A stretch of DNA of 64,000 bases from the NCBI RefSeq assembly GCF_003121295.1, contig NZ_PHNC01000006.1, positions 1-64,000 on the forward strand, given 5' to 3'. The notes under the pieces were generated by a model, which was given only the letters and a program-made list of their open reading frames with translations, was not told the DNA's origin and searched no databases. Source of the stretch: Streptomyces orinoci (GTDB lineage: Bacteria; Actinomycetota; Actinomycetes; Streptomycetales; Streptomycetaceae). Of the stretch, positions 1-64,000 are shown piece after piece. Both the position numbers and the translations under genes were made by a program. The number at the start of each line of letters is the position of its first letter. Position 1 is the first letter of the stretch.

Positions 1-662
1 ATGGCCGCCATCGCGAGCATGCCGAGGAACACCAGGGCCCAGAGCGCCAAGGCGGCCCATGACCCGGCGGCGCCGATCGCTGCCATCCAGTCCCAGCGGC
101 CCGCCCGGGCCAGTTCCCGGGTCGCGGCCCCGTACATGCCCACCGGAAACACCAGGCTCCACAGGCTCGCCTCGTACCGCAGCGGCACATGGCGCAACAG
201 GTGCCGCCAGAAGCCCAGGGCCAGCAGCAGCGGGATCAGCCAGGTGCAGAACGACCACAGGGCGGTGGACAGCCCGAGGACGACCGGCCGGGGCAGCAGC
301 TGGCTGCCGGGGGGCGTCCGGAGGGTCCGCGCGCCGGCCAGCACGGTGATCGCCGCGGCGCCCATAAAGATCCAGTAGGGAGTGACCAGCTCCGTGGGCG
401 CCACCGGCTCCAGCAGGAGCCTGGCCGGCGCCAGCGCGGCGATCAGCAGGTACTGCACGAGCCCGACGGCCCAGCAGACCGCGGCCAGGCCGCCCAGCGC
501 CGGACCGTTGGCATGCCGGCCCAGCGAGGCGGCTGCCACCGCCAGGGACACAATGCCGGTGGCCATGACGAAGGCGAACGCCCCCGGAGTGAGATCCCGC
601 ACCGTCTCGGCAAGCACCTTCCGCCAGGCGCCGGGTGGCCGGCCGGACTCCACGGCCCTCAT
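1..662 (-). CDS. TDT/TehA-SLAC1-family transporter, partial
   Basis: The reverse strand is open from an ATG at 662 to the window edge, so about 220 N-terminal residues are visible and the C-terminus lies outside. The product is a polytopic membrane protein. Near residues 26-39 it reads PGAFAFVMATGIVS, the signature of the tellurite-resistance/C4-dicarboxylate (TDT, SLAC1-like) family, followed by several 20-residue hydrophobic segments, YWIFMGAA, FWRH and SLVFPVGMYG. Family members are about 330-380 residues with ten helices and move organic acids or anions across the cytoplasmic membrane. The substrate cannot be read from sequence. It diverges from the PAP2 gene across about 240 bp of less G+C-rich DNA. 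Confidence 0.8.
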   Translation of the reverse strand, partial: MRAVESGRPPGAWRKVLAETVRDLTPGAFAFVMATGIVSLAVAAASLGRHANGPALGGLAAVCWAVGLVQYLLIAALAPARLLLEPVAPTELVTPYWIFMGAAAITVLAGARTLRTPPGSQLLPRPVVLGLSTALWSFCTWLIPLLLALGFWRHLLRHVPLRYEASLWSLVFPVGMYGAATRELARAGRWDWMAAIGAAGSWAALALWALVFLGMLAMAA

Positions 663-901
663 CCGGTCACCACCTTGTCCTCCGCCGCATCCCCGTCGAG
701 TCTCCGTCACTCGGGCCGCACTCGCCTCCGCACCGCACTCCCGCCCAGGGGCTCCACCGGAGCTCCGCATGCCCGACGAACCCCACCCGCGCCAACTCCG
801 ATAGCATGATCGCTCACGACGATCGCCCTGAATCCAACAAATCGGCTGAGAAATTGATACCTATAACATCGCGGTTGTTTTCGCGAATAAACTGCAGAAA
901 T

Positions 902-2203
902 ATGCTCGCCGCGTGGCGTCGGCCGCGGGCGATTCTGTGGACCATTGCGGGTGTGGTGACCCTTGGATTTCTCATCGCACTCGAGATCACCGCGCGCCGC
1001 TACGGCCAGCCGGGGCCGATCACCAACCAGGCCCGGGAGGTGATTTTCGGCCCGAAATCCGGCCCTCTGCTGTACGCCGGCATGGCATTGATGATGGTGG
1101 TGCTCACCTGGCGGCAACGGCTTGTCGCGGCCTGCTTCGCGGTCGGCATCGACCTCGTTTTTCTCATGGTGCGGTGGGCGGCCGGTGCCAGGCTGAATTT
1201 CGGCAATGGCGCGTTGTGGGTGATTCTCGGCTGTGCGGTCATCGCGATCACCCGGCGCACCGGCCGGGAGCGCGTTCTGCTGCTGAAGGGCGTCGGACTG
1301 GGCCTGCTGCTGGTGGCCGGCCGTAAGACCGGGGACACCTGGCTGCTCATCACGGCCAAGACCCGCCCGACGGTACTCGACCAGTACACGGCGGTGGCCG
1401 ATCATGCACTGGGCGAACCCTCATGGCTGGCGGGCCGGCTCCTCAGGGCGTCCGGGCCGGTCGGCAGCCACCTTCTCCATCTGGTCTACGGGCAGATCGC
1501 GGTGGCCGCGATCGTCATCGCGCTGTACCAGCTGCGCAATGTGTCAGCCGAGCGCCGCTTCCCGCGCCATCATCTGGTGCGCACCTTTCTGCTGATCGGT
1601 CTGCTCGGACCGGGCATCTACATGCTCTTCCCGACGGTCGGACCGATCTTTGTCTACGCCAACGACGGCGGGCACTGGGCACTGGCCAACCTGTGGCCCA
1701 ACACTCCGCCGCCGGTCAGTACCCCGCACCACATGCCCTTCGACGGGTTCACCCCGCGCAACTGCATGCCCAGCCTGCACACGGCATGGGCCACCGCGAT
1801 CTTCATTCATTCCCGCCAGGCTTCGCGCTTTTTGCGGTACGCGGGTGCCTTCTGGCTGGTCGCCACCCTCGGCGCAACGCTGGGATTCGGCTACCACTAC
1901 GGTGTCGATCTCGTTGCGGGTGTGGTTTTCGCCCTCACCATCGAGGCAGGAGTGCGCGCCTTCGACCGCGGCTGGGACCGGCAGGGAATTCAGCTGGTCG
2001 TTTACGGAACAACGGTATTTGTCGCGCTTCTGATTTCCTATCGATATCTGCCGATGCAGATGGCCGAATACCCGTGGATTGCGGGGCCGCTGCTCCTTAT
2101 GGCGATGACCTCGGTGATCCGCGGCTATCTGCGGTTCACCAAGCCTGCGGAGCCGAAGCCCGTGCCGGTGCAGCAGCCGGAGCCACAGCCCGAACTGGTC
2201 TGA
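902..2203 (+). CDS. PAP2-superfamily membrane phosphatase
   Basis: A 433-residue integral membrane protein. It carries PSLHTAW near residue 289 and YHYGVD near residue 331, which match the C2 (PSxH) and C3 (HxxxD) catalytic motifs of PAP2 phosphatases; the two histidines would carry out phosphoryl transfer from a lipid phosphate. The long helical N-terminal half and the GFTPRNCMPSLHTAW context resemble the inositolphosphotransferase-like (Aur1-type, PAP2_3) branch. The start is uncertain: an in-frame ATG at 806 exists, but 815-900 is AT-rich and looks non-coding, so ATG 902 is preferred although no good Shine-Dalgarno precedes it. Substrate unknown. Confidence 0.8.
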   Translation: MLAAWRRPRAILWTIAGVVTLGFLIALEITARRYGQPGPITNQAREVIFGPKSGPLLYAGMALMMVVLTWRQRLVAACFAVGIDLVFLMVRWAAGARLNFGNGALWVILGCAVIAITRRTGRERVLLLKGVGLGLLLVAGRKTGDTWLLITAKTRPTVLDQYTAVADHALGEPSWLAGRLLRASGPVGSHLLHLVYGQIAVAAIVIALYQLRNVSAERRFPRHHLVRTFLLIGLLGPGIYMLFPTVGPIFVYANDGGHWALANLWPNTPPPVSTPHHMPFDGFTPRNCMPSLHTAWATAIFIHSRQASRFLRYAGAFWLVATLGATLGFGYHYGVDLVAGVVFALTIEAGVRAFDRGWDRQGIQLVVYGTTVFVALLISYRYLPMQMAEYPWIAGPLLLMAMTSVIRGYLRFTKPAEPKPVPVQQPEPQPELV

Positions 2204-2226
2204 CGCGCGGCGATCGTCCGACCGCT

Positions 2227-2260
2227 GCCTCCGGCCCGCTGCGTCCGGCCGGCCGGAGGC
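2227..2260 (+). terminator. Hairpin terminator after the PAP2 gene
   Basis: GCCTCCGGCC at 2227-2236 pairs perfectly with GGCCGGAGGC at 2251-2260 across a 14-nt loop, 24 nt after the PAP2 stop. There is no T-tract, which is usual for Streptomyces. Confidence 0.55.
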
Positions 2261-2383
2261 GGCGGCCGAGCCGCTCCTTGTGCGCATGCGTGCCGAGGCG
2301 ACTCATGGAACCGTGGTTGCCGAGCGTCCACGGTCTGCGGAAGCAGGCAGAAGGCCGGACGTCCGCCGAGGGATCGGAGAGCC

Positions 2384-2737
2384 ATGGCCGTCCTCCCCCT
2401 GACGAACCTGACGGAGTACGAAGAAGCCATCGCCAGGGACAAACCGGTGGTGGTGAGCTTCTGCGCGACCTGGGCACCTCGCTGCCGGGTCATCACCCCG
2501 GTCTTCCGGAGGCTGTCGGAACTGCCCGAGTTCGCGGCCACCGTTGGTTTCCACAGCGTGGACCTGGATGAGGCGGCCGATGTCGCGCAGAAGGCGGGCG
2601 TCGGCCCTGTACCCGTCTTTATGGTCTTCTGCCATGGCACCAGGCTCTCCGAGGTCGTCGCTCCCGGGCCGGAGGCCCTGCGCGAGCTGGTCGCCTGGGC
2701 GAGTACCACCGGAGACGACCGGCCGGACGACGGCTGA
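2384..2737 (+). CDS. Thioredoxin-like protein with a single active-site cysteine
   Basis: 117 residues with a thioredoxin fold: VVVSFCATW, a central FRRLSELPEF helix, then GVGPVPVFMVF with the probable cis-proline at residue 77. The active site normally reads WCGPC. Here residues 30-34 are WAPRC, so the attacking N-terminal cysteine is alanine and only the resolving cysteine (C34) remains; another cysteine, C27, sits three residues before W30. A normal dithiol reductase is therefore unlikely, and a chaperone-like or mixed-disulfide role is more plausible. The start ATG follows GGATCGGAGAG. It lies alone between the PAP2 gene and broken glycosyltransferase DNA. Confidence 0.75.
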   Translation: MAVLPLTNLTEYEEAIARDKPVVVSFCATWAPRCRVITPVFRRLSELPEFAATVGFHSVDLDEAADVAQKAGVGPVPVFMVFCHGTRLSEVVAPGPEALRELVAWASTTGDDRPDDG

Positions 2738-2755
2738 GCACCCCGGGGACCGGCG

Positions 2756-3270
2756 GTGTTTCCGGCGAACGGCTCCATACCGTGCCCCGTCCCCTCCTAC
2801 ACGGTCGTCATCCCGACCCTGGGCCGACCACACGGCCGGCTGTCTGCGGGCCCTGGCCGAGGGCCGGGGCCCGCCGCCCCGCCGCATTGTGCTGGTGGAC
2901 GACCGGCCGCTGGGCGTCTGCACTCCCCTGCCCGTGGCCGTCCTGCACTCCCTGCGCGGCATTGTCGAGACCGTTTCCGGCTGCGCGGCCGGCCCGGCCG
3001 CCGCTCGCAATGCGGGATGGCGCGGCGCGGAAGAGCAGTGGACCGTCTTCCTTGACGAGAAGGTGCTGCCTGGACCCACCTGGCCGGCCGAGCTCGCCGC
3101 CGAGCTCGCGGCGGCGGGCCCCCGGACGGCCGCCGTCCAGGCACGGCTCACCGACCGGGAGGGTACGGCCGTGGGTCCGGGCGCCGCGGGGGACGGCCGC
3201 CGACCTGGCCTGCCGGCGGACGGCCCTGGAGGCGGCCGGCAGGTTCGACGAACGCTTCGCCCGCGCCTGT
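2756..3270 (+). pseudogene. Family-2 glycosyltransferase, frameshifted and truncated
   Basis: Parts of one GT2 protein appear in three successive frames. TVVIPTLGRP, the N-terminal strand of GT-A enzymes, is in the frame starting at 2756. RIVLVDDRP, AAARNAGWRGA and VFLDEKVLPGPTW follow in another frame from about 2850 to 3190. ADLACRRTALEAAGRFDERF, the acceptor-binding part, is in a third frame near 3200-3260. The last part runs straight into transposase DNA at about 3270. At least two frameshifts plus loss of the 3' end make this non-functional. An intact ancestor would have added a sugar from a nucleotide-sugar donor. Confidence 0.75.
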
Positions 3271-3674
3271 TACCGGCGGGCACGGCATGCCGCTCGCGGT
3301 CCTGCTGACCAGCGGCAACCGCAACGACGTCACTCAGTTGCTGCCGCTGCTCGATGCGATCCCGCCGGTCCGCGGCCGGATCGGCCATCCCCGCCGCAAG
3401 CCGGACTCGCTGTTTGCCGACCGCGGCTACGACCACGACATCTACCGCGACCAGGTCCGCGCCCGCGGCATCGTGCCCGCGATCGCCCGCCGCGGGATTC
3501 CGGCACGGCACGGGACTGGGCACCTACCACTGGGTCGTGGAGAGGAGCTTTGCGCGGCTGCACGGCTTCCGATGTCTGCGCATCCGATGGGAACGGCGAG
3601 CCGACAGCCACGAAGCGTTCCTCAAATTTGCCTGCTGCCTCATCACCCACCGACAACTCAACTCACTGTGTTGA
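3270..3674 (+). pseudogene. IS5-family transposase, C-terminal remnant
   Basis: From about 3270 the sequence encodes HGMPLAVLLTSGNRNDVTQL, then DSLFADRGYDHDIYRDQVRA, which contains the second catalytic Asp of an IS5-type DDE transposase. Near 3500 the reading frame shifts, and the remainder (GTYHWVVERSFARLHGF, with the catalytic Glu, and HEAFLKFACCLITH) is in another frame ending at the TGA at 3674. The N-terminal half and the left end are missing. It is fused directly to the broken glycosyltransferase upstream, so it probably marks the join of a deletion or insertion. It differs from the intact IS5-type element at 9.5 kb. Confidence 0.8.
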
Positions 3675-3814
3675 CCGTTGTAAGTGCCATTGCCCTGGCA
3701 AGAATGCGACATCAACCGCGGAGCGCGAGGGTGCTGTCGTAGTTCTGCCAGCCGACCGGGGACACCGCCTGCTGAGCTGTTCGCCAACACACTGCCCATC
3801 ACAGGACGGAACTC

Positions 3815-5044
3815 ATGTCCTCCACCACTACCAACCCGGTCGGCGGCGCAGCTCTGCCGACCCGATCGCCGCTGATCGGCTGGCTGGCCGTGGTCTCGGT
3901 GATGCTGGGAATCTTCGCCATTGTCACCACTGAAATCCTGCCCATCGGTCTGCTGACCTCGATCGGCTCCAGTTTCACCATCTCCGATGGTGTGGCCGGG
4001 CTGATGATGACCATGCCGGGTTTTCTCGCGGCGGTCTCCGCTCCTCTGGTCACTGTGGCCACGGCACGCATCGACCGTCGCCTGATGCTATGCGTCTTCA
4101 TGCTCCTGCTGGCCCTGGCGAATTTCCTTGCTGCTGCGGCGCCCGACTACTGGCTCGTGCTGGTCTCCAGGGTCATGGTGGGGATCACGATCGGTGGGTT
4201 CTGGTCGATAGGCGCTGGGCTGGCCGAACGGTTGGTGCCGCCGACCTCGGTCAGCAGGGCAACCGCCGTGATCTTCTCCGCTGTCCCATTGGGATCCGTC
4301 CTCGGAGTACCGACCGGCACCCTCCTCGGGGATCTCGCCGGGTGGCGTATCGCATTCGCGGTCATGGGTGCGCTGACGGTCGGGGTACTGATCATGCTGT
4401 TCCTGGTCGCGCCCCCGTTACCTCCCGTCCAGGCCACCCAGCTGAGCGATCTCAGGGGCATGTTCCGCAGTAGCAACACCCGCTTCGCGCTCCTGCTGAC
4501 GTTCCTGATCGTGGTCGCCCACTTCGGGACCTACACCTATGTGACGCCGTTCCTGGAACGGGTCACCCATGCCGGCGACGGCCTGATCACCACGTTCCTG
4601 TTGGTCTACGGCGCTGCCGGTATCCTCGGCAACTTTCTCGGGGGTGCTCGAGTGGCACGGTATCCGCGGACGGTCTTCGGACTTGCGGCCGGACTCATTG
4701 CAGCGGCGACTCTTCTGCTTCCCATGGTGGGCCGCTGGGCGGCGGGTGCTGTTGCCCTGCTGATCGTGTGGGGCGTCGGCTACGGCGCAGTGCCTGTCGC
4801 ATCGCAGACCTGGTTTTCCAAGGCGGCGCCGTCTGTCCCCGAAGCGGCATCGGTTCTGTTCACGGCTTCCTTCCAAGCCACGATCTCCATCGGCGCGCTT
4901 CTAGGGGGGATGGTCCTGGACCGCACCTCTCCATCCGCGGTCATGGTGCTCGGCGGCTGCACTGCGCTATTCATGGTCCTGACAGCGGGAGCCCACTGCG
5001 CCAGGCGTCTCGCCTGGCCAGGAAACGCAGACGGGCCCGAGTAG
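3815..5044 (+). CDS. MFS exporter of the DHA1 type, with a TTA codon
   Basis: 409 residues with about twelve hydrophobic segments. The opening GWLAVVSVMLGIFAIVTTE and LPIGLLTSIG, the loop ARIDRRLM between helices 2 and 3, and GITIGGFWSIGAG resemble DHA1 drug/arabinose/purine-type efflux proteins (AraJ, NepI, Bcr-like). It probably exports a small molecule by proton antiport; the substrate is unknown. Leucine 202 is encoded by TTA (4418-4420), so in Streptomyces translation should depend on the bldA tRNA. The gene's third-position G+C is lower than its neighbours, and it lies between two glycosyltransferase remnants next to an IS remnant, all suggesting horizontal arrival. Confidence 0.85.
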   Translation: MSSTTTNPVGGAALPTRSPLIGWLAVVSVMLGIFAIVTTEILPIGLLTSIGSSFTISDGVAGLMMTMPGFLAAVSAPLVTVATARIDRRLMLCVFMLLLALANFLAAAAPDYWLVLVSRVMVGITIGGFWSIGAGLAERLVPPTSVSRATAVIFSAVPLGSVLGVPTGTLLGDLAGWRIAFAVMGALTVGVLIMLFLVAPPLPPVQATQLSDLRGMFRSSNTRFALLLTFLIVVAHFGTYTYVTPFLERVTHAGDGLITTFLLVYGAAGILGNFLGGARVARYPRTVFGLAAGLIAAATLLLPMVGRWAAGAVALLIVWGVGYGAVPVASQTWFSKAAPSVPEAASVLFTASFQATISIGALLGGMVLDRTSPSAVMVLGGCTALFMVLTAGAHCARRLAWPGNADGPE

Positions 5045-5188
5045 TCCGGCGAGCACGGTCTCGTGACTTGCGCCTTTGTGCGGGTTTTCGGGCAGTGGGC
5101 GATCCATCCCCCTGAGGTGAATGTCTTTCCCTGCCCTGCTCCCATTCCTCCCCGCCCTCAAGGGCAGGGTCTCCTCGGAGGTACAAGG

Positions 5189-5345
5189 ATGACCGATCGC
5201 CGCACCACGGTCGTCGTCATCACCCACAACCGCCACGAGGGCCTTCTGCATACCCTCGGCCGGCCGGCGGCTCTAGCCGGACGGCCGTCCGTCATCGTGG
5301 TGGGCAACGACTGCACCGACGGCACCACCCAAGCCGTTCGTGGGC
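5189..5345 (+). pseudogene. Family-2 glycosyltransferase, N-terminal fragment
   Basis: After GGAGG at 5177-5181 an ATG at 5189 opens a frame reading TTVVVITHNRHEGLL and SVIVVGNDCTDGTTQAV, the N-terminal strand and nucleotide-binding Asp region of GT2 enzymes (usually VVDNDSTDGT). After about 50 residues the resemblance stops and the frame runs antisense into the next gene. It is the stump of a second glycosyltransferase, complementary in position to the one broken at 2756-3270. Confidence 0.6.
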
Positions 5346-5384
5346 GCCCGGCTCCCTGGCCGGTGCCGGCGGATGCGGCCTGCC

Positions 5385-6002
5385 CTACCTCCCACCGGCG
5401 TCCCCGCGCCGCCATACGCGCGGGACCAGCCGGGGGACGCGCCGCCGGTAATCCTCGTACGCACCCGGAAACGCCTCGGCCATCAGCTTTTCCTCAACGC
5501 TGATCTTCCACTGCGCCAGGACGACGGCCAGCAGCACGGCCACCACCCAGCCGCCGAGCAGCATCAGCAGCGCGGTGCCGATGAACATGCCGAGAATCCC
5601 GGTGTAGATGGGGTGCCGGACGATCGCATACGGGCCGTCGGTGCGCAGTTGGTGGCCCTGCTTGGCCACCGGGGTGGAAGTCCACATCCGCCCCAGGCGG
5701 ATACGGGCCCAGATCGCAAAGGCGGTAGCGGCGATCAGCACGACCGCGCCGATGGCACGCAGCCACTGCACATGGACCGTAAGCGGGTCCCAAGTGCCAT
5801 GCGGCAGCAGAGTGTTCACCGTCACCGCCACCGCGATCCCGGCGGCCACGCTCCACCGCTGGAGCGGCTGTCCGCGCTTGCGCACGGCCGGGGACCGGCG
5901 GGCGTTGTACAGCGCGCCGCAGACCCATACGGTCAGGAACGTCGCCCAGCAGACAATGTCGGTCGTCAACGCGATATGGCGCCACTGCGCATCGGTCATC
6001 AT
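5385..6002 (-). CDS. Isoprenylcysteine carboxyl methyltransferase-family membrane protein
   Basis: 205 residues with about five membrane segments. The C-terminal half carries the ICMT/PEMT SAM-binding core: DGPYAIVRHPIYTG near residues 127-140, followed by EEKLMAEAFPGAYEDYRRRV and a terminal PRLVP. Bacterial members of this family methylate lipids or small substrates and usually have no prenylated protein target; here the substrate is unknown. An ATG one codon downstream of the 6002 start is equally usable. It ends close to the stump of the glycosyltransferase read from the other strand. Confidence 0.8.
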   Translation of the reverse strand: MMTDAQWRHIALTTDIVCWATFLTVWVCGALYNARRSPAVRKRGQPLQRWSVAAGIAVAVTVNTLLPHGTWDPLTVHVQWLRAIGAVVLIAATAFAIWARIRLGRMWTSTPVAKQGHQLRTDGPYAIVRHPIYTGILGMFIGTALLMLLGGWVVAVLLAVVLAQWKISVEEKLMAEAFPGAYEDYRRRVPRLVPRVWRRGDAGGR

Positions 6003-6250
6003 CGCTCACCCCCTTGGGCCGGTACGGGCCGCACTGCCGCCGCCGGCTCTGCCCATGAGACGCGGCGGTATACGGACAGGTTGCCGTGGAGTACGACATA
6101 CCGGATGCATGGGCGCACCGGCCGTCGCGTTCCCTGGGCAGCGCCGGGCCGATGGGGCGTCCGGTGGCCGCGAGTTGATCGCCGCACCACACACACGGTT
6201 GACTCCTCACGACCAATCGATGGCACGGCTCACCTGCCCGACAGGGCAGT

Positions 6251-6285
6251 TGGCCCGCGCCGCCAGGTGCCGCCAGGTGCCGCTG
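6251..6285 (+). repeat. Short tandem 10-bp repeat in the leader of the FAD gene
   Basis: CCGCCAGGTG occurs twice in tandem followed by a partial third copy (CCGCTGG), ending about 15 nt before the ATG at 6301 and next to the Shine-Dalgarno sequence GGAG. It may be a local duplication; no function is evident. Confidence 0.4.
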
Positions 6286-6300
6286 GACAAAGGAGAGCCG

Positions 6301-7605
6301 ATGAGGCGAGCAGTCGTCCTGGGAGGAAGCATCGCCGGCCTGGGCGCGGCCCGGGTACTGAGCGAGCACGCCGACGAGGTCGTCATCGTGGAGCCGGACG
6401 AACTGAGCGCGTCCTCACCGGTGAGACCCGGCGTCCCGCAGGGCAGCCAGGTGCATGCGGTGCTGAGCATGGGCTCTGACTTGCTGGAGCGCTGGCTGCC
6501 GGGCCTGACCGACGAGTTGGCCGCCGAAGGCGCGATACCCGGTTACGGCGACCGTATCGAGCACTATGTGGACGGTGTCCGCAAAGTCGGTGTCCCCTCG
6601 GAATACACCATCGGCCTGACCCGCCCCCTGCTCGAAACCCACGTCCGCCGCCGGGTTCTGGCGGCGGAAGGAGTGCGGCTGGTGCGGGGCCGGGCCCTGG
6701 CCCTGGTTGCCGAGGGCGAGCGAGTCACGGGGGTGGAATATGTGCCCCATGACACCCAGGAGCCCCGGACCCTGGCGGCGGACCTGGTGGTGGACGCCAC
6801 CGGCCGCGGCACCCGGCTCGACCGCTGGCTGTCCGCGGCCGGCTGGACTCCGCCCGCCCTGGAACGGATGAACCTGCAACTGGGTTATGCCACCGCCCTG
6901 TTCAAGAGCGGCGAGGAGCTGCCTGGCCTCAACGTTGTGCAGGCGATCTCAACTCCCCAGGGTCCGTACCGGGATTCCTTCGCCGCGGTGCGGGTGGAGG
7001 GACGCCGATGGATGGTCGTGCTGTCCGCCTATGGCGAGGACCGCCCGACGCGCGACCGGGAAGAGTTCCTACGGCGCTGCGGGGCCGCTCCCGTTCCGCC
7101 GATAGCCGAGATCGCCCAACAGTGCACCCTGGAGGGTGAGGTGGCGACCTACACCATGGCCGACAGCCGCCGACGGCACTTCACCGCCCTTTCCCGCTTC
7201 CCGGCCGGGCTGGTCGCCGTCGGCGATGCCGTGGCCTCCTTCAACCCCGTCTACGGCCAGGGCATGACCAGCGCGCTGCTCCATGCCTCCTGCCTGTCGG
7301 CCCACCTGCGCTCAGGAGCCCCGCTCAACGAACCGGCCTGGGACTACTTCCGCCGGGTGCAGGTCATCGTGGACGCGGCCTGGGGCATCTCCACCCTCCT
7401 GGACCTCGCCCTGCCGCACGTTGACGGCCCGTACCCCAGGGGCTACCGGTTCGCCCGCTGGTACAGCGAACAGCTCGGCCGGGCCACCTTCACCGACCCC
7501 GGCCTGCACCGGCTCTTCCTGGAAGTCGCCCATATGCGCAAACACCCGCGTGTGCTCAGCCGCCCGGCAACCATGCTGGCAGTGGCCCGCACCCTGCTGG
7601 GGTAA
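6301..7605 (+). CDS. FAD-dependent monooxygenase/oxidoreductase
   Basis: 434 residues. The N-terminus VVLGGSIAGLGAARVL is the Rossmann ADP-binding loop, with E32-like acidic residues in VVIVEPDE. DLVVDATGRG near residue 162 and VAVGDAVASFNPVYGQGM near residues 306-323 are the second and third FAD contacts of the PHBH-like flavoprotein fold. Related Streptomyces enzymes (tryptophan-halogenase-like or geranylgeranyl-reductase-like oxidoreductases) act on small lipophilic molecules, but the substrate is not evident. AAAGGAGAG lies 5 nt before the ATG, so the start is secure. It has no obvious partner gene in an operon. Confidence 0.85.
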   Translation: MRRAVVLGGSIAGLGAARVLSEHADEVVIVEPDELSASSPVRPGVPQGSQVHAVLSMGSDLLERWLPGLTDELAAEGAIPGYGDRIEHYVDGVRKVGVPSEYTIGLTRPLLETHVRRRVLAAEGVRLVRGRALALVAEGERVTGVEYVPHDTQEPRTLAADLVVDATGRGTRLDRWLSAAGWTPPALERMNLQLGYATALFKSGEELPGLNVVQAISTPQGPYRDSFAAVRVEGRRWMVVLSAYGEDRPTRDREEFLRRCGAAPVPPIAEIAQQCTLEGEVATYTMADSRRRHFTALSRFPAGLVAVGDAVASFNPVYGQGMTSALLHASCLSAHLRSGAPLNEPAWDYFRRVQVIVDAAWGISTLLDLALPHVDGPYPRGYRFARWYSEQLGRATFTDPGLHRLFLEVAHMRKHPRVLSRPATMLAVARTLLG

Positions 7606-7749
7606 GGCGCCCTACGGACGTCCGCCGGTGAACGGGGTGGCGCACCCCTGCTGTCCAGGAAGGCACCGGCGCCCCTGCCGCATGGGTTTACCCCCTGCAT
7701 CGCTCGTTTGACGACGCACGGGCGGCGCGAGCGTAGATTCACGCCGACC

Positions 7750-7769
7750 GGCGCGCCGAACGGCGCGCC
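7750..7769 (+). promoter_or_regulatory. Leader hairpin made of two GGCGCGCC palindromes
   Basis: GGCGCGCC-GAAC-GGCGCGCC forms an 8-bp stem with a 4-nt loop in the untranslated leader, ending about 21 nt before the next ATG and just upstream of GGGAGGGA. It could stabilise the transcript or modulate translation. Upstream, TTGACG (7708) and TAGATT (7734) resemble promoter hexamers, but their 20-nt spacing is long. Confidence 0.35.
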
Positions 7770-7790
7770 ACCACCGGGAGGGAACCAGCC

Positions 7791-8192
7791 ATGCCCCGAA
7801 CCACCCTTGCCCATAGGCTCGCCATAAGCGTGTCGGCACTCGCCGTCACAGCCGCCGGCGCCTTCGCCATGGCCCCATCGGCAACGGCCGCGCCCCGCGC
7901 GCTCACCTCGGCGAGCACCGCCGGCCGACAGGCCCAGGCGGTCCATGTCCTCGCCCTCTACTGCGGCTATGACAGCCACAACACCTATGCCTCACGCGGT
8001 GACCGGGGACCGAAGGTCAAGGAGATCCAGTGTCTGCTGGAGAAGTGGGCCTATGACATCGGCCCATCGGGCGTGGACGGTGTTTTCGGCGCGGACACCG
8101 AGAACGCGGTCAAGGAGTTCCAGTCCGATGAGGGGCTGCGTGCGGATGGCATCGTAGGCCCCAACACCTGGCGGAAGCTGCGCTATACCTGA
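7791..8192 (+). CDS. Small secreted peptidoglycan-binding protein
   Basis: 133 residues. A Sec signal peptide is visible (basic N-terminus, hydrophobic ISVSALAVTAAGAFAMA, probable cleavage after about residue 34). The mature part is a single PG_binding_1 domain: GDRGPKVKEIQCLLEKW, then GVDGVFGADTENAVKEFQ and GLRADGIVGPNTWRKL. Such domains bind cell-wall peptidoglycan. There is no catalytic domain, so it is a binding module alone. Two cysteines (in YCGYD and IQCLL) could form a disulfide. The start is supported by GGGAGGGA at about -8. Confidence 0.88.
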   Translation: MPRTTLAHRLAISVSALAVTAAGAFAMAPSATAAPRALTSASTAGRQAQAVHVLALYCGYDSHNTYASRGDRGPKVKEIQCLLEKWAYDIGPSGVDGVFGADTENAVKEFQSDEGLRADGIVGPNTWRKLRYT

Positions 8193-8216
8193 TCTGCCCG
8201 GCAGGCGGCGGCGGTT

Positions 8217-8239
8217 GGGGCCCGGAGGGCTTGGGCCCC
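8217..8239 (+). terminator. Terminator after the peptidoglycan-binding gene
   Basis: GGGGCCC (8217-8223) pairs with GGGCCCC (8233-8239) across a 9-nt loop, 25 nt after the stop codon. No T-tract follows. Confidence 0.5.
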
Positions 8240-8685
8240 CGCCGGAACCCGTCACCGGGGGCGGCTTGGCCCAACAGCCGTCGGACAGGCCCGGATCGGG
8301 CCCCGAGCTGCCGAAACGCGACCGGCGGACTCCCCGGACCACGAGAGATCCGTTCTGCCGGTACGGGGCGGAGTGCCGTACCGGCGATCAGGTTGGCGGT
8401 GGCCTCATGCCCGGCGATCAGCAGCGGGCTGGGGGTGACTGACCCGTAGTGCCAAGGCGTCCATGGGGCCGCCCCGTTCGCGCCCGTACAACAAGTCGGA
8501 CCACGGGTCGGGCACGCCAAATTTCATACCGCTCTTCCCCGCCCTGGAGTTGCCCGGGCCCAACCCCCGGGTGAGGCAGCGCGAGCGGGCACCGAGGACG
8601 GGCCTTCTGCCGTGGTACGCCGATCAGTTGGCAGGGAGCCTCGCCCTCGTCACTCACCGGACCCGCGCAGCCGGTTGCCGTCCAA
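8240..8685. other. Gene-poor stretch with a possible cytochrome P450 I-helix relic
   Basis: No complete gene is supportable. On the reverse strand near 8395-8440 one frame reads LLIAGHEATANLI, very close to the P450 I-helix signature (LLIAGHETTAN). Nothing else P450-like is found nearby: neither ExxR nor the heme-Cys loop. Just upstream, an ATG at 8527 opens a 40-codon frame (MKFGVPDPWSDLLYGRERGG and onward) with no recognised family. The stretch is best read as eroded coding DNA. Confidence 0.35.
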
Positions 8686-8982
8686 TCACCCGGCGCTCTC
8701 CCCGGCGGGCTCACCCGATTCGGCTGAGGCGACGTCACGGCAGTAGGGCACATCCCCGGTATTGCGCACATAGCGGGCCGCCACCCATGCCTGGCGCTCC
8801 CGCAACAGGTACCAGATGTCATTGCCGTCAATGTTCTGCGCCCGCACCTTGCAGCGCAGGGCCACCTCCGCGTTGTGCCCGAGGTGGCCGACCACGGCGG
8901 AATCGGTGCTGGGGTACTCGCGTTCATTGACCCCGGTGGGACTGACCACGGTGCCGTAGGGCTGCTGGGGCGTTGCCGGCAT
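8686..8982 (-). CDS. Small SH3-like protein without a signal peptide
   Basis: 98 residues. VVSPTGVNEREYPSTDSAVV begins a bacterial SH3 (SH3b) domain, and GNDIWYLLRERQAWVAARYV near residues 52-71 is its core. The same core, GNDIWYLLAAKPGYVSARYV, occurs in the secreted protein at 16888-17262, so the two are paralogues. This copy starts MPATPQQPYG with no hydrophobic leader and is presumably cytoplasmic. GGAGGCGGAA just before the ATG sets the start. A near-perfect inverted repeat (CTACGCC-GG-GGCGTAG, 9091-9106), about 110 bp upstream, could be an operator. Confidence 0.75.
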   Translation of the reverse strand: MPATPQQPYGTVVSPTGVNEREYPSTDSAVVGHLGHNAEVALRCKVRAQNIDGNDIWYLLRERQAWVAARYVRNTGDVPYCRDVASAESGEPAGESAG

Positions 8983-9191
8983 TTCCGCCTCCGTCGGTGG
9001 TGAGCTCTCAACTGGCCGGTGCGGCCCCGCCGTTCAGCTCCCCGGCCGCCCGGCCTTGAACCTATCGCGCCCGCGCGAAGCATGGGGCGCCTACGCCGGG
9101 GCGTAGGAGAGGCATATGGGCGCACGACCTTGCCCGTTTAAAAGCGGCAGCCAATAAGAGCGGCAGCCCTTGCCGCGACGGCACTTCGCTG

Positions 9192-9415
9192 TCAGACGAC
9201 GCCCGCCGCCTCCTCCCTCGCCTCCCGGGTCGCGCCCTGGCGCCGGGGCAGCAGCAGCGGGGTGGCCGGCAGCAGGACTCCGGCGGCCGTGATCGCCGTG
9301 CGGGCCCCGATGGCGGCGGCGAGCAGGCCCCAGAGGGCGGTCATGGTGGCGATGGCGGCGCTGCTGCTGACCGACCAGGCCGACAGGGTGCGGGCGACCC
9401 GGTCGGAGCCGGTGT
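9192..9415 (-). pseudogene. MFS transporter, C-terminal remnant
   Basis: The reverse strand reads RTLSAWSVSSSAAIATMTAL then WGLLAAAIGARTAITAAGVL and TPLLLPRR up to the stop at 9192. This matches the last two helices and basic tail of DHA3-type MFS exporters. Only about 70 residues are recognisable. Upstream of them the frame diverges and then meets the IS5-type element at 9518. The missing N-terminal part lay on the side where the IS now sits. Confidence 0.55.
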
Positions 9416-9514
9416 GCTCAAGCCGGTAGGTGGCCGGCACCGGGCCGTACAGACCGCAGTGCGGGTGGTACGGGCCTTCGACGAGCCCATCCAGCTCCTC
9501 ACCGGGCCGGACCA

Positions 9515-10437
9515 CTAGGCAGTGTCTGATGGCTCTTTGGTGAGGTCGCGGAGCCAGATCACGATGGCTGCGGTGGCCAGAGTGCCGTGGAAGATGTAGT
9601 CGCGTTTGTCGTATCTGGTCGCGACGGCCCGGTGCTGTTTCAGTTTGCTGACGCAGCGTTCCACGGTGTTGCGAAGGCGGTACTGGGCCTGGTCGAAGGC
9701 CGGAGGGCGTCCTCCGGCCCGGCCTCGCCGGAGGCGGTTGGCCCGCTGGTCGTCCGGTTCGGCGATCGTGGCCTTGATATGGCGTTGTCGCAGGTAACTG
9801 CGGTTGGCGCGGCTGGAGTAGGCCTTGTCGCCGCGGGCCCGGTCCGGGCGGGTGCGCGGGCGCCCGGTCCCGGTGCGTGCCACGTTCAGGGCCTGCATCA
9901 GCGGGATGAACATGGGGCTGTCCCCGCGCTGGCCGGGTGAGGTCAGCCAGACCAGGGGCCGGCAGCGGTCGTCGGCCAGCAGGTGGACCTTGCAGGTCAG
10001 TCCGCCCCGGGAGCGTCCCAGGGCCTCACGCCCCTCCGCATCCTCACGGGCGCCGCCCCTTTTTGCGGGTGGTCGGCCGGGGGCCGGCGGGGTGCCCCGG
10101 CCGCGTGCTGGTGGGCCCGGCAGGTGGTGGAATCGGCGTTGACGGCCCAGGAGCCGTCCGCATCCCGGGCGGTGGCGTCGGCGTCTGCTTGCAGTGCGCG
10201 CAGGATCTTCGACCAGGTGCCGTCGGCCGACCAGCGGCGGTGGCGCTCGTACACGGTCTGCCAGGGACCGTAGCGTTCGGGCAGGTCACGCCAGGGAATC
10301 CCGGTCCGGGTTCGGTAGAGCACTCCGTTGACCACCGTGCGGTGATCGGCCCACCGCCCACCCGGCCCACCTACTTCAGGCAGCAGCGGAGCGATACGTT
10401 CCCATTGAGCGTTGGTCAGTTCATGCCGCCGCACCAT
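9515..10437 (-). CDS. IS5-family transposase made by -1 frameshift (OrfA/OrfB)
   Basis: OrfA starts at ATG 10437 (MVRRHELTNAQWERIAPLLP) and contains the first catalytic Asp (NADSTTCRAHQH). It would stop near 9997. At a five-A run (10060-10064; codons CAA AAA GGG) a -1 slip joins it to a frame reading GGAREDAEGREALGRSRGGL, KVHLLADD, ARGDKAYSS (second Asp) and NTVERCVSKLKQHRAVATRY (Glu). This gives an uninterrupted transposase of about 307 residues with a complete DDE triad, which suggests the element could still be active. The stop TAG is partly supplied by the flanking target sequence. Confidence 0.85.
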
Positions 10438-10500
10438 GCAAGGCTCCTGCCCGCAACGGCGACAGATCCACCGCACAGGCAAGAGCCATCAGACACTGCC
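9518..10500 (-). mobile_element. Intact IS5-family insertion sequence
   Basis: The ends are perfect 20-bp inverted repeats: GGCAGTGTCTGATGGCTCTT at 9518-9537 and its complement at 10481-10500. CTAG occurs at both junctions (9515-9518 and 10500-10503), so the target duplication is TA or CTAG; the exact boundary is ambiguous by a base. The element is about 983 bp. OrfA and OrfB are joined by a programmed -1 frameshift, as in the IS427/IS1031-type groups of IS5. It separates an MFS remnant on one side from a LysR-type remnant on the other. Confidence 0.9.
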
Positions 10501-10504
10501 TAGC

Positions 10505-10690
10505 CGGCCGCCGCCCGCGGGGTCAGGCCGGCCGGGCTCGTCGGGCACCGGATCTGGATGCCGGGCATCGTTCCCGGTACCGAGTGGGCCGCCTACTATG
10601 ACGCCCTTGCCGCCGCCTTTGGGCTTACCATCGAGGTCACCGGCCCGGGCCCGCCGGAACCCGCCCGCCGGCTCCTGAGGGCCGGGCGGA
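10505..10690 (+). pseudogene. LysR-type regulator, effector-domain fragment
   Basis: The forward strand reads GLVGHRIWMPGIVPGTEWAA then YYDALAAAFGLTIEVTGPG, which resembles the start of the substrate-binding domain of LysR regulators found beside MFS genes. About 45 residues are recognisable. The helix-turn-helix end would lie where the IS now is, and the C-terminal end is also missing. Confidence 0.45.
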
Positions 10691-10733
10691 TGCCGTCAGC
10701 CCCTCGGAGCTGTCGGCCGCCCGGCCCGCTCGT

Positions 10734-11231
10734 TCACTCTCCTTCGTAGGCGGACCTCAGCCCCTGCACATCGATCTTCTTCATGCCGAGCATGGCCTGC
10801 ATCGCGCGAGCGGCCCCCTCCTTGTCGGGGCCACCGAGGATCTCCGGCAGCTGGCGCGGAACGATCTGCCAGGACAGCCCGTACTTGTCCTTCAGCCAGG
10901 CACACGGGCCCTCTTGGCCGCCGTCCGCGGTGAGGGCCGACCAGAAGCGGTCAACTTCCTCCTGCCCGTCGCAGTCCACCGACAGGGAGACGGCCTCATT
11001 GAAGGTGAACCCCCGGTCGCCGCCGTTGAGCGCGACAAACTGCTGGCCCGCCAGCTCGAAGACCACGGTCATGACCGTGCCGGGCTTGCCGGGGCTGTCC
11101 TCGGTGTAGAGGGTCTTGTCCACGATGCGGGAGTCGCCGCCGAAGACGGAGACATAGAACTCCGCCGCCTCCTCGGCCTGGTCCGTGAACCACAAAAAGG
11201 TCGTGATCTTCTGCTTCATCCGTGCGGTCAT
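10734..11231 (-). CDS. PhnB-like VOC-superfamily protein
   Basis: 165 residues. The start KQKITTFLWFTDQAEEAAEF and YVSVFGGDSRIVDK, with later FTFNEAVSLSVDCDGQEEV and GWLKDKYGLSWQIVP-type sequence (here AWLKDKYGLSWQIVP), match the PhnB/3-demethylubiquinone-type glyoxalase-fold family. It consists of paired beta-alpha-beta-beta-beta modules, usually a dimeric metal-binding or ligand-binding protein. The biological substrate is unknown. ATG 11231 is chosen because it follows AGAAAGGCTCAGAC and begins the conserved region; the frame stays open further upstream. Confidence 0.82.
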   Translation of the reverse strand: MTARMKQKITTFLWFTDQAEEAAEFYVSVFGGDSRIVDKTLYTEDSPGKPGTVMTVVFELAGQQFVALNGGDRGFTFNEAVSLSVDCDGQEEVDRFWSALTADGGQEGPCAWLKDKYGLSWQIVPRQLPEILGGPDKEGAARAMQAMLGMKKIDVQGLRSAYEGE

Positions 11232-11392
11232 GTCTGAGCCTTTCTGAGCTGCCCGAGCCGTGGGGCCGAGGACGAGCGCTCGTCTCCGGTAGCTCTTCCT
11301 CGACGGCATGACCGCATCGTCCCAGCGGCAGGCGGTGTCTGTAAGCAGAACGGCCGGTGTCGTCCCGCCCGGACCGGCCCGGATCCGCTCTT

Positions 11393-12250
11393 TCAGCAGG
11401 ATTCGAAGACATAGCCCGCACTGCCCGCCGGGCTGACCTCCCGGTCGCGCAGGGTGATGGACAATTCGCTGCCCCAGGCCTGGCAGGCGGCGGTGAAGTC
11501 CTTCTTCGCATACTCGATGTCGAAGACCTTCCCGCCGTAGGCGTCACCGAAGTCGGGGCACTCCTTGTAACGTCCGCATTCTTCGGTTACGGCGAAATCG
11601 AAGCCGATGCGGGTGCGTTGGGGCAGCAGGCCGGCGGTGTTCTTCTGGGCGACGGCCAGGTGCCGTTGGTGCGCCCGGAGGGCCAGGAGCCGGGCGAAGG
11701 CGGCCGCGTCCCGGGAGGTGAGCTTGCCTTCGGACCGCTCATAGGAATCCAGGTTGTCCGGCTCCACCGCGTCGAAGTGAGCGGCGGCACAACCGTCGAT
11801 CCATGGGCCGATGACACCCATCAGGGCCTCGCGCTTGGCGGCGGTGGAGATGTCCAGCAGGGGCTCGTCCCAGTCCTTGTCGATGACCAGGTCTCCGTCG
11901 TCGTTCTTCAGCAGCAGATCGGGATGATGCTTCCGCCACCAGCCGATGGCCTCGCCGGGCTGCGACTGGAAGGCATTGACATAGCAAATGTTGTAGAGCC
12001 CGGCGGCGGGCTTGGATTCACGGTCGCGGGAGACCGCCTGCACCTTGCCCGCGGGCGGATAGGCACCGCCGAGTTGGTAGTCGAAGACGGCATTCGGACT
12101 CGGCAGCCGGACCTTCGCCGGAGTGTCGGTTCCGCCCGCCGGAGGATCGTCGTCCTGCCGCGATCCGGTAGTGGAAGCGGAACAAGCCGTGATGAGGGCC
12201 GTGCACAACACCATGGCGGCGAAAGCGGCGCGGGAAGGGAGAAGTTTCAC
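11393..12250 (-). CDS. Lipoprotein with GH114-like (endo-alpha-1,4-polygalactosaminidase) domain
   Basis: 285 residues. The leader MKLLPSRAAFAAMVLC ending LITAC (C23) is a lipobox, so the protein should be lipid-anchored outside the membrane. The mature part reads VFDYQLGGAYPP, AGLYNICYVNAFQSQP, PLLDISTAAKREALMGVIGP and FDAVEPDNLDSYE, then IGFDFAVTEECGRY; this is the TIM-barrel pattern of the GH114/TM1410 family. Acidic residues in DAVEPDN and VTEEC are candidate catalytic residues. Family members cleave alpha-1,4-galactosaminogalactan. Streptomyces copies are common but mostly uncharacterised. Confidence 0.82.
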   Translation of the reverse strand: MKLLPSRAAFAAMVLCTALITACSASTTGSRQDDDPPAGGTDTPAKVRLPSPNAVFDYQLGGAYPPAGKVQAVSRDRESKPAAGLYNICYVNAFQSQPGEAIGWWRKHHPDLLLKNDDGDLVIDKDWDEPLLDISTAAKREALMGVIGPWIDGCAAAHFDAVEPDNLDSYERSEGKLTSRDAAAFARLLALRAHQRHLAVAQKNTAGLLPQRTRIGFDFAVTEECGRYKECPDFGDAYGGKVFDIEYAKKDFTAACQAWGSELSITLRDREVSPAGSAGYVFESC

Positions 12251-12305
12251 GAAGTCACCTTATGTTCCGGCCGCTTTACGGGGCCGCCGGTGCCCTGGCC
12301 GGACC

Positions 12306-12344
12306 GGGACCGGCGACGGTGCGTCAGGCACCGCCACCGGTCCC
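12306..12344 (-). terminator. Strong hairpin terminator after the DMT gene
   Basis: GGGACCGG, CGGTGC, loop GTCAG, GCACCG and CCGGTCCC form a long stem with one small symmetric internal loop (CGA/CCA). It lies 9 nt beyond the stop of the DMT transporter and would end the thioesterase-dehydrogenase-exporter transcript. Confidence 0.6.
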
Positions 12345-12352
12345 CACCCCGC

Positions 12353-13297
12353 TCAAGTGCGGTCTGCCGCCGGCAATGAGCTGTCAGCCGCGATCACCGG
12401 GGCCCGTTCGGCGCGAGGCGGTCTGCTGCTGCGGTTGAAGGCGGTGATCGAGACCACGATGACCGCGAATCCGATGACCTCCGATACGGTCGGGCGCTGG
12501 CCCAGTACCGGCCAGGCGATCAGCCCGGCGGCGATCGGCACACCGTAGAAGTACGAGGCCACCCGGTCCGCGCTCTCCGAACGCATCAGGATGAACAGCA
12601 GGCTGAGCGCACCGATCGACACCCCCACCGACATCCATAGCTCCGAGAGCAGAAACTTCGGGGTCCACCGGATATCGCCCTTCTCAAAGAGAAGTGCTCC
12701 GGCCAGCATCACCACGGCCGATGACCCGGATTGCACACATCCATTGACCAAGGGGTGGGCACCGGGGTTCTTGACCTGGTAGTAGAACTGTCCGGTGGAC
12801 AGGCCCGCCAGGCCCAGGAAACCGAAGGCGACATTGGCCGGGGTGAGCCCCGATGACGACTCCAGGCCCCGGTACACCGTGATGGCGACCCCGAGCACCC
12901 CGCCGATCAGCGACAGCACCGACAGCAGCCGGACCTTGCGCGAGGTCACGACCGACACCATCAGCCATACCAGAATGGGCTGCAGGGCGATGATCAACGC
13001 CGAGACCGCAGGCGTCATTCCGCGGTAGAGCGCGTAGAACACCCCTACCGAGAACACCCCTTGCAGCAGGATGCCGCTGAGGATGAGGTGGAGATAGCCC
13101 GAGCGCGGCCAGTCGATCCTCAAGCACATGATGAGGGCGAACAGCACAACCGCGGTCGCGCCGAACCGGATGGCCAGATAGTAGAGCGGCTCTGCATAGG
13201 GCAGGCCATAGCGGCCGCCCACAAAGCCCGATCCATAGATGGTGACAAACGCTAAGGCGATCAGCGAGACCTTGAGACTCTTGTTGGCGCCTGCCAC
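12353..13297 (-). CDS. EamA/DMT-family exporter with a TTA codon
   Basis: 314 residues with ten hydrophobic segments arranged as two EamA repeats (first about 12-140, second about 160-295). Typical pieces are GSGFVGGRYGLPYAEPLYYL, YALYRGMTPAVSALIIAL and SYFYGVPIAAGLIAW. DMT proteins export amino acids and other metabolites. The GTG start at 13297 overlaps the stop of the acyl-CoA dehydrogenase by one base (TAGTG), so the two are translationally coupled. Leu15 is TTA (13253-13255), which predicts bldA dependence and hence expression tied to development or secondary metabolism. A strong terminator follows. Confidence 0.87.
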   Translation of the reverse strand: MAGANKSLKVSLIALAFVTIYGSGFVGGRYGLPYAEPLYYLAIRFGATAVVLFALIMCLRIDWPRSGYLHLILSGILLQGVFSVGVFYALYRGMTPAVSALIIALQPILVWLMVSVVTSRKVRLLSVLSLIGGVLGVAITVYRGLESSSGLTPANVAFGFLGLAGLSTGQFYYQVKNPGAHPLVNGCVQSGSSAVVMLAGALLFEKGDIRWTPKFLLSELWMSVGVSIGALSLLFILMRSESADRVASYFYGVPIAAGLIAWPVLGQRPTVSEVIGFAVIVVSITAFNRSSRPPRAERAPVIAADSSLPAADRT

Positions 13298-14829
13298 TAG
13301 TGCACGCCTGCCTTGGAGTTGACCGTGACCATGGTGGTGTGCGCCCGCATCGCCTCCGGCTCCGCCCCGGTCCCGGCGAGCCGGCCGGCCAGCTCGTACT
13401 CATTGACCAGGGCGACGATCTCGTTCTTCAACACCGCGATCGCCTTGGGGTAGTCGGCCTCGTCCACGGCGAGCCGGGCACTGGGCGCGGCCGCCCCGGA
13501 CGACTTCTGCAGCATGCTGATGCCATACATTCTGGAGAGAATGCGCCCGAGGATCACAATCCTGTCCTGGGACGGCGCATCGGTGAGATGGCTGAGATTG
13601 ATGTCGGTGAGGAGGAAGAACGCGTCTTCCAGATACCCGAACCGGCCGATGAACTCCAGCGGCGACCGGAGCCCGGACTGCTGGAACCGGCGCAGGAACA
13701 GGTTCGCCAGATGCTGGCAGAGCAGGTCGTTGGTGCCATCGAAGACGGTGTAGACGCGAGCGTCGAGAAGGGCATACGCGGCGATGTTGTCCGGCGCGCC
13801 CATCCGGTACCCTTCCCCACCGCACAGTTGCTGGTAGTCGATGGCCGATTCCAGCATCAGTTCCGAGGACAGCACCTTGGTCGCCAGCGAGGCGAACATG
13901 CTGTTCTCCAGGTCCGTGTAGTAGTCCTCGTCCAGCATCAGATGCCGGTAAAGGGCGTTGCAGACAACGTAGTTCTGCCTGATGCGGCTGACCTTGTACC
14001 GCACATAGTCGATGTCGTGCAGGGTGCCGTCACCGATCTTTCTGGTGCTGACATGGCGCAGCGCTTCGGTGCTCAGCCGGCGCAGGAATCCGCTGGCCAT
14101 GGCGGCCTTGCTGAACCGGGACGCGCACAGGATCTCGGCGGCGTCGCCCAGGCTCTCCCTGGTCTTGTTGAGCCGGTAGTGGCGCGGCACCCGCAGATCC
14201 AGGGTGTTCAGGCCGTATCCGAGGTTCTTCAGCCCCAGGCTGTCATAGACCTCGGTGGTCACAAATCCGCCGTCGGACCGCTTATGGGCGAAGTAGGCGA
14301 ACTCCTTGCGCTCCGGGTGCTTGGCACAGACGATCCACCAGTCCGCCTGTTCGCTGAATGCCTGCCAGTGCTTGGTCCCGGTGATCCGGTACCCGTCGCC
14401 GTCCTCGTGGTAAGTGGTCTGCATCCGCGCGAGGTTGGAGCCGCTGCTCGGTTCGGTGAAGGCCAGCCCGCCGATGACGGGGTTGTCGAGGAAGTCCTCG
14501 AAGACCTCCTTCTTCAGCGCGTCATCACCGCTGGCCGCCACATTGCGGAGAAAGAGAACCGTGACGATCATTGTGTACATGCCCATGGGCAGATTGCGCT
14601 CGGACATGATCTCGATGATCTCGCACATCTCCCGATGGCTTTCCCGGCCGCCGTACTCGCGTGGGATGGCCGGCAGATATATGCCCAACTCGACCAGCTT
14701 CCGCAGGTTTTCCTTGGACAGCGGCTCCTGCGGAAGCCGCGCGCTGTCGAACTCGTCGATATTGCGCCGGAAGTTGTCCAGGAACTCGGACGAACCCAGG
14801 TCGATCAACAGGTTGCGCGACACACTCAA
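13297..14829 (-). CDS. Acyl-CoA dehydrogenase with altered catalytic residue
   Basis: 510 residues, longer than the usual 380-400. LPAIPREYGG (about 53-62), GLAFTEPSSGSNLARM (FAD and substrate contacts, about 120-135), TGTKHWQAF and CGGEGYRMGAPDN mark the ACAD fold. The usual catalytic loop YEGTNE reads FDGTNDLL here, so Asp replaces the catalytic Glu. The extra C-terminal 110 residues are helical and unassigned. It is the middle gene of a three-gene operon: a hotdog thioesterase ends 41 bp upstream and a DMT exporter overlaps its stop. The arrangement suggests modification of a specific acyl-CoA or acyl-carrier intermediate rather than general beta-oxidation. Confidence 0.85.
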   Translation of the reverse strand: MSVSRNLLIDLGSSEFLDNFRRNIDEFDSARLPQEPLSKENLRKLVELGIYLPAIPREYGGRESHREMCEIIEIMSERNLPMGMYTMIVTVLFLRNVAASGDDALKKEVFEDFLDNPVIGGLAFTEPSSGSNLARMQTTYHEDGDGYRITGTKHWQAFSEQADWWIVCAKHPERKEFAYFAHKRSDGGFVTTEVYDSLGLKNLGYGLNTLDLRVPRHYRLNKTRESLGDAAEILCASRFSKAAMASGFLRRLSTEALRHVSTRKIGDGTLHDIDYVRYKVSRIRQNYVVCNALYRHLMLDEDYYTDLENSMFASLATKVLSSELMLESAIDYQQLCGGEGYRMGAPDNIAAYALLDARVYTVFDGTNDLLCQHLANLFLRRFQQSGLRSPLEFIGRFGYLEDAFFLLTDINLSHLTDAPSQDRIVILGRILSRMYGISMLQKSSGAAAPSARLAVDEADYPKAIAVLKNEIVALVNEYELAGRLAGTGAEPEAMRAHTTMVTVNSKAGVH

Positions 14830-14870
14830 GGCAGTAATCCAATCTCGGCTGACACGGTTGGTCCTGGTGC

Positions 14871-15251
14871 TCAGAGGGCGCTCAGTTCGGCTCGCAGATG
14901 GTCCGGGATACGGGCGGTGGTCTCCCTTTCGTAGTCGAAATGGACCATGACGCAGGTGCCATGGGCGACCTCGGCACCACCCTGCTTGGCAACCTGCTCG
15001 ATGGTGATCGAGGTGGTGCCGACCTTCGCCACCCTGGTCTCGATGACGACGTCATCGGACGCGAAGATCTGCCGGGTGAAGTCAATCTCGTACCGGCGCA
15101 GAATGAGGGCGAGGTCCCGCATATTCGGCTCTTTGCTGAACAGCCGGAAAATGGGCAGCCGGCCGTGCTCGAACCAGACCGGTACCGCCGAGTTTGTGAC
15201 ATGGCCGAGCACATCGACCTCGGAGAAGCGCGGCGAAATCGTCACCTGCAT
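14871..15251 (-). CDS. Hotdog-fold acyl-CoA thioesterase (4HBT type)
   Basis: 126 residues. SPRFSEVDVLGHVTNSAVPV then WFEHGRLPIF matches the 4-hydroxybenzoyl-CoA thioesterase group, with the D-xxGHVxN pattern near residues 13-20 carrying the catalytic Asp/Asn region. FTRQIFASDDVVIETRVAKV and SITIEQVAKQGG are the later strands. It should hydrolyse a CoA or carrier-bound thioester and is the first gene of the thioesterase-dehydrogenase-exporter operon. Confidence 0.85.
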   Translation of the reverse strand: MQVTISPRFSEVDVLGHVTNSAVPVWFEHGRLPIFRLFSKEPNMRDLALILRRYEIDFTRQIFASDDVVIETRVAKVGTTSITIEQVAKQGGAEVAHGTCVMVHFDYERETTARIPDHLRAELSAL

Positions 15252-15630
15252 GCAACCATCCCCCAGTAGCTCGCTTGTTCGATTGATCGACAGTGTCTCA
15301 CCGTCCGCCTCCCATCGGGTGTGACCTCTGACACGACTGTCACCGCGTCAGAAGGCCACCGCCACAAAGCGGAACAGCTTGAACCGCATCGAACACGCCG
15401 CCCGATGCTGGGCGATGGCGGCAAAAGAAGTCAATCGAATTCGAGGGGGCCCCAACCAAGGGCGTGACACGCTCAGTTGGCGACGCGGCCGCGGAGAGGG
15501 GCGGCGCCGGCCGGGTCGGGTCAGGGCGCGGACGGGCCGTCAGGCGGCTCGCCCGGAGGGCGAACACGCGGCGCCAGTAAGGGAGTTCCCGGTAACAAGG
15601 GCCACAACACCATCGCGGGCCCCACCCGAC
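15252..15630. other. Intergenic region upstream of the thioesterase operon
   Basis: About 380 bp without a supportable gene. It holds TGACA-CGAC-TGTCA (15329-15342), a perfect inverted repeat inside GTGAC...GTCAC, about 80 bp upstream of the thioesterase start, which is a candidate operator. The rest shows nothing recognisable. Confidence 0.4.
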
Positions 15631-16797
15631 TCAGCCGGGAAGAATACCGTCCCCGGCGATACCGGAGGCGGTGCGCCACGGTGCCGGACGCAGCAGGCTC
15701 GCGTCCACGGACGCCAGGTCGGGCCGTCCGCAGAGCGCCATGGCGGTCTCCAGCTCGGCACCCAGGATGGACAGCACATCCCGTGCGCCTTCGGCCCCCG
15801 AGACCGCCATGCCCCAGAGGACCGGCCGCCCGACCAGCACCGCCCGGGCTCCGAGCGCCAGGGCGACCATGGCATCCGAGCCGCGGCGGACACCCCCGTC
15901 GATCAGCACCTCGCAGCGCCCCGCCACGGCGGAGACCACCTCGGGAAGCGCGTCAAGTGCCGTGACGGCGCCGTCCAGTTGGCGGCCGCCATGGTTGGAG
16001 ACCACGATCCCGGCCACCCCCAGCTCGGCCGCACGCGCCGCGTCCTCGGAGGTGAGTATGCCCTTCAAAACGATGGGCAGCCGGGTCAGCGAACCCAGCC
16101 AGGCCAGATCGTCCCAGGTGAAGGCCGGGTCGATGCGCCCGGCCACTCGGTGGGCCAGCTCGGTTGACGAACCGTCGGCGGGGCCCTCGGCGAAGTTGGC
16201 CGGTGCCAGCCCTGGCGGCAGGGCGAAGGTGTTCCGCAGATCCCGGGCACGGCGTGCCTGGACCGGGGCGTCCACGGTGACCACAAGTGCCTGATATCCG
16301 GCCGCCTCGGCCCTCTTGACCAGGTCCTCGCTGACGGCGCGGTCCCGGAAGACATACAGCTGCATCCACAGCGGGCCCCGGGCCACCCGCGCGATGTCTT
16401 CCAGCCGGGTGGTGGCGAAGGTGCTGACCACCATCAGCGCGCCCACCTCTCCCGCGGCACGGGCACACGCCAACTCTGCCTCAGGAGTGACCAGTCCATG
16501 GAAGGCGGTGGGGGCCACCGCGATGGGCAGGGCGACCGGGGAGCCCAGCAGCGTGGTGCGCATATCGCAGCGCGAGACATCGACCAGGACGCGCGGGCGC
16601 AGCCGGTAGTGGCGGTAACCGGCGAGGTTCTCCCGCAGCGTTGCCTCATCGCCGCTGCCGCCGTCGATGTAATCCCAGGCCGAGGGTTCGACCAGGGGAC
16701 GCGCGGCAGCGTGATAGTCGTCCACCGTGACCTTGCTCCGGCCACCGGACCCGGGAGAGTTGACCTCAGACACGCTGATCACCTCATCAGGCCCCAC
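15631..16797 (-). CDS. FMN-dependent alpha-hydroxyacid oxidase/dehydrogenase
   Basis: 388 residues with the lactate/glycolate/mandelate oxidase fold. YHAAARPLVEPSAWDYIDGG (about 28-47), PIAVAPTAFHGLVTPEAEL (about 91-109) and MVVSTFATTRLEDIA line the FMN site. VLKGILTSEDAARAAELGVA has the FMN lysine, and IVVSNHGGRQLDG contains the catalytic His and substrate Arg. VLIDGGVRRGSDAMVALALG binds the FMN phosphate. It oxidises an L-2-hydroxyacid to the 2-oxoacid; the natural substrate and electron acceptor cannot be assigned. No linked pathway genes are evident. Confidence 0.9.
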   Translation of the reverse strand: MGPDEVISVSEVNSPGSGGRSKVTVDDYHAAARPLVEPSAWDYIDGGSGDEATLRENLAGYRHYRLRPRVLVDVSRCDMRTTLLGSPVALPIAVAPTAFHGLVTPEAELACARAAGEVGALMVVSTFATTRLEDIARVARGPLWMQLYVFRDRAVSEDLVKRAEAAGYQALVVTVDAPVQARRARDLRNTFALPPGLAPANFAEGPADGSSTELAHRVAGRIDPAFTWDDLAWLGSLTRLPIVLKGILTSEDAARAAELGVAGIVVSNHGGRQLDGAVTALDALPEVVSAVAGRCEVLIDGGVRRGSDAMVALALGARAVLVGRPVLWGMAVSGAEGARDVLSILGAELETAMALCGRPDLASVDASLLRPAPWRTASGIAGDGILPG

Positions 16798-16836
16798 GGG
16801 CTGCGGACAAGCCCGGTTCCGGCCAGCCGGCGGAAG

Positions 16837-16870
16837 AGGGCCCCGCTCCCCGTCCGGTGAGCGGAGCCCC
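16837..16870 (-). terminator. Terminator after the secreted SH3 gene
   Basis: AGGGCCCCGCTC (16837-16848) and GAGCGGAGCCCC (16859-16870) form a stem of about 11 bp with one wobble, 18 nt beyond the stop of the SH3 gene on the same strand. Confidence 0.5.
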
Positions 16871-16887
16871 TTCCCACCGCTTGCTTC

Positions 16888-17262
16888 CTACTTCTTGCAG
16901 AGCGGCACCGGCGCCAGGTTCTTCACATAACGCGCGGAGACATACCCCGGCTTGGCGGCCAGCAGATACCAGATGTCGTTGCCCAGCACATTCTGCCCGT
17001 GCTTCTTGCAGGACAGTTCGATCACCGAACCGGGCTTGAGCGCACCTAGGTACTTGGCGGAGGTCGTGGGACGCTCTCTGACCGACAACGGCTCCCTGGA
17101 CACCACCTTCCCCTTCGGCGGGGCCACCACGACAGCGGTCACCGCCGAGGAACGGGCGGCCGGCGCGGCTCCGGCCGGCGCCGCCGCCACCAGCGCACCC
17201 GCCCCCGCCAGCAGCGCGGCGATCCCGATGGTCGCGCTGCGACGCATGGTCGAATTGATCAC
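16888..17262 (-). CDS. Secreted SH3-domain protein
   Basis: 124 residues. A GTG at 17262 with GGGAGGAAAA directly before it is taken as the start. A basic N-terminus (MRRS) and ATIGIAALLAGAGALVAAAP form a Sec signal peptide. The mature protein has one SH3b domain: REPLSVRERPTTSAKYLGAL, IELSCKKHGQNVLGNDIWYL and KPGYVSARYVKNLAPVPLC. Two conserved cysteines may pair. It is a secreted version of the cytoplasmic protein at 8686-8982. Such small proteins may bind the cell wall; the target is unknown. Confidence 0.8.
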   Translation of the reverse strand: MINSTMRRSATIGIAALLAGAGALVAAAPAGAAPAARSSAVTAVVVAPPKGKVVSREPLSVRERPTTSAKYLGALKPGSVIELSCKKHGQNVLGNDIWYLLAAKPGYVSARYVKNLAPVPLCKK

Positions 17263-17369
17263 TTTTCCTCCCCCTTGAACCGAATCCACGTCAACGGGAA
17301 TTACATCCAGTAAGACACCTGAGGGGGTGAAATGGTTGCAGAGCCCAGGGAGTTAAGGAGCGGCTTCGC

Positions 17370-18236
17370 TCATCGCGTGGACGGGGCAGGCTCCTGAGGG
17401 CCGTCAGTGGTCCAACTGCCCAGGAGCCGCAACGCTTCCGCGGTGGCGGAGCCGGGTTCGGCGTTGTAGACGCACAGGGTCTGGTCGGGGTCGCCGGGCG
17501 GCTGCAAGGCTTCATAGGAGAAGTGGAGATCGCCGACCACCGGATGGTGGTAGTGCTTGCTGCCGTGTGTACGGCGCAGCACCCGGTGATCGTTCCACCA
17601 GGTGGTGAACTCGGGTGAGAGCAGGGTGAGTTCGCCGACCAGGTCGGCCAGCCGCCGGTCATGCGGGTGGCGGCCCGCTTCCAGGCGGAGTATGGCGACC
17701 GTCTCGGCGGCGATCTTTTCCCAGTCTCCTACGCGGTCACGGGCCTGCGAATCCAGGAGGTAGTAGCGGGCCAGATTGCGCCGGGTGGCGGGGAGGGCGT
17801 CGAAGTCGGTGAGCACCTCGCGTGCCAGGCGGTTGGCGGCCAGTACATCGGTGCGCCGGCCGATGATGAAGGCGGGGACATGTTCCAGGGTCTGGAGCAT
17901 GAGATACAGGCCCGGCCGCACCCGTTGCGGACCGGCGGGCGTACGGAGGGCCGGTAGCGGACGCGACAGCAGGTCGGTGAAATGCTCCCGCTCCACGGGG
18001 TCGAGCTGGAGCGCGTCGGCGAGGGCCGCCACGACCTCCTGGGACGGGTTCCCGGCGCGGCCCTGTTCCAGACGGGTGTAGTACTCGGTGCTCACGCCGG
18101 CGAGGCGGGCTACCTCGTCACGGCGCAGCCCCGGCACACGTCGGGCACGGCCGTCGCCCGCCAGCCCCGCCTGGCCGGGGGTGATACGGGCGCGCCGGGA
18201 GCGCAGGAAGTCGGTGATCTCGTTACTACGGTCCAT
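17370..18236 (-). CDS. XRE/MmyB-family transcriptional regulator
   Basis: 288 residues. The N-terminal helix-turn-helix reads RRVPGLRRDEVARLAGVSTE then YYTRLEQGRAGNPSQEVVAA, about residues 33-80. The remainder is the MmyB-like ligand-binding PAS-type domain: PAFIIGRRTDVLAANRLARE, NLARYYLLD, TTWWNDHRVLRRTHGSKHY and HPVVGDLHFSYEAL. The ATG at 18236 places the HTH as in the family. It is transcribed divergently from an SDR oxidoreductase, a very common actinobacterial pair in which the regulator controls the enzyme in response to a small, probably fatty-acid-like, ligand. Confidence 0.9.
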   Translation of the reverse strand: MDRSNEITDFLRSRRARITPGQAGLAGDGRARRVPGLRRDEVARLAGVSTEYYTRLEQGRAGNPSQEVVAALADALQLDPVEREHFTDLLSRPLPALRTPAGPQRVRPGLYLMLQTLEHVPAFIIGRRTDVLAANRLAREVLTDFDALPATRRNLARYYLLDSQARDRVGDWEKIAAETVAILRLEAGRHPHDRRLADLVGELTLLSPEFTTWWNDHRVLRRTHGSKHYHHPVVGDLHFSYEALQPPGDPDQTLCVYNAEPGSATAEALRLLGSWTTDGPQEPAPSTR

Positions 18237-18434
18237 CCGTCCAGTGTGGATCAACCTGGCGTGGCATATGCCTCCCTGGGTGGCCCTGCCAGTACCGGTC
18301 TTCCGGAGACCTGCCCGGTCAGGGCCTGCTCCGGCCCCAAAATCGGAGCTCGGGGGTGGTGTTCTTGATGAGCGGCCGATGCCAACCGGCACGGCCTCTC
18401 TTCTCCTCTCCTCTCCTTCGGAAGGTGCACCCTC

Positions 18435-19211
18435 ATGTTCTCCAACACTCCTGCCAAGCCGCTGACCGGACGCGTGGCGGTCGTCACCGGAGCCTCCAGT
18501 GGTCTGGGCGAAGCCACCGCCGAACACCTGGCGGCGCTGGGTGCGCAGGTCGCCGTTCTGGCCCGGCGTACGGACCGGCTGGATGAGCTGGTTTCCCGGA
18601 TCGTCAAGGACGGCGGCAGCGCCCTGGCGCTGGCCGTCGATGTCACCGACGCCGCCGCGGTGCGGTCGGCCGCCGACCGGGTGGCGGCCGAACTGGGCGA
18701 TGCCGACCTGGTGTTCAACAACGCGGGTGTGATGCTCCCGGCCCCGATCGAGCAGCTGGCCGTCGATCAGTGGCAGCGGCAGATCGACATCAACATCGGC
18801 GGGCTGATGAATGTCATCGGCGCGTTTACCCCGCAGTTGGTGAAGGCCGCCGGTGAGCGCGGTGTGGCCGACCTCATCAACACCTCCTCGATCGCGGCGC
18901 AGAACATCTTCCCGAGCTTCGCCGTCTACTCGGGGACCAAGGCCTATGTCTCCCACCTCTCCCGTCATCTCCGTGCCGAACTGGGTGCGAAGAAGGTGCG
19001 GGTGTCGGCCCTTGAGCCGGGGATCGTGGGTACGGAGCTGCAGAGCCATGTCACCGATGACGGAGCCCTTCAGTGGCTGGAGGGCTCCAAGGAAACGATG
19101 GAGTGGCTCACCCCGCAGGACATCGCCGAGACGGTGGGCTTTATCGCCGCGCTGCCGCCGCGGGTGAATGCCCAGCAGGTGACTCTTATGCCGACTGGCC
19201 AGGCCAGCTGA
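18435..19211 (+). CDS. SDR-family NAD(P)-dependent oxidoreductase
   Basis: 258 residues of classical SDR. Motifs are TGASSGLG (19-26, cofactor loop), DVTDAAAV, NNAGVM, the catalytic Ser in NTSSIAAQN, and YSGTK with catalytic Tyr and Lys. GGAAGGTGCACCCTC upstream provides the ribosome site. It is divergent from an XRE/MmyB regulator over a 198-bp spacer that contains the palindrome GGCATATGCC (18263-18272), a candidate operator. The substrate is unknown. Confidence 0.9.
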   Translation: MFSNTPAKPLTGRVAVVTGASSGLGEATAEHLAALGAQVAVLARRTDRLDELVSRIVKDGGSALALAVDVTDAAAVRSAADRVAAELGDADLVFNNAGVMLPAPIEQLAVDQWQRQIDINIGGLMNVIGAFTPQLVKAAGERGVADLINTSSIAAQNIFPSFAVYSGTKAYVSHLSRHLRAELGAKKVRVSALEPGIVGTELQSHVTDDGALQWLEGSKETMEWLTPQDIAETVGFIAALPPRVNAQQVTLMPTGQAS

Positions 19212-19245
19212 GTTCCCCGGCCGTCGAGTTCCGTGCCGGGCCCCG

Positions 19246-19434
19246 TCAGGATCCACCGGGGCTCCGGCCGGGCCGGCCCGCGCGGCAGGCCCGGGTGCGT
19301 GGTCGGCTGCGGGCCGCCTTGGGCCGGTCGCGCAGTTCCCCGCGCCCCTGACGGAGCGCCCCGTCGTTCAAGTAGGCGGCGACGACGGTGTCATACGACT
19401 CGCGGACCGCGGCGAGGCAGGAGGGTTCGGTCAT
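19246..19434 (-). pseudogene. Truncated SAM methyltransferase start, coupled to the gene upstream
   Basis: The frame begins at ATG 19434, overlapping the stop of the 1213-residue gene as ATGA. It reads MTEPSCLAAVRESYDTVVAA, the typical N-terminus of Streptomyces class I SAM methyltransferases. After about 25 codons it runs into an interspersed-repeat-like sequence (RGELRDRPKAARSRP) and stops at 19246 without any SAM-binding motif. It is probably the stump of a methyltransferase that once followed the large gene in an operon. Confidence 0.5.
19290..19352. repeat. Streptomyces-type interspersed intergenic repeat
   Basis: GGTCGCGCAGTTCCCCGCG and the following CCCCTGA, preceded by a GGTGCGTGGTCGGCTGCGGG-like stretch, match from memory a short motif that recurs in intergenic DNA across many Streptomyces genomes. 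It lies between the SDR and the large gene and replaces the body of the methyltransferase stump. Confidence 0.5.
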
Positions 19435-22400
19435 GCCCGGCCCCGGGATGACGGGTCCGACAGAGCGGCGGAGTCGCCGTCGGCGAGCAGCATCGCCACG
19501 GTGGACATGGAGTCCCAGTCGGGGTCACGCCCCGTGAGCCGCCTGACCACCCTCTCCCATGCCTCCGCGTCGCTCCCAAGGCAGGAGCGGACGAGTCCGG
19601 CGAGCTCGGCCAGTGCTGCGTCCGCCTCGGCCGGGGCGTCCGTGCGGCGCGCGGCGCTGTTGAGGTAGGCAAGCAGCTGCGCGGCCGGGGCCGCCTGGTG
19701 CAGCAGGTGGGAGCCAGTGAGTATGCCCGAGTTGAGCAGGCCGTCCAGCTGGGTGACGGGTGCGCAGTGGTAAAGGCCGGCCAGGCCGTGGCGAGCCCGG
19801 GCCCGGGTGAGTTCGCCGCCTTGGGGCAGACCGTTCGGCCCGGGCTCCCGGACCAGCGCCGGATGCCGCAGACGGAGTTCGGCGGGGACGTCCGGAAGGT
19901 TGATCAACTGCTCCCAGTGCGGCAGTGGTTCCTCCCGGTGCGCGGCTTCCAGCGCCTCCCAGTCCACGCCGACCGGTATCGCGGCCACCGCGCTCACCGC
20001 CTGCCAGGGAGCTTGGGCCCGGCGCAACTTCTTGACCAGCTTGGCCGGGGCGAGTTCACGGTCGAGCCGGGCCCGGAGCACAACGGCCGGGTCCTTGGAA
20101 TCCAGCGCCTTGGCGCACAGTCCGGTGGCGGCCTGGCCCAGTGGTTCACGCCCGAGGAGTGCGGCAAGCCGGCCCGCTCCGCCGTATTGGAGCAGATGCA
20201 GACAGCCCAGGATCTGGTGGACCAGGGTCAGTTGGCTGCCCTGCCGGATGAGAATCTCCTCGATCAGATCGGGCTCGGCCGAGCACAGCCAGTGCAGGCC
20301 GCCGATCGGTGCGGAGGAGGGATCGGCGCGCAACTCGGCCAGCACACGCGCCGCAACGGGGCTCGTTCCGGCGGCCGGGCGACGGGTCCGGGCCACGATC
20401 CGGCGGGCGAGGGAAGGGTTGCCGCCGGTATGGCGCAGCAGGCTCAAGTCCACATCGGCGTCGTCGAGTTCGGCCAGCCTTTCCACCAGCCCGTGGTCAA
20501 GCCACCGGGACTGGGCGGCCAGGATCCGCAGGGCCTGGGGATCCCGGTCGGCGAGCAGTCGGTTGAAGACGGGGCGCGGGGTGTGGTCGTGGCGCAGCAG
20601 ATAGGCGGCGAGCAGCCAGGGGCCATCGGGCCCGAGGCGGGGCAGGACGGCGTCGATGACCTCGGCGTCGGCCAGGCACAGCAGGGTTCCTATTGGCCAG
20701 ACCCACAGGTGATTGCCGCGCTCCAGCAGTTTCAGCGCCTCGTCGGGGGTGCGCGGGCGGGGAGTGAAGGCGGATGTCGCCGGCTCTCGCAGCGGCCGGT
20801 CCACGGGCAGTGACAGCAGTTCCAGCCAGCTGGGCCCGCCCGCGCCCGGCCCGGTGCCGGGCTGCCCGGCTGACCTCCAGGCCGTCTCGGCCAGTTGGAG
20901 CCAGGCGTCGGGGTCGGTGCCGAGTTCGGTGCGCAGCAGACGGGCGAGCGCGGCCCGCCAGGCACCGGGGAAGGCGAACCGGCACCAGTCATGGGGCAGG
21001 AGCAGCATACGGCGGGCGGGCAGGAGGGCGAGCAGCTCCTCGGCGGGCAGGATGCCCTGGGTATAGGCGTGTTCGAGGAGCGTGGCGCTGGAACCCCAGC
21101 TTTCCGGGGGGTTTGCCCATACGTCCCGGCGGGTGGGGGCGGTGTGCCAGGAGCCGCCCTCGGGCGGCGTGACGCCCTGGGACGCACATGCCTGGACCAG
21201 CCATTGCGGGGTGACCAGGCCCGGGGTCTCATAACGGTCGCTGTGGGCGAGGAAGGAGAGAATGCCGGGGTCAGTGGTGAGCGGGGCGTCGGCGGGGGCG
21301 AGGGAGCGGAGGAGGTCGATGGCGGCGAGGGCGGCCCGTTCATGGGGCAGACGAGGAGCCGAGGGCGGCTCGTTCGGCTCCTGAAGCGCTGCTCCCATGC
21401 GCGGAGGGGCCTCTTCGCTTTCGGCCTCTCCGCTCCCGGCCTCGGCGCTCGTGCCGGGGTCGGCCGGGGTGGCCGTGCCTGCTTCGGTGATCAACTCCCG
21501 TACGGTACCGGTGAAGTCGGGCAGCAGGCAGTCGAGGGCGGTCCAGGTCTCGGGGCGGGTGCCGAGATGGGTGTCGGTGAGCGAGCGGAGCTCGGCCACG
21601 GCGGTCTCGTCGAGCAGGCCGCCCTCGGCGAGCTGGACGAGCGCGGCCATCGCCCTGGCAGCCGGCCGGGCAATGCGCACCAGCTGGACCGGGTCGAGCA
21701 GCCCGGCTCTGATCACGCCCTCCGCCCACCAGGCGGCGTCGTCGTCGAGCACCTCCTCGGCCAGGCGCCGTTCGGGCGGAGTGATATTCCCGGCTCGTCG
21801 GCCGTCCTTGCGCCAGGGGTCGTTGAGCACGCTCAGCCGGAAGGCCAGGCGCTGGGCATCGTCGGCCTCCTCATGGCGGGCCAGTTCCTCGCAGGCCGCG
21901 GGCATAAAGGGGCTCTTGGCGTGGGCTTCGGAGAGAAGGCGCAGATCGTGGACGTAGGGTTCGGACAGCAGGTCGCGCAGGCTGCTGGTGCCCCGGGTGG
22001 TGGCCAGGAGGTTCGGCAGCCGCCCGGGATCCTGGTAGGGCTCGCACTGCTCGCGCAGTCGGCGCAGTGCCCCGTCCGGATCGTTCGCCTCCGCCAGGGC
22101 GTTGGTGAGGGTGGTGATGACGCGGCGGCTGAGCTGCCGGGTGACGGAGGGGTCGTCCAGCATGCCTCGTACCGCCTCCGGCCCGGTGCGTTCCCAGACC
22201 CGCACCAGGGCGTACTGCTGGGCCACGCCCCTCACTCCGGCGCTCAACGCCCTGGTCACCAGCTGTGGTTCACCCGAGCCGAGCAGCGGGGTGAGCCAGG
22301 TGCGCGGCAACTCGCGCCCGGGCCGGGTGAGTTCATCGCGAAGCGTCCGGTCCAGGGGAACGGAGTCCAGCCGGTGCACCAGGGTGCGGCGCAGGGAGGG

Positions 22401-23072
22401 CGTGGCGCGGGGATTGCGGTAGACGGCGGCCCCTACCCGGGCATCCCCGACCGTGAGCAGCCTGGCCAGCACCCGGGTGTCCAGCCGGGGATGGCCGGCC
22501 AGGGCGGTGCGGGCACGGGAGTCGCCGTACTTGGTGACGGCGTCGATCAGCCCGGGACCGGGCAGTGTGCCGCCGGCGAGCAGCCCCTCCACCGTCCGGT
22601 CGGGCAAGGCGGCCAGCCCGCTGACCGTGTGCTCGGGCCGGGCGTACTCCATCAGCAGGCCGAGAGTGGCGTGCACGCTGCGCGGGACGGGCGAGCGGGC
22701 CGCGCCGGACGCGGCTGCCGACGCCTGCCGCGGCAGGTCGGCGAGCAGTTCGGGCAGGGTGCCCCGATGGCCGGCCAGCGCCTGGTGCAGGAGGCGCCAG
22801 CGCTCGGCGTGGCCGCCGAGATGCCGCTCCACCAGCTCACGCAGGCGGCCCGCCACCCGCTCATCGGCTCCGCCCGCCGCGGCGATGCGCGCCGCGGCCG
22901 TGCGCGCCGGGCGGGCCTCCTCCAGCACGGCGCGCACCTCGCGCTCCCTGCCCCGGGCCTCTCCCCCGCCGCCCGGCCGGCCGGCCGAGTCAAGGATGAT
23001 GCGCACCAGCTGGGCGGCCGAACCGCTCTGTGATCCCCTCATGCCCGCCATGTTAGGGAGGGGGTCTGACAT
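19431..23072 (-). CDS. Giant helical-repeat protein downstream of rsr
   Basis: 1213 residues, no signal peptide and no membrane segment. It is almost entirely alpha-helical by pattern. Around residues 170-240, sequences such as RTALAGHPRLDTRVLARLL then GDARVGAAVYRNPRATPSL resemble leucine-rich-repeat-variant/HEAT units. A low-complexity acidic hinge (TSAEAGSGEAESEEAPP) lies near residue 550. The second half repeats the helical style, with PVFNRLLADRDPQALRILAA. No catalytic motif is recognised. It begins 114 bp after the Rsr gene on the same strand, so the two are probably co-transcribed, and it may be a scaffold for the Ro60-Y RNA particle (inference). ATG 23072 has GGAGG only 3 nt away; a downstream ATG is possible. 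Confidence 0.75.
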   Translation of the reverse strand: MSDPLPNMAGMRGSQSGSAAQLVRIILDSAGRPGGGGEARGREREVRAVLEEARPARTAAARIAAAGGADERVAGRLRELVERHLGGHAERWRLLHQALAGHRGTLPELLADLPRQASAAASGAARSPVPRSVHATLGLLMEYARPEHTVSGLAALPDRTVEGLLAGGTLPGPGLIDAVTKYGDSRARTALAGHPRLDTRVLARLLTVGDARVGAAVYRNPRATPSLRRTLVHRLDSVPLDRTLRDELTRPGRELPRTWLTPLLGSGEPQLVTRALSAGVRGVAQQYALVRVWERTGPEAVRGMLDDPSVTRQLSRRVITTLTNALAEANDPDGALRRLREQCEPYQDPGRLPNLLATTRGTSSLRDLLSEPYVHDLRLLSEAHAKSPFMPAACEELARHEEADDAQRLAFRLSVLNDPWRKDGRRAGNITPPERRLAEEVLDDDAAWWAEGVIRAGLLDPVQLVRIARPAARAMAALVQLAEGGLLDETAVAELRSLTDTHLGTRPETWTALDCLLPDFTGTVRELITEAGTATPADPGTSAEAGSGEAESEEAPPRMGAALQEPNEPPSAPRLPHERAALAAIDLLRSLAPADAPLTTDPGILSFLAHSDRYETPGLVTPQWLVQACASQGVTPPEGGSWHTAPTRRDVWANPPESWGSSATLLEHAYTQGILPAEELLALLPARRMLLLPHDWCRFAFPGAWRAALARLLRTELGTDPDAWLQLAETAWRSAGQPGTGPGAGGPSWLELLSLPVDRPLREPATSAFTPRPRTPDEALKLLERGNHLWVWPIGTLLCLADAEVIDAVLPRLGPDGPWLLAAYLLRHDHTPRPVFNRLLADRDPQALRILAAQSRWLDHGLVERLAELDDADVDLSLLRHTGGNPSLARRIVARTRRPAAGTSPVAARVLAELRADPSSAPIGGLHWLCSAEPDLIEEILIRQGSQLTLVHQILGCLHLLQYGGAGRLAALLGREPLGQAATGLCAKALDSKDPAVVLRARLDRELAPAKLVKKLRRAQAPWQAVSAVAAIPVGVDWEALEAAHREEPLPHWEQLINLPDVPAELRLRHPALVREPGPNGLPQGGELTRARARHGLAGLYHCAPVTQLDGLLNSGILTGSHLLHQAAPAAQLLAYLNSAARRTDAPAEADAALAELAGLVRSCLGSDAEAWERVVRRLTGRDPDWDSMSTVAMLLADGDSAALSDPSSRGRA

Positions 23073-23186
23073 TCCCTCCGCCGAGCCGCCGCGGCCCGGG
23101 CGCCTCCGCTCCGACGGCCTGCCACGGGGCGCTCAACTCACCGCCGCACGGCAGTCGTTGGCATCCGGAGGCCGACGCGTTCGTAC

Positions 23187-24767
23187 TCAGCGCTCCCAGG
23201 GCCAGCGGGCGTTCCGCCCGCTCTCCAGCAGCGGCACCATCCGGAACGCGGCGTCGCCGAGCCCGCCGAAGGTGTGCCGGTTGGCCGAACCCGAGGGGCC
23301 ATGGCCGGGCCGGTGGCCGGCCAGATTCCAGGTATAGACCGGGATGTCCGCCGGGACCTGCTCGGTGGGATCGCCCGCGTAGTGATGGGCGGCCTGTTCA
23401 TCGGTGACGATCAGGACCCGGTCATGACCTCGGTAGTGCCGGCGCACCGCCTCGGTGGTGTCGGTGCCGCCGAGGTTGCCGAAGCGTTCCAGCACCTTGA
23501 GGACGGACTCGCCCTTGCGGTAGCTCACCGGGGCGCTGGAGGTGCCGAACTGGACCAGGTCGGCCTCGGCGGCCCGGACGGCCACGGCGGTGCCGAAGAT
23601 GGCGGCCGCGTCGGCGCGGTTGAGCTGGGACCGGTCGGACAGCGGTGACCACATGGAGCCGGAGCGGTCGATCAGGATCAGGGTACGGCCGGGCAACGCG
23701 GGCACATTGGCCAGCGAGTGGCCGAGGGCCCGTTCCAGCGGGTAGGCCCAGCGCAAGGAAGCAGCGTGCTGATAGGCGGCCAGATAGCGGAAGGGGAACT
23801 GCCGGGACCGGGCGACCTCCTCCGGATCGGATATCCGGGCGGCCACCTGCTCGGCGGCCCGGTCGCCGACGCCGGCCTGGTCGAAGTTGCGCAGGTTACG
23901 GACCAGGGCCATGGTGCCCATGGACGGAATGACGGCCTCCCAGACCGCCGCGTCCATCGGGCCCTGCAGCCAGCCCGCCAGCGCCTCCCAGGTCATACCC
24001 GCCTCGGCCAGCCGCTCCGCGCCGCCGGGACCGGTGACCAGGGCGCGGCGTTCCCCGGCGGGCACGGCCATCAGCGCCCGGTGCGCGGTGAGGGTGCGGT
24101 CGGAGGCGGGCGGCAGGGCGTTGTCCGGATTGTGGCGGCGGTCCAGGGCGTACTGGAACAGCTCTCCCTGCCACGGCTTGTCCGGGTGGGGCGTGGGGTG
24201 GACAAGGTTGAGTACATCCCCGAAGCGATAACTCTTGGACGCGGTGTCGTACTTGAGCAGATTGCGTCCGGTGTAGAGCCGCCGTACGGCATCGGCGATG
24301 CCCCGCTTGACCGGCTTCGGGACATTCCGGCCATAGGTGGAGACCCAGTAGGCCAGCATTTCGCCGGGCTCATCGGCGCGGCGCAGTACGGAGTCGATGA
24401 CCTGGCGGTTGGTGGGGCCCTCGGTGGCACCGGCGTCGAGACGGGCCTTGACATATTCGGCGGCGCCGACCAGGGAGGCGGTGCGCATCTGTCCGTCGCC
24501 GCGCAGCCATTCCAGCAGACCCGCGGTCCAGGCGGCGTCCTGGACGGCAAGCTTGCGGACGAGTCCGGCGAACCGCTCATCACGACCGGTGCCGCTCTCG
24601 TGATAGGTCTGCTGCGAAACGAAGTTGGCGACCGCGAGCAGGAACAGCTCGGAGCGGTCGTCCCGCTGGTAGCCCTGGCCGCCGAGGTGGGTACGGGTGC
24701 GCCCGGTGGTGGTCACGGGCGAGGCGGGACGGACCGCCTTGGGCGTACGGCTGTTGAAGCGCGCCAT
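23187..24767 (-). CDS. rsr: Rsr/Ro60-type TROVE-domain RNA-binding protein
   Basis: 526 residues. The TROVE domain covers about 1-370: NSRTPKAVRPASPVTTTGRT, RDDRSELFLLAVANFVSQQT, DGQMRTASLVGAAEYVKARL, MLAYWVSTYGRNVPKPVKRG, IADAVRRLY, and the HEAT-like helices of the Ro ring. The C-terminal von Willebrand A domain has LILIDRSGSMWSPLSDRSQL (a DxSxS MIDAS motif), GTDTTEA and VLIVTDEQ. Ro60 proteins form a ring that binds Y RNAs outside and misfolded RNA ends in the hole; bacterial Rsr assists rRNA maturation or RNA decay with PNPase. Three Y-RNA-like structures lie directly upstream on the same strand. ATG 24767 follows GGGGGAACTCAT. Confidence 0.93.
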   Translation of the reverse strand: MARFNSRTPKAVRPASPVTTTGRTRTHLGGQGYQRDDRSELFLLAVANFVSQQTYHESGTGRDERFAGLVRKLAVQDAAWTAGLLEWLRGDGQMRTASLVGAAEYVKARLDAGATEGPTNRQVIDSVLRRADEPGEMLAYWVSTYGRNVPKPVKRGIADAVRRLYTGRNLLKYDTASKSYRFGDVLNLVHPTPHPDKPWQGELFQYALDRRHNPDNALPPASDRTLTAHRALMAVPAGERRALVTGPGGAERLAEAGMTWEALAGWLQGPMDAAVWEAVIPSMGTMALVRNLRNFDQAGVGDRAAEQVAARISDPEEVARSRQFPFRYLAAYQHAASLRWAYPLERALGHSLANVPALPGRTLILIDRSGSMWSPLSDRSQLNRADAAAIFGTAVAVRAAEADLVQFGTSSAPVSYRKGESVLKVLERFGNLGGTDTTEAVRRHYRGHDRVLIVTDEQAAHHYAGDPTEQVPADIPVYTWNLAGHRPGHGPSGSANRHTFGGLGDAAFRMVPLLESGRNARWPWER

Positions 24768-24802
24768 ATGAGTTCCCCCAAATCCATTGGGGAAGCACGG
24801 CG

Positions 24803-24950
24803 GGGGCGTCCGAGAACAGGGACTGGCGACGGTACACACAACAACGGCCGCTCTGCCTGGCTGAGCTGCACCGGCCCAAAGCCGGGACGGGATTCGAACC
24901 CGCGCCTGCCGTCCCCAGGAAGTAACCGTCACCGGCACACCGGACGCCCC
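24803..24950 (-). ncRNA. Y RNA 1 with permuted tRNA-like module
   Basis: On the reverse strand the ends form a perfect 10-bp stem (GGGGCGTCCG with CGGACGCCCC, 24941-24950 and 24803-24812). An internal loop starting GTG follows, then an inner 9-bp stem (GGTGACGGT with ACCGTCGCC, one G-U), then TACTTC. The apical part contains a T-arm (GCGGGTTCGAATCCCGT), a CCGGC/GCCGG acceptor-like stem closed by a short loop, and a D-arm (GCTCAGCCAGGCAGAGC), in that order. T-arm before D-arm is a circularly permuted tRNA, as described for bacterial Y RNAs (YrlA type), in which the Y stem replaces the anticodon arm. It ends 35 nt before the rsr start codon. Confidence 0.88.
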
Positions 24951-24955
24951 GGTGC

Positions 24956-25037
24956 CGCGCCTCCCGAGTTCAAAGCGGCCACGGCATGGAATTCGGTCAT
25001 TAACGAAGTAGCCGTGGCCCGCGCACCGGGAGGTGCG
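24956..25037 (-). ncRNA. Short Y-like RNA between the two tRNA-like Y RNAs
   Basis: This 82-nt element has the same architecture as its neighbours. The outer stem is CGCACCTCCCG (25027-25037) with CGGGAGGCGCG (24956-24966), one A-C mismatch. The internal loop has GTGC on the 5' side and TTTGAACT on the 3' side. The inner stem is GCGGGCCACGGC with GCCGTGGCCGC (11 bp, one bulged G), followed by TACTTC. Instead of a tRNA-like module it has only a 25-nt loop. It starts 8 nt after Y RNA 2 and ends 5 nt before Y RNA 1. It may be a minimal Y RNA or a spacer hairpin. Confidence 0.6.
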
Positions 25038-25045
25038 TAAAACCA

Positions 25046-25184
25046 GCGTCCAGAGATCGAGGCGGCGGAACCAACATGGTGCTCTGTCCCCTGAGCTACG
25101 CCGGCCTGTGTGCCGGCGGCGGGATTCGAACCCGCGACCTCCCGATTACGAGTCGAAGTAGGTCCTGCCTTCGCACCTGGACGC
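25046..25184 (-). ncRNA. Y RNA 2 with permuted tRNA-like module
   Basis: 139 nt on the reverse strand. The outer stem GCGTCCAG (25177-25184) pairs perfectly with CTGGACGC (25046-25053). The 5' internal loop GTGCGAA is followed by the inner stem GGCAGGACC with GGTTCCGCC (one mismatch, one wobble), then TACTTC. The module reads T-arm (GCGGGTTCGAATCCCGC), acceptor-like GCCGGC-ACACAG-GCCGGC hairpin, then D-arm (TAGCTCAGGGGACAGAGCA). The order is permuted relative to a tRNA, so it is not a tRNA gene. Its 5' end coincides with the start predicted from the promoter just upstream. Confidence 0.88.
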
Positions 25185-25189
25185 GGATC

Positions 25190-25220
25190 ACTCTAGGAGG
25201 GCGGGCGGGCGGACCGCCAA
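25190..25220 (-). promoter_or_regulatory. Probable promoter of the Y RNA-rsr unit
   Basis: On the reverse strand TTGGCG (25215-25220) and TAGAGT (25190-25195) are separated by 19 nt and resemble -35 and -10 hexamers of the major vegetative sigma factor. The predicted start falls close to 25184, exactly where the first Y RNA stem begins, which supports the call. Confidence 0.5.
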
Positions 25221-25266
25221 GGGTTTTTCCGTACACGGGTTTTCCGTGCAGGGGTTCTTCCGTCGG
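25221..25266. repeat. Three short direct repeats upstream of the Y RNA promoter
   Basis: GGGTTTTTCCGT, GGGTTTTCCGT and GGGGTTCTTCCGT follow one another at about 15-bp intervals, immediately upstream of the -35 element on the reverse strand. They could bind an activator or be a simple tandem duplication. Confidence 0.45.
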
Positions 25267-25293
25267 CCGGCCGGCCCCTGACCGACGGCACGG

Positions 25294-25315
25294 GGCCGCC
25301 TCAAGGGAGGCGGCC
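25294..25315 (-). terminator. Terminator after the TerD-family gene
   Basis: GGCCGCCTC (25294-25302) pairs perfectly with GAGGCGGCC (25307-25315) over the loop AAGG. It lies 39 nt past the TerD-family stop on the reverse strand and separates that gene from the Y RNA cluster. Confidence 0.6.
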
Positions 25316-25353
25316 GCCGAGGCACCCCGCCCAGAAACCGTCAGACACCGCGC

Positions 25354-26454
25354 CTAGTCATCGCTCAGCGCCTCATCCAGCAGGGCACCGCCCACCAGAC
25401 CGGCCGCACCGGCGCCGAGGAGCGCCCCCGTCCCGAACCGGCGTCCCTGCTGGCCCTGTTGGCCCGGCCCCACGCCGGGCTGCTGCGGATAGCCCTGCTG
25501 CACCGGCGGCTGGTGATTCGCCGGAGGGGCGTAGAAGGGCGGCGTGGTGGTCCGGACCCGCTGCGCACAGCTGGGGCATGCCTCGACCGGCCGGGAGACG
25601 CCCCACTGCGGTGACCACACCGCCGAGTCGGTGCCCGGCCCATGGCTGGGGTCGAAGAAGCAGCCGGCGGGCGCATTCACCGGTGCCTGCTGGGGCGGAT
25701 ACGGCGCGGGGGCGCCCGGCATCATGGGCGCGGCGGCGAGCGTGGGCGCGGACGCGATCGCGGGAGCGGATGCCAGGGTGGGGGCGTGCCCTGCCGGGGC
25801 CTGCGCCGGAGATACGGGCGCGGCAGGCGCGGACCGAACGGTGGGCGCGGACGGAGCTGTGGGCGCCGGTGCCGCGGGCGTGCTCTCCCGCAGAACGTCA
25901 ACACCGTAATCGGTGGCTATGCCGGCGAGCCCGGAGGCGTATCCCTGGCCGATCGCCCGGAACTTCCACTCGGCACCATGGCGGTAGAGCTCACCGAAAA
26001 CCATCGCGGTCTCGGCGGCCGCGGCGTCCTTGAGGTCGAAGCGGGCCAGCTCGGTGCCGCCGTGCTGGTCGATCACCCGGATATGCGCTCCGGCGAGCTG
26101 TCCGAAGTTCTGCCCGCGCTGAGCGGCCTCGTAGATGGAGACCGGGAAGACGATCCGTGCCACCTCGGCGGGCACCCGGGTGAGATCGACCTGTATCTGC
26201 TCATTGTCCCCACCGGTACCGCCGGTTCCGGTGTGCACCACCGAACCATCGGGGCTGCGGAGGTTGTTGAAGAACACGAAGTGCTGATCGGAGAGCACCT
26301 TGCCACTCGCATCGCAGAGCAATGCGCTGGCGTCGAGATCGAAGCCGGCGCCCCCGGCCCCAACCTGCCATCCCAGCCCGACCGTCACGGCGGTCAGACC
26401 ATGCGCCTGCTTCGACAGCGACACATTGCCGCCCTTGGGTAGGGCCACGCCCAT
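25354..26454 (-). CDS. TerD-family protein with long Pro/Ala linker and Cys-containing tail
   Basis: 366 residues. Residues 1 to about 190 are a TerD domain: MGVALPKGGNVSLSKQAHGL, GFDLDASALLCDASGKVLSD, FFNNLRSPDGSVVHTGTG, GDNEQIQVDLTRVP and AELARFDL-like strands, with the acidic pairs that bind calcium. A linker of about 80 residues follows, rich in APT and SAP repeats. The tail contains CFFDPSHGPG and CPSCAQRV, a possible zinc site, and ends with a Gly/Ala-rich segment and DEALSDD. TerD proteins are linked to tellurite and stress responses and to membrane-associated metal-sensing complexes. AGGAGG sits 6 nt before the ATG. Confidence 0.9.
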   Translation of the reverse strand: MGVALPKGGNVSLSKQAHGLTAVTVGLGWQVGAGGAGFDLDASALLCDASGKVLSDQHFVFFNNLRSPDGSVVHTGTGGTGGDNEQIQVDLTRVPAEVARIVFPVSIYEAAQRGQNFGQLAGAHIRVIDQHGGTELARFDLKDAAAAETAMVFGELYRHGAEWKFRAIGQGYASGLAGIATDYGVDVLRESTPAAPAPTAPSAPTVRSAPAAPVSPAQAPAGHAPTLASAPAIASAPTLAAAPMMPGAPAPYPPQQAPVNAPAGCFFDPSHGPGTDSAVWSPQWGVSRPVEACPSCAQRVRTTTPPFYAPPANHQPPVQQGYPQQPGVGPGQQGQQGRRFGTGALLGAGAAGLVGGALLDEALSDD

Positions 26455-26708
26455 CGACGTCCTCCTGAACTCACGCGTTTTCACTGCTGCACTGCGAGAA
26501 CGTGGCCCGGAGGCCGACAGTTCCCGGCTTGCGCACGAGAACGAGGAGGGAATGCGCGGAGCTTCGGTTGCTCGCAACGGCGGGCTACCCGAACTCGCCA
26601 CGGCGGGCTTACCCGAAAGGGTGAATCAGCCCGGATCCGTCCACAGCGGCCCGGACGCGCCGCTTTCCTGGTTCCGTTGACGAGGCGACGCGCGCTGGGG
26701 GGAGCCGC

Positions 26709-27842
26709 TTGGACCGCCGCACATTTCAGAGCCGTTTACTCGCACTGGGCGGCCTGACCATGGCCGGATCACTATGGGGGGTGCCTCGGGGAGCGGCAGC
26801 AGGTCGGGAGCCTACGCAAGTGCCCTGCCGGCGGCCGGTGGTGGAGTACCAGCTGCCATTGGCCGAAGAGACACATGAGATCGTCAAACTGCCCGGCGCA
26901 CCAATGGTGTTGGTGTCCCAGATGTCCAATAGCCGTCTGGTGAAGCTGCGTCTGGATCCGCGCACCGAGCGGGTAACGGGCATCAAGGACTTTCCCCTTG
27001 GCCCGCCGGACGCCCACTTGCATGGGCTGGCGGTGTCCGCACGGCACCCCGGAAGGATCTGGGCCACCCACGAGGGCGGGAACCGGCTGCTCCTGGTGGA
27101 CCCGCGGGCGGATGCGCTGGACGCCGCACCCCGGGTGGAAAGGGAGTTGGCCATTCCAGGGGGTGGCCAAGGGCCGCACTATGTCGCCGAGCACGGCGAC
27201 ACGTTGTGGGTGACCCTGAAGGGCAGCAACCAGGTTCTGGCCCTGGACCAGTCGCGTCCGGCGCGTCATCGCCTCTTCGAGGCGAAGCCCCAGCCCATCT
27301 TCGCGGCGCGGCATCCGGTCAGCGGGGACTTCTACATCAGCCAGGACAGTGCCAGTTCCCTGCTCCGGATCGACCCGGGGAGCGGGCGTACCTGGCAACT
27401 GCCGATCCCGGCGGAGCGGGGCAGCACGCCGGTCGGGCTGGTCAGCGGACCCGGCGGCGTCTGGGTGGTGCTGCTCGGCACATCCCGCGCGGGGAGCGGC
27501 ACCTTCGGCCGCATCGACGGGGACGGACGCATCACCTGGTACCGGCTGCGTGATCCGCGGGGGCATTCGGCGGGGCTGCTGCATCTGGCCTTCGGCCGGC
27601 CGGGGGCGGCACCCGGCCTCTGGCTGCTGGGGTCGTCGATCGTCGCCGACCGGGCACGGGATCTCATCGTCCGGGTGCGGTTCGACCCTTCGTGGACAAG
27701 AGTCCTCGGCGAGGAGTACGCGATGCTCCCCACCCAGCACTGCAAGGCGCACCGGCTGCTGCCGCTGCGGCGTGGCGTATTCGCCACCGAGCTCACGACC
27801 GCCAGGGTGGCACGGCTGAGCGTTCCGGAGGTGTGCCGCTGA
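26709..27842 (+). CDS. Tat-exported Vgb-like beta-propeller, TTA codon
   Basis: 377 residues from a TTG start, with GGGGGAG five bases before it. The N-terminus MDRRTFQSRLLALGGLTMAG is a twin-arginine signal peptide. The mature part has repeated blades such as PDAHLHGLAVSARHPGRIWA, LWVTLKGSNQVLALD, SGDFYISQDSASSLLRID and GVWVVLLGTS, in the style of virginiamycin B lyase and related NHL/SMP-30 propellers. The catalytic residues of Vgb cannot be confirmed by eye. Leu10 is TTA (26736-26738), inside the signal peptide, so export should depend on bldA. Confidence 0.8.
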   Translation: MDRRTFQSRLLALGGLTMAGSLWGVPRGAAAGREPTQVPCRRPVVEYQLPLAEETHEIVKLPGAPMVLVSQMSNSRLVKLRLDPRTERVTGIKDFPLGPPDAHLHGLAVSARHPGRIWATHEGGNRLLLVDPRADALDAAPRVERELAIPGGGQGPHYVAEHGDTLWVTLKGSNQVLALDQSRPARHRLFEAKPQPIFAARHPVSGDFYISQDSASSLLRIDPGSGRTWQLPIPAERGSTPVGLVSGPGGVWVVLLGTSRAGSGTFGRIDGDGRITWYRLRDPRGHSAGLLHLAFGRPGAAPGLWLLGSSIVADRARDLIVRVRFDPSWTRVLGEEYAMLPTQHCKAHRLLPLRRGVFATELTTARVARLSVPEVCR

Positions 27843-28569
27843 CGCCGCGATTGCCCGCTCCCCAGCCGTCCCCGTCCCGATGGAGGCGGTCGGGGTGGAG
27901 CCGCGCTCGTCGGCCGTGCCGGATTTCTGCCGGACCCATCGTTCACCGGCCGCTGGTTGACTCACCGCACGGTCGCCCCCACGCACGCGGCCCGGCGTGT
28001 GGTGGAGCGGGCGGGAGTGGCCTCACTTCCCCAACGCCATGAGGGCACCTACCTGTTGAGCGTGGCGCCCCTGCCGCCCGGCTGACGGACACCATGGAGA
28101 GCGCACGCGCCTGATGCGACAGCGGGCCGCCTGAAAAGGGCGAGCGTGTGGCTCAACCCGAACTCGGTCGTAGAAGCCATGTCGCCAGGCTCCGAGCCGG
28201 CCCGGAAAGACGGCCGCCAAGGCTCGCCCGTCGGCGGAGGTTGCGGAACCGGGGCGATATTGGGAGATCCGAGTACCCCAAGCCCCTCCCGTGTCTCAAC
28301 TCGGTAACCGCAACTTCGAAGTGGCTGCAGCAGGTCAGCCGTACGTGTCCTGTACCTGTGGTGGCGGCCGCTGGAGTGACCCTTTCCAGCCAGTGCGGCA
28401 GGCCCCGTAGACCAACAGTGCTGCCAGGGATGCTCGCTCGCCGGTCGGCACCTCACCCGGTCATGCCCCTTTGACGGTGAAGCCGTACTCCACATAAGTG
28501 CTTGTCCAGGAAAGCGGAACGACCCTTACTGGATGCGGCCCCGACGTATCGCACAACCGACGGCGACGG
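27843..28569. other. Gene-poor stretch with an unidentified C-terminal remnant
   Basis: No complete gene is supportable. On the forward strand about 27954-28085 reads LTHRTVAPTHAARRVVERAG then VASLPQRHEGTYLLSVAPLP and a stop; this looks like the C-terminus of a protein whose start is lost, but no family is recognised. The rest has no convincing codon bias in any frame. Confidence 0.35.
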
Positions 28570-28758
28570 TCAGCCCGCCGCCCGTCTGGCATCGATCGTC
28601 CCCCCGATGACCAGCAGGACGGCGGGCAGGACGATCAGCAGGAAGGCCATGGTCCAGCCCATCCTCTTCGTCGTCCGGCGCGCGACCTTCCTGCACAACA
28701 CGATCACCAACCACAGGTAGAGGAAAGCGCCGAGGAAGGCCATGTACAGGAAACCCAC
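28570..28758 (-). CDS. Small two-helix membrane protein
   Basis: 62 residues from a GTG with AAGGAG eight nt upstream. Two hydrophobic segments (about residues 2-20, FLYMAFLGAFLYLWLVIVLC, and about 34-53, MAFLLIVLPAVLLVIGG) flank a basic loop RKVARRTTKR. No family is recognised. It lies downstream of the terminator of the large secreted gene, so it probably has its own promoter. Confidence 0.6.
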   Translation of the reverse strand: MGFLYMAFLGAFLYLWLVIVLCRKVARRTTKRMGWTMAFLLIVLPAVLLVIGGTIDARRAAG

Positions 28759-28779
28759 GAGGAATTCTCCTTGTGAACG

Positions 28780-28826
28780 AAAAAAGGGGGAGGGAGGCTG
28801 GCCCATGCGGTCCGGTCCCCCTCCCC
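28780..28826 (-). terminator. T-tract terminator after the golvesin-type gene
   Basis: On the reverse strand GGGGAGGG (28819-28826) pairs with CCCTCCCC (28787-28794), followed by a run of six T (28780-28785). This is a classical Rho-independent terminator, rare in such high-G+C DNA. Confidence 0.65.
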
Positions 28827-28862
28827 TCGGCGTGATGCTAAATCACCTGCCGCGCCTCCCGG

Positions 28863-31800
28863 CTACCGGGTGAGGTTGACATCGAACTCCTTTTCCGGCT
28901 CGTCGCAGTGCACCACCTTGCCGGGCCGGTTCCCGGGCCCGTCACCGAAGATCGGAACCGGTGCGTTCACGCCCCACGGGTTGCCTCCGTTGCCCCGCGT
29001 GCCCACACCGCACCAGGCGTAGGCATTGCCATTGGGCGCGGTGCCGGGGAAGTTGGAGAAGTTCTTCCAGTCCCCGCCGCTGATCCGCTGGCTGGACGGA
29101 TAGCCGAGGTTGTCCGTCATGCGGTCGTCGACGTACAGGTAGAGGTCGGGCATGTAGGACTGGTAGACGATGCCGTTGGACGGGTGCGCGTCGTCGTTCT
29201 CCAGGTAGTGCGTCGGCTTGATGGACCCGTCGGCGCAGAAGGCGGCGGCGATGTCCTGCCAGATGGGCGGCGCGTTGCCGATCATGGAGCCCCACATGCT
29301 GTTGTTCCAGGAGCCGCTGTTCTTGAAGAACATCGAGTAGACGTCCCCGGCGAACCGCCGCACCGCAGAGTTCGTTTCCGTGTTGGACTTGACCGCGTCC
29401 GCCCACGCCTTGACATTGTCGTTGATCGACTGGTGCCCGAGCATGGCCCGGTAGCCGTGCACACCGCCGCCGATGGCGCGGAAGTCCACGCACTGCTTGG
29501 CGTCGTCGAGACGCGCGGCACGGAAGTGCGGGAAGTACGCCTGACCCGGGGTATCCCCGTCCTCATAGGGGTGGGAGATCTTGAAGTCGCCGTACTCCAG
29601 CGCGTCCTGTGTGCTGTAGTCGATGTCCGGCGCGGGAATGCCGTAGTCCGCCTCGATCGCCTTCATGATCTTGGTGACGAAGTAGGGCAGGTGGGCGTTG
29701 CCGACCCGGGCGCGGTAGTCCGACCCCACGCTGCCGTCGACGATCTTCCCATCCTCGCCGACCACGAAGGTTACGCTCACATCGGACTTGATCTTGTAGC
29801 TGTTCGGGTCCTTGTACGCTTCGGAAGCCGGCTTGGACGGGTCGGGACGCTCGTTGGCCATGGCCATCCACCTCGGGATCGACATCGCCGGGGCGGAGCC
29901 GTCGGCGTTCGGCTTCCAGCCGCCCGCCTTGATGTCCTTCGCCCACTGCTCGGCCGCGTCATAGGTCTTCTGGCCCGTGCACTCGCTCACAGCCTTGGCG
30001 TCATTGCACCGCGCCTGGTATGTCAGACCAAATGCCTCGACTCCATTGCCGTTGTTGTCCCACAGCTGGGCCCGCTCCGCAAGCCCCAAACCCCAGTCGT
30101 AGAGCGACTTCATCGACCGCACAGGGGTTTCGAGCTGATTCACCGGCCAGTTCGAGTTCAGCTCCTGGTTCGGGTCGAAGACCGCGGCGGCGGTCAGCGA
30201 CCGCTGGACGAACTTGCCCTTGATCGGCTTGAACGCCACGGAGTTCCAGGCGATGTCCTGGTCGGCGGTGCCGTCCTTCGTATAGTTCGTCAGCTTCACC
30301 TTGGGCGTGGAGCTGAACTTGTAGGCACCGAGCGGCACCCACTTGCCATTGTTCGCGTCCTGGTCCACGACCCGCTCGTACGGACCGCCGACGGCTCCGT
30401 CGATGACGTACTTGGCGCGCCGGGTCTGCGCCCCGGTGTCGGGGATGTACGCATAGACCGCGGCGAGGTCGTAGGACTTGCCCGCCGTCCACTCGCCCTC
30501 GAGCGTCATCCGGTTGCCGTCGCCGCCGAGGTGGTCGTCGTTACGGGTGTGGGTGTACCAGAAGTGGCCTCCGTGGCCGCCACCGACCGAATGCAGATCG
30601 GCCTTCGCCTCGTAGTGCTTGTCCCAGTCGGGGTAGAAGGTGAACTCGAACTTGCCTGTGGACGACGCCTTCCCGCACTCCGACCAGGTCTCCGTGCCAG
30701 CCGGGATCGAGGCGACGACGTCGGCGCCGTCCGGAGCGCCACCGCACGCCGGCTGGCCGTTCTTCAGCCGGTAGCCGCGGCCGGGCTCGGCGCGGAGCGT
30801 CTTGTACTTGATGCTCTCGTTGCCGCACGAGTCCTTGCAGTCCGGCTTCCAGGTGACGTTGTCCTGGGTCCACCAGAACTGCCGATAGCACGCCTCGTTG
30901 GGGCAGTCGATCGGCTTGCCGGCGTTGCAGCCGTTGTTGCTGTTGCAGAAGGTGTCCAGCGGCGGGCTGACGCGGGAGCGGCTCTCGGGAGTGAGCCACC
31001 AGGCGGGCATGAAGCCCGCGGTGGCGTAGCCGGACTCACCCTTCCACCCCTGCTTGCCGTCCGTGTCGTAGGAGAAACCGGTGTCGATGGACCAGGCGGC
31101 CCAACCCATCACCTTCTCCTCGTACGGCCAGAACTGCGGGTGCGCCGCGTCGGCGATGTGTTCCCTGCCCAGGGAAGTGTCCATGAACGGGTGGTCCCAG
31201 GCGCCCTCCTTGTACATGGGATTCGCCGGGTTGTTGTACCAGCCCAGGCCCCAGTGCCCGCCGTTCTTGCCGGCCTCGGACCTGGGGTTGAAACCGAGGT
31301 TGTAGTTCCAGACGGCGGTGAACCAGTTCTCCACGCGGGACGGGTCGTCGTTGTTGACCGTGATCCGCTGCCCGTCCGTGTGGACCTCGTTCCACTTGTC
31401 GGCGAGGATCTTCATGGAGGCGGCGACGTTGGTGGCGTAGTCGATCGCGATGATCTCCTGGAGCTTCGGGTCGAGGCTCGTCTCGAGCTTCTGGCCCGTC
31501 ACCTTGTCCGTCTTCTCATGCCCCTTCAGACGCATGCCGTCCGTGACCTGGCCGACGCCGTAACCGCAGTCGGATTTATCCCAGTTGATGCGCCAGTAGC
31601 CGAGCAGGGTGTCCTTGGTGCTATGGCCGTAGTAGCCGTCCACAGCGGCCAGCGGGTTGCCCATCTGACCCGGGATCGAACCGGACTCGGCCTGCCACAG
31701 GTTGGACTCCTGGGCCAGGATGCCGAGGAGGACGTTGGCGGGGATCTGCCCGCCACCGTTCAGCGAGGGGCGGGGGAACAACCCCTGCGGATCGACCGTC

Positions 31801-33311
31801 CCCAGCCCGGCCTGGTCGCGGTAGCCGCCCTGGCGGAGCCAGTTGCCGCGCAGCTGCCCGCGCACGGCCATGTCCACTGCCCACTCGACCTGGTTCGGCG
31901 TCGGCTGCAACGCCTGAACGCTCATGTCGTTGCGGGAGACCGAGCACCAGCGGTCGGTGTCGGTCGGATCGTGCGAGACGGGCGCGTCGACGGGCCCGCC
32001 CGCCTTCACCGAGGCGGGCATCAGCGTACGCGGCTTGGTGCCGCCGGTCAGCGCGGGCGAGAGACCCGCCTTGAGACGCGGCTGCGCCGAGGTCACCCGC
32101 TGCTCGACCTTGTCCCCCGTCGTCGTGACGGTCGAGGTGACGGTCAGAGTGGTGTCGGCGTCCGCCGCCCCGGGAGCCTTCCCGGAACGGGCACGCACGC
32201 CTGCCTCCGGCTCGTCCGCCTTGACAAAGCCCTTCCCGCCGCCCTTGATGCGGGTCAGTCCGGCGCGGACGCCGGGGGTGAGCACAGGGTCGACGGCGAG
32301 GCGGCCGAGGGAGGAGACGTCGGTGTCGGCCGGCGCGTCGATCCTGGTGATCCCGCTCCCCTCCACCTTGACGTCCTTGGGATGGCCGGTGAGGAAGGTG
32401 CGGCCCTGCGCACCGGTTACGAGGTCGAGGTCACCGAGTGCACCGGTGGCTACTGTGCGCGGTGCGCCATGTCCGGTGTACACCTTTGCCTGCGCGGTCT
32501 TCGTGCCCTTGCGGTCCACGAAGCCGATCCGGCCGTCGGCCATGGGACGGATGTCGAAGGGAACGCTGTCGCCCTTGGCGAGCCGGCGGGTCTTCCCCTC
32601 ACCGTCGATCCGGACGAGGTCGCCGCCGAGGCCTGCGACGACCCCGTCCTTCGCCGGAGCTGCCGACGACACCTGCCCGCGCAGCTCACCCGTCTTCATG
32701 ACCGTCCTGCCGGACGTGTCCACGGTGATCACCCGCGACTTCGTCTGCGACGCGTCGTTCATGTCGCGGTACTGGGTGAAGGCGGCGGTGTGCGTGGTGG
32801 TGTTGCAGGTGGGGTCGAAATAGGCGAGCGTGGCCGTGAACGGCAGCTTCGTCACCGTACCCGTCGTGGTGTTCACGATCGCCGTGAACGCGCCGCCCTG
32901 CATCAGGTCGGGCTTGTTGGTGAACGCACGCGGGGCGTACACGGCGGCGACGTGCGAGTCGTCCATGACGCACTGGTTGCCGATCCATGTATCGGCCGGC
33001 ATCCCCGGCTCATTGAGGACGGCGGCGGTCTTCCACGCGTAGGCCTGGCCCGATTCCGCGGCGAGGATCCGCAGGCCGGCGGAGTCCGCCGCGGCGGTGA
33101 CGGCCTGGTCCTTCGACGTTTGCCAGTTCTTCCCGAGGTGCTTGTCAGGATCGGCGACCTGCCCCGAACCGGCCGGTTCCACAGTTGACTTGGGCCTGCC
33201 CGGCGGGGCGTCCGGTATGGCGTGCGCCGCGGTGCCCTGTATCAGCCCGGTCAGGACAGCGGCGGCCACAAGCCCCGCGATCCCGGTGCGGGCCGGTCTT
33301 AATGTTTTCAA
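28863..33311 (-). CDS. Large secreted golvesin/lytic-transglycosylase-like protein with TTA at codon 4
   Basis: 1482 residues from a TTG at 33311 (the start is inferred). A Sec signal peptide follows (ARTGIAGLVAAAVLTGLIQG, cleavage about residue 32). Residues 60-430 are beta-rich and propeller-like. About 520-600 reads VLLGILAQESNLWQAE and GYGVGQVTDGM, resembling the catalytic Glu and GxGxxQ region of SLT/goose-type transglycosylases. About 785-830 is Cys-rich. About 890-1030 is a golvesin C-terminal-like domain (HGGHFWYTHTRNDD, KYVIDGAVGGPY, AWNSVAFKPI). The last 450 residues are unassigned. The fourth codon is TTA, implying bldA control and a developmental or mycelial cell-surface role. Confidence 0.82.
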   Translation of the reverse strand: MKTLRPARTGIAGLVAAAVLTGLIQGTAAHAIPDAPPGRPKSTVEPAGSGQVADPDKHLGKNWQTSKDQAVTAAADSAGLRILAAESGQAYAWKTAAVLNEPGMPADTWIGNQCVMDDSHVAAVYAPRAFTNKPDLMQGGAFTAIVNTTTGTVTKLPFTATLAYFDPTCNTTTHTAAFTQYRDMNDASQTKSRVITVDTSGRTVMKTGELRGQVSSAAPAKDGVVAGLGGDLVRIDGEGKTRRLAKGDSVPFDIRPMADGRIGFVDRKGTKTAQAKVYTGHGAPRTVATGALGDLDLVTGAQGRTFLTGHPKDVKVEGSGITRIDAPADTDVSSLGRLAVDPVLTPGVRAGLTRIKGGGKGFVKADEPEAGVRARSGKAPGAADADTTLTVTSTVTTTGDKVEQRVTSAQPRLKAGLSPALTGGTKPRTLMPASVKAGGPVDAPVSHDPTDTDRWCSVSRNDMSVQALQPTPNQVEWAVDMAVRGQLRGNWLRQGGYRDQAGLGTVDPQGLFPRPSLNGGGQIPANVLLGILAQESNLWQAESGSIPGQMGNPLAAVDGYYGHSTKDTLLGYWRINWDKSDCGYGVGQVTDGMRLKGHEKTDKVTGQKLETSLDPKLQEIIAIDYATNVAASMKILADKWNEVHTDGQRITVNNDDPSRVENWFTAVWNYNLGFNPRSEAGKNGGHWGLGWYNNPANPMYKEGAWDHPFMDTSLGREHIADAAHPQFWPYEEKVMGWAAWSIDTGFSYDTDGKQGWKGESGYATAGFMPAWWLTPESRSRVSPPLDTFCNSNNGCNAGKPIDCPNEACYRQFWWTQDNVTWKPDCKDSCGNESIKYKTLRAEPGRGYRLKNGQPACGGAPDGADVVASIPAGTETWSECGKASSTGKFEFTFYPDWDKHYEAKADLHSVGGGHGGHFWYTHTRNDDHLGGDGNRMTLEGEWTAGKSYDLAAVYAYIPDTGAQTRRAKYVIDGAVGGPYERVVDQDANNGKWVPLGAYKFSSTPKVKLTNYTKDGTADQDIAWNSVAFKPIKGKFVQRSLTAAAVFDPNQELNSNWPVNQLETPVRSMKSLYDWGLGLAERAQLWDNNGNGVEAFGLTYQARCNDAKAVSECTGQKTYDAAEQWAKDIKAGGWKPNADGSAPAMSIPRWMAMANERPDPSKPASEAYKDPNSYKIKSDVSVTFVVGEDGKIVDGSVGSDYRARVGNAHLPYFVTKIMKAIEADYGIPAPDIDYSTQDALEYGDFKISHPYEDGDTPGQAYFPHFRAARLDDAKQCVDFRAIGGGVHGYRAMLGHQSINDNVKAWADAVKSNTETNSAVRRFAGDVYSMFFKNSGSWNNSMWGSMIGNAPPIWQDIAAAFCADGSIKPTHYLENDDAHPSNGIVYQSYMPDLYLYVDDRMTDNLGYPSSQRISGGDWKNFSNFPGTAPNGNAYAWCGVGTRGNGGNPWGVNAPVPIFGDGPGNRPGKVVHCDEPEKEFDVNLTR

Positions 33312-34965
33312 CTCGCTTACATCCTCTGTGCGTTGGCAGCCGACGGAGAAGGGCGGAGAACCCCAGGTGACGCCGGCGCGAATGATGGGCGCGCCACGAG
33401 GCGCCCAAATAGAAGATCTCGGCCATCGTAAGCAGCACATAAACTCAGGGCACAACCCCTATGTTTTGCGGCCACAGTTGATGCCCTGACGCAGAGAAAC
33501 AGGGCCGATAAAGGCAATTCCGGGCATGACGGAAAGGACCGGCCCACCCCGCGCGCACGGTGGTGGCCGGCCTCTCGGCTGGGAAGCGTGACCCTTCGGG
33601 ACTACCTGCGCGTCGGCGGGCTCCACCGATCGGCCGCGACGGCCGGGTATGCCATCGACCCCTGACCCACGAGCCCGATTCCCCCGAGCACAACATCGCG
33701 AGCACGAATCAAGCGCGCCATGGATCCCCACCCCTGAACTCAAAAGATCACCGGCGGGCTCCTCGTGGCGGAGGCCGCAGCATGCTGATCAATGTAAAGG
33801 CCGACTAAGTCCGCTGTCCAGCAGACCGTAACCGCCCCGGCCCGCGGCAATCTCCGCCGGAAGAGGACCAGTTGTGGAACGTCGAATTCCCCAGGAGCAA
33901 AGGGTTACCCCTGTTACCTGCAGGTACAGAGGGAGCCTCTCTTCATGGAGCCGCTACAGCGACGGCAGGCCGCCGTCGTTGAAATGGAGGCCGTTGCTCC
34001 CCTCCAGTCGCCGTTGCCAAACGGCGGGCTGGGCCTCCCGGTGTTCTTCGCCGACGGGCCCGTCAAGATGTCCTGCGCCTCGGGCGTCCTTGTCGCCGGA
34101 GCCGTTGATGTCCATCAGCAGCACCGCTGGCGGCTCGCGTGCCGTCACGTCCGCCTCTCCCCTCTCGGCCGGTGCGGGGCCTCCCTTCTCGCCGACCCGG
34201 GTCGCCTACCGCCGGGGGTTCGCGGCAGGCGGGCGCCAATGGGGAAAATGGTGCGCGCCCCGGCCGCTCCGCTACCTTCCTTGCCGGGGTATTCCGCAAT
34301 GTAGCCAGTGCATACATGAGTTGGGAGCCATGAGTCGTCGTGGACCGGCCGGACGGCATGATGCCGCCCAGGATGGGGATATCCGGCTATGAAGGTGGAC
34401 CGCTCGCCCATCGGCCGGAGCTGCTGGAAGAGCCCCTCTTCGAGCCGGCCATCTGTCCTCGTGCCCACAGAGCGAGGACTCCGAAGAGCTGCTCTTCGGG
34501 GCGGACTTCGACGCGGCCGAGGCTAGCACCGAGAGTTGCCGGGCGGTCGGGATGGCCCAGTCTGAGCCGTCGGCTGCTGTATGCAACGGCCTGCGGGCGG
34601 AAGCACGGCCTCCCCCAGCCGACTCCTCTTGCTGCTGCCCTCGTCGGGAGACGACGCTGTACCGGGCAGCGCCGTACCTCGTCTCGTGGCTGCCCTTTCC
34701 GTACGCACCGTCGTCGAAGCCTCCGACGAACTCTCCGCCGCCCTCGCCGAAGTCCAGGGCCCGACGGGGCCCTGCACCTGGACCACTGTGAAGGGGGGCC
34801 GCGTGCACAACGGCACGCACTCCTACCGGGAACCCGTCCATCACCTTCGCTCTCAGCACTCAGCAGCAGGCCAGGGTGTCAACTGCGCTCATAACCTGGG
34901 CCGTTCGTGGATTCTTGGGTTCCGAGGTCGCCGCGGCGGAGCCTTCGTGATCTACCGTTTGACCG
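33312..34965. other. Long gene-poor stretch upstream of the secreted giant
   Basis: About 1.65 kb without a supportable complete gene. The first 200 bp is relatively AT-rich and probably holds the promoter of the large secreted gene. Between 33950 and 34150 the reverse strand has LLMDINGSGDKDA, vaguely FG-GAP-like. Near 34650-34760 the forward strand has a run with coding bias (VPRLVAALSVRTVVEASDEL) but no start, family or intact frame. Probably eroded genes. Confidence 0.35.
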
Positions 34966-35433
34966 ATGAGTTGCCAGGACACCCATCTCGACATGTCAAG
35001 CCCCGTCACCGTCAGTTGCCGGGACAACCACTCCGTCAGCGTGCGGCTGTGTGACCCTTCCCGGCCTGACGAGGAACGCGTGCACTACGCCGTCGAGGCT
35101 CAGGCACCGGGGCGGGCCCTTCGCGTTGACCAGGTGGTCGCCTGGAACTGGGGCGCTGACGGCCTGGTGCCCTTCCTGGAGGGACTGGCGACCGACTACC
35201 GCGGCTGGGACGGTCAGTGGGAGTGGCGGACCGACAACCGTGATCTCACCATCAGCGCGGCCTTCCGCTCTGGCGGCCACGTCGGGCTGACCTGGACCCT
35301 TCGCCCGTGGAGAAGCGCGGCCGGCGGTTGGGAGGCATCCCTCACGACCTGGATCGAGGCCGGCGAGCAGATGTCCGCCCTTGCCGCGGACATCCGGCAC
35401 TTCCTTACACAGCAGGACGGCAGCCGCGGCTGA
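34966..35433 (+). CDS. DUF6228-like protein
   Basis: 155 residues. The core reads VHYAVEAQAPGRALRVDQVV then WGADGLVPFLEGLATDYRGW, GGHVGLTWTLRPW and TTWIEAGEQMSALAADIRHF. This matches, from memory, a Streptomyces family annotated as DUF6228, of unknown function. A second ATG at 34993 is an alternative start and neither has a strong ribosome site. The product is soluble with no signal peptide. It stands alone in a decayed region and may have arrived or survived separately. Confidence 0.6.
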   Translation: MSCQDTHLDMSSPVTVSCRDNHSVSVRLCDPSRPDEERVHYAVEAQAPGRALRVDQVVAWNWGADGLVPFLEGLATDYRGWDGQWEWRTDNRDLTISAAFRSGGHVGLTWTLRPWRSAAGGWEASLTTWIEAGEQMSALAADIRHFLTQQDGSRG

Positions 35434-36398
35434 TCCGCAGCTTATCTGGACTCGCACCGGCCCCGCCTCTGGCACGGGTCCCCTACCTCCAGCCCGTATC
35501 AGCCACGGCAGCCCGGCCGATCCAGGTGACAGTGCCAGCGGCATGCTCGGGCTGCGCTGACACCGCGCAGGCATTGCTCTGGGACGCCGGTCCGCGTCGT
35601 GCTCACCGGACCCAACCCGCCTCGGCTGGCGCATCCGGCTTCTCGACCTGGTGGCACTGCTCTTCGTCGAGGGCATCGTCGCGACGGCCTGGACCGGCGG
35701 GCCGGTCGGCCGGTAGTGCGGGCGGATACCGGCCAGCGTCGGTACCGTGCTTACCACAGGCACCTTTCGTGAGACGCGGTTGGTTCTCCGGCCGCCATCG
35801 ACCACCGGTGCGGTTCAGCCGGCCGGTCCCGTACATCGCGGAGCAAACTGCTGTGCTCGCACGGGACTCTTCCTACACTGAGCCGAGACGTTTTGGTGTG
35901 AATTACCGGTAAGCCACAGTGCGTTGGCGCCGGTCGGTTCGCCTGGTTGCTGCCGGAAGGACAGCCGCCATTGGGCCGACCCGGCCTGTCGTTTCGGTGG
36001 TGGGGACCGCCAGCCGGCGTCACACCAGTCCGAGGAAGCCTTCGGCCAACTGCTTGAGGTGCACCGACTGCACGTGTCCCACACAATGCGCAGCACCTCC
36101 GCCGGGCCGTCCCAAGGCAGGTCCATAGTGGCGGTATCCCCGCGTGTTCGGCGGCGGGTGGTTGTGCCGCCGGTGGTGGCACTGCAGTGCGTGCCGAGGG
36201 CAGGGGCGACAGAGCCACGGGCTGGCCGGGCCCTATCGGCGCATGCGTAACGCCGTTGCCAGGGGCGGCCGCACTCTCGCGGGTCTCGACGTCCAGGACC
36301 GGGCCGGTCGCGGCCTCGGCCATGACCGTCGTCCGCCGTTGACGCTCGTTTCCGCCTTACACCTGGCGGCTTCCGCCGGGGCATCGACCTCCGGCCGC
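35434..36398. other. Decayed DNA with no supportable gene
   Basis: About 965 bp. On the reverse strand near 36010-36125 one frame reads MDLPWDGPAEVLRIVWD and, after a frame change, VQSVHLKQLAEGFLGLV before a stop. This looks like the C-terminus of a broken gene of unknown family. Other frames lack consistent codon bias. Confidence 0.35.
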
Positions 36399-36992
36399 CT
36401 ATCCCGGCAACACCCCAGCACCCAGCACCCTCCTAACGAACTCCGCCAAATCCGCCCGCAGTTGCTCACGAGGCACCCGCTCCTGACCGGCCAAGTGCTC
36501 AACCAAGTCGGCACGAGTGGCGGCCAGCAGCGCATGGGCGGTGAAGTCGCCACCCATGAAACCCGGGATCCCTTCCACCATCGCCCGTAGCAGCGCATGC
36601 CAGCGTTCATAGTGCTCAGCCAGGTAAGGGCTGCCGCCGCCCGCGCCTTCCAGGGCCAGTGCGAGGCGGCGGTTGTCGAGCTTGAAGCACAGCAGGGCGT
36701 CGAGCACGGCTGGTATCCGCTCAAGCGGCGGGGTGCCGGGCCCGAGGGGTGGCGGGCCGGCCTCCACGGAGTTTCCGAGCGGTTCCAGCCGCGCCTGGTA
36801 CAGCGCTCGGATCAGTCCATTGCGGTCGCCGAAGGCACGGAAGAGCGTCCCCTTGCCCACCCCGGCCGCTGCCGCCACATCGGCCATGGTGACGTCCTCG
36901 GGGCTCGCACAGCGAGCGTAGAGGTCGTCGGCGGCCGCAAGTACCGCCGCCCGGTTACGGGTTGCGTCCTTGCGAGGTTTGCGTTCGGGCAC
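36399..36992 (-). CDS. TetR-family repressor
   Basis: 197 residues. The N-terminal HTH reads RAAVLAAADDLYARCASPED then VTMADVAAAAGVGKGTLFRA, about residues 14-55, typical of TetR. The C-terminal ligand domain (about 80-197) is helical with ERIPAVLDALLCFKLDNRRL. It diverges from a SnoaL-like protein and an NmrA-like reductase. The 94-bp spacer contains two copies of the palindrome CGGACC-N3-GGTCCG, which are almost certainly its operators, so it should repress itself and the two enzymes. Confidence 0.9.
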   Translation of the reverse strand: MPERKPRKDATRNRAAVLAAADDLYARCASPEDVTMADVAAAAGVGKGTLFRAFGDRNGLIRALYQARLEPLGNSVEAGPPPLGPGTPPLERIPAVLDALLCFKLDNRRLALALEGAGGGSPYLAEHYERWHALLRAMVEGIPGFMGGDFTAHALLAATRADLVEHLAGQERVPREQLRADLAEFVRRVLGAGVLPG

Positions 36993-37013
36993 GCGATTCC
37001 TCCTATTGCGAAG

Positions 37014-37028
37014 CGGACCCGCGGTCCG
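37014..37028. promoter_or_regulatory. TetR operator 1
   Basis: CGGACC-CGC-GGTCCG is a perfect inverted repeat with 6-bp arms and a 3-bp centre, lying between the TetR gene (start 36992) and the SnoaL gene. It shares its arms with operator 2. Confidence 0.7.
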
Positions 37029-37038
37029 TATCTTTCAA

Positions 37039-37055
37039 CCGGACCCTAGGTCCGG
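37039..37055. promoter_or_regulatory. TetR operator 2
   Basis: CCGGACC-CTA-GGTCCGG is a perfect inverted repeat with 7-bp arms, centred 26 bp from operator 1 and 40 bp before the SnoaL start codon. TACGAT at 37060-37065 could be the -10 box it blocks. Confidence 0.75.
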
Positions 37056-37086
37056 ATTTTACGATGCGGAGAAGGACGGCCTGCTC

Positions 37087-37512
37087 ATGCCCATACATTC
37101 GTCACCGGCGGACCTCTACCGCCACAGCCTCCAACTGCTGTTGGACAAGGACATCCCCGCCTGGGTCGGCCTTTGGGCCGAGGATGGGGTCCTGGAGTTC
37201 CCCTTCGCCCCCGCAGGCTGGCCCGGCCGCCTGGAGGGCAAGGAGGCCATCGCCGCCTATGTGCGCCACTATCCGGAACATATCGACCTGCACGACTTCC
37301 CCGAGGTCCGCATCCACCAGACCACCGACCCGGAGGGGATAGTGGTCGAAATGCGTGGTGTGGGACGACTGGTGAAGACCGGCGATCCCTTCGATATGCG
37401 CTATATCGCCGTGGTGACGGTTCAGCATGGGCGCATCACCTCCTACCGCGACTACTGGAACCCACTCGCCGTCCAGCAGCCCGGCACCGACTTCACCGGG
37501 AGCGCCCGATGA
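37087..37512 (+). CDS. SnoaL/NTF2-like protein
   Basis: 141 residues. SPADLYRHSLQLLLDKDIPA then WVGLWAEDGVLEFPFAP is the usual cone-shaped NTF2-like start. GKEAIAAYVRHYPEHIDL and MRYIAVVTVQHGRITSYRDY with WNPLAV end the fold. Members bind or isomerise small hydrophobic molecules; the activity here is unknown. AGAAGGA lies upstream of the ATG. Its stop overlaps the next start as ATGA, so it is co-translated with the NmrA-like enzyme and controlled by the divergent TetR. Confidence 0.85.
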   Translation: MPIHSSPADLYRHSLQLLLDKDIPAWVGLWAEDGVLEFPFAPAGWPGRLEGKEAIAAYVRHYPEHIDLHDFPEVRIHQTTDPEGIVVEMRGVGRLVKTGDPFDMRYIAVVTVQHGRITSYRDYWNPLAVQQPGTDFTGSAR

Positions 37513-38357
37513 CCACCACCGGCACCACTCTGGTCATCGGCGCCACCGGCACCACGGGCAGCCGGACCGCCGCCCGGCTGACCGCCGCCGGCCACCGCGT
37601 CAAAGCCGCCGGCCGGCACGCCGCCACGGTCCCGGGTGCGGAGCCGGTCCGCTTCGACTGGTACGCCCCCGCCACCCACACCGACGCCCTTGACGGAGCC
37701 GACCGCGTCTACCTGATACCGCCGTTGGGCGACTCCGACCCGGCCGCGGTCATGCTGCCCTTCCTTCGACGGGCCCGCGCCGCGGGCGTACGCCGCGCGG
37801 TACTCCTCAGCTCCTCGGCCGTAGCCGAGGGCGGGCCGGCAGTGGGAGCGGTGCACCAGGCCCTGCCCGGACTGTTCGACGAATGGGCGGTGCTGCGGCC
37901 TTCCTGGTTTATGCAGAACTTCACCGGCAACCATGCGCATGCCGTCGGCATCCGGGAAAGCGGCACCATCCTGACCGCCACCGGGAACGGCCGCATCGGC
38001 TTTGTCGATGCCGATGACATCGCCGCTGTCGCCGTCCGGGCCCTCACCGATGGTTCCGCCCCCAACACCGACCTTGTTCTCACCGGGCCGCAGGCGCTCA
38101 GCTATGACGAGGTCGCCGCAATCATGACCGAGGCAACCAACAAGCCCGTAGTCCACCGGCGTATCACCCATGCCCGGCTGCGAGATCGGCTCACGGCCCA
38201 TATGCCCATGGAATTCGCCGGGTTGCTGGCCGATATGGACCGCGCCATCGCCGAGGGGGCCGAGGACCGTACCACCGATACCGTCCAGCGCCTCACCGGC
38301 CGCCCGCCACACGACCTCCGCGCGGTCCTCAAAAGGGAGTTGGCCCTCGGCGGATAG
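37509..38357 (+). CDS. NmrA-like NAD(P)-binding protein
   Basis: 282 residues. TLVIGATGTTGSRTAARLTA is the GxxGxxG Rossmann loop of the NmrA/atypical SDR group. AVLRPSWFMQNFTGNHAHA, GRIGFVDADDIAAVAVRAL and LTGPQALSYDEVAAIMTEAT match quinone oxidoreductase 2-like and ergot-alkaloid-like proteins. The classical Tyr-Lys pair is absent. It probably reduces or senses a quinone or a similar electrophile, which fits a TetR-regulated detoxification unit. The ATG overlaps the SnoaL stop. Confidence 0.87.
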   Translation: MTTTGTTLVIGATGTTGSRTAARLTAAGHRVKAAGRHAATVPGAEPVRFDWYAPATHTDALDGADRVYLIPPLGDSDPAAVMLPFLRRARAAGVRRAVLLSSSAVAEGGPAVGAVHQALPGLFDEWAVLRPSWFMQNFTGNHAHAVGIRESGTILTATGNGRIGFVDADDIAAVAVRALTDGSAPNTDLVLTGPQALSYDEVAAIMTEATNKPVVHRRITHARLRDRLTAHMPMEFAGLLADMDRAIAEGAEDRTTDTVQRLTGRPPHDLRAVLKRELALGG

Positions 38358-38535
38358 CTCGCGGCGGCGCTGCGCCCCGAGCAGTGGCGCCACCCAGCGC
38401 CCGGGCACGTGATCACCATGCCTGAGGCCCGGCCCTTTGCCGGGCGGGCCGCCATCACTTCACCGAGGTCGCGCCGCCTCGCTCAAAAGCCGGTACCGGA
38501 CGGGAAGTCGCCGCCCGGCGCCGGTGCGGCCGCCC

Positions 38536-39132
38536 TCATTCCTCCCCTGCTCCCGGTGCGCTGTGCAACTCGGTTTGCGTCTTGTCCAGTCCCCGCACCA
38601 CAAGGGCCTCAATGGCATCCGCGCACCGGTCCAGAACCGCGGGCAGTGCGGATCGCTCCGGTTCCGGGAACTTCCGCAGGACGTATTTCCCGGTCTGCTG
38701 TCCCTTCGGTGGACGTCCAAGGCCGAAGCGGAGCCGGGTGTAATGCCGAGTTCCCAGCGCCTCGGTCACCGAACGCACACCATTGTGCCCGCCCGCGCCA
38801 CCGCCACGCTTTATCCGGACGGCGCCGAAACGGAACGCCAGGTCGTCATGCACAACCGCGAGCCGCTCCACCGGAACGTCATAAGTCCGCAGGACGGAAG
38901 CCACAGGATTGCCCGACAGGTTGATGAACCACTGCGGCTTCACCAGGATTACCCGCCTGCCATCGATATCGATCTCCGCCAGCCGGCACTTGGTGCCGTA
39001 CCACCTGAACTCCGCTCCATGGCGCCGGGCCAGGCGGTCAATGACCAGAAACCCTGCGTTGTGCCGCGTCTTTGTGAACCACGGCCCTGGATTTCCGAGA
39101 CCTGCTATCACCCAGCGTTCCTCAGACGTCAC
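38536..39132 (-). CDS. pth: Peptidyl-tRNA hydrolase, divergent paralogue
   Basis: 198 residues from a GTG at 39132 (an ATG at 39168 is also in frame). WVIAGLGNPG has the first conserved Asn, TRHNAGFLVID the catalytic His, VVHDDLAFRFGAVRIKRGGG the catalytic Asp, and GGHNGVRSVTEALGTRHYTR the second Asn. So all residues needed to cleave peptidyl-tRNA are present. The usual KPMTFMNLSG loop reads KPQWFINLSG, and WFTKTRHN replaces EYAxTRHN, which marks it as a second, divergent Pth rather than the housekeeping copy beside ribosomal protein or ribose-phosphate genes. Its neighbours are unrelated. Confidence 0.85.
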   Translation of the reverse strand: MTSEERWVIAGLGNPGPWFTKTRHNAGFLVIDRLARRHGAEFRWYGTKCRLAEIDIDGRRVILVKPQWFINLSGNPVASVLRTYDVPVERLAVVHDDLAFRFGAVRIKRGGGAGGHNGVRSVTEALGTRHYTRLRFGLGRPPKGQQTGKYVLRKFPEPERSALPAVLDRCADAIEALVVRGLDKTQTELHSAPGAGEE

Positions 39133-39327
39133 AGCGCCGAACCCTCTCCGTCCTACCGGCTTGTACACGGCATGCTATCCGGCGAATGCCCTCGGATTTC
39201 GGCTCGGCCGAACCGCCATTCGGCGCCGGGCGGCCGCACCGACCCCGGGGACCGCTCATCTCGGCCCCGTACGGCACCGCCGCCGCGGCATACGGAAGCG
39301 GGGGCGGCTCCCCGCCCCCGCGACCGG

Positions 39328-40861
39328 TCACACCGCCGACTCCTCAACCCGCCGCCGCAGCAGCTTCTTGTCCGGCTTCCCGGCGTCGGTCAGCGGCAGC
39401 GCCGCAACGAAGTGGATGCGGTACGGCTCGTACATCGCCCCGCACCGCTCGCGGACCAGGGCCCGGAGCCCGTCCGCGGAGACATCCGCACCGGGGGCCG
39501 TCACCACCGCGGCATGGACGCGCTCCATGTTGTCGGCGTCACGGACACCGAACACCGCGCTCTGCCGGACCTCCGGGTGGGAGTTGAGCACATCCTCGAG
39601 TTCCGTGGTGTACACATGACCGCCCACCACGATGATCATGTCCTTGAGGCGATCGACGACGGTCAGATAGCCCTCCTCGTCCAGGAACCCGATGTCACCG
39701 GTGCGCAGCCAGCCGTCCCGCAACACCTCGGCCGTCAGGGCGGGTTGCTTCCAGTATCCCTGCATCACCCGCGGCGAGCGCACACAGATCTCACCGTGCT
39801 CGCCGGTGGGCAGGTCACGGCCGGCCTCGTCCCGTATCGCCACCTCCACCTCGGCCAGCACCTTGCCCGCGCTGCGCAGCCGCTCGGGCCGTTCCAGGTC
39901 GTGGTCCTCGGGCAGGAGGACGCTGATGCCACCCGCCTCGTTCTGGCCGTAGAACTGAAGGAGGACGGGGCCGAGACGCCGCACGGCGTCGGCGATCCGC
40001 ACCGGTGACGCCTGGCAGCCGCCGTAGAGGAGACGGCGGAGGCTGGAGGTGTCGGCGCGGGCGGCGTCCGGGTGGTCCAGGAGCTCATAGAGCAGCGGCG
40101 GAAGGAGGAACAGAATCCGTGATGCGCTCGCGTTCGATGGTCGCGAGGACGGTGGCCGCGTCGAAGTCCTCCAGCAGGACCAGGGTGCCGCCCAGGCGGA
40201 GGGTGCTGTCCGCGAGGAAACCCGCGGCATGGGCGATGGTGGTGCAGACCAGTTGGCGGGGTGTGTACTCCCCGTCCCCCTTGATGGAGTGCGCCATCCC
40301 CAGCTGCTCATAGGTGCTGCAAATGCCCTTGGGGTGACCGGTGGTGCCACCGGTGTGCCGGATACCGGCTATGTCCTCCGGCCGGGCAAGAGTGGGGAAA
40401 GGGTCCGCGGGGAATCCGGCGGCCAACTCCAGCAGGTCTTTGCCGGACTTGGCGGGCCCGAGCACCAAGACCTTCTCCGCCGGGGCGATTTGCGTCACCT
40501 CGGCCGCGCGGTCCGCGAGGCGCGGATCGACGATGAGCGCATGGGTCTCCACGTCCCGCACTATGGCGGCCTGAACCTCGGGCGAGAGCTTGTTGTAGAG
40601 ATGGTTGACCCGGCAGCCCAGCAGATTGGCCGCGTACCGCGCGGCGATGATCTCGGGCAGGTTCCCGCTCAGGAGGGTAACGGTGTTGCCGCGGCCTATG
40701 CCCTCGGACTGCATTGCCCTCGCCATCCGGTGGACGAGCGCACGGAACTCCCCCACCGTGATGTGGCGCCCCTCGTGGATCAGCGCCTCACGCCCGGGGT
40801 CGTCACCCATGCCGGCGAGGTTCTCCTCCACGTAGCCGAGGACAGCCGTGGTGTCAGTCAT
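39328..40861 (-). pseudogene. Acyl-CoA ligase (ANL superfamily), frameshifted
   Basis: The first part (40861 to about 40112) encodes MTDTTAVLGYVEENLAGMGD onward, GRGNTVTLLSGNLPEIIAAR and the AMP-binding loop RHTGGTTGHPKGIC. At about 40110 the frame changes, and the second part continues RILFLLPPLLYELLDHPDAA, QFYGQNEAGG (acyl-adenylate motif), GWLRTGDIGFLDEEGYL, DRLKDMIIVVGG and TDAGKPDKKLL with the C-terminal catalytic Lys. Together they make a full-length fatty-acid or aryl-CoA ligase of about 510 residues. A single small indel is the only defect, so it may be a recent mutation or a sequencing error. Confidence 0.85.
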
Positions 40862-41297
40862 GTCTACCCTTCGCTATATAATTGCCTTAGGCATCCATAC
40901 CTTATGATGCCCGTCCCGATCGACAACTCCAAGTCGCCGCCTTCCTGCTGAGCCCCGGACAGCGTCAACGCCCGGGTGCCACTGGATCACCCCGGTGAGT
41001 GCGCACGGCCGGCCGCCTTCCGGGCGCGTGGAAGCGGACAGTTCCACGCGTGTGCAGCAAGGGAGTTGACGATCCATCGGCTGCAGCGCCGGAGCAGCGG
41101 GACTCTGGCTTCAACCGACGCCACTCAAGCGACGGTCGGGGCAAGGCACTTGACCGGGCGCCGGCCGAAATGAGCCACCGACCGGTGAATCCAGGACATG
41201 CGGCGCTGTCAGCACGGTGTGCAAAATTATCGTTTTGAGCATCCCGCCCACATGGCTATAGGTTTGCCGGGCTGTCCCGAATGACCCAGGAAGGCTT
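40862..41297. other. Intergenic region, promoters only
   Basis: About 435 bp without a gene. It starts with AT-rich DNA (CTATATAATTGCC at about 40873-40885), a likely promoter for the acyl-CoA ligase on the reverse strand, and ends with the AT-rich leader of the lipoprotein gene. Nothing else is recognised. Confidence 0.4.
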
Positions 41298-41981
41298 ATG
41301 CGCAAGATTGCTTCGAGTGCGGCATCCGCCATGCTCGCCATCGGTGTGCTCACCGGCTGCTCGTCCGCTGACCACAAGAGCGGCGACGCACCCAGGGCGG
41401 CCGGGACCTCGGCCGGTACGGTGAAGGAGAGCACCAAGCCTTCCGAAACCGCGGCCGGAAAGGCCGCCAAGTCCGGGCAGGGTCTCAAGGATGGCAGGAT
41501 CGGCGATGCCGGGACCGCCTGTGTGCTTCCTGTGTCCTTCGAGGCGCCGAAGGGGTGGAAGTTCACCGGCTTCACGGATGAGGACAGTGAGCTTCTCAGC
41601 AAGCTGTCCGGGCATCGGTCGGTCAAGGGCGCTTGCGAACTCTCCGCAAGCTCCACTGGCGTGATCGGCTTTATACGGATCTACACCACGGACCGGCCGG
41701 AGAAGTCGCCCCGTCAGGTGCTCGAGGATTTCGTCGCCGAGGAGAAGCGCGTCAGCGGCCCCGAGTACAGCGAGACCAAGCTCGGTGATCTGCCCGCGGC
41801 AGAGGTCGTCTATACGCAGCAGAACATTCTCACGGACAAACCGCAGCAGCGACGGGGTGTCGCGGTCAAGACCGCAAAGGGCCTGACGGTGCTGCACCTT
41901 GAAGGGGCCGAGAGCGATGACTCAAAGGTGATGATCCCGGCCTACGAGACCGCCAAGAAGACGATGCGGCCCGCCGCCTGA
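41298..41981 (+). CDS. Secreted lipoprotein, function unknown
   Basis: 227 residues. MRKIASSAASAMLAIGVLTG followed by Cys21 (LTGC) is a lipobox signal peptide. A low-complexity linker rich in Ala, Ser, Thr and Lys (about 25-65) leads to a domain of about 150 residues beginning CVLPVSFEAPKGWKFTGFTD, with GACELSASSTGVIGFIRIY and LGDLPAAEVVYTQQNIL. This is the pattern of a Streptomyces lipoprotein group of unknown role. Two cysteines could form a disulfide. GGAAGGCTT precedes the ATG. No operon partner. Confidence 0.8.
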   Translation: MRKIASSAASAMLAIGVLTGCSSADHKSGDAPRAAGTSAGTVKESTKPSETAAGKAAKSGQGLKDGRIGDAGTACVLPVSFEAPKGWKFTGFTDEDSELLSKLSGHRSVKGACELSASSTGVIGFIRIYTTDRPEKSPRQVLEDFVAEEKRVSGPEYSETKLGDLPAAEVVYTQQNILTDKPQQRRGVAVKTAKGLTVLHLEGAESDDSKVMIPAYETAKKTMRPAA

Positions 41982-42184
41982 GAGGGTGTGGTGCGATCGC
42001 GGGCGCAGCCGGGAGCAGCGCACAGGCAAGCGCCCATGCCCGCGTTCGGCACGGCTACCTCGCCGTCGCCCCGGTCAAGGTAGCCGTCCGCCTCTCGTGG
42101 CCCGGCGCAAGCGCTGCCGTAGGCCGGGCCAATCACCTACCGGCGGAAGGAAGTTCACCATGCCGCCGGAGAGCGACAACAGTG

Positions 42185-42655
42185 TCAGGCCGGTCGGCCT
42201 CCCGGCCTGATGCGGCCACGCCAGCCACCCGTTTCGCCGCCTCGCTTCTCGATGTACTCCTTGAAGCGCCGCATATCGCCCTTCACCCGGCGGTCGATTG
42301 TGCCGGTGAGGTCGGCGGCCTTTTCGGCGACTCCGCTCGGTTCCACGTCCATCACCAGTTCCACCCGGGTGTGCGCGTCATCAACCCGCCGGAAGGACAC
42401 CATGCCCTTCTGCCGGGTGTCGCCACCGATGGTTCGCCAGGTGATCCGCTCGTCGGGGAGCTGATCAACGATTTCGGTGTCGAATTCCCGCTGCACCCCG
42501 CCGATCTTGGTGATCCAGTGGTTGTGACGGTCGTCGATCTGCCGGACGTTTTCGACCCCCTCCATAAAGTTCGGAAACTCCTCGAACTGTGTCCACTGGT
42601 TGTAGGCGGTACGGACGGGCACGTCCACGTCTACAGCTTCTTTCACCGTGGTCAT
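42185..42655 (-). CDS. SRPBCC/polyketide-cyclase-like protein
   Basis: 156 residues. TVKEAVDVDVPVRTAYNQWT then QFEEFPNFMEGVENVRQIDD is the Coq10/START-like cyclase-dehydrase start, and RITWRTIGGDTRQKGMVSF and TRVELVMDVEPSGVAEKAAD complete the helix-grip fold. DLTGTIDRRVKGDMRRFKEY is the C-terminal helix. Streptomyces keeps many such proteins of unknown ligand. GGAG precedes the ATG. It has a short basic tail (GRIRPGGRPA). Confidence 0.87.
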   Translation of the reverse strand: MTTVKEAVDVDVPVRTAYNQWTQFEEFPNFMEGVENVRQIDDRHNHWITKIGGVQREFDTEIVDQLPDERITWRTIGGDTRQKGMVSFRRVDDAHTRVELVMDVEPSGVAEKAADLTGTIDRRVKGDMRRFKEYIEKRGGETGGWRGRIRPGGRPA

Positions 42656-42776
42656 CAGGGGCTCCTCGCTTTGGTCGCACAGCGCGGCGACTCGGCGGCC
42701 GCGCTCGGCTTACTCCTTCGGGTACCCCTTTGCGCTCACTTATGCAGGCTCGCTCCGGCCCGCTCCGTTCCGGAGA

Positions 42777-43457
42777 TCAGCGTGCGGCGGTCCGGGGCTC
42801 CGCCACGGCGAGCGTGACCGACTCCCTGACCTTCTCCAGCGCCTCCGCCCGCTCCTGGTCGGTCATGCGGACCGGCCCATAGGTGACCACCGGGTCGAGG
42901 ACCTGGTAGCCGACGAACTCCAGCATGCCGCGGCGGATATGGAACAGGAAGTCGTCCATCGCGCCCAGGGTGCCATCGGCCTGGAAAGCCTCGCTGGACC
43001 CGCCGGTGGTGAGCAGCAGCATCGCTCGCTTTCCGGCGAGGGCCGCGTCATCGAAGTATCCGTAGTCCCCGCCGAAGACGCCGCCCATCACAAACACCCG
43101 GTCCACCCAACCCTTGAGAATGGCGGGCAGCGAGAACCACCACAGCGGGAACGACAGCACCAGCAGATCGGCGGCGAACAGCCGGTCGAGATGGCCCTTG
43201 ACGGCCTCGTCGAGCGTCCCGTCCTTGATCGCGCGCATCTGCTCGACCTGCGGCTTGAAGTAGCCTTCCACCGGCGCGAATTCCTCCCGGCCGAGCACCG
43301 GGGCCCAGGCTTCGGAGTAGAGATCGAGGACATCGACTCGGTACCCCGCGTCGCGCAGGGCCTGCGCGGCGGTGGTCATCTGGGCGGTGTTGAAGGAGTG
43401 GGGCTCCGGGTGGGCGTGGACGATCAGGGCCGTGGGAGCAGCATCGAAGGTCGGCAT
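42777..43457 (-). CDS. NAD(P)H:quinone oxidoreductase of the flavodoxin-like (NQO1/MdaB) family
   Basis: 226 residues. ALIVHAHPEPHSFNTAQMTT binds the FMN/FAD phosphate, and LLVLSFPLWWFSLPAILKGW then VDRVFVMGGVFGG is the isoalloxazine loop diagnostic of the family. It should carry out two-electron reduction of quinones. It lies 34 bp downstream of an ArsR-type regulator on the same strand, with an imperfect palindrome between them resembling the one before arsR, so it is probably the target of that regulator. Confidence 0.88.
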   Translation of the reverse strand: MPTFDAAPTALIVHAHPEPHSFNTAQMTTAAQALRDAGYRVDVLDLYSEAWAPVLGREEFAPVEGYFKPQVEQMRAIKDGTLDEAVKGHLDRLFAADLLVLSFPLWWFSLPAILKGWVDRVFVMGGVFGGDYGYFDDAALAGKRAMLLLTTGGSSEAFQADGTLGAMDDFLFHIRRGMLEFVGYQVLDPVVTYGPVRMTDQERAEALEKVRESVTLAVAEPRTAAR

Positions 43458-43465
43458 GAGAAGAT

Positions 43466-43487
43466 CATATCGACGTATTGCGATGTG
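43466..43487. promoter_or_regulatory. Operator-like palindrome before the quinone reductase gene
   Basis: CATATCG (43466-43472) and CGATGTG (43481-43487) form an inverted repeat with one mismatch over an 8-bp spacer. The half-site ATATCG is the same as in the palindrome upstream of arsR (43897-43908). Confidence 0.5.
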
Positions 43488-43491
43488 TCAA

Positions 43492-43857
43492 TCAGAGAGT
43501 GCTGCCGATCACTCGTGCCAGCTGCGCCAGCCGCTCCCCGTCCCGCCGGTAGTGGGTCCACTTGCCCACCCGGGTGGGGCGCACCAGTCCCGCCCGTTCG
43601 AGCGTGCTCATATAGCTGGAGACGGTTGACTGCGCGAGCCCCGACTTCGCCTGGATATGCGTGACGCACACACCGACCGACTGGCGGTCCGCGATCGGCT
43701 CATACTCACTGAAATGCGTATCGGGGTCCTTCAGCCACTGCATGATCTGCAAACGGGCAGGGTTGCCAAGGGCCTTGAAGACCTCGATCAGGTCATCCGC
43801 GCCCGAACCCGAGCCCGCTGCCGACTCCGACTCGGATCCCGCCGCCATCGCGGCCAT
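43492..43857 (-). CDS. ArsR-family regulator
   Basis: 121 residues. After a Ser/Gly/Glu-rich start, DLIEVFKALGNPARLQIMQW begins the winged helix, and GVCVTHIQAKSGLAQSTVSS then YMSTLERAGLVRPTRVGKWT and HYRRDGERL form the recognition helix and wing. The cysteine in VGVCV is a possible redox or metal sensor. It precedes a quinone reductase gene and shares half-sites with it, so it likely senses electrophiles or oxidants. Confidence 0.87.
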   Translation of the reverse strand: MAAMAAGSESESAAGSGSGADDLIEVFKALGNPARLQIMQWLKDPDTHFSEYEPIADRQSVGVCVTHIQAKSGLAQSTVSSYMSTLERAGLVRPTRVGKWTHYRRDGERLAQLARVIGSTL

Positions 43858-43896
43858 GAGCCACCTCTCTCACCAGATACTCCGACACACCAACAT

Positions 43897-43908
43897 ATCG
43901 CGATATCC
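43897..43908. promoter_or_regulatory. ArsR operator
   Basis: ATATCGCGATAT is a perfect 12-bp palindrome 39 bp upstream of the arsR start codon, in locally AT-rich DNA, and shares its half-site with the element before the quinone reductase gene. Confidence 0.55.
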
Positions 43909-43924
43909 GGCCGGCCCCACGGCC

Positions 43925-44863
43925 TCAGGTACGGGCCACAAGGCGGCGTACAAGGTGGAGAAGTTCCGGCAGCCGCAGCACCCGGCCGTTGAATCCCGGC
44001 AAGGGGACATAAAGCGGCTCGGCCCAGCGAGCGGGAATGCCGTCCAGGCCGTAATAGGCACCGGCGAGTCCACCGGTGACCGCTGCCACGGTGTCGGTGT
44101 CACCGCCGAGGTCGATGGCGGCCCGTACCGCCTCCTCATAGCTCCCGGTCGTACGCAGGGCCCAGACCGCCGAGCCCAGACAGGGCCAGACGGCGCCATT
44201 GAACTCGGTGGCCCGGCCGGGGTGCCAGTCGGTGGCGAGAACGGTGGCATAGCGGTCCCGGTGCTCGGGATGCACCAGGCCCAGAACGTCCGGCAGCGCG
44301 GCCAGGGGATCCACGCCATGGAAGGTGAGGCGCAGAAGCTCATGAAAGATGGCGGTGCCCTCCCAGGCCGCCTGGTCGCCATGGGTGAGGGCGGCGATGC
44401 GGCGAGCCGCGTCCATGCTGGCCCGCTGCCCCTGGGCGGCGAAGTACACCGCGGAGGTGGCGGCCCTCATCAACGCGCCATTTCCGGCCGCCCGCGCATT
44501 GGTGCGGAAGTGGGCGGCAGCGGCCCTGTCCCAAGGCAGGCCGCTGGTCAGCACCTCTTCGGTCTGCAGTCCGATGTCCTTGGGACCGGAGACGGCCCAT
44601 CGCTGGAAGCGGGCGAAGATATCCGGCAGGTCGAGGCCGGCCCGTTCAATCAGGGATTCCGCGACCAGCACGGCCATTTGCGTGTCGTCCGTCGCCTCGC
44701 CCGGCTCCCACCCGCCTCCCCCGCTCATCTCGCCGCCCATGCCCTGGATGGGAAAACGAGCGGAGAACACTCCTGGCGGGCCGAACTCGAAGGGACCGCC
44801 CAGGGCGTCTCCCACCGCTGATCCAATGACCGCACCGGCAGCCTGCTGTTCCCTGGGTATCAC
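43925..44863 (-). CDS. ADP-ribosylglycohydrolase (DraG/ARH family)
   Basis: 312 residues from a GTG. GAVIGSAVGDALGGPFEFG, GEATDDTQMAVLVAESL (the TDDT metal ligands), NGALMRAATSAVYF and IDLGGDTDTVAAVTGGLAGA then YYGLDGIPARW (second metal-binding loop) are the complete dinuclear Mg active site. It should remove ADP-ribose from proteins, nucleic acids or small molecules. No ADP-ribosyltransferase gene is adjacent. The quality of the motifs makes an active enzyme likely. Confidence 0.93.
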   Translation of the reverse strand: MIPREQQAAGAVIGSAVGDALGGPFEFGPPGVFSARFPIQGMGGEMSGGGGWEPGEATDDTQMAVLVAESLIERAGLDLPDIFARFQRWAVSGPKDIGLQTEEVLTSGLPWDRAAAAHFRTNARAAGNGALMRAATSAVYFAAQGQRASMDAARRIAALTHGDQAAWEGTAIFHELLRLTFHGVDPLAALPDVLGLVHPEHRDRYATVLATDWHPGRATEFNGAVWPCLGSAVWALRTTGSYEEAVRAAIDLGGDTDTVAAVTGGLAGAYYGLDGIPARWAEPLYVPLPGFNGRVLRLPELLHLVRRLVART

Positions 44864-44957
44864 TTGAACATGCTAATCAATGCCGCCCCGCCCGGCGAAC
44901 AGTCGCTCAGCGGCCGTGACTTGCCCTGCGGTGGCAGGAATTGCCGAGCCTGGAACG

Positions 44958-44987
44958 GCGAGTTCCCGACCCCTGACGGGAACTCGC
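44958..44987 (-). terminator. Terminator after the DUF2267 gene
   Basis: GCGAGTTCCCG (44958-44968) pairs perfectly with CGGGAACTCGC (44977-44987), loop of 8 nt, 40 nt beyond the DUF2267 stop on the reverse strand. Confidence 0.6.
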
Positions 44988-45027
44988 TGCTCCAGTTCGC
45001 TTGTCGGCTTCCCTTACCGCCCCGGTG

Positions 45028-45459
45028 CTAGGCAACCGGCTCCAGGAAGAAGACGCGGATGTCGTGCGGCAACTCCTGGAGCACGGAGTCCATTTGGCCC
45101 GGGGACATCTGACGGGCCAGCGCGGCGGTGACCGCCGCGGTTACCTGCGGCACCTCCTCGGCGGTGACCTTGGCCTCCTGGGCGAAGCGGATCATATAGG
45201 CATCGCGGTCGTATTTGACCGGCACAATGCTGGGATCCCAGCCGTCGTAGTAAACCCCGCGAAGCAACTCGGGAAGCTGCGCCGCGAGGTGGGCGGCCAC
45301 ATCCACGGTCAACCGGTCGCGCACGGTGTGCAGCCACGCCCGCAGCGCGCGGTTCGCCGCGCCGCGGTCTTCGGTTCCCATGGCTTCGGCCACCGATTTC
45401 AGCCAGATATTGGCCGTATGGATGGCATGCTCGAAATCGGGTGGGCGATTGGAAGACAT
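45028..45459 (-). CDS. DUF2267-family protein
   Basis: 143 residues. FEHAIHTANIWLKSVAEAMG, ANRALRAWLHTVRDRLTVDV and AAHLAAQLPELLRGVYYDGW then ALARQMSPGQMDSVLQELPH are the helical repeats of DUF2267. The function is unknown; members often accompany stress or CBS-domain proteins. GGAAGGAAGAGG lies upstream of the ATG. No membrane segment. Confidence 0.88.
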   Translation of the reverse strand: MSSNRPPDFEHAIHTANIWLKSVAEAMGTEDRGAANRALRAWLHTVRDRLTVDVAAHLAAQLPELLRGVYYDGWDPSIVPVKYDRDAYMIRFAQEAKVTAEEVPQVTAAVTAALARQMSPGQMDSVLQELPHDIRVFFLEPVA

Positions 45460-45531
45460 TGGCCTCTTCCTTCCGGTTCCTTCCGGACTTCCGGCAGACT
45501 ACTGTCGCCTCCTGCCCTCGGATATGCATGC

Positions 45532-45553
45532 TGAAGCTTGTCTCGTGACCCAG
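45532..45553 (+). repeat. Solitary IS end
   Basis: TGAAGCTTGTCTCGTGACCC at 45532 is nearly identical to the left end of the decayed IS at 46255 (TGAAGCTTGTCCCGTGACGC). No transposase follows, so it may be the relic of a second copy. Confidence 0.45.
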
Positions 45554-45666
45554 GGTTGGGTGTCGCCTTTTCACCCGCCTCAGTTTCAGCGTCTGTTGCG
45601 GTTATAAAGCGGGCCACTCTCGGTGATCCAGGAGCGGCCCGAGCCCGGGAAATGCTGTTGAGCGCG

Positions 45667-46089
45667 CTACCCGGCCCCCTTCTCGTTGGCTTCCATCCGG
45701 GCCAGCCGGGCATCGAGAACCGTGTACTCGGCCTCTTCGATGGCAGCCAACGCGAATTCGACTGAGGTGACCGCATCGGCCTCGGCCCGGTCGGCCGCTC
45801 GGGCCGCGTGAGCCGCGCTGAGTTCCTTCTTGCGAGCTTCGATGTCGCTGCTCACCTGGGCCGTGTGCTCACGCCAGTTCTTCTGCATCTCGGCCCACCG
45901 TTGCGACATCTTTGCTTCAGCGCCGCGCGCCGACTCTTGGAGCTTGGCGGCCTGAGCCTGGGCGTCCCCGCGGGCCCTTTCAACCTCGGCTTGCAACTGC
46001 TCACGGCTCTGGGCCGCGGCCTGCGATACGTGGTCTTGGGCAGCCTTGGCCCGCTCAGCGATGGTATTCAGGGTGTCAGACACGGCCAT
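45667..46089 (-). CDS. Coiled-coil protein
   Basis: 140 residues, strongly alpha-helical and charged, with heptads throughout: LNTIAERAKAAQDHVSQAAA, QSREQLQAEVERARGDAQAQ and EARKKELSAAHAARAADRAE. The composition resembles apolipoprotein-like stress or envelope-associated proteins of Streptomyces, but no family is assigned. ATG 46089 follows GGAGAAAGCC. It lies near DUF2267 and an IS relic. Confidence 0.72.
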   Translation of the reverse strand: MAVSDTLNTIAERAKAAQDHVSQAAAQSREQLQAEVERARGDAQAQAAKLQESARGAEAKMSQRWAEMQKNWREHTAQVSSDIEARKKELSAAHAARAADRAEADAVTSVEFALAAIEEAEYTVLDARLARMEANEKGAG

Positions 46090-46254
46090 TGGCTTTCTCC
46101 GTCCTTGCGTAGGTGCCCTCAATAAACGATCCCTCCGGCGTTTCGGCCATGCAAGTTCGAAGCGGAGCCAGCAGATGACCGCCCCGCACTGTCACACTGT
46201 GGCTGGTCAAGATGCTCAGTCAGTAGTCGGCGTTTGTTCGATGACACCCCTTGG

Positions 46255-47100
46255 TGAAGCTTGTCCCGTGACGCTGTGATCAGTGGCTGAGGGCGAGGTT
46301 GTGCATGTGGGCGACGCAACTGGCGGCCCACCGGACGCCATCGCCTTTCAGGCGGCAGTCGCGCAGGATCTTCCCGTTCTTCATGCGAGCGAAGGCATGC
46401 TCGACGCGGGCGCGTATCCGCGGGTGGGAGGTGTTGTGCTGTTCCGGTCGGACAGCCGGTTCTGCCCGGCCTGACGGTGGTGGGGCATCAGGACACCGGT
46501 GCCCTGGTAGCCGCCGTCGGCGAGGACGGTCGCAGCGCCGCAGGCATCCTTGATGCCGGACTCGGCGAAGGCGGTGCAGTAGTTGCGGTTGCCGGGCAAC
46601 GGCCGGCCGACGGCCAGTACCACCCGGGTGTCCACTTTGATCAGGACCTGGAGGCCCGCCGAGTAGCGGTAGTTCTTCGACGAGGCCGACACCGTCCGGT
46701 CTCTCGTGGGCACCAGCATGCCGTCCACGACGAGGATGTGGTGCCGTCCGGGCTTGCGCTTGCCCGGGGCCAGGACCAGCAGGGGCCCGTGCCGGCTGAT
46801 GATCCGGCCGACGGCTGCCGGGGAGATCCCGAAGAGCGGGGCGAGCCGGCGCATGGTGAGGTGCGTGCGGCAGTACATCGCCACGAGCAGGACCCGGTCC
46901 TCCAGAGGCAGTGCCCACGGTCGGCCCGGCCGGTCCGGCCCCAGAGCCGGCCCCGTTGCGGTGGACAGCCTGCACCAGACGCCGGAACTGACGCGGGCGG
47001 AGCCCGGTGAACACCTCTAGGAGCTCATGGAATTGAGCGGTGACAACCCGCACGGCCAGCTCAACGCAGCCCCAGCCCACGAGCTACGAGACACACTTCA
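46255..47100 (-). mobile_element. Decayed IS5-family element
   Basis: Imperfect terminal repeats delimit about 846 bp: TGAAGCTTGTCCCGTGACGC at the left and the complement of TGAAGTGTGTCTCGTAGCTC at the right (14 of 20 match). No clear target duplication is visible. It contains one degenerate transposase gene and belongs to a different IS5 subgroup from the intact element at 9.5 kb. Confidence 0.65.
46280..47035 (-). pseudogene. Transposase with at least two frameshifts
   Basis: FTGLRPRQFRRLVQAVHRNG is in one frame near 47000-46940. The central part, AMYCRTHLTMRRLAPLFGIS then HHILVVDGMLVPTRDRTV (first Asp), GRPLPGNRNYC and ATVLADGGYQGTG (second Asp), is in another frame. HNTSHPRIRARVEHAFARMK (catalytic Glu), NGKILRDCRLKGDGV and HMHNLALSH return to the first frame. 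The catalytic residues survive but the frame does not, so no active transposase is expected unless both shifts are recoded. Confidence 0.8.
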
Positions 47101-47359
47101 GGACGGGCGGCGAGGGCTGCACCTCAGGAGAACGGACACTGGGAACGGGCGGATTCGGCGGGTGTGCCACACGGTGAGGCGCACCCTGCGTTACGGTACG
47201 CAACCTTGCGGCAAAGGCCGCCGATCATCGGTGAAGCGGAGCCAGGTCAATCACCGGCAACGCCGCCGGCTACCCAATTCCCTGGCCGTTCCGGCACCGT
47301 TGACGGCCTCCCGCCCCCGGTCGAGACTGTGTCTCCCGACTTTCACGGGAGGCATCCTT

Positions 47360-47929
47360 ATGCGCAAGCGCGCCATCGCCTTGTCCCTGGCCACCATTGC
47401 CACAGCCGCCGTGTTCACCTCCCAGGCCACCGCCAGCCCCGGGAAGGCTCAGCCGCCCACCCCGGCCGCCTGGTGCACCGGCCATGGCGGCCATCCGGCC
47501 ACCTACCGGGCCTACTACGACGCCGGGCGCCGGCTCACCCCGCTCGGCAGTGAGCGGCAACTGTGCCACTTCCAGGCCAAGGACCATTCCCAGCTCGTCC
47601 TGCCCACCGATACCCTCGCCGCCGACCTGCCGACACTCGCCGCCCTCGCGTATGTCCGGAAACCACCGCTCCCGCAACACCCGCAGGGCAACCCCTCCGC
47701 CGCGTACTGCGCGTCCATCGGCGGCACCACGCAGTTCGGCAACCACAAGAGCGATGTGGGTGGCTGGATCAGGCGAGGCGACCCGGTCGATCGCGATCAT
47801 CTGCACGATATGTGCGTCTTCGCCGATGGTTCGGCCATCGACGCCTGGGGCCTGACGTACCACACGGGCGGTGTCATCCGGGGCGCGGACCTGGCCAAGA
47901 AGTTCCGCGCCACCGTTCCGCCGCGCTGA
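47360..47929 (+). CDS. Secreted DUF333-like protein
   Basis: 189 residues. MRKRAIALSLATIATAAVFT then SQATASPG is a Sec signal peptide. The C-terminal part NPSAAYCASIGGTTQFGNHK, HLHDMCVFADGSAIDAW and LTYHTGGVIRG follows the NPxxxYC...GG...CxFxDGSxxxxW pattern of DUF333 (hemolysin-like). The first part has WCTGHGGHPATYRAYYDAGR. Four cysteines may form two disulfides. GGGAGG precedes the ATG. Function unknown. Confidence 0.75.
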   Translation: MRKRAIALSLATIATAAVFTSQATASPGKAQPPTPAAWCTGHGGHPATYRAYYDAGRRLTPLGSERQLCHFQAKDHSQLVLPTDTLAADLPTLAALAYVRKPPLPQHPQGNPSAAYCASIGGTTQFGNHKSDVGGWIRRGDPVDRDHLHDMCVFADGSAIDAWGLTYHTGGVIRGADLAKKFRATVPPR

Positions 47930-47930
47930 C

Positions 47931-47959
47931 CTCGGCGTGAAGTCCCGCCGGGCGCCGAG
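47931..47959 (+). terminator. Terminator after the DUF333-like gene
   Basis: CTCGGCG (47931-47937) pairs with CGCCGAG (47953-47959) across 15 nt, immediately after the stop codon. Confidence 0.4.
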
Positions 47960-48144
47960 CAGTTCGGCCGTAGCCCGGCTTGGTCGTGAGAGATGAGGGT
48001 CCGGAGCCTCGCGGTCCGGTGCGTCGTCACCCCGGCCGTATGCCTGCCGGGGTGCGTACGTAACTCCCGGCACGGCACCGGAGACGAGGCGCGCGGAGCC
48101 GGGCGCGCCGTGGACACCCCGGTCGATGGCGGCCACCCCCGTGG

Positions 48145-48711
48145 TCAGCTTCCGGCAGCCACCGCCTTGAGTTCGTCCACCGCCTCCCGGACGATCCGGG
48201 CGAATTCCCCGCCCCCGGGCTCGCCGACCCAGCGCCCGAAGGCGACCTTGAACACACCGATCCCCGCCTCCGCGGCCAGACTCGCGGCCGGCTCGGCAAC
48301 GCCCCGTTCCCGCAAGGTCTCGGCCAGGGCCGCCGACAATGAGGCGAGCTTGATCAGCTCACGTTCCTTCAGCTCCGCATTGGCCTCGATGACCGACTGG
48401 CGCCGGCGGACGCTCTCCAGGCGCCCCTGGAACGGGGCGGCGACCGCAGCAAGTGCCGTTGCCACCACGTCAATTGGCGGCGCCCCGGGCGGCGCCTGGG
48501 CGGCGGCGCTCACCAGGTCATCCCGCAGCGTGCCCGCGCCGGCGAAGAGCACCTCTCGCTTGTCGGCGAAGTGCCGGAAGAAGGTGCGCTCGGTCAGGCC
48601 CGCGCGCCCGGCGATTTCCGCCACCGTGGTCTGTTCGTAGCCTCGCTCGACATAGAGCTCCAGTGCCGCCTGTTCGAGTCGGCCGCGTGCGTTCGGCTCC
48701 CATCGCCCCAT
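48145..48711 (-). CDS. TetR-family repressor
   Basis: 188 residues. RGRLEQAALELYVERGYEQT then TVAEIAGRAGLTERTFFRHF is the HTH (about 9-48). The ligand domain is helical, with AALAAVAAPFQGRLESVRRR. It is divergent from an NAD-dependent epimerase/dehydratase-like gene. The 120-bp spacer contains two 12-bp direct repeats that are probable binding sites, so it should repress that enzyme. Confidence 0.9.
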   Translation of the reverse strand: MGRWEPNARGRLEQAALELYVERGYEQTTVAEIAGRAGLTERTFFRHFADKREVLFAGAGTLRDDLVSAAAQAPPGAPPIDVVATALAAVAAPFQGRLESVRRRQSVIEANAELKERELIKLASLSAALAETLRERGVAEPAASLAAEAGIGVFKVAFGRWVGEPGGGEFARIVREAVDELKAVAAGS

Positions 48712-48724
48712 GGCCGGAATCCTA

Positions 48725-48773
48725 CTTGATGACAGTGCATGACATCAGTGCTAGCTTGATGACAGTCACTGAC
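48725..48773. promoter_or_regulatory. Paired operator-like direct repeats
   Basis: CTTGATGACAGT occurs at 48725-48736 and 48755-48766, 30 bp apart, each followed three bases later by TGACAT. TGTCAT at 48779-48784 adds an inverted half-site. The repeats fill the region between the divergent TetR and epimerase genes. Confidence 0.55.
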
Positions 48774-48831
48774 ATTGGCTGTCATGCCATGGGCAGGCCG
48801 CTCGGCCGCCCATCACCACGGGAGTGCTCTT

Positions 48832-49755
48832 ATGCGGGTATTCGTCACCGGCGCATCCGGCTTCATCGGATCCGCCGTCGTTCCCGAACTCATCGGCGCA
48901 GGTCACCAGGTCGTCGGGCTGGCACGCTCGGATGCCTCCGCCGAAGCCCTGGCCGCTGCGGGCGTCGAGGCACATCGGGGTTCCCTTGAGGACCTCGACA
49001 GCCTTCGGGCCGGAGCCGCCGCGGCGGACGGCGTCATCCACCTCGCCTTCATCCATGATTTCCATGACTTCTCGCAGTACGAGAACGCCATACGCACCGA
49101 TGTACGCGCCATCGAGGCGCTGGGCACCGCGCTGGAAGGCTCCGGCAAGCCCCTGGTCGTCGCCAATGGAACGGTCAGGGCCGCCGGGGGGCGGGTGGCG
49201 ACCGAGCGGGACACTCCCGAACCCGGGTCGGTCACGGCGCACCGGGCCGTCAGCGCAAACGCCGCGCTCTCCCTGGCCGAGCGCGGCGTCCGCGCCTCGG
49301 TGCTGCGGCTGCCTCCCTCGGTTCATGGGGAGGGCGACCAGGCCTTCGTCAAGATCCTGATCGACATCGCCCGCGCCAAGGGCGTCTCCGGCTATATCGG
49401 CGACGGCTCCAACCGCTGGTGTGCCGTTCACCGGCGGGACGCCGCGCACCTGTTCCGCCTGGCCGTGGAGAAGGCGCCCGCCGGTTCCGTTCTGCATGGC
49501 ATGGCCGAGGAGGGCGTGCCGGTCCGGACGATCGCCGAGGTCATCGGGCGGCATCTCGGCCTGCCGGTGGTCTCCGTACCGCCGGAGGACGCGGCAGGCC
49601 ACTTCGGCTGGCTGGGCTCCATCCTGGCGATCGACGTTCCGACGTCCAGCGCATTGACCCGTGAACTGCTGGGCTGGCAGCCGACCGGGCCGGGACTGAT
49701 CGCCGACCTTGAGGAGGGGCACTACTTCCGTATCGACGAGGGGGTTCGGGGGTAG
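48832..49755 (+). CDS. NAD(P)-dependent epimerase/dehydratase-like SDR
   Basis: 307 residues. MRVFVTGASGFIGSAVVPEL has the extended-SDR GxxGxxG loop; GVIHLAFIHDFHDFSQYENA, SVLRLPPSVHGEGDQAFVKI and WCAVHRRDAAHLFRLAVEKA follow the family. The Tyr-Lys catalytic pair is not obvious (AHRAVSANAALSLA stands where YxxxK is expected), so activity may differ from classical epimerases. It is controlled by the divergent TetR gene and followed by a large inverted repeat. Confidence 0.86.
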   Translation: MRVFVTGASGFIGSAVVPELIGAGHQVVGLARSDASAEALAAAGVEAHRGSLEDLDSLRAGAAAADGVIHLAFIHDFHDFSQYENAIRTDVRAIEALGTALEGSGKPLVVANGTVRAAGGRVATERDTPEPGSVTAHRAVSANAALSLAERGVRASVLRLPPSVHGEGDQAFVKILIDIARAKGVSGYIGDGSNRWCAVHRRDAAHLFRLAVEKAPAGSVLHGMAEEGVPVRTIAEVIGRHLGLPVVSVPPEDAAGHFGWLGSILAIDVPTSSALTRELLGWQPTGPGLIADLEEGHYFRIDEGVRG

Positions 49756-49760
49756 GGAGA

Positions 49761-49831
49761 GGCGCGCCGGGTGCGGGATCGTCCGACCCCGGGTTTCCCA
49801 TCAGCCCCGCCGATCCCGCACGCGGCGCGCC
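49761..49831 (+). terminator. Large hairpin after the epimerase gene
   Basis: Two 21-nt arms, 49761-49781 and 49811-49831, are inverted complements with one mismatch (starting GGCGCGCCGG and ending GCGGCGCGCC) across 29 nt. The hairpin begins 6 nt after the stop. It is a terminator, or possibly a recombination or protein-binding site. Confidence 0.55.
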
Positions 49832-49995
49832 GCGAGGCGTCGCGCTTTGGAACGGCAAGCCCGGCGCGCGGCGCACCGGGGAACGGCCCGGGTAATGATC
49901 CCTCAACCCGCCGCCCGCCGCTCCCCGCAATAGGGAAAACCCCAGCAGACCAAGGGGGTTGACCGCATTCCGCACCTCCCCCGCCGCCTCATAGC

Positions 49996-50988
49996 GTGCG
50001 GCGCATGATGATCTCAGCGGGGTCCCCGAGAAGGCCCTTGTTACGACGCCATGGCCTGCTCGTCTACCTCGCGGTGGCCAATGCCGGGATGTGGGCGGCG
50101 ATGTCGCCGCTTCTGGCCTGCGGGTATCAACGGGGCAGCGCCCGGGAGGGAGTTGGCGCGCTGCAGCAGGCGTGCATCGCGGCCGCGATGTGCGCACCGG
50201 CGCTGGCCGCGATCCTCGTCATCCGGTTCGTCGAACGGGGCGGGCGGCTGCGGGACGCCCTCGCCCTTCGCTGGCCGCGGCCTTGGTGGCGCACCCTGCG
50301 GGCCTGTCTTGTGGCCATGGCGGTTCCGGCGGGACTTACCGCCGCCGCGCTGGTCATCGGCGCCCTCGCGGGCCGTTACCCCTTCGGCGGGGCGCACTGG
50401 AGCGGGCTCGGCGGGTGGGCGGCCGGGGCGGTGCTGAGCATGCTGGTGTCGTTGCCGCTGTTCTTCGGCGAGGAACTGGGCTGGCAGGGCTATCTGTTCC
50501 CGCGCCTGCTGCGGGAGGGCGGGCGAGCCGCTCTGGTACGGGCATATCTGTTCACCGGAGCGGCCTTCGCGCTGTGGCATCTGCCCACCCTGCTGATGGG
50601 CGGCCAGTACCCGGGGCGCCCCTGGTATGTGGCCGTACCGGCCATGGTGTTGAGCTGCACCCTGGTCCTGCCGGTCTTCACCTGGCTGCGGCTGCGCTCC
50701 GGCTCGGTCGTCCCGGCCGTCATCGGCCATGCCTTCGTCAGCTCGGTGAGCGTGGGCATGGTCAAGGAGTTCGCCGACCCGGACGCGACGCTCGATCCAC
50801 TGCACATGGGGATCACCGGGTGGCCCGGCTGGATCGTCATGGGCTTGTTCGTCGCTTTTCTGGCGGTCACCGGCCGCCTTCGCCCCTCCTCCGACCGCTG
50901 TCAGCGGATCGTTTCGTCCTCGAGTCCGCACCGGACGAGCGGCGGGGGTACGGGGCGTGGCCCGGCCCGTGCGGCGTCCCCTCGGTGA
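49996..50988 (+). CDS. CPBP-family intramembrane metalloprotease
   Basis: 330 residues with about eight membrane helices. LFFGEELGWQGYLFPRLLRE is motif 1 (EExxxR-like, here EELGWQG), FALWHLPTLLMGG is motif 2 with a metal-binding His, and VIGHAFVSSVSVG is motif 3. CPBP proteases cleave membrane substrates or bacteriocin leaders; here the target is unknown. A GTG at 49996 and an ATG at 50005 are both possible starts. The last 40 residues are polar and overlap the end of the convergent MarR gene by 122 bp. Confidence 0.85.
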   Translation: MRRMMISAGSPRRPLLRRHGLLVYLAVANAGMWAAMSPLLACGYQRGSAREGVGALQQACIAAAMCAPALAAILVIRFVERGGRLRDALALRWPRPWWRTLRACLVAMAVPAGLTAAALVIGALAGRYPFGGAHWSGLGGWAAGAVLSMLVSLPLFFGEELGWQGYLFPRLLREGGRAALVRAYLFTGAAFALWHLPTLLMGGQYPGRPWYVAVPAMVLSCTLVLPVFTWLRLRSGSVVPAVIGHAFVSSVSVGMVKEFADPDATLDPLHMGITGWPGWIVMGLFVAFLAVTGRLRPSSDRCQRIVSSSSPHRTSGGGTGRGPARAASPR

Positions 50989-51553
50989 GCGGGCGCGCCG
51001 CGGGCTGGTGACGGGGCAGGGGCTCGTCGGGTGCGGTCTTCTCCTGGACCAGGAGCACCCGGCGCAGCAGGTCGGCGAGTTGACGGCGCTCCGCGGGTGC
51101 CAGGACGCCGAGCAGCCGGTGTTCCTCGCGGCCGACCACGTCCAGTGCGGAGCGCCAGGCCGCCCGGCCGTCCTCGGTGAGTTCCACATCCACCCGGCGG
51201 CGGTCCCGGGTGGAGGGTGTACGCAGCACGAACCCCCGCTGTTCCAGGGCCTCCAGGCGGCCGGTGACGGAGGCGGGTGCCAGGCCGAGGTCGGTGCGCA
51301 GTTCGGTGGGGGTGGCCCGGCCGCCACGGCCGGCCAGCATATGCAGGGTGTCGAACTCGTGCTTCTGCAAGCCATATTCGGCGACGCCCTGTTCGCGGAC
51401 CCGGGCGAGATGGCGGATGAGCTTGCTCATCCTGCTGACGGCGCCCTCGATGTCCGGGTCGAGCTGGGGCAGGACCGGCAGCCAGCGCTGGACGTGGTCG
51501 TCCACGGAGTCGCGCGGGGCGTCATCGTCCGGTCGTGGTTCGGGGTGCTTCAT
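50867..51553 (-). CDS. MarR-family regulator
   Basis: 228 residues. RMSKLIRHLARVREQGVAEY, HEFDTLHMLAGRGGRATPTE and LRTDLGLAPASVTGRLEALE then QRGFVLRTPSTRDRRRVDVE are the winged helix of MarR proteins. After about residue 170 the tail is polar and low-complexity and overlaps the CPBP gene, so the functional protein may be shorter. It diverges from an MFS exporter, with two palindromic operators over the exporter promoter. Confidence 0.9.
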   Translation of the reverse strand: MKHPEPRPDDDAPRDSVDDHVQRWLPVLPQLDPDIEGAVSRMSKLIRHLARVREQGVAEYGLQKHEFDTLHMLAGRGGRATPTELRTDLGLAPASVTGRLEALEQRGFVLRTPSTRDRRRVDVELTEDGRAAWRSALDVVGREEHRLLGVLAPAERRQLADLLRRVLLVQEKTAPDEPLPRHQPAARPLTEGTPHGPGHAPYPRRSSGADSRTKRSADSGRRRGEGGR

Positions 51554-51586
51554 GCCGGGAGTCTAGAGGTTCCAACGACATCAAAT

Positions 51587-51621
51587 ATTTCGTTGCCGAA
51601 ATTTCGGTACCGAAATATAGT
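51587..51621 (+). promoter_or_regulatory. MarR operators overlapping a leaderless promoter
   Basis: Two identical-arm palindromes, ATTTCG-TTGC-CGAAAT (51587-51602) and ATTTCGGTACCGAAAT (51601-51616), share two bases. TTGCCG (51593-51598) and TATAGT (51616-51621), 17 nt apart, form a promoter whose start would fall on the GTG at 51629. MarR bound here would cover both hexamers. Confidence 0.75.
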
Positions 51622-51628
51622 GCGGGCC

Positions 51629-52900
51629 GTGACCCAACACCCCTTGCGCCTGCCGGACTTCCGGCTGCTCTTCATCGGCCGGACCGTCTCCACCCTCGGC
51701 GATGCCGTGGTCCCCGCCGCGCTGGCCATCGCGATCACCCGCGCCACCGGCTCGTCCGGGGCGCTCGCCCTGGTACTGGGCTGTGCGATGGTGCCCAGGC
51801 TGCTTCTGCTGCCGCTCGGCGGCGTGGCCGGGGACCGTTTCAACCCACGGGTGGTGGCCTTGGCCACCGATCTGATACGGGCCCTCGCGCAGCTTGCCGT
51901 CGGTGTCGAACTGACCGCCGGACAGCCGCGATTGGCGCATATCGCGGTGGCCGAGGCGGTGGGCGGCATCGCCTCCGCCTTTGCCATGCCGACCGCAACA
52001 CCACTGGTGGCGGCCACGGTTCCGGGAGTACAGCGGATGCGGGCCAACGCCTTGCTGGCCTCGGCCGGGAACGCGGCCAGGCTCGGCGGCCCGGCCCTGG
52101 CCGGGGTACTGGTCTATACGGCCGGCGCGGGCTGGGCGTTCGTCCTGGACGGCGCCTCGTTCATGGCCAGCGCCGCGCTGCTCACCCGGCTGACCGTCCG
52201 GCACATCCCCGGCGAACGCCGCCCGCTGCTCGCCGATCTGGCCCTGGGCTGGGACGAGGTGCGCTCCCGGGACTGGTACTGGACCAGCCTGATCGGCCAT
52301 GCGGTCTGGAACGGCGCCAGTGCCGTCCTGCTCACCCTCGGCCCCCTGATCGCCGCCCAGCGCCTGGGCGGGGACGGTGTATGGATCGCGATGACCCAGG
52401 CCGCGGCGGGTGGGGTGCTCATGGGTTCGCTGATCGCGGGCCGGGTGCGGCCCAAGCGGCCGGTGCTGGTCGCCAATCTGGGCCTGGCCCTGTACGCGCT
52501 GCCCTTGCTCGCCCTCGCCACGGCGGCCCCGGCGGCGGTGACGGTGGCCGGGTACGCCCTCGCGATGACCGGTCTCGGTTTCCTCAACCCGGTGTGGCAG
52601 ACGGTGGTGCAACAGCAGTTCCCGGCAGGGGTGTTGGCCAGGGTCACCTCTTATGACTGGCTGCTGTCACTGGCGGCCGCCCCGCTCGGCTATGTGCTGG
52701 CACCGCTCGCCTCCCACGCCTGGGGCAGCTCCGCACCGCTCGCCGTCACGGCCGTACTGGTGGCCCTCACCTGCGCGGGCACAGCGGCCGTACCGGGTGT
52801 CCGGCGCATCGGGCAGGGGGCGATGAGGGAGGCGGATCCGTGCGGGGAGCGGGAGGTGAGTGCCGAGGGGGCGTCTCTCACCGCGCCCGGGCGGTCCTGA
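51629..52900 (+). CDS. MFS exporter (DHA3-type), probably leaderless
   Basis: 423 residues with about twelve hydrophobic segments. TQHPLRLPDFRLLFIGRTVS, PAALAIAITRATGSSGALAL and RLLLLPLGGVAGDRFNPR are typical of actinobacterial MFS exporters for drugs or siderophores. There is no Shine-Dalgarno; the -10 box TATAGT ends 7 nt before GTG 51629, so the mRNA probably begins at the start codon. GTG 51620 is an alternative. The divergent MarR gene should repress it. Confidence 0.88.
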   Translation: MTQHPLRLPDFRLLFIGRTVSTLGDAVVPAALAIAITRATGSSGALALVLGCAMVPRLLLLPLGGVAGDRFNPRVVALATDLIRALAQLAVGVELTAGQPRLAHIAVAEAVGGIASAFAMPTATPLVAATVPGVQRMRANALLASAGNAARLGGPALAGVLVYTAGAGWAFVLDGASFMASAALLTRLTVRHIPGERRPLLADLALGWDEVRSRDWYWTSLIGHAVWNGASAVLLTLGPLIAAQRLGGDGVWIAMTQAAAGGVLMGSLIAGRVRPKRPVLVANLGLALYALPLLALATAAPAAVTVAGYALAMTGLGFLNPVWQTVVQQQFPAGVLARVTSYDWLLSLAAAPLGYVLAPLASHAWGSSAPLAVTAVLVALTCAGTAAVPGVRRIGQGAMREADPCGEREVSAEGASLTAPGRS

Positions 52901-53171
52901 CTCTCGCGCGACCCGGTTTGGCAGGGCGTCGCCGAAGGGCTCACCGCCCGGCCCGGCGACGGCCCGTCCAGCGCCAGGACTCCCCTACGGTCGGGGTCCG
53001 GGTGCGGGCCATTGGTCGCCGGCCGCGCGGCTCCCCGGGCTTCCGACGAGCCGCCCCGGCGCCCTGCCTGCCGGTTCCTGGACCGCAGGAAAGGCATCGC
53101 ACGGGGAATAGTCGTGATGAGCCGCATACCCGCCGCGCCGATCTCCACCCCCGGTGAGAGGAACCCGCCTC

Positions 53172-54047
53172 ATGGAACTCGGTATCCACATTCCCGTCTT
53201 CGACATCGACGGCGGTACCACCGCCATCGCCGGTGAACTGGCCAGGGTGGGCAGCGCGGCGGAAGCGGCCGGGGCGGCCTGGCTGTCCTTTATGGACCAC
53301 TACTTTCAGATCGAGCAGACCGGCCTTCCCCCGGAAGCCGGCATGCTGGAGGGCTACACCACGCTCGGCTATCTGGCTGCCCACACCTCCGCCATCGACC
53401 TCGGCCTCCTGGTCACCGGCGTGACCTACCGGCATCCCGGCCTGCTCGCCAAGATCGTCACCACCCTGGACGTACTGTCCGGCGGCCGGGCCGTGCTGGG
53501 CATCGGCGCCGCCTGGTACGAGCGCGAGCACCATGGCCTCGGCGTGCCCTTCCCGCCCCTCGCCGAACGGTTCGAACGGCTGGAGGAGACGCTGCGGATC
53601 TGCGGGCAGATGTGGGACCCGGACAACAACGGCCCATTCCAGGGCAAGCACTATCAGCTGGCCGAGACGCTCTGCTCACCGCAGCCGGTCAGCCGGCCCA
53701 GGATCCTCATCGGCGGTGGCGGGGAACGCAAGACGCTGCGGCTGGTGGCGCGATACGGCGATGCGTGCAATCTCTTCGCCTCCGCTCCCGAGGACGTCGG
53801 GCACAAGCTGGAAGTGCTGCGACGGCACTGCGATGACGCCGGCCGCGACTATGCGGAAATCCGCAAGACAATCACCGTCGGCACTCCCCGGCCGAGCCCG
53901 GAAACCCGTGCGGAGTTTGTGCGGCAGATGGCCCGCTATGCCCAACTGGGCGTGCACACCGCCATCGTCAGCCCGGTCACCGGTTCTCCCGCCGCCTGGA
54001 TCGACGCCATGGCACCGGCCGTCGCCCAGCTCGCCGAGCTGGGCTGA
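53172..54047 (+). CDS. LLM-class F420-dependent oxidoreductase
   Basis: 291 residues. MELGIHIPVFDIDGGTTAIA begins the luciferase-like barrel, with AWLSFMDHYFQIEQTG, LGLLVTGVTYRHPGLLAKIV then TTLDVLSGGRAVLGIGAAWY and ILIGGGGERKTLRLVARYGD. These are the F420-binding features of the TIGR03560/LLM group. It should hydrogenate or oxidise an unknown organic substrate using F420. GAGAGGA precedes the ATG. A strong terminator follows. Confidence 0.9.
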   Translation: MELGIHIPVFDIDGGTTAIAGELARVGSAAEAAGAAWLSFMDHYFQIEQTGLPPEAGMLEGYTTLGYLAAHTSAIDLGLLVTGVTYRHPGLLAKIVTTLDVLSGGRAVLGIGAAWYEREHHGLGVPFPPLAERFERLEETLRICGQMWDPDNNGPFQGKHYQLAETLCSPQPVSRPRILIGGGGERKTLRLVARYGDACNLFASAPEDVGHKLEVLRRHCDDAGRDYAEIRKTITVGTPRPSPETRAEFVRQMARYAQLGVHTAIVSPVTGSPAAWIDAMAPAVAQLAELG

Positions 54048-54105
54048 CAGCGGCACCCCTGGCCGACTCCGCCAACTCCGGTCATTGTTCAGGGGAATGA
54101 CAAAT

Positions 54106-54132
54106 GGGGACCGTTCCCATGGAACGGCCCCC
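54106..54132. terminator. Bidirectional terminator between the LLM gene and tRNA-Ala
   Basis: CCGTTCC (54111-54117) and GGAACGG (54121-54127), loop CAT, are extended by GGGG/CCCC beyond an A-C mismatch. It lies downstream of both the LLM gene (+) and the tRNA (-). Confidence 0.6.
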
Positions 54133-54141
54133 ACTCCCAAG

Positions 54142-54214
54142 TGGAGCTAAGGAGAATTGAACTCCTGACCTCCTGCATGCCATGCAGGCGCTCTACCAAC
54201 TGAGCTATAGCCCC
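54142..54214 (-). tRNA. tRNA-Ala (anticodon GGC)
   Basis: A 73-nt cloverleaf on the reverse strand. The 7-bp acceptor stem is GGGGCTA with TAGCTCC (one G-U), discriminator A. The D-arm is AGCTCAGTTGGTAGAGC, the anticodon stem CCTGC/GCAGG encloses ATGGCAT with anticodon GGC, and the T-arm is AGGAGTTCAATTCTCCT. CCA is not encoded. TTGGCA (54274-54279) and TAATCT (54249-54254), 19 nt apart, are a possible promoter. No integrase or duplicated att site is seen nearby. Confidence 0.95.
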
Positions 54215-54633
54215 GGGTGTCTTGCGCCGTTTCCCGGCGACAGGCAAGAGATTACCTGATCAGACCGCCCTTCTGCCAAATCGGCCCGGTGGCCGGAACC
54301 CAGGCGCCTCCGGTCTGCCCCGGCGGCCCGCGTTCAGGCCGGCGGCGGACTCCTCGTCCGCCGCCTTCCGGCCTCTGGACACTGCTGCATTCCGGCACGC
54401 GCCCCCTGAACACCGGCGTCTTGCGGCATCTGACACCCGATCGCCGCTAAAGTCCGATTAGTGACCTCGTGAACGTATCCATCCGGGGCGCTCACAACGG
54501 TCGGTCACCTCCTCGGCGAACCCGGCTGGGGCGCGATTCCTGGCACACCAGGACCAGCCGCACCCATGGCCGGGCTCTCCGACCGGAAGCCCGGCCATGT
54601 GGGCACCCGCCCACCCGGAAGAACGGCACGATC
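54215..54633. other. Intergenic region upstream of tRNA-Ala
   Basis: About 420 bp. It contains the putative tRNA promoter and the leader of a small membrane protein. Nothing else is recognised. Confidence 0.4.
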
Positions 54634-54780
54634 ATGGGCCGTCACGCGCAGGAGAAGAGCGGTCGCGCCCTCCTCACCAGGGCCGGCCTCGAATGGCTCC
54701 TCCGGCTGACCACCGCCGTGGCCGCGGCGGTCGCCGGAGCAGTCGCCAAGTGGTGGTTGGAGGTGAGGCACACACTGTGA
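54634..54780 (+). CDS. Small single-helix membrane protein
   Basis: 48 residues starting MGRHAQEKSGRALLTRAGLE, then WLLRLTTAVAAAVAGAVAKW, one membrane helix, and a short C-terminus (WLEVRHTL). GGAAGAA lies upstream of the ATG. No family is recognised. A 13-bp terminator hairpin follows, which supports a real transcript. Confidence 0.5.
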   Translation: MGRHAQEKSGRALLTRAGLEWLLRLTTAVAAAVAGAVAKWWLEVRHTL

Positions 54781-54833
54781 CCCCCGCCGGGTGATAGCCG
54801 ACGGGGACCACACTGCAAGGCTGTCCCTGCCAG

Positions 54834-54867
54834 GAAGCCCGCCGCCACGCCCATGGCGGCGGGCTTC
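54834..54867. terminator. Perfect 13-bp hairpin terminator
   Basis: GAAGCCCGCCGCC (54834-54846) and GGCGGCGGGCTTC (54855-54867) pair perfectly over 8 nt. It sits between the small membrane protein (+) and the hydroxyacid dehydrogenase (-) and probably serves both. Confidence 0.75.
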
Positions 54868-54952
54868 GCCTTACCACCCCTGGCGAGGGCACAACACCGG
54901 CAACGATAACCAGGCCCTCCGCCCCATGCGAGGCAGTGACACCGGGTGGCGT

Positions 54953-55909
54953 TCAGCCCAGGCGGCGGATGGGGGAGCCCGCCAGAAAGGCCTGGACGTT
55001 CTCTATGGCCTGGCCGTAGTAGGTCCGGTAATTGCTGTGGGCCACATAGCCGAGGTGGGGCGTGGCCAGCAGGCGCGGGGCGGTGCGCATCGGGTGGTCG
55101 GCGGGCAGCGGCTCGATGTCGAAGACATCGATGCCCGCCCCGGCGATGGTCCCGGCGTGCAGGGCCGCCAGCAGCGCGTCCTGGTCCACGATGGCGGCCC
55201 GTGAGGTGTTGACCAGAAAGCTGGTGGGGCGCATCAGGGCGAGTTCGGCGGCGCCGATCAGGCCTCGGGTACGCTCGCCCGCCGCCAGGTGCACCGAGAC
55301 AAAGTCGCTGGTCCGCAGCAGTTCTTCCTTGGCAGCCAGGGCCACGCCGACCTCGGCGGCCCGCTCCTCGGTGAGGTTCTGGCTCCAGGCCACCACCTCC
55401 ATGCCGAAGGCCAGGCCGACCTTGGCCACCCGGCTGCCGATCCTGCCCAGGCCGAGCAGCCCCAGCCGCCGGCCGTGCAGGTCGGCGCCCAGGGTGGACT
55501 GCCAGGGGCCGCCCCGGCGCAGGGCATTCGCCTCCGGGACGATGCCACGGGCCAGGCCCAGCAGCAGGGCCCAGGTCAGTTCGACCGGCGGGGTGCCGGA
55601 GCTGTCGGTGCCGCATACGGTCACGCCGTGCGCCTGGGCGGCGGCGTAGTCGATGACCGAATTACGCATGCCGGAGGCGATGAGCAGCCGCAGCCGGGGC
55701 AGCCGGGCGAACAGCGAGGCGGTGAAGGGGATCCGTTCGCGCAGGGTGATGGCGATATCGAAGTCGGCGAGGGCGGTGGCGAGTTCCTCCTCGGTGCCGA
55801 AGTGTTCCTGGAAGGTGACCACTTGGACCTTCCCGGCCAGCGGCGACCAGTCGGCCACGGTGGTCGCCACGGACTGGAAGTCGTCCAGGACGGCGCAGCG
55901 CAGGGTCAT
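54953..55909 (-). CDS. D-isomer-specific 2-hydroxyacid dehydrogenase
   Basis: 318 residues. RLGLLGLGRIGSRVAKVGLA is the NAD-binding loop; NTSRAAIVDQDAL carries the catalytic Arg, GIDVFDIEPLPADHPM the Glu, and ATPHLGYVAHSNY the His. So the enzyme should interconvert a 2-oxoacid and its D-hydroxyacid with NAD(P). The N-terminal substrate domain is MTLRCAVLDDFQSVATTVAD. Phosphoglycerate dehydrogenase-like Streptomyces paralogues of this kind have unknown substrates. Confidence 0.92.
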   Translation of the reverse strand: MTLRCAVLDDFQSVATTVADWSPLAGKVQVVTFQEHFGTEEELATALADFDIAITLRERIPFTASLFARLPRLRLLIASGMRNSVIDYAAAQAHGVTVCGTDSSGTPPVELTWALLLGLARGIVPEANALRRGGPWQSTLGADLHGRRLGLLGLGRIGSRVAKVGLAFGMEVVAWSQNLTEERAAEVGVALAAKEELLRTSDFVSVHLAAGERTRGLIGAAELALMRPTSFLVNTSRAAIVDQDALLAALHAGTIAGAGIDVFDIEPLPADHPMRTAPRLLATPHLGYVAHSNYRTYYGQAIENVQAFLAGSPIRRLG

Positions 55910-56141
55910 ATCGGCTGTTCTCCCTTGGTGTTCTCGGGTGGGCGGAGCCGTTGGGAGCTTGAACCGTCATCAGCACTGATGCGGCCCTTGATCCACAACG
56001 GCCCCACGCCCCCCCCAACACCGTCGTCACGGCGGGCATTTCCGCGCGGCCCGTCTCCGCCGGACCGCTTGGTGGGCGGCGGAGGCGGCAAACCCCGTTC
56101 CGCTGAGGGAGGTTGGCGTGCCGGGACCGGCGCTGGTGTTC

Positions 56142-56531
56142 TCAGTGGCCGGTGGGTGCGTTCCAGTCGACCAGCTGGACGATGACGCCATTGGGGTCGC
56201 GCACCTGGAAGGCTCGTTCGCCCCACTCCTCTTCGGTGAGCGGCATGGTGATATCGACTCCCTCGGCGCGCAGCCGGGCCAGTTCGCCTTCGAGGTCATC
56301 GACCACAAAGGCGAGGATCAGGCCGGTGGCGTGCTGGTCACGCTGGTCCGCCGGGAGCGTGGGCAGGCCCCGCCGCAGGAAGACGACATTGATTCCGGCG
56401 TCGGCGCGGGTCAGGGAGGCGAAGCCGTCGGCCGCCATCTCCTCATGGAATCCGAAGTGCTCGCGCAGGAAGGCGCTGGAGGCGGCGACATCCTCGACAT
56501 TGAGCGAGACGGCAGTAGAGCTGATCTTCAC
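56142..56531 (-). CDS. Glyoxalase/VOC-superfamily protein
   Basis: 129 residues from a GTG with GGGGGAG 6 nt before it. ISSTAVSLNVEDVAASSAFL then REHFGFHEEMAADGFASLTR and the second module ATGLILAFVVDDLEGELARL, WGERAFQVRDPNGVIVQLVD form a paired VOC fold. Glyoxalase-like Glu and His ligands are possible. It is divergent from a TetR gene with a palindromic operator between them; it may bind or detoxify the TetR inducer. Confidence 0.85.
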   Translation of the reverse strand: MKISSTAVSLNVEDVAASSAFLREHFGFHEEMAADGFASLTRADAGINVVFLRRGLPTLPADQRDQHATGLILAFVVDDLEGELARLRAEGVDITMPLTEEEWGERAFQVRDPNGVIVQLVDWNAPTGH

Positions 56532-56562
56532 GGAGACTCCCCCGGGTTGGGTCGAGCGCTTT

Positions 56563-56595
56563 CTCTGTACAAAGTACACTGTACATCGTACAGAG
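56563..56595. promoter_or_regulatory. TetR operator between the VOC and TetR genes
   Basis: CTCTGTAC (56563-56570) and GTACAGAG (56588-56595) form a perfect inverted repeat, with an inner GTACACTGTAC repeat. The AT-rich site overlaps the likely promoters of both genes. Confidence 0.65.
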
Positions 56596-56600
56596 TAACT

Positions 56601-57398
56601 GTGCGAGAGAATTCCCCCGTGCCTACCGAACGAACCAGCGCGGGCGACCCGGCCCGCACCCTCCAACTGCTGTGGCGCGACGCCTCCCCGGACCGCCGCC
56701 GGGGGCCACGGCGCGGGCTGAGCATTGACGCGGTCGTGGCGGCGGCCACTGCCGTGGCCGATGCCGAGGGCCTGGACGCGGTGACCATGCGCCGGGTCGC
56801 CCAGGAGCTCGGTGTGGTGCCCATGACGCTGTACACCTATGTGCCCGGCAAGTCGGAACTGCTGGATCTGATGCTGGATGCCGCCTATGCACGGATGCCG
56901 CGCACGGACACCTCTGGGCAGCCCTGGCGCCGGCGCGTCACCGCCATCGCCGAGGAGAACAAGGCCCTCTTCGAGCGCCACCCCTGGGCCGCGACCGTCT
57001 CCACCGCCAGACCCCCGCTGGGCCCCGGGCTGATGGCCAAGTACGAGCATGAGCTGTCCGCCCTCGACGGCCTGGGCCTGGGCGATGTGGAGATGGACGA
57101 CTGTCTGACCCATCTGCTCATGTTTGTACAGACCTGTGCCCGCGCCGCCGCCGAGGCCCGGGCGGTCCGGAACGACGGCGCCATGAGCGACCAGCAGTGG
57201 TGGGAGGCGAACGCCCCGCTCCTGGCCCGGGTCCTCGATGAGAAGAGCTATCCCAGGGCCGTCCGGGTCGGCGCCGCGGCGGGGGCCGCGCATGGCAGCG
57301 CCTACGATCCCGAGCACGCCTATGCCTTTGGACTGCAACGGGTGCTGGACGCCTTCGCCGCCCTCATCGACCGGAACGAGGGAGCCGGCGCGCACTGA
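56601..57398 (+). CDS. TetR/AcrR-family repressor
   Basis: 265 residues from GTG 56601; GTG 56619, preceded by GAGAGA, is an equally good start. The HTH is GLSIDAVVAAATAVADAEGL, DAVTMRRVAQELGVVPMTLY and TYVPGKSELLDLMLD (about 40-85). The C-terminal TetR_C_1-type domain has MDDCLTHLLMFVQTCARAAA. It should repress itself and the divergent VOC gene through the palindrome at 56563-56595. Confidence 0.9.
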   Translation: MRENSPVPTERTSAGDPARTLQLLWRDASPDRRRGPRRGLSIDAVVAAATAVADAEGLDAVTMRRVAQELGVVPMTLYTYVPGKSELLDLMLDAAYARMPRTDTSGQPWRRRVTAIAEENKALFERHPWAATVSTARPPLGPGLMAKYEHELSALDGLGLGDVEMDDCLTHLLMFVQTCARAAAEARAVRNDGAMSDQQWWEANAPLLARVLDEKSYPRAVRVGAAAGAAHGSAYDPEHAYAFGLQRVLDAFAALIDRNEGAGAH

Positions 57399-57400
57399 AA

Positions 57401-57425
57401 CGGCGCCCGGTGACACCGGGCGCCG
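57401..57425. terminator. Bidirectional terminator
   Basis: CGGCGCCCGGT (57401-57411) and ACCGGGCGCCG (57415-57425) pair perfectly around GAC, between the convergent TetR and acidic-protein genes. Confidence 0.7.
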
Positions 57426-57457
57426 GCCGTGGCGGCCCGGGCTTCCCGGGCCCTCGG

Positions 57458-57931
57458 TCAGGTGCTGAGCAGGCGGTTGAAGAACGACCGATAGCGGCGC
57501 AGGGCGTTGCGCAGTTCCTCGGTGTCCGCTTCCTCGCCCTTGCTCCACTGGCCTTCCAGGTCGTGCTTGTGCTGGGCGAAGGTCGAGGCGAGGGTCTGCA
57601 TCACATCGGCGACCAGGGAGTCGGCGGCGTGCACGGCGTCCCGCGGATCGTCCACAAAGGTGCCCTGGATCTCCTGCCAGCGCTTGCGGAATCCCTCTTC
57701 GTCCTCGGGGGACAGCAAGGCCGGCGCCTCCTCTTCTTCTCCTGTGGTGTCCGTTTCGCGTTCGCGGGTCTCGCCTTGCTCCTCGAACCCCTGGGTGGCC
57801 TCTCCGGGATAGACCGGAGCTTCCCCGGCCGTCTCCTCTGCGGGCTGGGCCGTCTCCCCTGTGGGCTGGGCAAGGTCGTCGGTGGACAGACCGCCTTCCT
57901 GGCGGTCCGGCAGGTCGTTGTCGCTTCGCAT
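57458..57931 (-). CDS. Acidic cytoplasmic protein, paralogue of its upstream neighbour
   Basis: 157 residues from ATG 57931, which has GGAGG five bases before it. The first 75 residues are disordered and acidic (PTGETAQPAEETAGEAPVYP and EEEEAPALLSPEDEEGF). The C-terminal 80 residues, RWQEIQGTFVDDPRDAVHAA then DSLVADVMQTLASTFAQHKH and EELRNALRRYRSFFNRLL, match the same region of the next protein (58538-57983). Function unknown. It is likely co-transcribed with that gene. Confidence 0.75.
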   Translation of the reverse strand: MRSDNDLPDRQEGGLSTDDLAQPTGETAQPAEETAGEAPVYPGEATQGFEEQGETRERETDTTGEEEEAPALLSPEDEEGFRKRWQEIQGTFVDDPRDAVHAADSLVADVMQTLASTFAQHKHDLEGQWSKGEEADTEELRNALRRYRSFFNRLLST

Positions 57932-57982
57932 GGCTTCCTCCACCCGGCCGTCCTGGGTTCGGGCCGGGCTTGAGCGGGTGAT

Positions 57983-58540
57983 TCAGGTACGGGCGTGCTT
58001 GGCCCGCCCGCCGTTGGAGAGCAGCTCATCGAAGAGGGCGCGGTAGTGGACCATGGCGCCCCTCAGCTGCTCGGTGGTGGCCTTGCTGCCGGTGCTGAGC
58101 GTTTCGACCTCATGGGCGGCGCGATAGTGCTCAAGGGTGCGGCCGTGCTCGACCGACAGGTCCTTGAGCTGCTGATCGAAGCCCTCGGTGGGGTATCCGC
58201 GCTCATGCATCAGAGAGGCCACCAGACGATCCGCATCGTGGACGGCTGCCTCCGGCTGGTCCACGAACTCTTCCTGCACGCTGTTCCACTCCCGGGCATA
58301 ACGGTCCCGTGAGCTGTTGGGCAGCGGTTTGATGTCCAGCGAGTCATGGCGCTTCTCGCGGGCCCTGAGCTCGCGCTCGCCGGCCATCCGGCCACCGGCC
58401 TCTTCGACGGTCCGCTCGTACTCCGGACCAAAGCGCTGGCGCAACCGACGGCGCCGGGTCATCAGCACGACCGCCGCCACGGCCAGGGCCACCACCACCG
58501 CGATGGGGATGATGATCGCTAGAAGGGTCCCTGTGGACAT
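57983..58540 (-). CDS. Membrane-anchored paralogue of the acidic protein
   Basis: 185 residues. TLLAIIIPIAVVVALAVAAV then VLMTRRRRLRQRFG is an N-terminal membrane anchor. The cytoplasmic part contains EWNSVQEEFVDQPEAAVHDA then DRLVASLMHERGYPTEGFDQ and EQLRGAMVHYRALFDELL, the same domain as in the neighbouring gene. It is seen widely in Streptomyces without a known role. AT-rich DNA upstream probably holds the promoter. Confidence 0.78.
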   Translation of the reverse strand: MSTGTLLAIIIPIAVVVALAVAAVVLMTRRRRLRQRFGPEYERTVEEAGGRMAGERELRAREKRHDSLDIKPLPNSSRDRYAREWNSVQEEFVDQPEAAVHDADRLVASLMHERGYPTEGFDQQLKDLSVEHGRTLEHYRAAHEVETLSTGSKATTEQLRGAMVHYRALFDELLSNGGRAKHART

Positions 58541-58858
58541 GGGACAACCCCCTCAGTCAGGCGAGGTAAAACCATTTTAGGCACATCATCGGGCAATTCG
58601 GGCAAAAATTCGATCATTATTGGCCCGGAATTGGCCCGGATCCGCCGCAGGGGACGGGTGCCCCGGGGCGGGGCGGTCATGCGGCCGAAGCGGGGGCGCA
58701 TATGGAGCGGCGGATTCGGTGGGGGGCGCGCCCTTGTCCGCTGTCCGCCCTGTCCGTTGTCCGCCCGGTCCGCCCGGGGTGAGCGGCGGCGGCCACTCCG
58801 CTTCGGTCCGCGCCGACTCCCCTGCGGCATGGACCGGACCGCGCTACGGTGACGGGCC
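58541..58858. other. Intergenic region
   Basis: About 318 bp. The first 80 bp is AT-rich with a short repeat (TTGGCCCGGA twice, about 58620-58640) and probably carries the promoter of the membrane-anchored paralogue. Nothing else is recognised. Confidence 0.4.
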
Positions 58859-59500
58859 ATGACCGGTGCCCAAGAGGATTTCCTGGCCGCGGCCCGCTCG
58901 GCCGCCCGGCTGCTGAGCGGCCCCGAACTCACCGCCGCCTGGGGGCGGCCCAGCGCGCTGCCGGAGTTCGGCGTGGCCGCGCTGGCCGGGCACCTCGCCT
59001 ACCAAGTGCTCTGCGTGCGCGCCGCCTTGGCGGAACCCGCCCCCGTCCAGCCATGTGTTCCGCTGCTGGAGCACTACCGCCGGGTGGCCTGGATCGGCGC
59101 CGCACCGGATGAGGACATCAACGTACGCATCCGGCAAGGCGGTGCGGAGACCGCGAGCCGCGGCCAGGCCGCCCTGGTACGGCAAGTGGAAGCCCTGCTC
59201 GGCGAGTTGCCGGGCATCCTGACCGCGGAGGACGGCGAGCGGCCGGTCCGCCTGCCCTTCTGGGGGCCCTGGTCGCTCACCCTGGACGATCTGCTGACCA
59301 CCCGCGTCATGGAACTGGCCGTCCACAGTGACGACTTGGCCGTCAGCATCGGCGCCGCCGCTCCGGATCTCCCACCGGGGACCATGGAGCGGGTGATCGG
59401 CCTTCTCGCCCGGCTGGCCGCCCGGCGCCATGGTCCGGTCAATGTTCTGCGCGCCCTCAGCCGCGCCGAACGGGCACCGCGCACCATCGCCGCCTTCTGA
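58859..59500 (+). CDS. DinB/mycothiol-dependent maleylpyruvate isomerase-like protein
   Basis: 213 residues. EDFLAAARSAARLLSGPELT, ALPEFGVAALAGHLAYQVLC, SLTLDDLLTTRVMELAVHSD then DLAVSIGAAAPDL follow the MDMPI_N four-helix fold. The His in AGHLAYQ, the Glu in VMELAVH and the His in AVHSDD are the metal ligands. Such proteins use mycothiol as a cofactor. The substrate is unknown. It is not linked to aromatic catabolism here. Confidence 0.85.
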   Translation: MTGAQEDFLAAARSAARLLSGPELTAAWGRPSALPEFGVAALAGHLAYQVLCVRAALAEPAPVQPCVPLLEHYRRVAWIGAAPDEDINVRIRQGGAETASRGQAALVRQVEALLGELPGILTAEDGERPVRLPFWGPWSLTLDDLLTTRVMELAVHSDDLAVSIGAAAPDLPPGTMERVIGLLARLAARRHGPVNVLRALSRAERAPRTIAAF

Positions 59501-59507
59501 CTGTCCG

Positions 59508-59969
59508 TCACCCCTGTGGGCCGAGCACCAGCAGGATGTGCTCCTGCTCGCCGTACGCCACCGTCCCGGCACGCCGGAAGCCATGCTTCTCCAGCAGCCG
59601 CACCGAGCCGGTGTTCCCGGCGAAGGGATCGGCGTACAGCGGACGGGTACGCTCCCGCTCCAGGAAAAGCGTCAGCGCCCGGGTGCCTATGCCCCGGCCC
59701 CAGTACCGCCGGCCCAGCCAGTAGCCGATAAAGCGCCGCTCCTCCTGCCACCAGGCCACCAGGTCCCCTGCCAACTCCCCGTCCACGGTGACGGCTTGGA
59801 CGAAGACCGAGGGGTCGCCGAGGATCCTGGTCGTCCAGTGGGCCATAAAGGCATCCCGCTCCCGGGGCGGGAACTTCGACCGGCGTACCGCCTCCGGATC
59901 GTGCTCCTGCGTGAAGAACACCTCCAGATCGGCCGGACCAACGTCTCGCAAACGCACCTGATCGCTCAT
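59508..59969 (-). CDS. GNAT-family N-acetyltransferase
   Basis: 153 residues from ATG 59969. SDQVRLRDVGPADLEVFFTQ begins the fold, RFIGYWLGRRYWGRGIGTRA then LTLFLERERTRPLYADPFAG and NTGSVRLLEKHGFRRAG are motifs A and B with the R/Q-x-x-G-x-G/A acetyl-CoA loop. It belongs to the RimJ/RimL-like acetyltransferases; the substrate is unknown. It converges with the DinB-like gene over an 8-bp gap. Confidence 0.88.
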   Translation of the reverse strand: MSDQVRLRDVGPADLEVFFTQEHDPEAVRRSKFPPRERDAFMAHWTTRILGDPSVFVQAVTVDGELAGDLVAWWQEERRFIGYWLGRRYWGRGIGTRALTLFLERERTRPLYADPFAGNTGSVRLLEKHGFRRAGTVAYGEQEHILLVLGPQG

Positions 59970-60041
59970 GCAACGGAGTCTGTCACCGGCCACTGACATC
60001 CCGGCCGCGCCCGGCGGCCCGCTGGGCGCGCCCGGGCGCCA

Positions 60042-61874
60042 TCAGGAGTGGGCGCTACCGCCTATCACGGTGACCCGGTCCCGCCGGGCCGGGCGGATCG
60101 GGGACTCGGCCCGCAGGTAGGCGATGAACTCCTCATGGTCACGGCCGTTGCGGAACGGGTCGGTGAAGTCCGCCAGCGCGCTGTAGCCGTCCACTCCGAT
60201 CAGGGTGTAGGCGAGTCCCGCCACCCGATAAGTCCGGTTCGGGTCCAGCGGCTTGCCGTCGATCAGGAAGTGTGCCGGGTCGGCGCGCCGGCCTATGGGC
60301 CGGGTGGCGTCGAAGACCGCCTTGACATTCGCCGAGAAGGACAACGGGGCCATGCCCCCGGTCTTTTCCTCCCACTGCTGTTCCAGGGCCAGGCGGATCT
60401 GTTCCCCGGTGAGCGAGACGGTCAGAATGGGGTTCTCGTATCCGACGTTGGCGTATGCCTCGCCATAGAGGATCACGCCGTCCGCGTCTCCCGTTCCGCT
60501 GCCCTTGCGGTAGTGCAGGGAGCCGCCGAAGGCATTGGAGCCGGTTCGCGGCCAAGCGGTGCAGATACCGAAGTCCGCCGCTCCGCCGCGGTGCCGGCGG
60601 GCCGACCACAGCATCAGGTCGGCGCCCAGGTCACCCAGGGTGGATTCGCCATGTGCGTTCTTGTCTCGGGTGTAGTCGCCGGTGAGATGACCGGCCACCG
60701 TCGCCGACCGCTTCTTTCCCTGCGCGGTCCAGTAGTCCACGATGCGCTGGATATGCGGGTCCGGCGAAATGTCATGGGTTACCGGGTGGTTGGTGGAGGT
60801 GGTCAGTTCACGCACCACCTTTCCGGTGGCCGGGTCCAGCCTGAGGTTGATCTCATTGATGATCTGCCCGGCATGGCCCGCTTCCACAAAGGGCCGGGGG
60901 ACCCCGTGTGCGTCGGGCAGCATGGCGTTGAACCAGGCGTGCCAGTGCCCGGTGATGATGGCGCAGATGTCCGGGTCGGCCTTCTTGGCCAGCTCAAGGG
61001 CGGGGCCGCCCAGGTTCTTCGAGCCATTGATGGGGGCCGTGTCGCCGTTGTGCTGGCTGGCGCCGTCATGGACGCAGAGCACCAGGGCGTTGACGCCCCG
61101 GGCCTTGAGCTCCTTGGCGCATTGATTGGCCGTCTCCACCGCGTCCAGGCCGTCGAGTCCGGGATTGTAGGAGCTGGATCCGGTGGGCGTGTGCGGCAGG
61201 GTGAGGTGGATGAAGCCAATGGGGTACGAGCGGCCGTCGGGGCCGCTGACCTGCTCGATGTTGTAGGGCGGCAGAATGGTCCGGCCGGTGTCCCGGCGCA
61301 CGATATTGGCGGAGTAGTAGGGCAACTTCAGGCCGGCGTACCGGTGTCCGGTGGAGTCGGTGAAGCTGGAATCCCGTCCGGCGACGCCCGCCGGCTTTCC
61401 CTTGACCATATGGTCGAGGAAGTAGTCGGCGCCATAGTCGAGTTCATGGTTTCCCAGCGTGGAGAACTTCAGCCCGAGCTTGTTGAGCACCTCGGCCGGG
61501 CCCTCATCGGAGAGCATCTTGTTGTCCATCGGCTCGCCGCCGCTGATGTTGTCGCCGATGGAGAAGAAGATGGAGTTGGCGGGGGACTTCAGCCGTTTGG
61601 CATGGGCCGCGATATAGGCGGCGCCGCCGACGCGGACCGTACGCCGCCCCTGGTCATCCGGCAGCAGACCGTCCCCGTTCCCGGGCGGGCGCAGATTGCC
61701 GTGCAGGTCGGTAATGCTCAGCAGTTGAACGGGAATGCAGCGGCTCCGCCTGGTGTCGTTCGCCGCGGCGGCCGCGGAGGCATAGGCGGGCACACCGAGC
61801 AGTGCGGCCGCCGCCCCGCCGAGCAGTACCGCCCGGCGTGAGAGGTTTGAGCCGGATTCACAACGGTGGTTCAA
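60042..61874 (-). CDS. Tat-exported 5'-nucleotidase/2',3'-cyclic phosphodiesterase family
   Basis: 610 residues from a TTG. NLSRRAVLLGGAAAALLGVP is a twin-arginine signal peptide. LLSITDLHGNLRPPGNGDGL, FSIGDNISGGEPMDNKM, STLGNHELDYGADYF, LCVHDGASQHNGDTAP and IITGHWHAWFNAMLPDAHG are the five metal-binding motifs of the calcineurin-like domain (about 45-345). The C-terminal nucleotide-binding domain has SLTGEQIRLALEQQWEEKTG and TYRVAGLAYTLIG. It should hydrolyse extracellular nucleotides to supply phosphate or nucleosides. Confidence 0.93.
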   Translation of the reverse strand: MNHRCESGSNLSRRAVLLGGAAAALLGVPAYASAAAAANDTRRSRCIPVQLLSITDLHGNLRPPGNGDGLLPDDQGRRTVRVGGAAYIAAHAKRLKSPANSIFFSIGDNISGGEPMDNKMLSDEGPAEVLNKLGLKFSTLGNHELDYGADYFLDHMVKGKPAGVAGRDSSFTDSTGHRYAGLKLPYYSANIVRRDTGRTILPPYNIEQVSGPDGRSYPIGFIHLTLPHTPTGSSSYNPGLDGLDAVETANQCAKELKARGVNALVLCVHDGASQHNGDTAPINGSKNLGGPALELAKKADPDICAIITGHWHAWFNAMLPDAHGVPRPFVEAGHAGQIINEINLRLDPATGKVVRELTTSTNHPVTHDISPDPHIQRIVDYWTAQGKKRSATVAGHLTGDYTRDKNAHGESTLGDLGADLMLWSARRHRGGAADFGICTAWPRTGSNAFGGSLHYRKGSGTGDADGVILYGEAYANVGYENPILTVSLTGEQIRLALEQQWEEKTGGMAPLSFSANVKAVFDATRPIGRRADPAHFLIDGKPLDPNRTYRVAGLAYTLIGVDGYSALADFTDPFRNGRDHEEFIAYLRAESPIRPARRDRVTVIGGSAHS

Positions 61875-62068
61875 GGTCTGTCCCTTCCGTCCGGAGAACA
61901 GGGTTCCGCGGACGCGACCGAGCCGGGTGGGGTGGAAACGGCGGGAGGATAGCGGACTTGGCTCCGGTGACGTCCGTCCGGCGAGCCCTTTGTCCGCCGC
62001 ACCTCCGCGCCGCCATTACCCTCTGTGGTGAGGCCGTGCTGACGGCCCGGCAGAACGGGGGAACTCCT

Positions 62069-62572
62069 ATGCGCTATCTGGTGCGTGACCGCATGCTCGC
62101 CTTTCACGAGGAGGCATGGATCGAGACCGAGCACCGGCAGAAGCTGTACCGGGTGGACCGGAAGCTGTTCCGGCTGCGCAACACCTTCGCGGTGGTGGAC
62201 GTCGAGGGCCGCCAGATCGCCGGCATCGTCAAAAAGGCACTGACCTTTCACCACACCCTGCTCATCAAGCAGAACGGCACCGTGGTCGCCCGGGTCAGCA
62301 AGCGGGCCTTCACCCTCTTCCGGGACCGCTTCACCGTGCGGCTGAGCGATGGACGGCGGCTGGCCATCACCGGCAACCTCTGGGACCGCGAATTCGACAT
62401 CCAGCACCAGGGCACCACCCTGGCCCATATCTCCCGGCGCTGGTTCAGCATTCGTGATGTCTACACGGTGGATGTACTGCACCAGCCGGACGAGATTCTG
62501 CTGCTGGTCGTGGCCGTATGTGTGGACCACATCCTCCAGGACCTCAAGGGCGAGAAGCTCACCAATCTCTGA
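62069..62572 (+). CDS. LURP-one/Tubby-C-like protein
   Basis: 167 residues. MRYLVRDRMLAFHEEAWIET then LYRVDRKLFRLRNTFAVVDV and AGIVKKALTFHHTLLIKQNG, FTLFRDRFTVRLSDGRRLAI, NLWDREFDIQHQGTTLAHIS and VYTVDVLHQPDEILLLVVAV are the repeated strands of the LURP-one-related (YxjI) barrel, with the hydrophobic C-terminal helix. The fold resembles phospholipid scramblases and Tubby; the bacterial function is unknown. Confidence 0.85.
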   Translation: MRYLVRDRMLAFHEEAWIETEHRQKLYRVDRKLFRLRNTFAVVDVEGRQIAGIVKKALTFHHTLLIKQNGTVVARVSKRAFTLFRDRFTVRLSDGRRLAITGNLWDREFDIQHQGTTLAHISRRWFSIRDVYTVDVLHQPDEILLLVVAVCVDHILQDLKGEKLTNL

Positions 62573-62722
62573 ACCGGGCGCCCCGCCGCACGCGCGGCCT
62601 GAGGACCCGTACGACTCAGTGATGACACCCGTCCCACCGTGGTACCGCAGTCTGACGCCAAACCCGCATCCAGGCTGACCTGCCCGACTGCCGTCCGCTC
62701 ATAGGTTGTTGGGCGAAGACCG

Positions 62723-63778
62723 GTGACGGCGATCGATGAGGAAGACGGGCACATCATGTACAGCAAGGCCTTCGCTCCCGAATACCAAGGAGTGCTCGGG
62801 TCCGCTCTCTCGGTGAACTCCTCCTACGAGGAGGTGCTGGCCAAGGCGACCGAGGAGCAGCGCCGTTCGACGCTGGGATATGCGCGGGCCGGGCTGGCGG
62901 TGGCGGAGGCGAACCGGCGGCTGGGCCGGGTGGCCGAGGCCGAGCGGGCCTGGCGGGACAGCTACCGTGCCGCACGGCGGGCCGGGGACAGCGCGGCGAT
63001 GGCCTGGGCGCTGTGGAGCGGCGGCACCCTGGCCCGGCAGCGCGGCAGGCTGGCGCTGGCCTGCCGCTGGCTGGCGGCCGCCGCCGAGTGCGCGGAGCGC
63101 GGCGGGGACCGGACCGCCCGGGGCTACGCCCTGGCCGGGCTGGCGGAGACCGGCCGTATCCGGGGCGACTACGCGGCCGTCGCCGCACTGCATGAGCAGC
63201 TGCTGGCCGAGGCGCGGGCGCATGGCGAGGCCCGGCATATGGTGTGGGCGCTGGAGGGCATCGCGCAGATGCACCGCAACACCGGTTCGCTGGATACCGC
63301 GTTGGCGATGTTCGAGGAAGCCGCGGAGATAGCCGCCGGCGCCGAGGACGCCCGCGGTCATGCCTGGGCGCTGCGCGGCATCGCCGATGTGCGGTCGGTA
63401 CGGGGTGAGACCGGCCGGGCGCTGTCCCTGCTCACCCGGGCCGAGGGGATCTGCCGGAGCATGCGGCTGGAGAGCGCGCTGGCGTACAACCACAAGATGC
63501 GCGGGAACGTGCTGTTCCGCGCCGGGCGGTACGAGGAGGCGCGCGAGGTCTACTCCGGCGCCCTGGCGGAGTTCCGGGCCATGGAGGAACCGCGCGGGGC
63601 AGCCCTGTCCAGGCTGGGACTGGTCAAGTCGCTGGCTCGCCTTGGCCGTTCGGCCGAGGAGACGGAAGCCGACCTGGCCGAGCTCGATGAGACCTTCCGC
63701 CGTATCGGTCTGGACCACGCCCGCGCCGGCCTGGAGCGCTTCCGGGCGGAACTGGGGGCCCGGGCGGCGGCCGCCTGA
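62723..63778 (+). CDS. TPR-repeat protein
   Basis: 351 residues from GTG 62723 (ATG 62756 is an alternative). About eight tetratricopeptide repeats cover residues 55-330: YARAGLAVAEANRRLGRVAE, ARGYALAGLAETGRIRGDYA, MVWALEGIAQMHRNTGSLDT, HAWALRGIADVRSVRGETGR and YNHKMRGNVLFRAGRYEEAR. TPR proteins are scaffolds; no catalytic part is seen. Neither start has a strong ribosome site. The next open frame starts at 63902. Confidence 0.82.
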   Translation: MTAIDEEDGHIMYSKAFAPEYQGVLGSALSVNSSYEEVLAKATEEQRRSTLGYARAGLAVAEANRRLGRVAEAERAWRDSYRAARRAGDSAAMAWALWSGGTLARQRGRLALACRWLAAAAECAERGGDRTARGYALAGLAETGRIRGDYAAVAALHEQLLAEARAHGEARHMVWALEGIAQMHRNTGSLDTALAMFEEAAEIAAGAEDARGHAWALRGIADVRSVRGETGRALSLLTRAEGICRSMRLESALAYNHKMRGNVLFRAGRYEEAREVYSGALAEFRAMEEPRGAALSRLGLVKSLARLGRSAEETEADLAELDETFRRIGLDHARAGLERFRAELGARAAAA

Positions 63779-63901
63779 GATCCCCGGCGCCGGGCCCCGG
63801 CGTGCCGCCCGCCTGTGCCGGCGCACCCGGGTGAGGATGTCGGATACCCGTGCCCGTGGGGTGAGCGGCACCGGGGCGGCCGGGAGAGCGGGAGCGGGTA
63901 C

Positions 63902-64000
63902 GTGAGGAGAGCGAGTGCGCGGCGCACCGTCGTGGCGCGCTGGTTGGTGCGTCATCCGCGACTGCTGCCGGTGCTGCTGCTGGTGGCGGGCGTCCTGCTC
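63902..64000 (+). CDS. Start of a membrane or exported protein, partial
   Basis: A GTG at 63902 with GGAG about 8 nt upstream opens 33 codons to the window end: VRRASARRTVVARWLVRHPR then LLPVLLLVAGVLL. The basic start and hydrophobic stretch suggest a signal anchor or first membrane segment. The rest is outside the window. Confidence 0.4.
   Translation, partial: MRRASARRTVVARWLVRHPRLLPVLLLVAGVLL

Follow-up and report, generated by a model that had tools for sequence, protein, structure and literature searches.

A tandem array of Y RNA-like units forms the rsr leader of Streptomyces orinoci and may act as a switch built from the partner RNA of Rsr

On the minus strand of a contig from Streptomyces orinoci, the leader of rsr, the gene encoding the Ro60 orthologue Rsr, is composed of three Y RNA-like units in tandem, as found by reading and folding the sequence. 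It is proposed here, tentatively and with confidence that stops just short of even, that this leader is a switch made from Rsr's own partner RNA, in which a sensor Y RNA is flanked by Y RNAs with permuted cloverleaves, some of them bearing an anticodon-like arm; the tRNAs of origin appear to differ from lineage to lineage. The narrower proposal, that the central unit (unit 2) senses Rsr and gives negative feedback on rsr, is favoured by a small margin over its negation, because the 3' strand of this unit, S2, could pair either with the 5' strand of the same unit, S1, or with a strand near the ribosome-binding site, S5, which could otherwise cover the Shine-Dalgarno region, S6. The window, that is the whole stretch of DNA analysed, comprises 64,000 nt (assembly GCF_003121295.1, contig NZ_PHNC01000006.1, positions 1-64,000). 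The parts of the array and its gene, with the evidence for each, are as follows.

25046-25184, minus strand: unit 1, putative long Y RNA with a permuted cloverleaf (29-sequence alignment; YrlA score 34.4 bits)
25141-25157, minus strand: anticodon-like arm of unit 1, 5-bp stem with loop CTCGTAA (covariation; ARAGORN CGT anticodon)
25119-25135, minus strand: T arm of unit 1 (YrlA match, alignment)
25100-25117, minus strand: closed acceptor-like stem of unit 1 (YrlA match, alignment)
25081-25096, minus strand: D arm of unit 1 (YrlA match, alignment)
24957-25036, minus strand: unit 2, putative short Y RNA without a tRNA module, predicted Rsr sensor (57-leader alignment; shrunken natural versions)
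24803-24950, minus strand: unit 3, putative long Y RNA (57-leader alignment; YrlA score 35.0 bits)
24887-24903, 24871-24885 and 24850-24866, minus strand: T arm, acceptor-like stem and D arm of unit 3 (alignment, YrlA match)
23187-24767, minus strand: rsr, Ro60 orthologue of 526 aa (Pfam and PDB matches)

The rsr product contains a TROVE domain (PF05731, 8.2e-16), matches the TROVE chains 9l5y and 9kop of the PDB at E about 1e-29 and is the sole Rsr match in its own genome at E 0.001. Upstream of the array lies a gene for a TerD-domain protein (25354-26601, minus strand). Each unit, as read from the sequence, has paired ends, a GGTGCG or GGTGTG side, an inner stem of ~9 bp and the sequence TACTTC. 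The original prediction, made from the letters of this DNA, had described three tandem Y RNA structures of one plan and different sizes that form the rsr leader; all of these features are present in the sequence, and the helices covary (see below). The predicted end of the array 35 nt before the Rsr start codon was likewise recovered, with this distance separating position 24803 from the ATG at 24767-24765. The close packing also stands, whereas the spacers, given earlier as 8 and 5 nt, are counted here as 9 and 6 nt, a value that depends on where the paired ends are cut. The 420-nt leader has a more stable fold than all 100 shuffles (z -2.58).

Comparison between loci was based on rsr1 leaders, of which 90 were kept after the removal of ten duplicates and one leader without S1, and 89 after setting aside one that is incomplete (L010). 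From these, 57 were chosen by hand for alignment, near-duplicates and leaders with reduced units being left out. In the 57 leaders, units 2 and 3 are paired in 93.0% of cells, against 36-55% when slid, with both-side changes in 21 of 49 pairs and a covariation score reached by 0/500 shuffles; unit 1, aligned in 29 sequences, is paired in 97.1% of cells, with both-side changes in 8 of 35 pairs. Compensatory changes in homologous loci, which the original prediction had named as its test, were thus found. The S1:S2 stem is paired in 100% of cells in the 57 leaders and is nearly invariant (both-side changes in 0 of 7 pairs), and the lower stem of unit 1 is almost invariant in its 29 sequences (0 of 6 pairs). 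Such invariance would be as expected of a protein site and is silent as covariation.

Paired 5' and 3' ends with a conserved lower stem and bulge sides are expected of Y RNAs, a position beside the Rsr/Ro60 gene is that of bacterial Y RNAs, and both are found here. By place, plan and lower stem, the units can therefore be assigned, on sequence grounds, to the bacterial Y RNAs. Units 1 and 3 also carry a T arm, a closed acceptor-like stem and a D arm in that order, the arrangement of YrlA and the one foreseen for two of the units; unit 2 does not. By the cut-off of Rfam, the units are not members of its YrlA family. The YrlA model (RF02553) scored 35.0 bits on unit 3 and 34.4 bits on the tRNA-like portion of unit 1 (both with E about 1e-5 over 801 bases), below the cut-off of 69, and left unit 2 of the window unmatched at E 10. 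In 12 further loci it produced seven matches of 32.9-44.4 bits, none above 69, and in the four orphan loci scanned (L210, L212, L218 and L219) it produced none. An Rfam scan returned nothing above its cut-offs over the array part of the window, and ARAGORN called a tRNA-Thr(cgt) over unit 1, so that automated annotation both misses the array and calls a false tRNA, as anticipated. A true tRNA-Thr at 25188-25110 was considered and rejected, its score being 22.2 bits against the Rfam tRNA cut-off of 29 and the conserved D arm of unit 1 lying downstream instead of 5' of the anticodon-like arm. Misreading of Y units as tRNAs by ARAGORN, with varied anticodons, occurred in 13 of 55 loci scanned. 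An ordinary tRNA-Ala(ggc) is present elsewhere in the window, at 54141-54214.

The original prediction placed the Y stem where the anticodon arm of a tRNA would be, but unit 1 has both, the arm at 25157-25141 being conserved and covarying. The order of elements in this unit is Y stem, anticodon-like arm, T arm, closed acceptor, D arm and Y stem, and the sequence can be read as a cloverleaf opened between the D arm and the anticodon arm. The stem of the anticodon-like arm shows both-side changes in 2 of 5 pairs and a covariation score of 0.146 versus 0.038 (0/500 shuffles). Such an arm, with a 7-nt loop on a 5-bp stem whose five pairs are all intact, comes directly after TAC in 81 of 210 distinct long units. 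These 81 were picked on the stem alone and not on the loop; their loops have U at position 2, equivalent to U33 of tRNA, in 80 cases and A at position 7 in 77, whereas U occupies the U33 place in 34 of the other 129 long units. Outside the genus (66 units, 17 different loops), U is at this place in 24/24 units with the arm versus 20/42 others. No such arm is seen in unit 3 of the window. The Rfam YrlA consensus has no hairpin at the position of the anticodon-like arm, and in this respect unit 1 departs from YrlA.

When the tRNA module was compared with 54 own-genome tRNAs, the best matches varied among loci. The isotype of the match agrees with the anticodon-like loop in some cases (Asn with loop GUU in L050 and L053; Glu with loop CUC in L140 and L162) and disagrees in others, for example L142, L144 and L154, in which the loop is GUU and the best match is Lys or Pro. 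In 15 of the 57 aligned rows (L006, L007, L008, L012, L029, L030, L034, L075, L084, L086, L087, L102, L104, L113 and L134), the D arm of unit 3 differs (GTGGCGGAA or GTGGCGAAA ... AGACGCGC) and is of a kind that we take to be Leu-like; the stretch before the T arm is often longer in these rows, and the Y stems are unchanged. To judge from these sequences, the tRNA module of unit 3 seems to have been exchanged in the 15 rows.

Of 199 genomes of the genus, 111 gave an Rsr match, as did 37 of 296 sampled from the class (15 of these belonging to the same genus) and 64 of 150 from one other family (f17); all three counts include matches that are partial or weak. Named genomes, when scanned, supplied 80 Streptomyces loci, the nearest being those of S. 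mashuensis, S. triculaminicus and S. griseocarneus (87-88%). Counting TACTTC or T-loop words proved too loose, and a longer landmark of the Y unit, written after these loci had been viewed, was used instead. It occurs 327 times on both strands of 1,544,298 bases from 139 loci, a set that includes duplicates and in which degenerate units are missed by the landmark, and 315 of the occurrences lie within 900 nt upstream of rsr. Three landmark units are present in 51 loci, two in 56, one in 24, four in 4, five in 2 and none in 2; the packed triplet, earlier thought unusual, is thus one form of an array of one to five units. A stricter Y-unit pattern is present in 82 of the 199 genomes of the genus, with 0 occurrences of the reversed control pattern among the matches listed.

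Several other arrangements were observed in these searches. In L115-L121, L123-L129, L131-L133, L136, L138 and L139, one short Y unit stands alone in front of a second Rsr-like protein, whose match to the query begins at residue 6-26 and whose translation may start at a CTG that closely follows a GGGGGATTC-type site. Ten loci (L210, L211, L212, L214, L215, L218, L220, L223, L225 and L226) carry isolated Y RNA genes at a distance from rsr, at about 2000-2500 of each, with a lower stem like that of unit 1 and a D arm that is presumably of Glu type. All but L210 have a G+C-rich inverted repeat, terminator-like by eye, soon after the Y gene, and single Y RNAs therefore probably exist. Genome G196, the source of L210 and L211, yielded no TROVE protein, and the Y RNAs there are apparently without Rsr. 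A different orphan Y RNA, alone or in tandem, is located just before a long ORF in L213, L216, L219, L221, L222 and L224; this ORF has a PriA 3' DNA-binding domain in all three cases tested (L213, L216 and L219), and in L219 the orphan lies between metK and the priA-type gene. Finally, L217 contains at about 2310-2610 a unit-2/unit-3 pair followed by leader-like sequence and then by a long ORF without a Pfam match, and this pair may be the relic of a lost rsr locus.

The second partner of S2 beside the ribosome-binding site, like the anticodon-like arm of unit 1, goes beyond the earlier reading of this DNA. The strands concerned are listed below.

25027-25033, minus strand: S1, 5' strand of the unit 2 lower stem, CCTCCCG (57-leader alignment)
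24954-24966, minus strand: S2, shared strand, CGGGAGGCGCGGC, partner of S1 or S5 (complementarity, alignment, permutation)
24790-24801, minus strand: S5, second partner of S2, GCCGTGCTTCCC, just after unit 3 (complementarity, alignment, permutation)
24789-24794, minus strand: TTCCCC strand predicted to cover the Shine-Dalgarno site, overlapping S5 (folding)
24770-24779, minus strand: S6, Shine-Dalgarno region of rsr, GGGGGAACTC (sequence, folding)

The TTCCCC strand, which S5 overlaps, can pair with GGGGGAA of the Shine-Dalgarno region. In 69 of 76 parsable leaders (of 89), the native S2-S3/S4-S5 duplex is stronger than the average obtained with swapped partners. With S3:S4 left out, 0/2000 partner permutations reach the native total in 78 Streptomyces leaders (88 minus nine unparsed and one repeat), 0/2000 in 21 divergent leaders (20 from family f17 and L046 of the same genus; a further 21 of the 42 were unparsed) and 0/2000 in the 20 f17 leaders alone, results that are inflated by relatedness. 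Taken one by one against shuffled tails, the S2 match attains p<0.05 in 73 of 88 Streptomyces leaders and in 10 of 29 testable divergent leaders, and is missed by 15 and 19, respectively. All six shared positions together with at least 11 pairs are found in 86 of 88 native leaders, compared with 589 of 1760 shuffles. On the fixed alignment, S2:S5 is paired in 92.4% of cells versus 41-66% when slid; both-side changes affect only 2 of 12 pairs, a level reached by 444/500 shuffles, and the cells with both-side changes number 21 versus 12.2 (0/500 shuffles). In L163, all three strands have changed together (CCTCTCC, GGAGAGG and CCTCTCC for S1, S2 and S5). The exceptions are L023, which has no S5, and L108, in which the S5 match is weak and non-significant.

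Each of the two helices, S1:S2 (state A) and S2:S5 (state B), was forced in 90 leaders, comprising the 89 and the divergent L046. Both can form in 89 of them, L023 having given no S2:S5. The energy of B minus that of A in the 89 leaders has a mean of -2.3 kcal/mol (sd 3.9, range -11.8 to 8.4); state B is favoured by a median of 2.8 kcal/mol and is the lower in 71 leaders, and the two lie within 8 kcal/mol in 84. The G residues of the Shine-Dalgarno site are free with a mean of 0.04 in state A and 0.56 in state B. Their accessibility is higher in B by >0.3 in 66 leaders, the reverse holds in 0 and the remaining 23 lie in between (0.3 or less), a difference that is partly built in by forcing one helix. 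In the window, A has -141.7 and B -137.8, with the Shine-Dalgarno G residues free at 0.02 and 0.41; the closed state A is favoured by 3.9 kcal/mol and is also the unconstrained optimum. For tails folded in isolation, pairing of the Shine-Dalgarno site is 0.96 versus 0.90 when the upstream arm is shuffled (0.77 versus 0.69 in divergent leaders), a modest predicted excess over shuffles. Folding prediction and comparison thus support S1:S2 and S2:S5 as mutually exclusive helices. A palindrome, GAATTC-GGGG-GAATTC, holds the Shine-Dalgarno site in 78 of the 89 leaders, the window not being among them; in L064, L033 and L110, folded from S2 on and so without S1, this palindrome shows the G residues in its loop.

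Natural losses bear on what each unit may be for. Unit 2 is reduced to 30-33 nt in ten loci (L019, L020, L026, L032, L065, L066, L085, L096, L100 and L105), amounting to nine distinct leaders as that of L085 equals that of L032, and the lower stem and the GGTGCG and GATCTC sides are kept. These loci may share one deletion. Ro60 is described as binding a 7-bp lower stem and bulges (PMC4726728), and by analogy the reduced unit 2 of ~32 nt would keep the kind of site that Ro60 binds. Most of unit 3 is lost in six other loci (L064, L011, L022, L033, L106 and L110); a duplex search still finds 11-13 S2:S5 pairs in all six, and when these are folded without S1, S2 pairs with S5 in the optimum of five, L022 being the exception. 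On sequence grounds, both kinds of loss appear to keep what the switch would need and to drop what a free Y RNA would need.

Two elements upstream of unit 1 concern the origin of the transcript.

25190-25195, minus strand: likely -10 element, TAGAGT (TANNNT conserved in related upstream regions)
25216-25221, minus strand: possible -35-like element, CTTGGC, ~20 nt from the -10 element, which is long (conserved block near this distance in 62 upstream regions)

A scan with a strict sigma-70 consensus gave no promoter before unit 1. A TANNNT box nevertheless occurs just upstream of this unit, with hardly any shift in position, in 61 of 62 distinct regions, making a promoter just before the array likely, and the transcription start is likely, by prediction, to fall at about the 5' end of unit 1. 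No terminator-like site was found by the scan between the array and rsr on the minus strand, and release of the Y RNAs would therefore need cutting.

This need speaks for the strongest of the alternative readings, according to which the leader is a plain Y RNA array cut from a common transcript, without feedback on rsr, S2:S5 being the extended base of unit 3 and a processing stem of RNase III type. The continuation of the outer stem of unit 3 by S2:S5 into a long helix fits such a stem, and the orphan Y genes elsewhere that are followed by a terminator-like repeat also favour a plain array, in that single Y RNAs probably exist. Nevertheless, a processing stem does not require that S2:S5 complementarity be kept in the six loci that have lost most of unit 3, nor that unit 2 persist as a bare lower stem with bulge sides in nine distinct leaders, and the overlap of S5 with the strand facing the ribosome-binding site would have to be a coincidence. 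This alternative is regarded as unlikely, if by some distance the least so. Far less probable is a switch of opposite sign, in which Rsr bound to unit 3 would stabilize S2:S5 and open the ribosome-binding site, giving either positive feedback or a stress latch. In both states unit 3 retains a lower stem of its own that resembles an Rsr site, and the median energy favours S2:S5, both of which suit this model; however, unit 2 is alone in needing S2 for its lower stem and in being kept bare in the shrunken loci, and binding at unit 3 would not choose between the states because unit 3 can bind in either. Least probable, by a hair, is that only the Y units are selected and that high G+C content has by itself produced S5 and the strand opposite the Shine-Dalgarno site, since, although shuffled tails also pair this site and a third of shuffles offer a similar S2 match, nearly all native leaders have the S2 match, no partner permutation reached the native total in two groups and L163 has changed its three strands in concert.

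For the favoured reading, with unit 2 as a sensor exerting negative feedback, the computed results are the three complementarities, their conservation, the covariation of the Y units and of S2:S5 and the similar predicted energies of the two states; from these we infer all of the molecular events that follow. A single promoter just 5' of unit 1 would drive transcription across the array and on into rsr. From this transcript, units 1 and 3 would be freed as Y RNAs with permuted tRNA modules, and unit 2 would fold as soon as it is made. Where Rsr is plentiful, it would bind the lower stem of unit 2 and lock S1:S2, leaving S5 free to pair with the Shine-Dalgarno site, and rsr would be little translated. 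Where Rsr is scarce or busy with other RNAs, S5 would invade S2 by way of 5-7 extra pairs (median 6) beyond the shared six, opening unit 2 and freeing the ribosome-binding site.

Bacterial Y RNAs are tethers and gates of Rsr, and a 2014 RNA study reportedly surveyed such RNAs mimicking tRNAs in >250 species. In the autoregulatory leaders of RNA-binding proteins, such as ribosomal proteins, the leader contains a mimic of the RNA that the protein normally recognizes, and binding of the protein there leads to a covered ribosome-binding site. The logic predicted for the rsr leader is alike, with the difference that the sensor here would be a relative of the Y RNAs within an array that would also supply the partner RNAs. 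We know of no permuted tRNA module in vertebrate Y RNAs and of no role for them as an mRNA leader. They do resemble the present units in their lower stem of ~7 bp with bulges (PMC4726728), and the primer for the 5' end of human RNY1 (GGCTGGTCCGAAGGTAGTGAG; PMC13382184) agrees with unit 1 (CAGGTGCGAAGGCAG) at 12 of 15 places. The closest known relative is YrlA (RF02553; Salmonella YrlA, PDB 6CU1), which shares the location beside rsr, the paired ends with a basal stem and the permuted T arm, acceptor and D arm. The literature describes YrlA as a circularly permuted tRNA (PMC11472068) with D, T and acceptor arms, held by Rsr through its basal stem (PMC8394870). The differences are that units 1 and 3 attain about half of the required 69 bits (34-35), that unit 1 has the extra anticodon-like arm between Y stem and T arm, that unit 2 is without a tRNA module and that the array is the rsr leader here, whereas in Salmonella the organization is an rsr-yrlBA-rtcBA operon regulated by RtcR (PMC7790460). 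The Deinococcus system likewise joins a Y RNA with an Rsr protein, the Y RNA tethering Rsr to PNPase in the RYPER complex; the accessible sections of the two papers that describe it (PMC8394870, PMC4726728) do not mention a leader switch. Among the matches listed in a search of open-licence full texts, none dealt with Streptomyces Y RNAs or with a switch in the leader of rsr.

We know of no answer to the question of how the amounts of Rsr and Y RNA are matched. A real switch would mean that free Rsr is measured in cis by its own partner RNA; with array, sensor and messenger being one transcript, the cell would therefore match the amount of Rsr to the unfilled Y RNA sites, and a few point mutants in a laboratory Streptomyces would then suffice to address the question. 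The family of Y units escapes Rfam, at the cut-offs of that database, in the loci scanned and yields false tRNA calls. If the anticodon-like arm is real, some Y RNAs would mimic a whole tRNA, which bears on which tRNA-binding enzymes they may attract.
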